Source: a virus
Virus record (IMG/VR): IMGVR_UViG_3300034198_019599
Location: 1 to 35,312 of that record
Strand: one strand, 5' to 3'
Length of the DNA: 35,312 nt
The position numbers were made by a program, and so were the translations under genes. Positions 1-35,312 of this stretch are shown in pieces. How positions within the stretch are numbered: the first letter of the stretch is position 1; every line of letters starts with the position of its first letter. The notes beneath the pieces were generated by a model. That model ran no database searches. It saw nothing but the letters and a program-made list of their open reading frames with translations, and was not told the DNA's origin.

Positions 1-1
1 A

Positions 2-229
2 ACTACAACTACTGCAGCTCCTACTACAACTACAACTACTGCAGCTCCTACTACAACTACAACTACTGCAGCTCCTACTACAACTACGACGACCACTACT
101 GCTGCTTCAACTACTCCAGCTCCAACTACAACTACAACTACTACAACTACTGTTGCACCGACTACTACTACTACTACTACCACAACTACTGCTGCTCCTA
201 CAACTACTACAGCAGCACCATATACCCCA
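2..229 (+). repeat. 27-bp tandem repeat encoding Thr/Ala/Pro linker
   Basis: A unit containing ACTACTGCAGCTCCTACTAC recurs every 27 bases, with GCAGCT at 14, 41 and 68, then degenerates into Thr-codon runs (ACT/ACA/ACG/ACC) up to about 229. The unit is nine codons, so gain or loss of copies keeps the reading frame. Such arrays commonly change length by slippage or recombination. The array may extend left of the window. Confidence 0.85.
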
Positions 230-778
230 ACTATTGATTCTTTAACAACTACTTCTACACAAACTTCCATTACCGTTTCTTGGACAAGCAATTCAGGTTA
301 TGCCTCATACAAGATTTACTCCACTTCTGGAGCTATTGCTGGACAAGATGTTTACGCAGATGGAAGCCCAGGCTCTTACACTTGGACAGGGCTAACGTGT
401 GGCTCAGCAGGCTCTGCTTCTGTAGTGCTTTATAGCGGAGCTGGTCAAACTGGAAATCGTTCAGCTGCTGGAACTGGCTCTTTTGCTAAATCTACAGTTT
501 CTTGCGCAGCAACTACTGCAGCCACTACTACTGCAGCACCAACCACTACTACTGCAGCCACTACTACTGCAGCACCTACTACTACAACAGCTGCAGCTAC
601 GACTACAACTACTGCAGCTACGACTACTACAGTGCCCCCAGGTGCTGCTGGAAACAGATGTACATCGTTTGACGTAGCTCAAGGTTGTTCTAGTACATCA
701 GTTTGTGCTGCAGCGTGTTCTAGCGGAGCTGGTTGTAATCCAATTACAGCTGGCTGGGATAATAGCGGTTGGTGCTAA
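2..778 (+). CDS. Thr/Ala/Pro-rich surface protein with Fn3-like domain (5'-truncated)
   Basis: The 5' end lies outside the window; 258 codons are visible. In order there is a Thr/Ala/Pro tract built on a TTAAPTTTT unit (about residues 1-75), a domain of about 90 residues with the fibronectin-III signature SITVSW followed by SGYASYKIYS, a second Thr/Ala tract (about residues 168-215), and a C-terminal segment of about 45 residues with six cysteines ending NSGWC. Fn3 and low-complexity linkers are common in exposed phage tail, fibre and decoration proteins, so a surface display or adhesion role is likely; this is inference. The Thr-rich tracts resemble mucin-like O-glycosylated linkers, and glycosyltransferase genes follow 1.7 kb downstream. 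The six clustered cysteines suggest a disulfide-bonded or metal-binding cap. Which virion part it belongs to cannot be told without the missing N-terminus. Confidence 0.75.
   Translation, partial: TTTTAAPTTTTTTAAPTTTTTTAAPTTTTTTTTAASTTPAPTTTTTTTTTVAPTTTTTTTTTTAAPTTTTAAPYTPTIDSLTTTSTQTSITVSWTSNSGYASYKIYSTSGAIAGQDVYADGSPGSYTWTGLTCGSAGSASVVLYSGAGQTGNRSAAGTGSFAKSTVSCAATTAATTTAAPTTTTAATTTAAPTTTTAAATTTTTAATTTTVPPGAAGNRCTSFDVAQGCSSTSVCAAACSSGAGCNPITAGWDNSGWC
508..641 (+). repeat. Second Thr/Ala codon repeat tract
   Basis: Degenerate repeat of ACTACTACTGCAGC-type units inside the surface-protein gene, encoding alternating TTT and AA/AP blocks between the Fn3-like domain and the Cys-rich end. The copies are less exact than those at the left edge. 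It shares codon choice with the first array, so the two probably arose by duplication. Confidence 0.75.
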
Positions 779-805
779 GATGCAACCACTAGATTCGGAG
801 TTAAT

Positions 806-1186
806 ATGTTAACTGATAAAGATATTACTTTTGCATATGATGGAAATCCTGGTATTCCTTTAGTTTGGGTTATTGACACGGATTGTGTATATGACTTACC
901 TTTAAGTAAAGAACATGCTGATATTTTCTTAACACATGATGAAGTTATAGAAATTACAGAGCAGTATCCTAATCATGAGGGTATTACTGTTAGGTTTTTA
1001 AAAGATGGAAATGTTTTAGAAGAACTACACACAACCGAGTATTTTGGAAGTATATTGCTTAGTAACCCTCAAGTATTAAATTTAAAAGACTATCCTTTTG
1101 GGCGCTACGTAGAGTCTCCTAATGCTAAGTTTATAGATGGACAATTTGTAATAACAAACCGCGATGTAACAGGAATGATGCCTTAG
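806..1186 (+). CDS. Hypothetical protein, 126 aa
   Basis: I do not recognise this protein. It is mildly acidic, has no membrane segment or signal peptide, and shows no known motif. A GGAG Shine-Dalgarno sequence five bases before ATG 806 supports the start. It sits 27 bases after the Thr-rich surface protein and 10 bases before a Cys-rich small protein and the radical SAM gene, so it probably belongs to the same transcription unit. A role as a small virion protein or as part of the modification cassette is only positional inference. Confidence 0.7.
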   Translation: MLTDKDITFAYDGNPGIPLVWVIDTDCVYDLPLSKEHADIFLTHDEVIEITEQYPNHEGITVRFLKDGNVLEELHTTEYFGSILLSNPQVLNLKDYPFGRYVESPNAKFIDGQFVITNRDVTGMMP

Positions 1187-1196
1187 AAAGGTAACC

Positions 1197-1427
1197 ATGG
1201 CTAAAAGTAGGTGGGAACAATACAAGGAAAAAAATGGGGTAACCCCTCTTGACCTTTTAAACCCGGCAACAAAAAAAGCAAACGACGAACTAGCGGATTC
1301 AAGAATGGCTATTTGCCAAGCTTGTCCAGAGCTTTTTAAACCAACAACTCAATGCAAACGTTGTGGCTGTTTTATGCAAGCTAAAACTAAACTTGAGTCT
1401 GCAAAATGTCCTTTGGATAAGTGGTAA
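1197..1427 (+). CDS. Small Cys-rich zinc-ribbon-like protein (DUF6171-like)
   Basis: 76 residues; AAAGG lies five bases before the ATG. Six cysteines (C40, C43, C53, C56, C58, C71) form a CxxC-x9-CxxCxC pattern with a later Cys in a CPLDKW ending. Proteins with this pattern, a basic start and an AKCP(L/I)xKW end are common small phage proteins, often placed near glycosyltransferase or structural genes; DUF6171 is my best family match, from memory. The cysteines probably bind zinc. It ends three bases before the radical SAM gene, so a partner or substrate relationship is possible but unproven. Confidence 0.75.
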   Translation: MAKSRWEQYKEKNGVTPLDLLNPATKKANDELADSRMAICQACPELFKPTTQCKRCGCFMQAKTKLESAKCPLDKW

Positions 1428-1430
1428 CTT

Positions 1431-2432
1431 GTGGAGTTCTTTAACAAAATAAGCATGGCGCAAATTGACCCAAACGGTCTTTGCAATGTTGGGTGTTGGT
1501 TCTGTCCTGTGTCTCACGGCGGTAACCCTGAAGCTGGTAGAGCTGACATGCCCGTTGAAACCCTTCGCTCTGTAATTGAACAGCTTATGGAAGGAAAAGG
1601 AACTTTTGTTTCAGATACTTTTGATTTTGTTTACACTGCTCACTATAACGAAGTGCTTTTGTATAAATACTTTGAAGAAATGTTACAAATCTTTAGAGAA
1701 CATGGGTTACGCACTATTGTACTTACAAATGGAACCCCACTTACAAAAGCTAAAGTAGACATCATTAAAGAATACCAAGACGTTGTTTATGGAATATGCT
1801 TGAATATTCCAGCTGCAGAAGAAGAGCTTTGGGCTAAGTACACAGGTAAAAACCCAAAAATGTTTTCAAAACTTATGGAAAATATTCAATATGCAATTGA
1901 TTCTTTACCTGCAATGTTTGAGTCAAAAAACTTATCAATTCAAATCAATGGGGTAACAGAAGAGTCTCTAGCTTCTAAAAACGGTTGGATAACTCTTTTA
2001 GAAAATGCTCCTGACATTGATTTAAGAGTTGATGGTGGAGATTTAGATAGACAGTACAACCTTTTCTTAGAACGATTCCCTGGCATAAACGCTTACAAAA
2101 TGCCAAGTTTAATTGACAGAGCTGGTCACTTGGACAAAATGGGAGTAATGACCAACATTGATGGCATCAAAAAATATACTCAGCAAGACAAGAAACGAGT
2201 AGTTGGTTGTGGAAACGGTATTGAAGTTGGTGGTCGTCCAAATGGTTGGATTCACATAAACGCCAACGGTGCGTTAATTATTTGTTGTAACGACTTTGAC
2301 TTTGAAACGGTATTTGGCAATATTAATGAGAAGCCAATTAAAGATATTTGGATGAGTATAGACCACAAAGAGATGGTTCTTGACTCCTATAAAACATTGT
2401 GCACTACTTGTGCTCATGCAATTTGGGAGTAA
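1431..2432 (+). CDS. Radical SAM/SPASM-domain protein
   Basis: 333 residues. The N-terminus carries the radical SAM cluster motif CNVGCWFC (C18, C22, C25; CX3CX2C), which binds the [4Fe-4S] cluster that cleaves S-adenosylmethionine. The C-terminal part has a SPASM-like set of cysteines: one in VVGCGNG, a CC pair in ALIICCND, then CTTC close to the end, preceded by the typical GNINEKPIKDIW spacing. SPASM proteins usually modify peptides or proteins, or act on sugars, by radical chemistry. The GTG start at 1431 is taken because an ATG at 1455 would leave only nine residues before the cluster motif; neither has a clear ribosome site, so the start is uncertain. The following glycosyltransferase ATG lies one base past its stop. 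The substrate is unknown; neighbours suggest a glycan or surface-protein modification cassette. Confidence 0.85.
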   Translation: MEFFNKISMAQIDPNGLCNVGCWFCPVSHGGNPEAGRADMPVETLRSVIEQLMEGKGTFVSDTFDFVYTAHYNEVLLYKYFEEMLQIFREHGLRTIVLTNGTPLTKAKVDIIKEYQDVVYGICLNIPAAEEELWAKYTGKNPKMFSKLMENIQYAIDSLPAMFESKNLSIQINGVTEESLASKNGWITLLENAPDIDLRVDGGDLDRQYNLFLERFPGINAYKMPSLIDRAGHLDKMGVMTNIDGIKKYTQQDKKRVVGCGNGIEVGGRPNGWIHINANGALIICCNDFDFETVFGNINEKPIKDIWMSIDHKEMVLDSYKTLCTTCAHAIWE

Positions 2433-2433
2433 T

Positions 2434-3342
2434 ATGAAAAGCATTTTTATTCAACTTGCGGCATACCACGATTATGAACTACCCGAAACTATTTTAGATT
2501 GCATTGAACAAAGTTCAGGTAAATATCAATTAAATTTTGGAGTTCATCTTTGTTACAAAGACAATAATGACATTGTGTTACCTGACCTTCCAAATATAAA
2601 AGTTGCTACAAGTAAGGCCCCTAAAAACATAGGTTTAGGTTGGGGGCGTTATTTAGCCCATCAATTTTATAATGGGGAAGATTTTTATTTGCAAATAGAC
2701 TCTCACAGTAAAATGGATGAAAATTGGGATTTAAAACTTATTGAACAAATTTATGATTATCAATTGCACGGATTTGCTAAACCTTTAATAACCAATTACC
2801 CACGAAACTATTGGTATGACAATGATGGGCTGTTCAATTGCGATGCTGGAAACAGTACTAGTGAAATTAGATTTATTGAAAAACCAGACCAATTTAAAGA
2901 ATCGTTATTGCCATCTCAAACTGCTTATACAACTAGAGAAAAAAATATATTTTCTAAATCTATTTCTGGAGGTTCTGTATTTACAGTGGGACCATTTATA
3001 ACCCCAAACACAGATATTTCATTCTATGGTGAAGAAATATTTATTGCAGCTAGAGCTTACACTCACGGTTTTGACATTCTTATTCCAAAAGAACAATTCA
3101 TGTACCACCTTTATTTTGACCACAAAAAACCAAAAAGTAATAAACGAACAATGGTGTGGAAAGATTACCCGAATGAATTTGATAGCATGGATGTTATTTC
3201 TAAAAACCTTATAAAAAGAATGTTTCAAGAAAACTTGGTTGGAGAAGGTTTTTTGGGAACAGAACGCACACTCAAAGAATTTGAAGATTTTTCTGGGTTG
3301 AATTTTTCTACCGGAGAAATCACTGAGTGTGGAGACCAGTGA
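2434..3342 (+). CDS. Glycosyltransferase, GlcNAc-transferase-like (PF11397 type)
   Basis: 302 residues. The N-terminus MKSIFIQLAAYHDYELPETI followed by a segment around GVHLCYK matches the opening of the PF11397 GlcNAc-transferase family (SIFVQIASYRDPEL-like), whose eukaryotic members attach GlcNAc to a protein hydroxyl group. An LQIDSHSKMDENWD segment occupies the place of the metal-binding DxD/DxH motif in that family. Start ATG 2434 is chosen over an in-frame ATG at 2380 because the latter lies well inside the radical SAM gene. It overlaps the next gene by four bases. Probable reaction: transfer of a sugar from a nucleotide sugar to a virion protein or host glycan; donor and acceptor cannot be read from the sequence. 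Confidence 0.82.
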   Translation: MKSIFIQLAAYHDYELPETILDCIEQSSGKYQLNFGVHLCYKDNNDIVLPDLPNIKVATSKAPKNIGLGWGRYLAHQFYNGEDFYLQIDSHSKMDENWDLKLIEQIYDYQLHGFAKPLITNYPRNYWYDNDGLFNCDAGNSTSEIRFIEKPDQFKESLLPSQTAYTTREKNIFSKSISGGSVFTVGPFITPNTDISFYGEEIFIAARAYTHGFDILIPKEQFMYHLYFDHKKPKSNKRTMVWKDYPNEFDSMDVISKNLIKRMFQENLVGEGFLGTERTLKEFEDFSGLNFSTGEITECGDQ

Positions 3343-4322
3343 AAATAGCAATAACTGCTTATGTAGACAACCATCACTTAACTAAATTTGTAGACGAATG
3401 TAACTTAATGACCTTTAGTGGTCAGTTATTAGATTCTCGGTTTACATTTGTGTTGTTTGCTCATTCCGAAGCAGTCCCCCTTCTAGACACCTATCCTAAT
3501 GTTCAAATTATTGAGTACGAGGTTCCTAAGGATAAGTACTATACAGATTACAAATTTGCTCGGTCTTTAGTCTTTTCCTACGACAAAGTAGATTTTTTTG
3601 CAGACTACGACTACGTAATTAAAACCGATACGGATGTAATACTTACACCTAACTTAAACAACTTCTCATTTGATGAAAAAATCTATGTTGGTTTAGGACA
3701 TTACAGCGTTAACCAAGAAAGCATAACGGCTTTAAAACAAGCAGCAATTGATTTTGGTTATCCTCAATATAGCCGTATTGCAGATATGCACTCCACAATA
3801 ATTGCAAAAACATCAACCATGATGGATGTCATGAAGCTTTCAGACGAGCTGTGCCGAAAGATGTACTACGAGCTTCCTGAAGACGGGGAATGGGGGACGG
3901 CTAAGTTATGGCGCGGTCCCCTAGGCGGTAACTCTGGGGTCTGCTCTATGTATGCGGCTGAAATCATTTTGTCCTCTGTTTACCCCAAAGAACAAGTAGT
4001 CGTTACTGACAGCATTGATGCCGGGTCTGATTGGGAAAAACCTTGGTCTGAGGTGTACCACTATCACTGTTATCACCATGACTTTATATACTCTAAGTTT
4101 CAATCTCGTTATGGGTCATACAGAGACCTAGACTATGCATTGGGAGATTCTTCAGCAGAATATTGTTTAAACGTATACATCGCACGACGAGAAGCAGCTA
4201 AAAAAAATCCCGAATTGTTTAATAAACCAGAACCAACAGTGGACCCTCTTCCACCTGGATATAATGGAATACCCCAAATTCAGTATCAATATGGTTCAGC
4301 ATTACCCTTTAAAAAAGTATAA
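3339..4322 (+). CDS. GT-A-like glycosyltransferase with DxD motif
   Basis: 327 residues from GTG 3339, which forms a GTGA overlap with the upstream gene; GTG 3327 would add four residues. The start VKIAITAYVDNHH and the later YDYVIKTDTDVILTPN give a Rossmann-like beginning and a DTD metal/nucleotide-sugar site typical of GT-A enzymes. A WRGPLGGNSGVCSMY segment and a His-rich stretch (YHYHCYHHD) may form the acceptor or metal site. I cannot name the exact family. Directly coupled to the preceding glycosyltransferase, it probably acts on the same glycan, for example as a second, chain-extending enzyme. It is the last gene before the head-closure-type gene. Confidence 0.8.
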   Translation: MKIAITAYVDNHHLTKFVDECNLMTFSGQLLDSRFTFVLFAHSEAVPLLDTYPNVQIIEYEVPKDKYYTDYKFARSLVFSYDKVDFFADYDYVIKTDTDVILTPNLNNFSFDEKIYVGLGHYSVNQESITALKQAAIDFGYPQYSRIADMHSTIIAKTSTMMDVMKLSDELCRKMYYELPEDGEWGTAKLWRGPLGGNSGVCSMYAAEIILSSVYPKEQVVVTDSIDAGSDWEKPWSEVYHYHCYHHDFIYSKFQSRYGSYRDLDYALGDSSAEYCLNVYIARREAAKKNPELFNKPEPTVDPLPPGYNGIPQIQYQYGSALPFKKV

Positions 4323-4342
4323 AATAAGGGACAATATCTCGT

Positions 4343-4993
4343 ATGCGAGGTTCAAAAGTCCAAGGTAGATTCAAAGTAGATTTTGAACACCTATCTATCA
4401 ATGAGGGCATTGTTGATGAGCTCCGCGACCCTGTTGGAACAACTGTTAATTGGTATTTATGGGATGCTCAGTTCTTTGAAGACCACCCAGCTGAAGTAAC
4501 TGACGACATTTATGACGTGTCTTCTCAAGTGCCTGGTCAAGGACGTAAATGGAAAAACCCATTTGAACTCCCTGTAATTATGGCTCAACAGCTCCGAGGT
4601 ACAAACGTTATGAATGAACGTGGTTTTTACACCACAGATACTTTGAGGTTAGTAATTTCGGTAGCAGATGTTGAACGTCTTCTACCTGCTTTAATGGCTA
4701 ATCCTAACGTGCACATTAAAGACCGCATTGTATTCCAGGGCGAAACATTTGTTCCTACCCGAGTGCTTCCTCGTGGTCGTTATGCCAACAACTATGCGGT
4801 TGTCACCATTGACTGCAACCAGGTTAACTCCGAAGAGCTTGTTAATGACCCACAGTTCCAAGTATTTGTGGATGCACCGGTCCCACCTCAAGGCAGCATA
4901 AGTCCTGGAGGAATTGGTAATTCAATAGATGGCGGTTCGCCAACTACTGTAACCTTTGACTCACTTCTTAGCTCTGGGCAAATCCAGGGTTAG
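4343..4993 (+). CDS. Head closure/head-to-tail stopper-like protein
   Basis: 216 residues. The middle of the protein (MANPNVHIKDRIVFQGE, then a Thr-Arg-Val strand and YAVVTIDCNQVN) resembles the small beta-barrel of head-completion or stopper proteins, where a DR(I/V) segment and a final beta strand are typical. The last 40 residues are Gly/Ser/Pro-rich and probably flexible. It precedes the neck and tail genes, which fits a connector role between portal and tail. AGGGACA upstream is a modest ribosome site. The family assignment rests on shape and gene order only; an unspecified virion protein is the alternative. Confidence 0.55.
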   Translation: MRGSKVQGRFKVDFEHLSINEGIVDELRDPVGTTVNWYLWDAQFFEDHPAEVTDDIYDVSSQVPGQGRKWKNPFELPVIMAQQLRGTNVMNERGFYTTDTLRLVISVADVERLLPALMANPNVHIKDRIVFQGETFVPTRVLPRGRYANNYAVVTIDCNQVNSEELVNDPQFQVFVDAPVPPQGSISPGGIGNSIDGGSPTTVTFDSLLSSGQIQG

Positions 4994-5012
4994 TACTGAC
5001 GAAAGGAACACA

Positions 5013-5126
5013 ATGGCTGAGGAATTTGAAATAGACAACGACCTATTAGACGAGTCGTTGTTTGATGAAGACTTTGATGACCACGCATTAGATGAAGATG
5101 ATTTAGAAGAATTTGATGATGAGTAA
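5013..5126 (+). CDS. Highly acidic 37-aa protein
   Basis: ATG 5013 follows GAAAGGA at an ideal distance. The 37-residue product has 19 Asp or Glu residues, mostly in its second half (DEDFDDHALDEDDLEEFDDE), and no Lys or Arg. The next gene starts inside its last codons. Such an acidic peptide could mimic DNA or bind the basic small proteins encoded next to it; this is inference. No homolog recognised. Confidence 0.65.
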   Translation: MAEEFEIDNDLLDESLFDEDFDDHALDEDDLEEFDDE

Positions 5127-5328
5127 CATAACCACAAAATTACAACCAGCACCGTTGGCATTCCCAAATGGGGGAGGATTAAAAGCTATGGCAAATAAAG
5201 CACCTGCTTCTCAAAAACTTGAGATGGAAGCGTTAAAGAAAAAACATGAAGTAGACATTGCTAAGTTGCAAGAAAAACACGCTAAAGTAAATAAACCTCA
5301 AAGTCCAAAGGTAAAAAAGAATGGCTAA
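5119..5328 (+). CDS. Small Lys-rich coiled-coil-like protein, 69 aa
   Basis: ATG 5119 overlaps the end of the acidic gene; ATG 5116 is equally possible. A second in-frame ATG at 5188 lies about 10 bases after a very strong GGGGGAGG, which could produce a 46-residue form starting MANKAPASQK. The C-terminal half is a charged helix (LEMEALKKKHEVDIAKLQEK) with heptad-like spacing, likely a coiled coil. It ends in KKNG and overlaps the next start by eight bases. Function unknown. Confidence 0.65.
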   Translation: MSNITTKLQPAPLAFPNGGGLKAMANKAPASQKLEMEALKKKHEVDIAKLQEKHAKVNKPQSPKVKKNG

Positions 5329-5509
5329 ATCAATTAAAGTTGCAGGTAAAAAACACACTATTAAGAAAAACAAAAAGGGTGAGGTTATTGTTGACCACGC
5401 TGGTAATACTGGTAAATACGACAAGATTAACCTGACAAAAAAGGCTGGCTCAAAGACAATTGCTCAAGGAGTTAAAGCGACTAGAAAATGGCATAAACAA
5501 AATGGCTAA
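5321..5509 (+). CDS. Small basic protein, 62 aa
   Basis: Very Lys-rich, with a short beta-like stretch (GEVIVDHAG) between basic segments. The ATG sits in an AATGGCTAA overlap with the previous stop, and the same eight-base overlap is used by the following gene, so the three genes are translationally coupled. No cysteine, membrane segment or recognised domain. Its basicity fits a nucleic-acid-binding or virion-internal role, but that is inference. Confidence 0.65.
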   Translation: MAKSIKVAGKKHTIKKNKKGEVIVDHAGNTGKYDKINLTKKAGSKTIAQGVKATRKWHKQNG

Positions 5510-5783
5510 AGCAAAGACTGAAGCATGGAGCCGTAAAGAAGGCAAAAATGCTAAAGGCGGATTGAACGAAAAAGGACGCAAGTCGTATGAAAAATCTCAT
5601 CCGGGTTCTGACCTTAAGCCTCCTGTAAAAAAAGAACAAGCCGCTAAATCTAAAAAGTCAGCTGCTCGTCGTAAGTCTTTTTGCGCCCGCATGGAAGGCA
5701 TGAAAAAAGTAAACACCTCGTCTAAAACAGCTAATGACCCTAATAGCCGTATTAATAAGTCTTTGAGAGCTTGGGATTGCTGA
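5502..5783 (+). CDS. DUF6321-like small phage protein
   Basis: 93 residues. The sequence follows a conserved phage pattern: EAWSRKEGKNAKGGLNEKGR, then LKPPV, then RRKSFCARMEGM, then INKSLRAWDC at the end. Proteins with this ordered set of motifs recur in many tailed phages and in some bacterial genomes; I associate them with DUF6321 from memory. The function is unknown. Start ATG 5502 lies in an eight-base overlap with the upstream stop; an upstream in-frame start at 5460 would run deep into the previous gene. Two conserved Cys residues (in SFCAR and the C-terminal WDC) may bind metal. Confidence 0.8.
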   Translation: MAKAKTEAWSRKEGKNAKGGLNEKGRKSYEKSHPGSDLKPPVKKEQAAKSKKSAARRKSFCARMEGMKKVNTSSKTANDPNSRINKSLRAWDC

Positions 5784-5926
5784 TGGCGACAAAAAATAAT
5801 CCTTGTTGGGATGGGTATGTCCAAGTAGGAATGAAAATGAAAAACGGAAAAAAGGTACCAAATTGCGTTCCGGAAAAGGGCGTAGCAAAACCCAAAAAAC
5901 AAACTAAAAAGAAAGTGAGCAATTAA
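5783..5926 (+). CDS. Small basic protein with CWDGYVQVGMK motif, 47 aa
   Basis: The TGATG overlap with the DUF6321-like gene sets the start. The pattern NPCWDGYVQVGMKMKNGKK followed by VPNCVP is one I recognise from short uncharacterised phage proteins, commonly found beside DUF6321-like genes. Two cysteines (C8, C28) flank a beta-hairpin-like core; the last 15 residues are nearly all Lys, Gln, Pro and Thr. It is too short for routine gene callers. Function unknown. Confidence 0.75.
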   Translation: MATKNNPCWDGYVQVGMKMKNGKKVPNCVPEKGVAKPKKQTKKKVSN

Positions 5927-6024
5927 TGTGTGCTAAGTGTGGATGTAACTGTAAAATTGGTAAACCAGCCAAAGGGTGTACGTGCACTTGCGCTACCTGT
6001 AAAACTGCTAGAAAGAAGAAGTAA
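5926..6024 (+). CDS. Metallothionein-like Cys-rich peptide, 32 aa
   Basis: The start forms a TAATG overlap with the upstream stop. Eight of 32 residues are Cys (C2, C5, C7, C9, C18, C20, C22, C25) in CxxCxCxC and CxCxCxxC groups, followed by a TARKKK basic tail. Two Cys clusters in so short a chain is the hallmark of metallothionein-like metal binders, though the peptide is not a member of a named family that I can identify. Probable role: binding Zn, Cu or another soft metal, or acting as a structural Cys-rich knot. Confidence 0.7.
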   Translation: MCAKCGCNCKIGKPAKGCTCTCATCKTARKKK

Positions 6025-6026
6025 CT

Positions 6027-6869
6027 ATGAATCTTAATCCTACTCAATTTGGTAAGGTCGGCGGCGCTATTGTTGGCGGTGCTGCAGGTCTTAGCGGAGG
6101 TCTTCCTGGTGCAGCTGCAGGTGCTTACCTTGGCTCTAAAGCAGGACCTGTTGTAGCACGTAATGCTGCAACTGGCGCAAGCAATGTTGGTAACGTTGCA
6201 GGTGGTGCATTGTCACACGCTGCTTCTGGTGCCGCTGCTGGTTTTAAACATTTTGGTCCTTTGGGCGCAATTGTTGGTGGAGAAGCAGGCGCTGTTCGTG
6301 GCGCTGCATCTTCTGCTGCTGGACATAACGTATTGCACGGAATGGGAACAGGCGCAAAGTGGGGCGCACTTGGTGGTCCTGTTGGTGCTGCTGCTGGCGC
6401 AGTCGCTGGTGGTATCGCTGGTCTCTTCCATCACCGTGGCGCTTCAACTCCAAACGCAGGTGCTGCAGCTCCCTCTATTGCCGAAGCTAAGCCGGGAGCA
6501 ACTAGTGCAGGAAGTGCATACACAATAAAGCGTGGAGATAATTTAAGCTCTATTGCTGCCTCTCATGGAACAACTCTTGATGCTGTTCGTAAAGCAAACC
6601 CAGAGTTTGCTTCTAACCCTAAATACAAAAACGGTAATATGATTTTTTCTGGCGGTAAAGTTAACCTTCCTGGTGCTAAAGCAGCATCTTCAAGCAGTGC
6701 TCCTACTGTTCCAAACCGTGCTACCCCGCAACGGGCAATGGTAAGTCCTTCACAACCATCAATGATGGGTAAGGTTCAAAATATGCCTTACAACAGCACC
6801 ACTCCTGCAAGCCCTACACCACTTCCAAATGCATCAAGAGCTAACAAAACTATGATTCAACCTCTCTAA
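6027..6869 (+). CDS. Glycine-zipper and LysM-domain protein
   Basis: 280 residues in three parts. About residues 1-140 are Gly/Ala-rich glycine-zipper repeats (VGGAIVGGAAGLSGG, IVGGEAGAVRGAASS, LGGPVGAAAGAVAGGIAG) of the kind that packs helices or inserts in membranes. A LysM domain follows at about 166-212 (YTIKRGDNLSSIAASHGTTL, ANPEF, then a VNLPG end), which binds peptidoglycan or chitin-type glycans. The last 65 residues are Ser/Pro/Thr/Asn-rich and probably disordered. There is no catalytic domain, so it is not itself an endolysin. It could be a virion protein ejected to cross the envelope or a wall-anchored protein. It lies between tiny basic genes, two bases after the metallothionein-like gene. 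Confidence 0.78.
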   Translation: MNLNPTQFGKVGGAIVGGAAGLSGGLPGAAAGAYLGSKAGPVVARNAATGASNVGNVAGGALSHAASGAAAGFKHFGPLGAIVGGEAGAVRGAASSAAGHNVLHGMGTGAKWGALGGPVGAAAGAVAGGIAGLFHHRGASTPNAGAAAPSIAEAKPGATSAGSAYTIKRGDNLSSIAASHGTTLDAVRKANPEFASNPKYKNGNMIFSGGKVNLPGAKAASSSSAPTVPNRATPQRAMVSPSQPSMMGKVQNMPYNSTTPASPTPLPNASRANKTMIQPL

Positions 6870-6890
6870 GAAAAAGAAAGAAGCAAATAA

Positions 6891-14094: not shown

Positions 14095-15257
14095 TGGCTA
14101 AGAAAAAACATCCTGGAGTTTGGGGTTGGGTTCAAGACCACGCAACTACAATTGAGGCAGGTCTTGCTGTTGGAGCTACTATTTTAGCTCCTGAACTTGC
14201 TATTCCTATTATAGCGTTAACGGGAGTTGCTGTTGCTACTCAGAATGTCTATAACTCAGTGCATAATTCTTCTAAACCTACAACAAAAAAACCCACAACA
14301 AAAAAACCTACAAATACGGATACAGGCAGTGCGCCAGTTGTTCCTTGGAAAAAAGTTGCTCCATACACAGGTACTTATCAATACAACGCCCCTATGGTAA
14401 GAGATTCCGAGTTTAATTTTCCAAGTCTTGATGATACCAGTGTATTTGGGCACGTAGATTTACAAGCTTATGAAAATGTTAAAAATGCTTGGGTATCAAG
14501 TTACGGAAATCAAAAAGCTGCAAAAGGAGCTTTTCAAATGGATAGGTACCTTTGGAAATCTTCTGAAGCAATGAAGAGTGTTAAATCTTATTTAGCTACT
14601 CAAAAACAAGTAGTTCCAACAAATATGTATGGTTTTAGATTTTTGTATAATCCACAAACAATAGAAATGACTTGGGGTCAATCAAGTTTTACTAATAATC
14701 AAGCTTTACTACAAGGATTGGACACCATTCATCCAATTGCTCCCGGAAGTATGGCTTCTGGAATTACTTTTACAATTCCACTTAACCGTATACAAGATGC
14801 AAATTACTTAAATCCAGACGGAAGTTATGCTGTACCAATAACCTCAGCTCAAGCACAAGTTATACCAACAAGCGTCCCTATTGAAGTACGCCCTGTTAAT
14901 CTCCCGTATTTTTATGATGTACCAATTTCTGAACGTAAATTAATCTACGAACGCGGAACTATGTACGATATAGAATGGCTGATGAAAGCAATCAACGGGT
15001 GGGCATTTTTAGACCATACTTCAGATGTAAGTGGTTTAAAAACAAATGACATGGGATTTATTTTGCAGTTTCCGGTAGAATTACACTTGGGAAATGCAAT
15101 GCGTTACCGGGTTCAAGTAACGGATATTAGAATTACTCATATTATTTTTAATCCAAGAATGATTCCAATTTTTTCACAAGTAACGTTTACTTGTAGAAGA
15201 TTCCCAGAACAATCTTTCAGTGAAATTAGCAAATATGCTGACCCTGCAACAAAATGA
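14094..15257 (+). CDS. CIS-tube-like distal tail/hub protein
   Basis: 387 residues, one-base TAATG overlap with the tape measure gene. Residues about 20-50 are strongly hydrophobic (LAVGATILAPELAIPIIALT), followed by a PTTKKPTTKKPT linker. The conserved core contains YGFRFLYNPQTIEMTWG, a phrase like the FxFNPxxI motif of contractile-injection tube/LysM-type proteins, and a C-terminal MRYRVQVTDIRITHIIFNP strand region. It lies after the tape measure and before the gp53-like gene, so it likely links tube to baseplate. The membrane-like N-terminus is unusual for a tail protein. Confidence 0.6.
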   Translation: MAKKKHPGVWGWVQDHATTIEAGLAVGATILAPELAIPIIALTGVAVATQNVYNSVHNSSKPTTKKPTTKKPTNTDTGSAPVVPWKKVAPYTGTYQYNAPMVRDSEFNFPSLDDTSVFGHVDLQAYENVKNAWVSSYGNQKAAKGAFQMDRYLWKSSEAMKSVKSYLATQKQVVPTNMYGFRFLYNPQTIEMTWGQSSFTNNQALLQGLDTIHPIAPGSMASGITFTIPLNRIQDANYLNPDGSYAVPITSAQAQVIPTSVPIEVRPVNLPYFYDVPISERKLIYERGTMYDIEWLMKAINGWAFLDHTSDVSGLKTNDMGFILQFPVELHLGNAMRYRVQVTDIRITHIIFNPRMIPIFSQVTFTCRRFPEQSFSEISKYADPATK

Positions 15258-15272
15258 CAAGGTGGTAAACAC

Positions 15273-15548
15273 ATGATTTATTCTGATAGTCGTTATATTG
15301 ACGGTGTTTTGCCAGTTGTGTACCGCGAGTATACCCAAACTCATGAACAAGCTGTTTATAGAGTTTGGCCTTCATACACAGTAGATTACTTATTTTACAC
15401 CGTAAACGAAATTGACCGAATAGAGGCAATCGCTACAAAGTTTTTAGGTGACCCAGAACTATGGTGGCGCATTATGGATGTTAACCCAGAAATTTTAAAC
15501 CCGTTTGAAATTCTTCCCGGAACACAGCTAAGGATTCCAAGTGCCTAG
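15273..15548 (+). CDS. Baseplate wedge gp53-like protein
   Basis: 91 residues. After a short N-terminal arm, the segment DRIEAIATKFLGDPELWWRI, then MDVNPEILNPFEILPGTQLRIPS, is the LysM-like fold of gp53-type and P2 gpX-type baseplate proteins (D..W..I...N.......L..G..L.IP). It likely binds baseplate partners, not peptidoglycan. AAGGTGG upstream is the ribosome site. The next gene begins inside its last codons (eight-base overlap). Confidence 0.8.
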   Translation: MIYSDSRYIDGVLPVVYREYTQTHEQAVYRVWPSYTVDYLFYTVNEIDRIEAIATKFLGDPELWWRIMDVNPEILNPFEILPGTQLRIPSA

Positions 15549-16797
15549 AGTCACTAGACAGTTAAGGTACGGTACCGACTATAGGGTAACTTTTCCTGAT
15601 TTTCCATCATTTAAAGTGCAACCTAAAAAGTTCAGGCTTATTCAAGCACAAGGACAACATGATGTTCTTGAGCTTACTTTTCCTGTTATTAATCCATTTT
15701 TTCAAAGAGCATTTAAAACAGGTGCCTTAGTTAGTTTTGTTTGGCAAACAGGTAGAGCTAAAGGTGAATTTGTTGGGCACATGTACAGTGTTACAACACT
15801 AACTCAAACAACCCAACAAAGAGATACTGTTATGACGTGTTTGGGCACAGGATTTAATTTAAAAGAAGGTGGAGCAAAAGTTTGGAATAACAAAACTGCA
15901 TCTGAAATAGTTACAGATATTGCAAAAATTACAAAATTAAAACCTGTAATTACTCCACATCCCGTTAGATTTTCTCAACAAGCTTTAATTGGGCACACTT
16001 TGTGGGAAAAAATACAAGAACTTGGTCATAGGGTTGGTTACGTTGCTCATATCTATGGTGTTGAATTGCATTTTCATCCAATTGATAAAATGATTGATGC
16101 TTTTATGACCAATATTCCAGTTTTGTCTTTTCAAGATGTTCATTACAACTCAGGAAGCAATTTAGAAGGGCAAACTTTAGATGTATTTAAACCCGTATCT
16201 GGAGACATACACGAAGGTGGTACCAATAGCAATAAAGATAAAGTAATTTCAGGAATAGATAGCACTACTGGAAAAGCTTTTAGCTACACGGCATCTCCTC
16301 ATCAAGTAGGAAAAAATATTAGGCATATGTCTTCTGCTCCGTTATTTCAAGAAATAATTCCATCAAGAGTGGTAGATAGCCCTTCGGAAGCTAAAGCTAT
16401 GGCTAACGCATTTGCAGATTTAGCAAGATTTTCTCATCACGCTGAAGGCCAAGCCCAAGGCGACCCCCGTATTGCTCCCTATAGAACAGTAGAAATTAGT
16501 GGAACCGGAGCTGCAACAGATGGCTTTTGGGTAGTAAAACACGTTACCCATACCGGGTTTATGGATGGAAGATATATTTCAGAATTTTCTTGTATGACAG
16601 ACGGAGTTGGGGAGAATAAAACAGATGGAAACAGACCCCTTTCATCGCCAACATTATCTGGTACAAGAAATATTCCTTTGGAAACTGTTACAGGCATAAA
16701 GGTTAAAAGCACTCCTGCTAAACTCAGTGCTCCAACACAACTGTTTAGTCAAGGAAATTTAACCTATAAAGCATTTCCTAGAAAGTGGGTAGGTTAA
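15541..16797 (+). CDS. Baseplate hub protein (gpD/gp27-like)
   Basis: 418 residues, GTG start in an eight-base overlap. The order of elements, with an N-terminal beta barrel (YRVTFPDFPSFKVQPKKF), then LELTFPVINPF, a TASEIVTDIAKITKLKP helix, and HTLWEKIQELGHRVGYVAHI, is typical of the phage late-control D/gp27 hub fold. The C-terminal 60 residues are Thr/Ser/Pro-rich. The hub trimer joins the tube to the spike encoded 1.9 kb downstream. Confidence 0.8.
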   Translation: MPRVTRQLRYGTDYRVTFPDFPSFKVQPKKFRLIQAQGQHDVLELTFPVINPFFQRAFKTGALVSFVWQTGRAKGEFVGHMYSVTTLTQTTQQRDTVMTCLGTGFNLKEGGAKVWNNKTASEIVTDIAKITKLKPVITPHPVRFSQQALIGHTLWEKIQELGHRVGYVAHIYGVELHFHPIDKMIDAFMTNIPVLSFQDVHYNSGSNLEGQTLDVFKPVSGDIHEGGTNSNKDKVISGIDSTTGKAFSYTASPHQVGKNIRHMSSAPLFQEIIPSRVVDSPSEAKAMANAFADLARFSHHAEGQAQGDPRIAPYRTVEISGTGAATDGFWVVKHVTHTGFMDGRYISEFSCMTDGVGENKTDGNRPLSSPTLSGTRNIPLETVTGIKVKSTPAKLSAPTQLFSQGNLTYKAFPRKWVG

Positions 16798-17195
16798 TGG
16801 AAACAGCTATTTCTTTACCTTTTTCTATAGATGCTTATGGCGCAGTCACCGCTGCTACGACTCAAGATAAGATTTGGTCTGACCGAGTTCGTTCTGTACT
16901 TGGAACAAACTTTAATGAACGCATAATGAGGCCAACTTTTGGCGGTTTAGTTCCTTCTGTTTTTATGGAAACAGTTGACCATGCAACAACTATGTTAGAA
17001 GTAGAAGTAAGGACCACGTTTGCAACGCAACTTCCGTCCTTAACTTTACAATCTGTAGATATTGTATACGATGAGTACTCAGACTCTATGAATGTTAGTG
17101 TTTTGTACAGTTTGCCTGATGAAAAAATAGCAAGCACAACTATTGCATTAATTACTGTTGATGGAACTAACCCAGCAAACCAGGAGAACCTATGA
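16797..17195 (+). CDS. Baseplate wedge gp25-like protein
   Basis: 132 residues from ATG 16797 (TAATG overlap; an upstream in-frame GTG at 16785 is inside the hub gene). The DRVRSVLGTNFNERIMRPTF segment followed by GGLVPSVF is the signature of the GPW/gp25 family, where the ER(I/V)MRP(T/E)(F/Y)G motif sits near residue 45. It is lysozyme-like in fold but a structural part of the wedge and starts sheath assembly. ATGA overlap with the following gene. Confidence 0.9.
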   Translation: METAISLPFSIDAYGAVTAATTQDKIWSDRVRSVLGTNFNERIMRPTFGGLVPSVFMETVDHATTMLEVEVRTTFATQLPSLTLQSVDIVYDEYSDSMNVSVLYSLPDEKIASTTIALITVDGTNPANQENL

Positions 17196-18739
17196 CAATA
17201 ACACCCCCATCCTTTACTCCAATATCAGTTGACTACACAAGCCGCGACTACTACTCAATTCGTGACGAAATGATTGCCCGTGTTCAAGACCGACTTCCTG
17301 CTTGGACAGCTACTAATCCTGCTGACTTTGGCCTTGCTTTAATAGAAGCTTTTTCTTATATGGGCGATTTAATGTCTTTTTATATTGATAGATTAGCTAA
17401 TGAAGCATTTTTGTCTACTGCAACGCAAAGAGACAGCGTGTTTAACTTAGCAAGAACTTACGGGTATACCCCATCTGGGCACAAAGCTGCAACAGTAAGT
17501 TTAAAATTTACAAATTCATCTAGTAGCAACATTACAATTCCGGCAGGAACGGTTGTGTACGGAGATATTGTGACAGGTTCAAACAACGATGTTGTTCAAC
17601 AAATTTACTTTACAACATCAACTAGCAGTGTAGCGCTTGCAAACAACTATGTTTATGTAACAGCTACACAAGGCCAGTCTGTTTCATTAGTCTCAACCTC
17701 TGCAAATTCTTATGGTGAGTATCTTGGTTCTTCTGATGGAAGCCCTAATCAAGTATTTGCACTTGGAGAAACTCCAGTAGTTAGTAAATCAATTACTGTT
17801 TACGTTAAAGATGGAACATCGTATTCCAAATGGAAAGAAGTTGACCACGTTTTAGACAGCGGTTTTAGCGACCAAGTTTTTTCTACGTTTACTGATTCTG
17901 ACAACAATACTTATATTCAATTTGGTAATGGTATTTCCGGTTTAATTCCCATAAACCTTAAAGAAATTAGAGCGCAATACATTGTTGGTGGAGGAGCTGC
18001 AGGAAACATTAACAGTGGAATAATTACAAACATTGAATATGTACCCGGATTAAACACAAACCAATACGCCGCATTTGTTACAAACATATCTGTATTAAAT
18101 GAAAAAACAGCAAACGGTGGTTATGACCCTGACAGTATTGAGTTAGTACGTTATTTAGCTCCGCTATATTTAAGAGCAAATAGCCGAGCTGTAACTTTGA
18201 CAGACTTTGCTAGTCTTGCAATAGGTGCTGGAGCAGGAAAAGCTAACGCTGTTTCAGGAGGTAGTTGGACTTCTGTAACTCTTTACGTTGCACCAAAACC
18301 GTCTGTTACAAATGAAGTAGCACCAGGATATGACCAAGATGGTGCAACAACTGCCGATTTTGCAAACTTATCAACAGCTGTTACCACTTACTTAACTCCA
18401 AATCTTTTAATTGGTACTTCTCTTACAATACAACCACCCACTTACGTTGACATCATTCTTGGTGTTCAATACCAAGCAAGACCTCAATACACTCACTTAG
18501 AAGTTGAAGCTGAAATAAAAGCTGCACTACTTGATTATTACGGATATACCAATACAAGTTTTGCGCAAGAAATCCATCAACAAGACATTGAGTATACATT
18601 AAATGGGTTAACATCCGTAAAAGTTGCAAAAGTAACAGTGCTTCATCGTCAAGGTGGCTCTGGTACAGTAACCCTTACTGGGGGCGCTGGAGAATTATTC
18701 CGCCTTCAAGAAGGCAACATAAGTCTTGGGTCGTTGTAA
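17192..18739 (+). CDS. Baseplate wedge gp6/J-like protein
   Basis: 515 residues. The N-terminus YTSRDYYSIRDEMI, then NPADFGLALIEAFSYMGDLM and SFYIDRLANEAFLSTATQRD, matches the baseplate_J/gp6 family. A middle Ser/Thr-rich beta region follows, then the conserved YLAPLYLRANSRAVTLTDFA and the C-terminal half of the fold (VDIILGVQYQARPQYTHLEV). It forms the ring-like connection around the hub and triggers sheath contraction. Coupled by ATGA to the gp25-like gene and by TAATG to the spike gene. Confidence 0.9.
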   Translation: MTITPPSFTPISVDYTSRDYYSIRDEMIARVQDRLPAWTATNPADFGLALIEAFSYMGDLMSFYIDRLANEAFLSTATQRDSVFNLARTYGYTPSGHKAATVSLKFTNSSSSNITIPAGTVVYGDIVTGSNNDVVQQIYFTTSTSSVALANNYVYVTATQGQSVSLVSTSANSYGEYLGSSDGSPNQVFALGETPVVSKSITVYVKDGTSYSKWKEVDHVLDSGFSDQVFSTFTDSDNNTYIQFGNGISGLIPINLKEIRAQYIVGGGAAGNINSGIITNIEYVPGLNTNQYAAFVTNISVLNEKTANGGYDPDSIELVRYLAPLYLRANSRAVTLTDFASLAIGAGAGKANAVSGGSWTSVTLYVAPKPSVTNEVAPGYDQDGATTADFANLSTAVTTYLTPNLLIGTSLTIQPPTYVDIILGVQYQARPQYTHLEVEAEIKAALLDYYGYTNTSFAQEIHQQDIEYTLNGLTSVKVAKVTVLHRQGGSGTVTLTGGAGELFRLQEGNISLGSL

Positions 18740-19242
18740 TGACCGATAAGGTAAAAACGTTAAATGGTGTATACAAAGCAACAGTTGTAGATATCAATGA
18801 CCCACAAAATCAAAACCGAATAAAAGTAAGTTTGCAATTTTTTAATACTCCTTTAGGGTCAACACAAAAGCCTTTAAGTACTGATTGGATTCAACCCATA
18901 AGCTCATCAGGTTTAAACCTTCCAGCTCCAGCTATTGGTCAAGGAGTATGGGTCATGTTTCAAGCGGGAGACCCAAGCCACCCTGTTTGGGTTGGGTCGT
19001 TTGGAAAATGGCAAGCTTCAAGCAAAAAGGTTTTAATTAAGCCACTGTTAAATACTGTGTCTTTATCTGGCCTAACAGACCAAATCATTGTTAATACCAA
19101 TCAAGATGGAACACAAGACATTGATTTACTAGCTACGTTGCTTGCTATGGCAAACAAAATAAAAAACCACGAGTCCCGTATAGCTTCTTTAGAAGCCCAA
19201 ATTGTCACAAAAGCAAGCATTGGGCATACACACGCAGTTTAA
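18739..19242 (+). CDS. Baseplate spike protein, gp5/gpV-like OB fold
   Basis: 167 residues. Residues about 8-95 read as an OB fold: YKATVVDINDPQNQNRIKVS, then W(I/V)QPIS, a PAIGQGVWVMFQAGDP segment and HPVWVGSFG, the pattern of the gp5_OB/phage_base_V family. A short linker and a coiled coil (MANKIKNHESRIASLEAQIV) follow. The chain ends in SIGHTHAV, an HxH at residues 163-165. Iron-coordinating HxH motifs close the tips of P2 gpV-type spikes. No lysozyme domain is fused here. Confidence 0.82.
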   Translation: MTDKVKTLNGVYKATVVDINDPQNQNRIKVSLQFFNTPLGSTQKPLSTDWIQPISSSGLNLPAPAIGQGVWVMFQAGDPSHPVWVGSFGKWQASSKKVLIKPLLNTVSLSGLTDQIIVNTNQDGTQDIDLLATLLAMANKIKNHESRIASLEAQIVTKASIGHTHAV

Positions 19243-19302
19243 GCAGTAATTAACCTTTAAACCAGAGAAAATAGACCGCATAAGTTTTGAAAGGATAATA
19301 CA

Positions 19303-19692
19303 GTGGCAAACATTTCCCCGACGTACCCAACCGCATTAATCTCTTTTGGAACTGATGTTGTTGATTTTTCTGACACAGTACTTGCAACACACATCAATAC
19401 CTTGCGTGCAGAGGTTGCTTCTTTAGAGGCCGTTGTTGGCGTTAGTCCAAAATTAAGCTCAGGATGGGTAGGAAGCTTTACACAACCATCTATTAGCTAC
19501 ACATGGAATACTGTAAAAGATAGAATTAACAATATTGAATATGGTCTTGCAACTGTTTACTCCGCTATTATCCCTACGGGTGGAACAGTAAACCAAATTT
19601 TAGTTAAAAACTCTAGTACAAATTACGATTTTTCATGGGCAGCTGCCCCCTCAGGAGAAACATTTAACCCACTCTTACTTATTGGAGCATAA
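19303..19692 (+). CDS. Short fibre/baseplate appendage-like protein
   Basis: 129 residues, GTG start eight bases after AAAGGA. The N-terminal phrase YPTALISFGTDVVDF, then VLATHINTLRAEVASLEAVV with GV, is the pattern of baseplate-attachment ends of phage fibres (PTA..F......D......H.N....E...LE..VG). The rest has a NNIEYGLATV helix and a NQILVKNSSTNYDFSWA strand seen in fibre proteins. It is short and has no receptor-binding domain, so it may be an adaptor for a longer fibre or for the following protein. The 60 bases before it hold no gene. Confidence 0.6.
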   Translation: MANISPTYPTALISFGTDVVDFSDTVLATHINTLRAEVASLEAVVGVSPKLSSGWVGSFTQPSISYTWNTVKDRINNIEYGLATVYSAIIPTGGTVNQILVKNSSTNYDFSWAAAPSGETFNPLLLIGA

Positions 19693-19695
19693 TTC

Positions 19696-21705
19696 GTGTC
19701 AAAGTACGGCAATGTAATTTATGGGGGCGCCAGATACGGTGACACCCCTAAGCTTGCATACTCTGTAGAGCCAGTGTCTATAGAAGTTATAAACTTTAAT
19801 GAAGTTTACGTTTCTTGGTACAACCCTATTGGAGAGTTTAGTAGATTTAGAATTGTTAGAAATCAAAATGGTTTTCCAGAAACAGCCGAAGATGGCGTAA
19901 TTGCTTATGAAATTACCAGCACGGATGGTTCTAACCTTGCTGGAACTTTAAGTAAAACAATCCTGTTAGATGGCGAAGAAAATGCTTCAAATGAAAACTA
20001 CATACCCATAACCCCTGGGCATAACATTTACTACAGGGTGTTCTTGTACAACTCACAGGGTCTATGGGTTAAAGCAGGGGAAGTATATGACGTTGTTCCA
20101 GTAGATACGGATGTAACAGCACGACTTATAAACCTTTTGCCAAGAACTTTGGTAAGCGATGTTTTAAGTCCATTTGGGGTAGTAAACCAAAAAACAGATG
20201 CAAAAGAAGATAAAACACAAATTTATCAATTTTTAGATGGAATGGCGTTTACATACGAACAATTATTAACTCAAATTAGTTTGTTGCGCCCTTTCCATAA
20301 CATAGACCCAGCAAACTACTTAACTATTCCAGCTGAATTTTTTAGCGTAGGAATGGAGCCAGAGTCAAACCTTCCCATAATTAACCAACGCAGACTTATA
20401 AGAGAAGCTATACGTTTGTACTCTAAAAAGGGAACTGCTTTAGGAATAAAAAATTACTCTCAAGCTTTAACTGGGTTTCTAACCAATGTAATTGTTTCTC
20501 CAAATCTGTTGCTTTCTGTTCAAGACTCTACCTTTTATAAATCAACGGGTAACTGGAGAACAACAAATGCAACAATTACTTACACGAACACTTTGCAACC
20601 AAATATAACTGTAGACAATTGCGTTGACCAAGTTTACACATTAAAAATTGATGCTTCTGCTGCTGGAAATATTACTTTAGGCTATGACAACCCATTAGGG
20701 TTAGGAATTCCAATAACTGCAGGAAACAACTACACATACTCTTTGCAGGTAAAATCACCAACAAGTGCAGGCTCAGTAACTCCAACTGTTGCTTTTTTTG
20801 ACAAAACGGGAGCTCAAACATACACAGTTACAGGTTCAGCATTTACTGCTATAAATTCCTGGAAGACAGTTACTCAAACGGTTACTGCAAGCACAGCAAA
20901 TATAGGGGCAGCAAATTATGCTGGATTAAAATTAGCCTGGTCTGCTGCCGGGATTTACTACATTGATATGGTTTCATTACAAACAGGTGATGTGGCTACA
21001 TATGATGAAGCAAGATTAACCAACATTATTTTGCGTCCATCAAAAACTAACTTTATTCAAAATCCTTCTTTTGAAGTAGATGACGCTACTTGGGAATACA
21101 CAGGGTTAACATTTGCTCAAGACACAGACCATTTAGCAAAAGAAGGATTCCCAAGAAGTAACAGCGGTAAATTTACGGCAACAGGAACTACATGGGAACT
21201 GTCTAACACTTCTTTAATTCCAGTAGCAAGAGGAACTTACTTTAATGTCTCTATGTATAGCTATTCAGAAGACATGACTTCTATGACAATGACAATTGAG
21301 TTGTATGATGTTGATGGAAATTTTCTGTATTCATTTGTAAAAGAACACGAAATGGGAGCATCTTGGATGCGACAGTATGTAGGCGGTCTTACGGACTCTG
21401 AAGTATACGTAGACCATGCACACGTTAAATTTAGTGGCACATCAAATGTAGGAGATGTATTTTATATTGATATGGTTCAAGCTCAAAATACTATTGTTCC
21501 AACAGATTACTTTGACGGTTCAATGCCTTCTTCTGTAGGAGTTATTTGGGAGGGCGCTGCTCACTCTTCTAATAGCTTATACTATCCAGGTAAAGAAACC
21601 AAAATATTAAGGTTGGCTCAAACCCTTCCTAATTGGATGCCTATGAACGCCTGGTGGAGAATCTCTACTCCGGCTGGATTGGAATATCACAACCTAGATA
21701 TGTAA
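19696..21705 (+). CDS. Tail protein gpI-like with carbohydrate-binding-like modules
   Basis: 669 residues, GTG start three bases after the previous stop. Residues about 1-130 form an Fn3-like region (VYVSWYNPIGEFSRFRIVRN). About 130-255 match the P2 gpI-type wedge protein: LLPRTLVSDVL, then RRLIREAIRLYSKKGTALGI and YSQALTGF. Two jelly-roll, CBM4/9-like modules follow at about 260-435 and 450-640; the second opens with the typical FIQNPSFEVDDATWEYTG. The last 30 residues (LPNWMPMNAWWRIS) resemble a gpI-family end. Placement of glycan-binding modules on a wedge protein suggests adhesion to host wall or capsule sugars. Confidence 0.78.
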   Translation: MSKYGNVIYGGARYGDTPKLAYSVEPVSIEVINFNEVYVSWYNPIGEFSRFRIVRNQNGFPETAEDGVIAYEITSTDGSNLAGTLSKTILLDGEENASNENYIPITPGHNIYYRVFLYNSQGLWVKAGEVYDVVPVDTDVTARLINLLPRTLVSDVLSPFGVVNQKTDAKEDKTQIYQFLDGMAFTYEQLLTQISLLRPFHNIDPANYLTIPAEFFSVGMEPESNLPIINQRRLIREAIRLYSKKGTALGIKNYSQALTGFLTNVIVSPNLLLSVQDSTFYKSTGNWRTTNATITYTNTLQPNITVDNCVDQVYTLKIDASAAGNITLGYDNPLGLGIPITAGNNYTYSLQVKSPTSAGSVTPTVAFFDKTGAQTYTVTGSAFTAINSWKTVTQTVTASTANIGAANYAGLKLAWSAAGIYYIDMVSLQTGDVATYDEARLTNIILRPSKTNFIQNPSFEVDDATWEYTGLTFAQDTDHLAKEGFPRSNSGKFTATGTTWELSNTSLIPVARGTYFNVSMYSYSEDMTSMTMTIELYDVDGNFLYSFVKEHEMGASWMRQYVGGLTDSEVYVDHAHVKFSGTSNVGDVFYIDMVQAQNTIVPTDYFDGSMPSSVGVIWEGAAHSSNSLYYPGKETKILRLAQTLPNWMPMNAWWRISTPAGLEYHNLDM

Positions 21706-21714
21706 GATGGTCTC

Positions 21715-21993
21715 ATGGTTGACCTAATAATATCTGTACTACTTTCCGGAATAGCAGTCACATTCGCAATTGAATTCTTTTCTCTTGCATTGGTCTGGTT
21801 CTTTGATAAAGAAAGAATTTATTCCGTATTAGCATTGCCGTTAAGTTTTGGCGCATTAATCTGTATGTATCAAATTGACAGAATTTTCTTTGTATCTGTT
21901 CCGGCAAGTGCTTTTGTTGTTTTGTTATTAAACAAACTGGTTAATAAACCAGTTATTATCAATACTCCTAGACGAAATCTTCCAAAACTCTAA
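21715..21993 (+). CDS. Small membrane protein with three TM segments (holin candidate)
   Basis: 92 residues with hydrophobic stretches at about 2-29 (LIISVLLSGIAVTFAIEFFS...), 37-54 and 56-77, a short charged loop (DKERIYS) and a basic, Pro-rich C-terminus (NTPRRNLPKL). Size, topology and location after the tail genes fit a holin, but there is no endolysin gene in the window, so another phage membrane function is possible. It overlaps the next gene by TAATG. Confidence 0.6.
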   Translation: MVDLIISVLLSGIAVTFAIEFFSLALVWFFDKERIYSVLALPLSFGALICMYQIDRIFFVSVPASAFVVLLLNKLVNKPVIINTPRRNLPKL

Positions 21994-22586
21994 TGAAGAT
22001 AGCTATCTTCTCAGATGAAAATATTGATGTATCTCAAGGTATTGACGAGATAATTACAAAGTATTCGGAGGAGTCTCCCGAGGTTCTTTTTCCCGTCAAA
22101 ATAAACCAAGATGAGTTTTCTCAATCGGTAATCCGAAAATGTTTAGAGAACAAAGTTAAAGTAACTGCGTACTTTAAGAACGCTGCAGGGTTAGACCATC
22201 TGCTAAAGCAAGCGGACGACATAGTCATATGCGATGACCCCATCAAGGAAGTTTTGCGTCAACTTGACCCAACATCGGCTGTTGGCATTGTTTGGACTGA
22301 TAGCCTAAACGACCACTTGATTCTTCATACCCTTGAAGATTTTGCTTTAGATGTCTGGGACATAACGGAAGGGTTAGACCGAGTGGAGATGGAAGATGAC
22401 CCGTTTCTGAGCATGAACCCTGACGACTTGCACGATGCCATTCACAAAACGGTTGGGGTGCTTGTTGATATGTTTGCGGCCTATATAGCCACGACGGTTA
22501 TGGACTCGTTGGGAGAAGCGGTACTAGAGACCTTGTTAAAGAACCCTAGAAAAGATATTAAACCATTTGATGATTTGGACGAATAG
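21993..22586 (+). CDS. Hypothetical acidic protein, 197 aa
   Basis: I do not recognise it. The first half alternates beta strands and helices (MKIAIFSDENIDVSQG, VKVTAYFKNAAGL, DDIVICDDPIKEVLRQ, AVGIVWTDS), which reads like a Rossmann-type nucleotide- or ligand-binding fold. The second half is helical and acidic with FAAYIATTVMDSLGEAVLET. It starts in the TAATG overlap with the membrane protein and is followed after three bases by the winged-helix gene, on the border between structural and replication modules. Any regulatory role is inference. Confidence 0.65.
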   Translation: MKIAIFSDENIDVSQGIDEIITKYSEESPEVLFPVKINQDEFSQSVIRKCLENKVKVTAYFKNAAGLDHLLKQADDIVICDDPIKEVLRQLDPTSAVGIVWTDSLNDHLILHTLEDFALDVWDITEGLDRVEMEDDPFLSMNPDDLHDAIHKTVGVLVDMFAAYIATTVMDSLGEAVLETLLKNPRKDIKPFDDLDE

Positions 22587-22589
22587 CTC

Positions 22590-23558
22590 ATGCTGCCACC
22601 TGAGGCCTATACAGCCAACATTACCGATTTCCAGTTCCGACTGTTAGCCATATTATGCCGTTTAGCGGGCCCTGGAGGGCTCGTACAGGCCTCAGCAGCT
22701 GAGCTTTGTGCAGAGAGTGGCAAACGAAGCGACAAGACGGTCCGTAGCGCCCTCAAGGGTTTAGAGGCAGCTGGCTTAATAGCCACAGAAGCAACTAAAC
22801 GGGCAAACGGTTACCAGGGAAAAAAGATTATACTGGTAAAAAATTACCGCCTTGTGGATAACGAGCCGGTAAAAAATTACCGCACCTCACCTGACTACAT
22901 AACCTATAGTCGTATTAGCCATCCTAGCTATAAGCCATTAGTACCTAATAGCCAAGCTAGTTATAAATTAAAAGAATCTGAAACCAAAGGTTTCACAAAG
23001 GAGATTAAGGTTCCTATGAGAAAATGGGAAGATGATGGAGACAATCTGGCAGGCTTTGGGCTCGTTGAACCCAAGGATGAGCCGCAGCCTAAAATCAGAA
23101 AGTCCGACCCAAAAACCAGAGGTAAGCGACCCGAGCATGAGTGGACAGCAATGGACGTTGCTGCAGAGTTTAGCTACCAAGTGGGCCGCAAATACCCGTT
23201 ACTTCCAGGAACTGTATCTGTTAAACAATTATCGGGCGCCCTTAGAAAATTCAGAACACAGTACGAAACAACCCCGCTTATAGAGCTTGAACTGTTGCGC
23301 TTGTTTATGGGCGACAACAGAAACTTTAAAGATATTGGAGATGAGGCTCCGCTTCTTTACAAGAAGTACCTTGCCTCCTTTGGCACCAAGATGAACCAGG
23401 CTCGTGAGAATTTGGGCCTCAACAAGGTGACCGCTAAGATGGAAACAACACCGGCTTCTGATAAGCTCGTGGCAAGTGATGGTCGTACCTTCCAGAATTC
23501 ACTCTCTGGTCGTGCACAACTAGAGCGTCATGAAAAACGATTGAAGGAGGCGAAATGA
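22590..23558 (+). CDS. Winged-helix DNA-binding protein, replication-initiator-like
   Basis: 322 residues. Residues about 10-85 form a winged helix: DFQFRLLAILCRL, ASAAELCAESGKRSDKTVRS (turn and recognition helix), LEAAGLI, and a wing with YQGKKIILV. A low-complexity linker (about 85-185) follows, then a compact helical C-terminal domain (VAAEFSYQVGRKYPL, SGALRKFRTQYETTP). This layout resembles lambda O and DnaD-like initiators: DNA-binding domain, linker, helicase/loader-contact domain. A DnaC/IstB-like loader is encoded 0.7 kb downstream and a DnaB-like helicase 2.2 kb downstream, supporting an initiator role. Paired palindromic repeats lie within the linker-coding DNA. A transcription regulator is the alternative. 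Confidence 0.65.
   Translation: MLPPEAYTANITDFQFRLLAILCRLAGPGGLVQASAAELCAESGKRSDKTVRSALKGLEAAGLIATEATKRANGYQGKKIILVKNYRLVDNEPVKNYRTSPDYITYSRISHPSYKPLVPNSQASYKLKESETKGFTKEIKVPMRKWEDDGDNLAGFGLVEPKDEPQPKIRKSDPKTRGKRPEHEWTAMDVAAEFSYQVGRKYPLLPGTVSVKQLSGALRKFRTQYETTPLIELELLRLFMGDNRNFKDIGDEAPLLYKKYLASFGTKMNQARENLGLNKVTAKMETTPASDKLVASDGRTFQNSLSGRAQLERHEKRLKEAK
22835..22883 (+). repeat. Two copies of palindromic 16-mer inside the winged-helix gene
   Basis: GGTAAAAAATTACCGC occurs at 22835-22850 and at 22868-22883, exactly 33 bases apart (about three helical turns). The core GGTAA-AAAA-TTACC is an inverted repeat with five-base arms. Other short palindromes follow: ATTAG-TAC-CTAAT near 22948 and GAAACC-AAA-GGTTTC at 22980-22994. 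In protein the copies read VKNYR twice. They are candidate binding sites for the encoded protein. Confidence 0.7.
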
Positions 23559-23650
23559 AACAAGTTGTTGGATATGCACTTGTAATCATCGGCACACTTA
23601 CTGGAACAAATCTAATCCTAGGAGGATTTAAAAAGTGGCAAAAAAAGTAA
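23555..23650 (+). CDS. 31-aa single-helix membrane peptide
   Basis: ATG 23555 is in an ATGA overlap with the winged-helix gene and follows a strong AAGGAGG. The product is MKQVVGYALVIIGTLTGTNL, then ILGGFKKWQKK: one hydrophobic segment (residues 4-25) with a positively charged end. It overlaps the next gene by 16 bases. Too short for most gene callers, but the ribosome site and coupling make it likely. Function unknown; small membrane peptides may affect lysis or superinfection. Confidence 0.6.
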   Translation: MKQVVGYALVIIGTLTGTNLILGGFKKWQKK

Positions 23651-23943
23651 CAAAGAAGTTCACAGCAACACTTACACTAAACACCGAACAAGGTGGCGCA
23701 TGGTTGGCAAACGTCAGCCTTCTTACTCCAGCAGTTGATAGCGACAACCCAAACTCAATGCAACCAGCAGATGCTGTAAGTGCAGAAGCAGCTTGGAAAA
23801 ATGCATCAGCAGGTAAGCGTTGGATTAAGTCACAGGTACTAGCTATGACACCTCGCAAGAGCGTCAAGATGGAACCAACTAAAATTGATAAAACTACAGA
23901 AAAGCCAACAGCTTTTGTTGGAGTATTGGAGTTCAAAGCATGA
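23635..23943 (+). CDS. Hypothetical small protein, 102 aa
   Basis: GTG start preceded by AGGAGG at a somewhat long distance. A beta-rich chain: KKFTATLTLNTEQGGAWLAN opens, an acidic loop with DSDNPNSMQPADAVSAEAAW follows, and FVGVLEFKA ends it. Its pattern of strands and a W-containing helix recalls small RHH/dsRBD-like folds, but I cannot assign a family. ATGA overlap with the next gene. Function unknown. Confidence 0.7.
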   Translation: MAKKVTKKFTATLTLNTEQGGAWLANVSLLTPAVDSDNPNSMQPADAVSAEAAWKNASAGKRWIKSQVLAMTPRKSVKMEPTKIDKTTEKPTAFVGVLEFKA

Positions 23944-24062
23944 GCACAGATAACCTAATGCTGGACGTTGATTTTCTAGAGTATTTAGAAGAAAACTCAG
24001 TACCAGAAGAAGAAACACAGATTGCATTTGCTGCATGGCTTAAGGAAAACGAAGCAAAGTAA
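23940..24062 (+). CDS. Acidic 40-aa protein
   Basis: ATGA overlap sets the start. It reads MSTDNLMLDVDFLEYLEENS then VPEEETQIAFAAWLKENEAK: two short helices, with 12 acidic residues. No family recognised. It is followed without a gap by the next small gene. Confidence 0.6.
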   Translation: MSTDNLMLDVDFLEYLEENSVPEEETQIAFAAWLKENEAK

Positions 24063-24224
24063 TTGACTGACGACGAACTAGAACAAGCCCTAATGCAATT
24101 ATATGAGTTAGGGCTTGTTTCAGTTGAGTACGATGAAAATCTAGAAGCGCGGTTTAAAGTAACGGATGAAGAGAAGCTAAAAGATTTGATTGAAACATTA
24201 GAAGAGGGGGAAAAAAATGTATGA
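24063..24224 (+). CDS. Small helical acidic protein, 53 aa
   Basis: Begins at TTG immediately after the previous stop (TAATTG); ATG 24093 would give 43 residues. The order of elements (LEQALMQLYELGLVSVEYDE, a strand with ARFKVT, then DEEKLKDLIETLEEGE) looks like a half winged-helix: helix, turn, hairpin, helix. Its end carries GAAGAGGGGG, the ribosome site for the loader gene, and overlaps it by eight bases. Function unknown. Confidence 0.55.
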   Translation: MTDDELEQALMQLYELGLVSVEYDENLEARFKVTDEEKLKDLIETLEEGEKNV

Positions 24225-24939
24225 CATAAATACTCTGTCACCGTTAAAAAAGCATTGGTTATTACGTACTTCAAATATCCCAAGAAGATTTATAGGTTTA
24301 GAACCACAAGACATCGTTACTAAAGTCGGTTCTTTTCCAGACGAGATTTCTAATTGGTTAGATGATGTTTCAGAAGGCCACGTAATTCAAAGTATTGGCA
24401 ATATTGGCACCAACGGCGTAGGGCTTGTCTTTGATGGGGGTCCGGGACTGGGAAAGACAACCCACGCCGTTGTTGCTGCCATGGAGGTTATACGTAACCT
24501 TCCAGAGGACGTAGTTAAAGCAGCCACGGTTATGCACGTTAAACAAGCAGAGTTTGGGTTGGGATTTCGCCCAATCTATTACATGACTTATCCCGAGTTT
24601 CTTGCTAGAAAAAAATCAACTTTTGATATGGAAGGAACTGACAAACGGGAGATGGTCTACGAGTTAGATGGTTTCCATGGTCGTTGCCGTTTTGATTGGT
24701 TAAATGTTCGTTTACTTATTTTGGATGATTTAGGTAAAGAATACGGTTCTAAGTATGACGATACTTCTTTTGATGAGATTCTTCGTTTACGTTACGACAA
24801 AGGATTACCTACGATTGTCACTACAAATGTGCGTTTAGAGAACTGGGAAGCACATTACAGTGAAGCTATGGCGAGTTTCGCTAACGAAGCATTCATTAGA
24901 GTTCCTATACTAGGTTCAGACCTAAGAGGCGCCCAATGA
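24217..24939 (+). CDS. DnaC/IstB-like AAA+ ATPase (helicase loader)
   Basis: 240 residues. Walker A is GGPGLGKTT (G74-T82), Walker B is LLILDDLGKE with D170-D171, and a TIVTTNVRLENW segment with downstream Arg residues gives sensor 1 and the end of the AAA+ core, as in DnaC and IstB-like ATPases. These proteins open or place the DnaB ring on DNA. The N-terminal 60 residues (LKKHWLLRTSNIPRRFIGLE) carry the short, basic start common in this family. Coupled to its neighbours by an eight-base overlap upstream and ATGA downstream, with the DnaB-like helicase gene 0.85 kb further on. Confidence 0.85.
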   Translation: MYDINTLSPLKKHWLLRTSNIPRRFIGLEPQDIVTKVGSFPDEISNWLDDVSEGHVIQSIGNIGTNGVGLVFDGGPGLGKTTHAVVAAMEVIRNLPEDVVKAATVMHVKQAEFGLGFRPIYYMTYPEFLARKKSTFDMEGTDKREMVYELDGFHGRCRFDWLNVRLLILDDLGKEYGSKYDDTSFDEILRLRYDKGLPTIVTTNVRLENWEAHYSEAMASFANEAFIRVPILGSDLRGAQ

Positions 24940-25238
24940 AAGGACCTGAAGTGACTGAATGGATGACAGTTCAGCAATTTATTTCTGCACAAGGCATTGG
25001 GATTTTTGAAGTTCAATTAGACACAGAGACCAAGTTGACCCGTTGCACTTGCCCAGTTTTTACAAAAAAAGCTAACTGTAAACACACTTCCTTTGTAGAC
25101 CGCAAAATAAAAATGACTGGTCATTACTCCATTAGCGTCCCAGTGGGAGTCCCAGAAGAATGGGCAATTGAAGCCAGCGAAACCCCAGATAAGTTCCGCG
25201 ACTTCGTAGTTAACTACGCCACGATAGAAGTTTTATGA
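24936..25238 (+). CDS. Small SWIM-type zinc-finger-like protein
   Basis: 100 residues. The CTCPVFTKKANCKH segment (C37, C39, C48, H50) fits the CxC-x(n)-CxH of SWIM zinc fingers, which often mediate DNA or protein binding in ATPase and recombination complexes. The N-terminal 30 residues form a short beta/alpha lead-in typical before SWIM motifs. It sits between the helicase loader and an unknown gene, coupled to both by ATGA overlaps, so it is probably co-translated with replication proteins. The exact role is unknown. Confidence 0.7.
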   Translation: MKGPEVTEWMTVQQFISAQGIGIFEVQLDTETKLTRCTCPVFTKKANCKHTSFVDRKIKMTGHYSISVPVGVPEEWAIEASETPDKFRDFVVNYATIEVL

Positions 25239-25651
25239 AAGGCGGAGACATTTCAAACGTCTCCTCGCCACAGGTAATCGTTACAGCTACACTTCTTTTG
25301 AGCTTAGAAACAGAAGAAGAGAAACGTCTTTTGTCCAAAAAGAAGATTACACGAATAGGTAATATTGATTTACTTGTAGCTAACAAGCTGTGGATGATGG
25401 CAAACAACTATGGGATTTCTTTAGAGCTAGCTGGTTTTGAAGACGAGGGATGGACAGAAGAACTTCTTGAAAAAGCTTTTGAAAAACTTGAGCGTAGAGC
25501 CGTAAACCCGTTTAACTATTGGCAGTTATACGAGAGCCCGCATGAGATTGTGGGTGGGCTGCCTTATCGTGCTAATCTAAGGGCAGTCATAGATGTACCA
25601 GGCAGAGTCGCAATGTATGGTTCGGCAGGAGTACAGCTAGGCAATATCTAG
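25235..25651 (+). CDS. Hypothetical protein, 138 aa
   Basis: ATGA overlap with the SWIM-like gene. A charged helical middle (ETEEEKRLLSKKKI, then WTEELLEKAFEKLERRAVNP) and a C-terminal Gly-rich beta part (LRAVIDVPGRVAMYG). I do not recognise the family. Since it lies between loader and helicase genes and has a Pro-Phe-Asn-Tyr-Trp loop like that of DNA-processing accessory proteins, a replication-accessory role is possible but not supported by motif. Confidence 0.65.
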   Translation: MKGGDISNVSSPQVIVTATLLLSLETEEEKRLLSKKKITRIGNIDLLVANKLWMMANNYGISLELAGFEDEGWTEELLEKAFEKLERRAVNPFNYWQLYESPHEIVGGLPYRANLRAVIDVPGRVAMYGSAGVQLGNI

Positions 25652-25669
25652 TCCTTGAGGGAGGGCGTT

Positions 25670-25786
25670 ATGTTCAGTGTTGCAAACACCAATTGTCCGA
25701 TGTGTCATGCTCATTCTGTTGAGCGAATTTATGTAAACGGAAACTCATATTTACAGTGTCAAGAATGCGGAGAACGGTGGAAGTAA
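25670..25786 (+). CDS. Zinc-ribbon peptide, 38 aa
   Basis: ATG 25670 is preceded by GAGGGAGGG. The peptide holds CPMC (C9, C12) and CQEC (C30, C33), separated by a beta-hairpin-like stretch, and ends with GERWK: a single minimal zinc ribbon. The helicase gene starts at the base after its stop codon. It may act on helicase or primase assembly or bind DNA; this is inference. Confidence 0.7.
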   Translation: MFSVANTNCPMCHAHSVERIYVNGNSYLQCQECGERWK

Positions 25787-27040
25787 ATGGCAGCAGATAA
25801 CGAACACAGATTAGTCAGTAAGGTAATCAAAGAACGCGAGATTACCTCTGTACTTCAACGTGGAATCACTGACGTCTGGTTCTTAGATGACGACAACCGA
25901 AAAGTGTGGTCGTTTGTACGTAAGCACTACAGCGAATACAGCGAAGTGCCTACAGCAACAACTGTTTTAGACCATTATCCAAATTACAAGGTTCTTAATG
26001 TTGAAGACAGCATGGACTATTTGCTGGACACAATGGTGGATTTTCGTCGCCGTTTACTTACACGACAGGGATTAGAAAATGCGGTTGAGCAATTACAAGA
26101 TAACGACCATGAGTCTGCACTTCGCGCAATGGAGCAAACAGTCTCCAAAGTTAACGAACAAGGAGTACTGGGAACTCATGAGGTTGACCTTACAAAGAAC
26201 ACCGAAGAGCGATATAAAGAATATCAAGCAATACAAAATAAAGAGTTCTTGGGTATTCCAACTGGTTTCAAAGACATTGACGAAGCTACAGCAGGTTTGC
26301 AAGGTGGACAGTTAGTAACGATTATTGCCCCACCTAAGACAGGTAAGTCCCAGGTTGCATTGCAGATTGCTATCAATGTTCACAGCCTTGGTAAAACCCC
26401 AATGTTCCAGTCGTTTGAAATGAATAACCACGAACAGCAACAACGTCACGACGCTATGCGTTCACACATTGACCACGGAAGATTAAGACGAGGAAAGCTA
26501 TTACCAGAAGAAGAGAATCGCTATATTGACATGCTTAACAAAATGGAAACAGAGCACCCGTTCCATTTGGTAGATGCTGTTAATGGAATTACTGTCTCTG
26601 CTTTATCAGCAAAGATTGAGCAGCTAAAGCCAGACATCGTGTTTGTAGATGGTGTGTACCTAATGCTTGACGATTTGACTGGGGAAATGAACACCCCACA
26701 GGCAATCACAAACATTACTCGTGCTTTAAAAAGACTTGCTCAAAAAGTAGATAAACCAATTGTTATTACAACACAGACTCTGCTTTGGAAGATGCGTGCG
26801 GGTAAAGTGACTGCAGACTCTATTGGTTACTCTTCTTCCTTCTTCCAAGACTCAGATGTTATTTTGGGATTAGAGCCTGTAGAAGAAGATGATTCAATTC
26901 GTTTACTTAAGGTTGTTGCGTCTCGTAACTGCCCACCAAAAGAAACATCACTTACTTGGAAATGGGAAACAGGTTGCTTCCACGATGAAGCTGAGATGAT
27001 GAAGTGTCCATACTGCTCTAACTGGAACACAAATGGTTGA
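25787..27040 (+). CDS. DnaB-like replicative helicase
   Basis: 417 residues. Walker A APPKTGKSQ (residues 181-189) within a RecA-type core, followed by MFQSFEMNNHEQQQRHDAMR (motif H1a/H2-like), IVFVDGVYLM (Walker B region), ITRALKRLAQKVDKPIVITT (H3) and an HVTSR-like arginine-finger region (VVASRNCP). The N-terminal 110 residues are a smaller collar domain than in bacterial DnaB. The C-terminus carries MKCPYCSNWN, a half zinc ribbon not usual in DnaB. It overlaps the primase start by eight bases, so helicase and primase are probably made in step. Possible phage-type hexamer that unwinds ahead of the polymerase. Confidence 0.9.
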   Translation: MAADNEHRLVSKVIKEREITSVLQRGITDVWFLDDDNRKVWSFVRKHYSEYSEVPTATTVLDHYPNYKVLNVEDSMDYLLDTMVDFRRRLLTRQGLENAVEQLQDNDHESALRAMEQTVSKVNEQGVLGTHEVDLTKNTEERYKEYQAIQNKEFLGIPTGFKDIDEATAGLQGGQLVTIIAPPKTGKSQVALQIAINVHSLGKTPMFQSFEMNNHEQQQRHDAMRSHIDHGRLRRGKLLPEEENRYIDMLNKMETEHPFHLVDAVNGITVSALSAKIEQLKPDIVFVDGVYLMLDDLTGEMNTPQAITNITRALKRLAQKVDKPIVITTQTLLWKMRAGKVTADSIGYSSSFFQDSDVILGLEPVEEDDSIRLLKVVASRNCPPKETSLTWKWETGCFHDEAEMMKCPYCSNWNTNG

Positions 27041-27974
27041 TATTGAAAAAGTACTCTTAAATCTAGATGTAACTCTTACAGCTCAACGTGGAGATGAAGT
27101 GCAGGGCTTGTGCCCTATGCACAAAGCTCGCACAGGTAGAGAAGATATGCATCCAGATTGGTGGATTAACTCTATAACTGGTGCTCATTTTTGTTTTTCT
27201 TGTGGATACAAAGGAAACATTTACACACTAGTTGCTGACTTAAAGGGCATGGATTACTTTGATGCCAAAGACTATGTTGACTCTAGCCAAGAGGCAGATG
27301 TAGATACTTTGTTAAAGCGAATCCGAGAATTACCACAGTACATTTCTACAGCAGAAGAACCACTTGCAATGTCTGAAGCCCGACTTGCAGTGTTTGTTGA
27401 CCCACCAGAAAATGAGTTGCGCAAACGGTTCATTACTTCTGCTGCTGCTAAACACCACGGTGTTTTATGGGACCCAAAACACGAAGCTTGGATTGTGCCA
27501 ATTCGTGAACCTAATGAGTACACCTTATGGGGTTGGCAAGAAAAGGGTGCACGTGGTCGGTTTTTTCGTAATCAACCACAGGGAGTTAAGAAGTCTAAAA
27601 CTGTCTTTGGTGTTGAGGTAATGTCTACAGAGACTCTTGTAGTTGTTGAGTCACCATTGGATGTTGCTCGTTTGGCAAGTGCCGGAGTTGAAGGAGCCAT
27701 CTCTACTTATGGAGCCATGGTCAGTGAAGAGCAGGCAAAGATTATGCGTAGAGCTAAGAAAGTTATTGCTGCGTTTGACAAAGATGATGCAGGAATGCAC
27801 GCCAATGAGTTGATGCGTGGATTCGCTAGGAAGTACGGGATGGAACTGTCATATTTCAATTACACTGGAATAGATGTTAAAGACCCAGGTGATATGACAG
27901 AGAAAGAAATTAAACGAGGAATAGACACTGCTCGTGACATGATTTATGGCAAAGCAGCTTACGTATGGCATTAG
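27033..27974 (+). CDS. DnaG-like DNA primase (CHC2 zinc finger, TOPRIM)
   Basis: 313 residues. Zinc-binding N-terminus C27-x2-H30 and C54-x2-C57 (CPMH, CFSC) fits CHC2. The TOPRIM domain contains VVVESPLDVARL with E206, and a FDKDDAG metal loop with D249, D251 and D252. A middle segment with WIVPIREPNEYTLWGWQEKG resembles the start of the RNA-polymerase core of DnaG. It lacks a C-terminal helicase-interaction domain of bacterial length. The start is in an eight-base overlap with the helicase gene; the next small gene begins inside its last codons. Confidence 0.9.
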   Translation: MVDIEKVLLNLDVTLTAQRGDEVQGLCPMHKARTGREDMHPDWWINSITGAHFCFSCGYKGNIYTLVADLKGMDYFDAKDYVDSSQEADVDTLLKRIRELPQYISTAEEPLAMSEARLAVFVDPPENELRKRFITSAAAKHHGVLWDPKHEAWIVPIREPNEYTLWGWQEKGARGRFFRNQPQGVKKSKTVFGVEVMSTETLVVVESPLDVARLASAGVEGAISTYGAMVSEEQAKIMRRAKKVIAAFDKDDAGMHANELMRGFARKYGMELSYFNYTGIDVKDPGDMTEKEIKRGIDTARDMIYGKAAYVWH

Positions 27975-28150
27975 ATGCTCGTGGGTTACCAACACATGCC
28001 TGTCCTATGTGTGGTCATTTAGTCTTTAAGATAAAAGCAATGTTTGAAGACTATGATATTGCCATGTGGTTTGTTGATGGAGAGTGTGACGACTGTGGAA
28101 CTTTACTAACCGTTCCCTGCCCAGTGGATGACCCAGATGTTCAAGGGTGA
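27965..28150 (+). CDS. Zinc-ribbon protein, 61 aa
   Basis: ATG 27965 overlaps the primase stop by 10 bases. CPMC (C13, C16) and CDDC (C41, C44) flank a hairpin; a further C52 follows in VPCPVDDP. Acidic C-terminus. The helicase gene start lies within its last 25 bases. Its close placement between primase and SNF2-type helicase suggests a factor for one of these; unproven. Confidence 0.7.
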   Translation: MALDARGLPTHACPMCGHLVFKIKAMFEDYDIAMWFVDGECDDCGTLLTVPCPVDDPDVQG

Positions 28151-29768
28151 GTTAAAACCATACCAAGTAGAAGCGGTTGCCAAAATGGTAGACCGTAAAA
28201 AAATGCTGGTTGCTTATGAAATGGGTTTAGGTAAAACCCCTATGACTATTGCAGCTTTAGAGCAACTAAAAGAAAACAAACTAATTGAAAAACCTATTTT
28301 AATTATTGCGTTGTCTAGCTTGAAGTATCAGTGGGAAAAAGAAATACATAAGTTCTCTGATGCACAGACGCAGGTTATTGACGGCAGCAAAAGCCAACGA
28401 GAACTTGGTTGGATGCGTGGGTTTGAATGGTCACGAGCTTGGGATGAAAACAACTCTTATGTCATTTGTAATTATGAATCTATTGTTAATGATTGGGATT
28501 GGATTTGCGATTATGACTGGGGTGCTGTGGTCTGCGATGAAGCAACTGCCATTAAAGGATTTAAATCTCAACGTTCTAAGTATGTAAAGAAGTTAGCTAA
28601 AGACGTTAAGGTGAGGTATGCATTAACCGGCACACCTATTGAGAATGGGCGACCAGAAGAGCTGTATTCAATTATGCAGTTTGTTGACCCTAATCTTTTG
28701 GGCCGGTTTGATTTGTTTGACCAAACGTTTATTGTACGAAATCATTTTGGCGGGGTTCAACGCTATCGCAACCTTCATATTTTCCATGAGAAAATGAAAC
28801 AAGTTGCTGTACGCAAAACACAGAAAGACCCAGATGTGTCCCCTTACCTTCCAGAGACAATCCACTTAGAGCCTTTCTTAATCCCTTTAGATAAGCCAGG
28901 TAAAGAGCTCTATAAGAAGATTGCCTCTGATTTAGTAAACGAATTATTGGAAGCTCAAGAGCTTATGGGAAGGTCTTTTTCGTTAGACGCACACTATGGG
29001 CACGGATACCAACCCAATAGCCCAGCTGATAAGCTTAGGGGCTCTATAATGTCTAAGATAACTTCTTTAAGGATGTTATGCGACTCACCTCAACTTTTAG
29101 TTGAAAGTTCAACTAAGTTTCACAACGGATGGCAGGAAATAAATGGCGAAGAAGTTAACCTTGAAGGTTCTCGTGGGGGCAGTGCTTACGTTGCTGGGTT
29201 GGAAGACTCTGGACTCTTGGACAAAGCGAAGAAATCTCCGAAATTAGACGCGGTAATTAGTTATGTGGTTGAACATTTAGAGGCTAACGAAGACCACAAA
29301 GTTGTTATCTTTACTTGTTATTTAGGGATGCTTCCCCTTATTCAAGAAGCTCTGGCTAAAAAGAAGATTGTTAGCACTCTCTACTCCGGACTGCTAAACG
29401 CAAAAGAAAAAGAAGAATCTAAAACTTCTTTTCAAACCACAAAAGAAGTTAGAGTCCTGGTCTCTTCAGACGCAGGCGGCTACGGAGTAGACCTTCCTCA
29501 AGCTAACATGTTAGTTAACTTTGATTTGCCTTGGTCTTCTGGAACAGCGGTCCAACGCAATTCCCGTATCCGCCGCGCATCCAGTACGTGGAGCCATGTT
29601 GTGATTCAAGACTTCCTCGTGCTAGACTCCATAGAAGAAAGACAACACCAAATGTTAATGCAAAAAAACGCCATTGCAGATGCAGTAATGGACGGTGAAG
29701 GCATAAATACTAAGGGTGGTGTAGACTTAACAATAGGAAGTCTTCTTAACTTCCTGAAGGGGGCATAA
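28128..29768 (+). CDS. SNF2-family (SF2) DNA helicase
   Basis: 546 residues from ATG 28128 (ATG 28137 is an alternative, MFKGELKPYQ). Motif I EMGLGKT (residues 31-37), motif Ia LIIALSSLKYQWEKEI, motif II VVCDEATAIKG, motif III YALTGTPIENGRPEELYSIM, then a C-terminal RecA lobe with KVVIFTCYLGMLP, motif V VLVSSDAGGYGVDLPQANM and motif VI GTAVQRNSRIRR. This order is that of SNF2/Rad54-type ATPases, which translocate on double-stranded DNA. In phages these proteins are usually linked to recombination-dependent replication (T4 UvsW-like role). It overlaps the zinc-ribbon gene by 23 bases. Confidence 0.9.
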   Translation: MTQMFKGELKPYQVEAVAKMVDRKKMLVAYEMGLGKTPMTIAALEQLKENKLIEKPILIIALSSLKYQWEKEIHKFSDAQTQVIDGSKSQRELGWMRGFEWSRAWDENNSYVICNYESIVNDWDWICDYDWGAVVCDEATAIKGFKSQRSKYVKKLAKDVKVRYALTGTPIENGRPEELYSIMQFVDPNLLGRFDLFDQTFIVRNHFGGVQRYRNLHIFHEKMKQVAVRKTQKDPDVSPYLPETIHLEPFLIPLDKPGKELYKKIASDLVNELLEAQELMGRSFSLDAHYGHGYQPNSPADKLRGSIMSKITSLRMLCDSPQLLVESSTKFHNGWQEINGEEVNLEGSRGGSAYVAGLEDSGLLDKAKKSPKLDAVISYVVEHLEANEDHKVVIFTCYLGMLPLIQEALAKKKIVSTLYSGLLNAKEKEESKTSFQTTKEVRVLVSSDAGGYGVDLPQANMLVNFDLPWSSGTAVQRNSRIRRASSTWSHVVIQDFLVLDSIEERQHQMLMQKNAIADAVMDGEGINTKGGVDLTIGSLLNFLKGA

Positions 29769-29769
29769 C

Positions 29770-30207
29770 ATGGCAAAAATAAAGCCAGAAGACACACGCA
29801 ATGTAGATGAAACAGACTTGATTGCTCGCGCAAAGAAGTATTCTTTCTTGAAATCGCAACTTGATTACTTGGAAAAAGAACAAAAAGCTCTTCGTTTAGA
29901 ACTATTTGAGGTTCTTGATGTTGAGGGCGAAGAAGATGACAAGGGCAACATTGTTCTTGAACTTCCAGAAGAAGTAGATGGTTACAGTGCTGTAGTTAAG
30001 CAACGCCGTGTGTCTCGTAAAATTGACGAGTTCCGAGCAGAAGAAATCATTACTGAAAAAGCAATGGAAGATACTTTATACAAAACAATTCGCGTTGTTG
30101 ATGAAGATGCTTTGATGGCTGCGCTGTATAACGACGAGTTAACAGAAGCAGAAGTTGATGAAATGTATCCATCTTCAGTTACTTGGGCGCTTGTCCTAAA
30201 GAAGTAA
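29770..30207 (+). CDS. Hypothetical coiled-coil protein, 145 aa
   Basis: One base separates its ATG from the helicase stop. Residues about 15-50 form a charged helix (LIARAKKYSFLKSQLDYLEK) that looks like a coiled coil. The rest is acidic with YSAVVKQRRVSRKIDEFRAE and a repeated-looking Glu-rich helix (LYNDELTEAEVDEMY). It resembles short phage proteins that sit beside recombination genes, but I cannot name a family. Function unknown. Confidence 0.65.
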   Translation: MAKIKPEDTRNVDETDLIARAKKYSFLKSQLDYLEKEQKALRLELFEVLDVEGEEDDKGNIVLELPEEVDGYSAVVKQRRVSRKIDEFRAEEIITEKAMEDTLYKTIRVVDEDALMAALYNDELTEAEVDEMYPSSVTWALVLKK

Positions 30208-30210
30208 CTT

Positions 30211-30687
30211 ATGGCTGGGCTACGTAGTGATGACGAGATTGAGAAAGCATTTTCTGATTTAGAGTTTATCCCTGGTTCTAAAAAGAAACGCAGAGAACCA
30301 GACCCAAAAGTTTCTCGCCGTAAGGCGGGGGAAACCAATGGTTGGGATTCAAACCCAATCGTTAAACGACTAGGCGGAGTAGAAACAGAAGTATTTACTA
30401 TCGGTGCGTTAGCGCAAGCGTTAGAAAAATCTATTGTTTCTGTCCGTTCATGGGAGCGTAAAGGGTACATACCTAGGGCGCCATACAGACTTCGTGCCAA
30501 GACCCTTGGTGGGAAAAAAACTGGTGGTAATCGTGTGTACACTCGCTCTTTAATTGAAGCAACGATTGACGAATTCGCCAAACGAGGCTTATTAGGCACT
30601 GCTCGTGTAGAGTGGGGCCGACACGAAGACCTTACAGAGGCATTGATAAGCCGCTGGAAAGGCATTACATCCACAGAGAGCCGTTAG
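30211..30687 (+). CDS. MerR-like HTH DNA-binding protein
   Basis: 158 residues. An N-terminal basic, disordered segment leads to a MerR-type helix-turn-helix at about 63-110: VFTIGALAQALEKSIVSVRS followed by WERKGYIPRAPYR and a wing (GNRVYTRSLIEATID). The pattern fits excisionase/MerR-like DNA binders. It could be a transcription regulator of replication genes or a DNA-packing factor; the sequence does not decide. No strong ribosome site (ACTTATGG); start supported by the short gap to the previous stop. Confidence 0.75.
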   Translation: MAGLRSDDEIEKAFSDLEFIPGSKKKRREPDPKVSRRKAGETNGWDSNPIVKRLGGVETEVFTIGALAQALEKSIVSVRSWERKGYIPRAPYRLRAKTLGGKKTGGNRVYTRSLIEATIDEFAKRGLLGTARVEWGRHEDLTEALISRWKGITSTESR

Positions 30688-30709
30688 GCCTCATTACCTA
30701 AGGAACCAA

Positions 30710-31360
30710 ATGACAATCACAAAACCGTCAGTTGATGCTGACACATATCTCGCTGAAGACAGCGAAGACCTCCAACCTAAAGTTGGAACAACAGTGCAAG
30801 AAGGTTGGGATGCAGTAGAAGCTTTGCTCACAGCAAACAACTCTGAGTTTCCAACAGACTTCCGCTTTGCTGATGAGCCACAACTCATTAAGTTCTTGCA
30901 AGACCGTCCATTTGCAACTTACGAACAACATTGGATTGAACGCCCAAAGGGTAAGAAGTCTTTTGTATGTCTCGGTGATAGTTGCCCACTCTGCGAAGTA
31001 CTTGGCGACAAGCCTCGCGGAAAGTTTGCATTCAACATTCTTGTGCTTGTTGGCGATACCGTTGGCGTACAAGTTTTGACTGCACCACCTTCACTTGCTC
31101 GTCAAATCAAAAAAGCTCATGATGATGAGCGCAAGGGCCCACTTGACCGTGAGTTCTGGGAAATTTCTCGCATGGGTACAGGACCAACGACGCAGTACAC
31201 CCTCAACTATGTACGTGGTCGTGACCTTGCTGAGGAGTGGAAGTTGTCTTTGGACAACGTTACTGAACAAATTGCAGCCGCTGTTCCCTTCACAGCGGAT
31301 GAAGTAGTACGTGAGACCCCTCGCTCCGAACTTCTTGAAATTGCTCGTTCAATAGCGTAA
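30710..31360 (+). CDS. Single-stranded DNA-binding protein-like
   Basis: 216 residues. CLGDSCPLC followed by LG-x-x-PRGKFAFNILVLVGD is a zinc-bearing OB-fold pattern found in phage ssDNA-binding proteins that lie between helicase and polymerase genes, like T4 gp32 in role. The surrounding aromatic and basic residues (FATYEQHWIERPKGKKSFV) suit ssDNA contact. The N-terminus is acidic, the C-terminus helical. AAGGAACCAAATG provides the ribosome site. A strong hairpin follows the gene and would set its level apart from that of the polymerase. Confidence 0.65.
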   Translation: MTITKPSVDADTYLAEDSEDLQPKVGTTVQEGWDAVEALLTANNSEFPTDFRFADEPQLIKFLQDRPFATYEQHWIERPKGKKSFVCLGDSCPLCEVLGDKPRGKFAFNILVLVGDTVGVQVLTAPPSLARQIKKAHDDERKGPLDREFWEISRMGTGPTTQYTLNYVRGRDLAEEWKLSLDNVTEQIAAAVPFTADEVVRETPRSELLEIARSIA

Positions 31361-31370
31361 AGCTTCCACC

Positions 31371-31418
31371 GTAGTGGGGGGCCTGTCTTCCGTTTTCAGG
31401 CTCCCCATTACATTTTCT
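31371..31418 (+). terminator. Strong hairpin between ssDNA-binding and polymerase genes
   Basis: GTAGTGGGGGGCCTG (31371-31385) pairs with CAGGCTCCCCATTAC (31397-31411): 15 pairs with two G-U wobbles around an 11-base loop. ATTTTCT follows, a short U-tract. It probably ends or weakens transcription after the ssDNA-binding gene, which is usually needed in much larger amounts than polymerase. The polymerase ribosome site (AGAGGGG) lies just outside it. Confidence 0.75.
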
Positions 31419-31431
31419 AGAGGGGATTAAA

Positions 31432-33429
31432 ATGAACATAATTACAACAAAAGAACAGTTACAAGACCTTGTTGAGTTTTATTCCAAGGTAGAGGGTTTT
31501 GCATTTGACGTTGAAACCGTTGGGGAAAACAGAATCCAACCAGTTGTTAATGACGTACTTTGGATTTCTTTTGCTACAGATAACAGGACAGACGTCATAC
31601 CTATGGGACACCCAAATGGTGAGTTTTTGCATTGGGATAAAGAGCTTTTGTTAAGTGGGCAAAAGAAAGTTGCTGCAGGTAAAGAAGTAAAAGAAACTGA
31701 TTACTCAAAAAACCAAGCAAAGTGGAACCCAGTATTTGATGCACCTCCTGTTCAGTTGCTTCCAGGCGACGTATTCAAAGCACTTAAACCTTTGTTCTTT
31801 AGTGACCAGTTAAAAGTTGGGCACAACGTTAAGTTTGATTTAAAATCAATTGCCAAATATTACAGAGGTGTTGTTCCTAAAAAACCTTTCTTTGATACTT
31901 TGATGGCTGCATTTATTTTAGATAACCGTAATCGTGGAAAGTTAGGATTAAAAGATTGCTCTGAAAAATATTTAAAGATTAAAGTTGAAAAAGGTATTGG
32001 AGCAATGGTTGAAGTCCATTCTTTTTCCGAAGTTGCTTATTACTCAGGGTTTGACTCTGAAGTAACTTGGAAGTTGTACAAAGAGTTAGAGCCCCGATTA
32101 ACGGGAAGTCTTGCTCGTGTATGGGGTTTAGAGATGGATGTTGTTGGCGCTTTGTGTGATATGGAGTTAGCTGGTGCAACGGTTGATGTAAAAGAGCTTG
32201 AAAGTTTACAGAAAAAATTAGAGATAGACATTGATGACGCTAAAGCTAGGGCATGGAAATTGGCAGGAAAAGCTTTTTCTATGAACTCAGTACAAGAAAA
32301 ACAACAGATTTTGTTTTCTCCTAAACCAGAAGGACGCGGAATTAAACCAAATCTTAAAGTAAAGATTGCTTTAACAAGTAAAGGCCAAGATATGTTGGCT
32401 GCAAATCAAACACCAACTATTAACCAATACTCTGTATCGTCAGACGCACTGGAGTTTTACCGGTCTAAAGACGAACTAGTGGACGCAATTTTAGATTACC
32501 AAGATTTAAATAAACTTATGACAACATATGTAATGCCTTATTTAGGTGGCGAAATTACCCGTACTAGCCTTGGGAAATCGCGCATTATTGAAAAGAAGTC
32601 TTTAATGATTGAAGGCAAAGTACACACAAGTTTTAAATCTCATGGAGCAGAGACGGGTCGTTTTTCTAGTAGTGACCCAAACTTACAAAACATCCCAAGC
32701 AGTGGTAAGTACGGTAAGTTGATTCGTAATCTTTTTGTTGCTCCACCAGGTTACAAATTGGTTGTAGCAGATTACTCGCAAATTGAGCCACGCATTGTTG
32801 CTTCGTTTTCTAACGACCCAATTATGATGGACAACTATTTAAATGGTAAAGATATCTACACAACGATTGGTGACACTGTTGGGTTAGACCGTAAAGCAGG
32901 TAAGGTATTGGTTTTAGCAATGACTTACGGCGTAGGTCCCGACAAGATTGCTTCTTCTCTAGGCCTATCTGTAGAAGCAGCAAAGAAACTTTTAAATGAT
33001 TTTACTAAACGATTTAGTGACATTGATAAGTACAGAGCAAAGGTTATTCGTTTGGCCTCTCAACGTGGGCCAACCCCATATGTAGAAACATTGTTTGGTC
33101 GTCGTAGGTATATCCCAGATTTAAAAAGTTCTGAACGAGGGTTAAAAAGCAGAGCAGACCGTCAAGCTTTTAACACCGTTATTCAAGGCTCTGCAGCAGA
33201 TATTATGAAATTAGCTATTGTAAGAGCCCATTCTTGTTTTGTGGATGAGCCAAATGTGAATGTCCTATTGACTGTGCACGATGAACTCGTTACTGTTGCC
33301 CGTGAAGACCTAGTAGAAGAAACAGCTGAAGCGATTCGGGAGTCTATGGAAAACATTAAATTGCCAGAGATTACTGTTCCACTTATTGCTGACGTAAAAA
33401 TTGTAGACAAGTGGGGAGAAGCTAAATGA
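31432..33429 (+). CDS. polA: Family A DNA polymerase with 3'-5' exonuclease domain
   Basis: 665 residues. The exonuclease domain has D26 and E28 in FDVET, D136 in HNVKFD and the YSGFDSEVT segment (DEDDy type). The polymerase domain has motif A DYSQIEPR (D447), motif B RKAGKVLVLAMTYG (R487, K491, Y499) and motif C HDE (H616, D617, E618). No 5'-nuclease domain is present. In motif B, Leu495 occupies the place of E. coli Pol I Phe762, a substitution seen in many viral family A polymerases. ATGA overlap with the following zinc-ribbon gene. Confidence 0.95.
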   Translation: MNIITTKEQLQDLVEFYSKVEGFAFDVETVGENRIQPVVNDVLWISFATDNRTDVIPMGHPNGEFLHWDKELLLSGQKKVAAGKEVKETDYSKNQAKWNPVFDAPPVQLLPGDVFKALKPLFFSDQLKVGHNVKFDLKSIAKYYRGVVPKKPFFDTLMAAFILDNRNRGKLGLKDCSEKYLKIKVEKGIGAMVEVHSFSEVAYYSGFDSEVTWKLYKELEPRLTGSLARVWGLEMDVVGALCDMELAGATVDVKELESLQKKLEIDIDDAKARAWKLAGKAFSMNSVQEKQQILFSPKPEGRGIKPNLKVKIALTSKGQDMLAANQTPTINQYSVSSDALEFYRSKDELVDAILDYQDLNKLMTTYVMPYLGGEITRTSLGKSRIIEKKSLMIEGKVHTSFKSHGAETGRFSSSDPNLQNIPSSGKYGKLIRNLFVAPPGYKLVVADYSQIEPRIVASFSNDPIMMDNYLNGKDIYTTIGDTVGLDRKAGKVLVLAMTYGVGPDKIASSLGLSVEAAKKLLNDFTKRFSDIDKYRAKVIRLASQRGPTPYVETLFGRRRYIPDLKSSERGLKSRADRQAFNTVIQGSAADIMKLAIVRAHSCFVDEPNVNVLLTVHDELVTVAREDLVEETAEAIRESMENIKLPEITVPLIADVKIVDKWGEAK

Positions 33430-33812
33430 GTAATGCAGACTGGTGGTCAAAACAACTGGGCACACAACCACAGGCGCCGGTACAACGTCCCGCAAATAAC
33501 CCTATGCCGCAAACGCAAAAACCTATGACACAATTTGTCCCACCACAACCCCAGGTAACTCAAACAACTGCACAGAGCGCATCTCAAACAGCTCGTTGTC
33601 CAGAGTGTTCTGGAAACAATTACTTAGCAGTACAGAATGCAGCCCCACGTTGCTATGACTGTGGTTACCCAATCAGTCAATCAGGTTCCAGATACGGAGC
33701 GTTAACTGGAGCAAAAGTAGAAGGTGCTGCAAAAGGCGCAATAGGAAATGACGTACGAAATAATTTTAACCCAATGCCAGATGGATACAACTCGGATGGA
33801 AGTAAGAGATGA
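33426..33812 (+). CDS. Pro/Gln-rich zinc-ribbon protein, 128 aa
   Basis: ATGA overlaps at both ends couple it to polymerase and RecA-like genes. An N-terminal half of Pro, Gln and Thr (PQTQKPMTQFVPPQPQVTQT) leads to a zinc ribbon CPEC (C59-C62) with CYDC (C77, C80), then a Gly/Asn-rich end. WW near the N-terminus (ADWWSKQLG) may be a docking motif. Perhaps a polymerase or recombinase accessory; unproven. Confidence 0.7.
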   Translation: MSNADWWSKQLGTQPQAPVQRPANNPMPQTQKPMTQFVPPQPQVTQTTAQSASQTARCPECSGNNYLAVQNAAPRCYDCGYPISQSGSRYGALTGAKVEGAAKGAIGNDVRNNFNPMPDGYNSDGSKR

Positions 33813-34858
33813 TAAATGCTGATGCACGGAAACTTATTGCGCAACTTAATAAGAAGTTTAAAAGCGACGTTGTTGTTATGGCGTCCGATATTCGTAGCGA
33901 TATTATCCCCCGTATTACTAGTGGCAGCACTACTTTGGATTACGTTTTGGGCGGTGGTTTCCCGGGTAACCAATGGAATGAACTTATTGGGGAACCGTCG
34001 CACGGCAAAACAGCTCTCGCTCTTAAGACTATTGCAGCAAATCAAGGGCTAAACCCTGACTACACCACCGTGTGGGTAGCAGCCGAACAATGGGTGCCAG
34101 AGTATGCCCATATGTGCGGAGTAGACACGTCTCGCGTTATTGTTATTGAAACCTCAATTATGGAAGAAGCGTATCAAGCAGTTATTGAGTTTGCTGAGTC
34201 TAAGTCTGTAGATGCAATTGTAATTGATTCACTTCCAGCTCTGTCTCCAATGCCGGAGATGGAAAAAGATATGAATGAAATGACTGTTGGTCGTGGAGCA
34301 CTTTTAACTAATAAGTTTTTCCGCGTAGTTGGTACCGCAATGAAGCGTTCATTAACTGAAGATGAGCGCCCAGTACTTGGGTTGATTATTAATCAATACC
34401 GTATGAAAATTGGCGTACAACATGGCGACCCTCGCACAACTCCCGGTGGAGAAGGAAAAAATTATGCCTTTTTTACTCGTTGTGAAGTACGTCGTAAGGA
34501 ATGGATTGAAGTTGGTACTGGAACAAACAAAGTCCGAGTTGGTCAACAGATTGTTGTTCGTACTTTAAAAAATAAAACCGCACCACCACAACGTGTTGCG
34601 TATTTTGATTTCTACTTTGCAGAAGGTGGTTCCTGTTCTCCAGGAGAATTTGATTTTGCTAAAGAAATTGCTTCTCTTGGTGTAATTATGGGAGTTATTG
34701 AACGCAAAGGTGGTTGGTTCTATCATGGTGAACGCAAGTGGCAGGGTATTGACTCTGTAATTGCAAGTATTCGTGAGGAAGTTGACCTTAAAGAAGAAAT
34801 ACAGAAAGCAGTTCTTTCATCAGATGCCGCACCAATTCTGGCGGATGATGAAGACTGA
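33809..34858 (+). CDS. RecA/UvsX-like recombinase
   Basis: 349 residues. Walker A GEPSHGKTA (residues 61-69) follows the RecA lead-in SGSTTLDYVLGGGFPGNQW. Walker B is DAIVIDSLPAL with D140. MEKDMNEMTVGRGALLTNKF corresponds to the L1 region, and LGLIINQYRMKIG, then PGGEGKNYAF, to the L2/DNA-binding part with the conserved PGG. It forms filaments for strand exchange and recombination-dependent replication, together with the SNF2-type helicase. The acidic C-terminus (ILADDED) is typical of RecA proteins. Confidence 0.92.
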   Translation: MINADARKLIAQLNKKFKSDVVVMASDIRSDIIPRITSGSTTLDYVLGGGFPGNQWNELIGEPSHGKTALALKTIAANQGLNPDYTTVWVAAEQWVPEYAHMCGVDTSRVIVIETSIMEEAYQAVIEFAESKSVDAIVIDSLPALSPMPEMEKDMNEMTVGRGALLTNKFFRVVGTAMKRSLTEDERPVLGLIINQYRMKIGVQHGDPRTTPGGEGKNYAFFTRCEVRRKEWIEVGTGTNKVRVGQQIVVRTLKNKTAPPQRVAYFDFYFAEGGSCSPGEFDFAKEIASLGVIMGVIERKGGWFYHGERKWQGIDSVIASIREEVDLKEEIQKAVLSSDAAPILADDED

Positions 34859-35165
34859 AGGACAAAAGCAATCACAGAAGCATGAAAAACGCCTTGCTAA
34901 GAAAATTGGTGGTAAGACAATGGCTGCTTCTGGAGCGTTTTGGTCTCACAAGGGAGATGTTCGGTCAAGCGACCTCTTGATTGAACACAAGTTTACTGGG
35001 AAAAAATCTTTCTCAGTAAAGTCGGAGGTGTTGAAGAAGATAACTGGAGAGGCAATCATGGATGGACGTATGCCCGTTTTGGGTGTTCATCTAGACGGGG
35101 AGAATTACGTAATTCTTCTTGAAGACGATTTCTTAGAGATGAGGGACCGACTAAAGGATGCCTAA
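34845..35165 (+). CDS. Hjc-like Holliday junction resolvase/nuclease
   Basis: 106 residues from ATG 34845 (ATG 34848 equally possible), overlapping the RecA-like gene by 14 bases. The pattern GGKTMAASGAFWSHKGDVRS, then DLLIEHKFTGKKSFSV, is a PD-(D/E)xK-type active site: D in KGDV, E and K in IEHK, and a following Ser/Thr-rich strand. Phage Hjc-like resolvases and repair nucleases share the SGA-x(n)-KGDV-x(n)-(V/I)E.K order. It probably cuts branched DNA produced by recombination. Confidence 0.78.
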   Translation: MMKTEGQKQSQKHEKRLAKKIGGKTMAASGAFWSHKGDVRSSDLLIEHKFTGKKSFSVKSEVLKKITGEAIMDGRMPVLGVHLDGENYVILLEDDFLEMRDRLKDA

Positions 35166-35168
35166 TAC

Positions 35169-35312
35169 ATGTATGAAGAAGAATCACCATGGTGGTCTAA
35201 AGCTCGTTGCTTTGGAGCCGCTCCCAAACACCGGGGAGAAGAAGACATCTTCTACCCGCCTAGAGATAAAGAAAAATACAAATTAATAGCTGAACAAGCA
35301 AAAGTTTATTGC
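35169..35312 (+). CDS. WhiB-family [4Fe-4S] regulator (3'-truncated)
   Basis: 48 codons run off the window end. MYEEESPWWSKARCFGAAPK, then EEDIFYPPRDKEKYK and AEQAKVYC, matches the start of WhiB proteins: W-x(n)-C, an (L/I)F(F/Y)P segment and the AKxxC helix that carries the second of the four cluster Cys (C14 and C48 here). WhiB-like regulators occur only in Actinobacteria and their phages, so this gene is the best host marker in the window. Phage copies can reprogram host sigma-factor-dependent transcription. ATG 35169 lies three bases after the resolvase stop. Confidence 0.82.
   Translation, partial: MYEEESPWWSKARCFGAAPKHRGEEDIFYPPRDKEKYKLIAEQAKVYC

Follow-up and report, generated by a model that had tools for sequence, protein, structure and literature searches.

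A putative replication origin inside the initiator gene of a phage lineage, with iterons, a conserved A+T-leaning segment and a covarying hairpin

In phage lambda, the iterons of the origin lie in gene O, and after them comes an A+T-rich region of 40 bp, which opens when O binds, as one account describes it (PMC5043065). Two lambda iterons together with the A+T tract are given elsewhere as the minimal unwinding unit, in a source that describes the roles of hairpins or cruciforms in lambdoid origins as a question (PMC7466680). A related arrangement is reported for oriL of SPP1, in which direct repeats in gene 38 are combined with an A+T-rich unwinding element, gp39 being the loader and gp40 the helicase (PMC6316719). 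For repL/oriL of P1, the origin was postulated to lie inside the initiator gene, and synonymous changes in the A+T part cut RepL-driven amplification in the experiments described (PMC9948254). In RepA of PLE, a Vibrio satellite, the DNA-binding domain and the iteron type are reported to co-vary, the C-terminal domain is shared and the modules swap by recombination; the same report suggests that an origin-directed nuclease may select for origin change (PMC8263062). In the literature covered, which lies mostly outside the subscription journals, we found no paper on the origin of the phage group studied here and none that reports a co-varying hairpin in a phage origin lying within a gene.

The DNA studied here, referred to as the window, is the whole 35,312-base virus record IMGVR_UViG_3300034198_019599, for which an initial annotation had proposed a replication origin inside an initiator gene, in the style of lambda O. 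This proposal is supported by synonymous conservation, by co-variation of the recognition helix with the iterons, by a kept hairpin and by a lambda-like order of elements. We conclude from sequence comparison that positions 22835-22995, in the linker-coding part of the initiator gene, are very probably the theta-type replication origin of this phage lineage. Our verdict is that the putative origin works like the in-gene origins of lambda and SPP1, as a modular variant that by profile does not belong to the lambda O family. The aligned genes, from related lake viruses, confirm a three-part DNA element at this place, consisting of two iterons, an A+T-leaning stretch that is nearly invariant and contains a fully invariant 13-mer, and a hairpin, so that the same DNA is read as protein and as a putative origin. 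Origins of uncultured phages are rarely located, and here conservation alone places the candidate within ~160 bp.

The four annotated iterons of lambda O (NC_001416, 39034-39118) occupy codons 117-145, compared with two iterons at codons 82-98 in the window gene. They are followed by 43 bp of 77% A+T in lambda and, in the window phage, by 95 bp of 64% A+T before the hairpin. Lambda then has a 28-bp hyphenated inverted repeat, GTCAGAGAATTCTGGCGAATCCTCTGAC (39162-39189), with mismatches near its middle, and the window phage has, downstream of its A+T stretch, the hairpin at 22979-22995. Iterons, A+T-rich stretch and inverted repeat therefore stand in the same order on the coding strand of both. 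The lambdoid Salmonella phages g341c and Oslo carry an unrelated perfect stem, GTCCGAA-AGCG-TTCGGAC, in the same place, whereas Turner, SEN34, Mulock, a Yersinia phage and GF-2 carry there a relative of the lambda sequence that pairs less well; thus, the hairpin shape is not kept in all lambdoids. Unlike lambda, the window phage encodes its own DnaB helicase and primase. This resembles the gp38-gp39-gp40 set of SPP1, as outlined in PMC6316719, in that an origin-binding protein, a loader and a DnaB-type helicase are phage-encoded and the repeats are in-gene. The likeness is one of arrangement, and SPP1 has a second origin, oriR, whereas the 13-mer core occurs once per record in the window family. 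RepL of P1 is a different initiator, and its postulated in-gene origin is comparable by arrangement (PMC9948254).

The initiator gene, its protein and its neighbors

The initiator gene is an open reading frame of 322 amino acids at 22590-23558 (plus strand, as are the parts of the DNA element and the loader, DnaB-like helicase and primase genes), exactly where the initial annotation had put it. Its protein matches HTH_36 of Pfam (E 1e-06, residues 10-64) and PHROG 270, "replication initiation protein" (E 3.7e-09). A winged helix, a linker and a helical C-terminal domain had been read from the sequence, and this layout is recovered in the AlphaFold2 model built with 34 members, which has a winged helix to about residue 86, disorder over most of residues 87-182 and helices thereafter. 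The model is middling overall (mean pLDDT 64.5), with pLDDT of ~74-88 across residues 1-80, where helices and a beta wing are predicted, and of 35-48 in most blocks of the linker. The predicted winged-helix DNA-binding domain (residues 1-86) is encoded by 22590-22847 and the disordered linker (residues 87-182) by 22848-23135, and the DNA element occupies codons of the wing end and of the disordered linker, mostly the latter. From the fold, we infer that the helix of residues 48-60 (22731-22769) reads DNA.

With Foldseek, the initiator model found only generic winged helices in the PDB, none at E <= 0.001. Against viral models there were 73 matches at E <= 0.001, with TM-scores mostly below 0.35, and several of them are annotated as replisome organizer or lambda-O-like. 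The window protein did not match the Pfam lambda-O family (Phage_rep_O) at E <= 0.001. At E <= 1 this family was absent from the four matches of the window protein and, for the 34 members, from the best 25 of 41 families. Among PHROGs, O-like families match the initiator weakly (E 0.005-0.06). One weak match to ClpP in a sequence search of solved structures (E 0.015) was taken as chance.

Downstream of the initiator gene come genes for a loader, a DnaB helicase and a primase. Two of these, loader and helicase, had been named in the initial annotation, and Pfam and PHROG matches identify them as a DnaC-like helicase loader (24217-24939; PHROG 50, E 5.9e-24) and a DnaB-like replicative helicase (25787-27040; Pfam DnaB_C, E 1.7e-28). 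They are followed by a DnaG-like primase with zinc ribbon and Toprim (27033-27974; Pfam Zn_ribbon_DnaG and Toprim_2, PHROG 47), and a SNF2-type helicase and a family-A DNA polymerase are also encoded downstream (Pfam, PHROGs). By gene content, a loader and a DnaB-type helicase are thus encoded together with the initiator, as in SPP1. The family-A DNA polymerase (31432-33429) is closest to those of Streptomyces phages such as GiJojo and BRock (~37% identity), hinting at an actinobacterial host for the window phage. Near the structural genes, at 1431-4322, inspection by eye revealed two glycosyltransferase-like ORFs and another ORF that contains CxxxCxxC, a motif known from radical-SAM proteins.

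Iterons and the recognition helix

A scan of viral_contigs for relatives of the initiator gave 221 matches, 80 of which were kept, and more relatives came from two further scans and from one scan for a variant with an HNH domain. The 167 gene copies collapse to 112 distinct genes. L050 (5′ end missing) and L162 (incomplete) were excluded before counting, and the codon alignment is also without L076 and L079 (HNH insertion), leaving 108 genes. No initiator relative was found among cultured phages (tblastn, E 0.01) or in GTDB genomes.

Two exact copies of the iteron GGTAAAAAATTACC are located at 22835-22848 and, 33 bp downstream, at 22868-22881; they begin 245 bp inside the initiator gene, and the repeat is kept in relatives. 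The repeat had originally been described as a pair of palindromic 16-mers. The 16-mer GGTAAAAAATTACCGC is indeed exact at 22835 and 22868, 33 bp apart, and encodes VKNYR twice; only its 5-bp arms, GGTAA and TTACC around AAAA, are palindromic, so that the full 16 bp do not form a perfect palindrome. Below three mismatches, nothing in the window matches the 14-mer except these two copies; at up to three mismatches there are nine matches, against a chance mean of 6.9. Rarity of the repeat was rejected as an argument for an origin, similar exact close repeats being found in the low-complexity start of the window (1-650) and in a tail gene (12904). Judged against its relatives, the repeat is marked by conservation and not by rarity. 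The pattern GGTA[AG]AAAATTACC is present in 6 of the 11 records tested and is confined to the initiator gene in those six. The repeats thus lie in the initiator's own gene, as in the in-gene origins of lambda and SPP1, and are conserved at synonymous sites.

In one relative (L016) there are three iteron copies, again spaced by 33 bp. Different repeats occupy this place in other members, namely AAATTACCGCAC (2-3 copies), GGACATTTGTGTCC, TAATGTCCACCC, GGACATTACAAGCCC, GGACATCAGAGTCC and CAGACTGTCACC, and the 108 genes fall into seven iteron classes. The class is matched by residues around the presumed recognition helix. Where the core of the last copy is TTACC, S-D precedes the helix motif [KR]T[VI]R and S, T, N or A follows it (63/63); where it is TGTCC, R follows the helix motif TVR (40/40); and in the remaining five genes (TGACC) the residue after the helix motif is R as well. 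In the window protein, the position occupied by Arg in relatives with TGTCC iterons is Ser53. Iterons and recognition helix of the presumed reader protein thus co-vary, which is indirect support for binding.

A tree was built from the C-terminal half (74 rows); without the 2 HNH rows, the helix and iteron labels agree in 72/72. The two-state label changes three times on this tree and the class label six times; the address, that is, the helix with its iterons, and the C-terminal half have therefore been reshuffled. The association within the window family amounts to three independent pairs on the best tree and one on well-supported branches, and a sign test on the C-terminal-half tree is not significant because there are too few independent pairs. 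Swapping of the address module resembles what is described for PLE replicons, in which the DNA-binding domain and the origin exchange together (PMC8263062). In that account the PLE origin is noncoding, whereas the candidate of the window lies in a gene, between its variable and its shared halves.

Three contigs encode an in-frame HNH endonuclease domain (L076, 4989-6266; L079, 2346-3623; L162, 3001-3720), which matches PF01844 with E 1.5e-07 in L076. It sits between the winged helix and the linker, where relatives carry iterons, and in L076 and L079 it is followed by altered repeat-like sequences. The insertion recalls the origin-directed nuclease Odn, as presented in PMC8263062.

The conserved segment and the hairpin

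The iterons are followed by a conserved A+T-leaning segment of 95 bp (22884-22978, 64% A+T), a putative unwinding element recognized by synonymous identity and per-base conservation. Conservation at synonymous sites in relatives had been suggested as a check in the initial annotation, and the outcome is strongly positive. We counted identical codons over sequence pairs sharing the amino acid at a position, in 67 genes (70 distinct genes minus L050, L076 and L079). The mean synonymous identity of the initiator gene is 0.64, and 8-codon blocks at 22878-22973 reach 0.91-0.96. Over runs of 16 codons, the peak is 0.959, starting at 22929-22932 (67 sequences), against peaks of 0.709, 0.708, 0.649, 0.629, 0.685 and 0.621 in six further genes from these phages, each represented by 29 to 61 sequences, that is, 0.96 versus at most 0.71 in the six neighboring genes.

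Within this segment lies the invariant core ATTAGTACCTAAT (22937-22949), an imperfect 5-3-5 palindrome present in 108/108 relatives, in which the codons TTA GTA CCT AAT (22938-22949) do not vary at all. Each of 11/11 records, 35-100 kb in length, contains exactly one copy. Because every iteron class has the 13-mer, its reader may be a partner that all members share, e.g., a host factor or the loader. The repeat and the conservation could in principle reflect the protein or recent ancestry, VKNYR being a useful peptide and the relatives too close, and many relatives are indeed close (best-segment protein identity 66-93%). Synonymous conservation is, however, far above that of the rest of the gene and of six neighbors on the same contigs, four consecutive codons are invariant in 108 genes, and pairing in the hairpin persists across 28 forms of the peptide encoded over it. 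We consider this explanation to have next to no chance of being right.

The DNA after the iterons had also been called A+T-rich. Positions 22900-22975 do have 67% A+T against 53% for the gene; the window as a whole has ~60%, and 667 of its 60-mers are more A+T-rich. At 64-67%, the segment is thus above its gene and not unusual for the window, and A+T-richness alone was discarded as an argument for an origin; its sequence is strongly conserved. The further palindromes noticed in the same region are real and weightier than first thought, namely ATTAGTACCTAAT (22937-22949) and TGAAACCAAAGGTTTCA (22979-22995). A second, partly conserved inverted repeat is located at 22905-22945, with a stem of at least 6 bp in ~55% of the 108 relatives, e.g., ATGACT-AATA-AGTCAT in many members.

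The hairpin at 22979-22995 is TGAAACC-AAA-GGTTTCA in the window. At this slot, all 108 codon-aligned genes have a Watson-Crick stem of at least 6 bp (mean 7.13 bp), with 18 different stems, compared with a gene-wide slot mean of 3.59 (sd 0.80) and an average of 5.9 in the next distinct region. Among 13 distinct six-bp cores, 78/78 positions pair, whereas reshuffling of the 3′ arms among the cores gives a mean of 39.2 pairs and a maximum of 57 (2000 shuffles). Because the best stems were chosen, the complementarity is partly by construction, and the slot comparison and the shuffle serve as controls. All four orientations are found at the innermost two pairs. When all loci are taken together, 129 of 130 distinct regions have a stem of at least 6 bp, with 17 six-bp cores; five loci matching outside the initiator gene were dropped first, and the 130 regions include near-copies, some of which may be one gene cut differently by contig ends. 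The exception (L252/L355) is GTGaCGCA-TAC-TGCGcCAC, with 7/8 pairs and one A-C mismatch. The peptide encoded over the hairpin has 28 forms, with base pairing kept. These results indicate that compensatory changes preserve the hairpin across variable encoded peptides. As single-stranded DNA, the hairpin of the window folds with -4.6 kcal/mol on either strand.

Compensatory change would fit RNA as well, and the segment, being inside a gene, is presumably transcribed. The conserved stretch and the hairpin might therefore act in the mRNA, in translation, processing or stability, and not in DNA. G-U pairs are usually tolerated in RNA stems. When G-T pairs were allowed, none of 70 sequences gained a longer stem; in a set of 110, three did (L076, L079 and L238), all anchored on a wrong upstream match, so that no correctly anchored stem gains from such pairs. 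The stem is normal in L076 and L079, and L238 is within the 108 genes of the slot test. No Rfam family matches the window at gathering score, and action in the mRNA would leave the iterons that match the helix unexplained. We therefore regard a role in the mRNA as very unlikely, and the hairpin as more plausibly a DNA structure.

The in-gene sites could instead be an operator through which the initiator represses or times its own operon, the true origin being elsewhere. The co-variation of helix and iterons would look identical in that case, and the GC skew of three complete relatives does not mark the initiator consistently. In these end-repeated genomes of ~100 kb, detrended cumulative skew places the initiator within the lowest 2% in G002 and G003 and at the 38th percentile in G001, and none of the three has its global minimum there (G004, which is without end repeats, was left out of this test, its profile having been computed). 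The sites start, however, 245 bp inside the gene and not at a promoter, and an operator leaves the conserved A+T segment, the invariant 13-mer and the covarying hairpin unexplained. Furthermore, the whole element parallels the lambda origin, and none of the 11 records has a second copy of the 13-mer. An operator thus appears improbable, if less so than a role in the mRNA, and we favor a replication origin.

Such an origin could fire as follows. The winged-helix domain would bind the two palindromic iterons, as the co-variation suggests, and binding would strain or melt the adjacent A+T-leaning segment, by analogy with lambda and SPP1. The C-terminal domain and the phage DnaC-like loader would then bring in the phage DnaB helicase and the primase, judging from gene content. 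The hairpin would work in its folded form, most likely when the opened segment is single-stranded; it may direct the loading of the helicase or priming, or delimit the bubble, and this step is the least certain. The origin would be modular, with the DNA-binding domain and the iterons changing together and the 13-mer core, the A+T segment and the hairpin common to all members.

Searches by DNA alone and a second initiator family

A scan for iteron pairs found 41 stretches, and the 13-mer follows in 38. Two of the others (L362 and L364) are the initiator gene cut by a contig end. The third (L361) encodes a different protein, with 29.6% identity over 71 residues, that matches PHROG 7498 (E 3.3e-69); its helix reads SDKTIRN, and four TTACC-type repeats lie directly after the winged helix. 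Among its relatives, NEKTIRR is found with GGACA-N4-TGTCC (L375) and SDRTIRS with GGAAG-N4-CTTCC (L374), and two Geobacillus phages have SERTVKR and SERSVRR with TGGCA- and TGGCC-type repeats. These comparisons indicate that an independent initiator family repeats both the arrangement and the helix-iteron pairing.

We also scanned for two close GGACA-N4-TGTCC sites and obtained at least 120 stretches. Among the matches listed, 119 stretches were analyzed, of which 109 lie in an ORF of at least 120 amino acids, 103 of these being distinct. Among the distinct ORFs listed, 71 match PHROG 270 "replication initiation protein" and 69 match HTH_36 at E <= 0.01. In the 30 ORFs that match the winged-helix profile of the window family, the first site follows at a median of ~18 codons (range -1 to 54). 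By these scans, iterons placed inside a gene and directly after its winged-helix part are thus a common arrangement in phages. Arg occupies the key position in 69/73 listed ORFs with a recognizable helix, in a search that limited the allowed residues and preferred, per locus, an ORF with a helix-like motif. Of the 11 members of the L361 family among the listed matches, 10 have R by motif, and the eleventh (L432, SERTVQRW) also has R. Arg may simply be a common residue of such helices, and a general helix-iteron rule is not proven by these counts, because R may be the default.

With rather more doubt than confidence, we suggest that many tailed phages have an in-gene "two-code" origin. It would consist of a swappable address (the helix and the iterons, with Arg after T-V-R going with G as the second half-site base and Ser, Thr, Asn or Ala with T) and of a lineage-wide engine (the 13-mer core, the unwinding segment and a DNA hairpin selected for shape and not for sequence). 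If this is true, address switching would let related phages avoid cross-replication, decoys and origin-directed nucleases. The seven classes in 108 genes are a natural library of initiator-iteron pairs for testing rules of DNA recognition. Likewise, a hairpin held by pairing across 17 six-bp cores in coding sequence makes for a testable claim on a structural step in origin firing, and a repeat is also present at this position in lambda; what such structures do is described as open in one discussion of lambdoid origins (PMC7466680).

A tighter form of the core pattern, ATTAGTACCTAAT with TTAAAAGA, had no match in 84,980 genomes in a bacterial genome search. The core pattern itself was found in at least 120 stretches, and among the 80 matches listed, 75 are in the initiator gene and five are elsewhere. 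It also occurs, apparently by chance, in one unrelated ORF common to three contigs (L261, L262 and L273).
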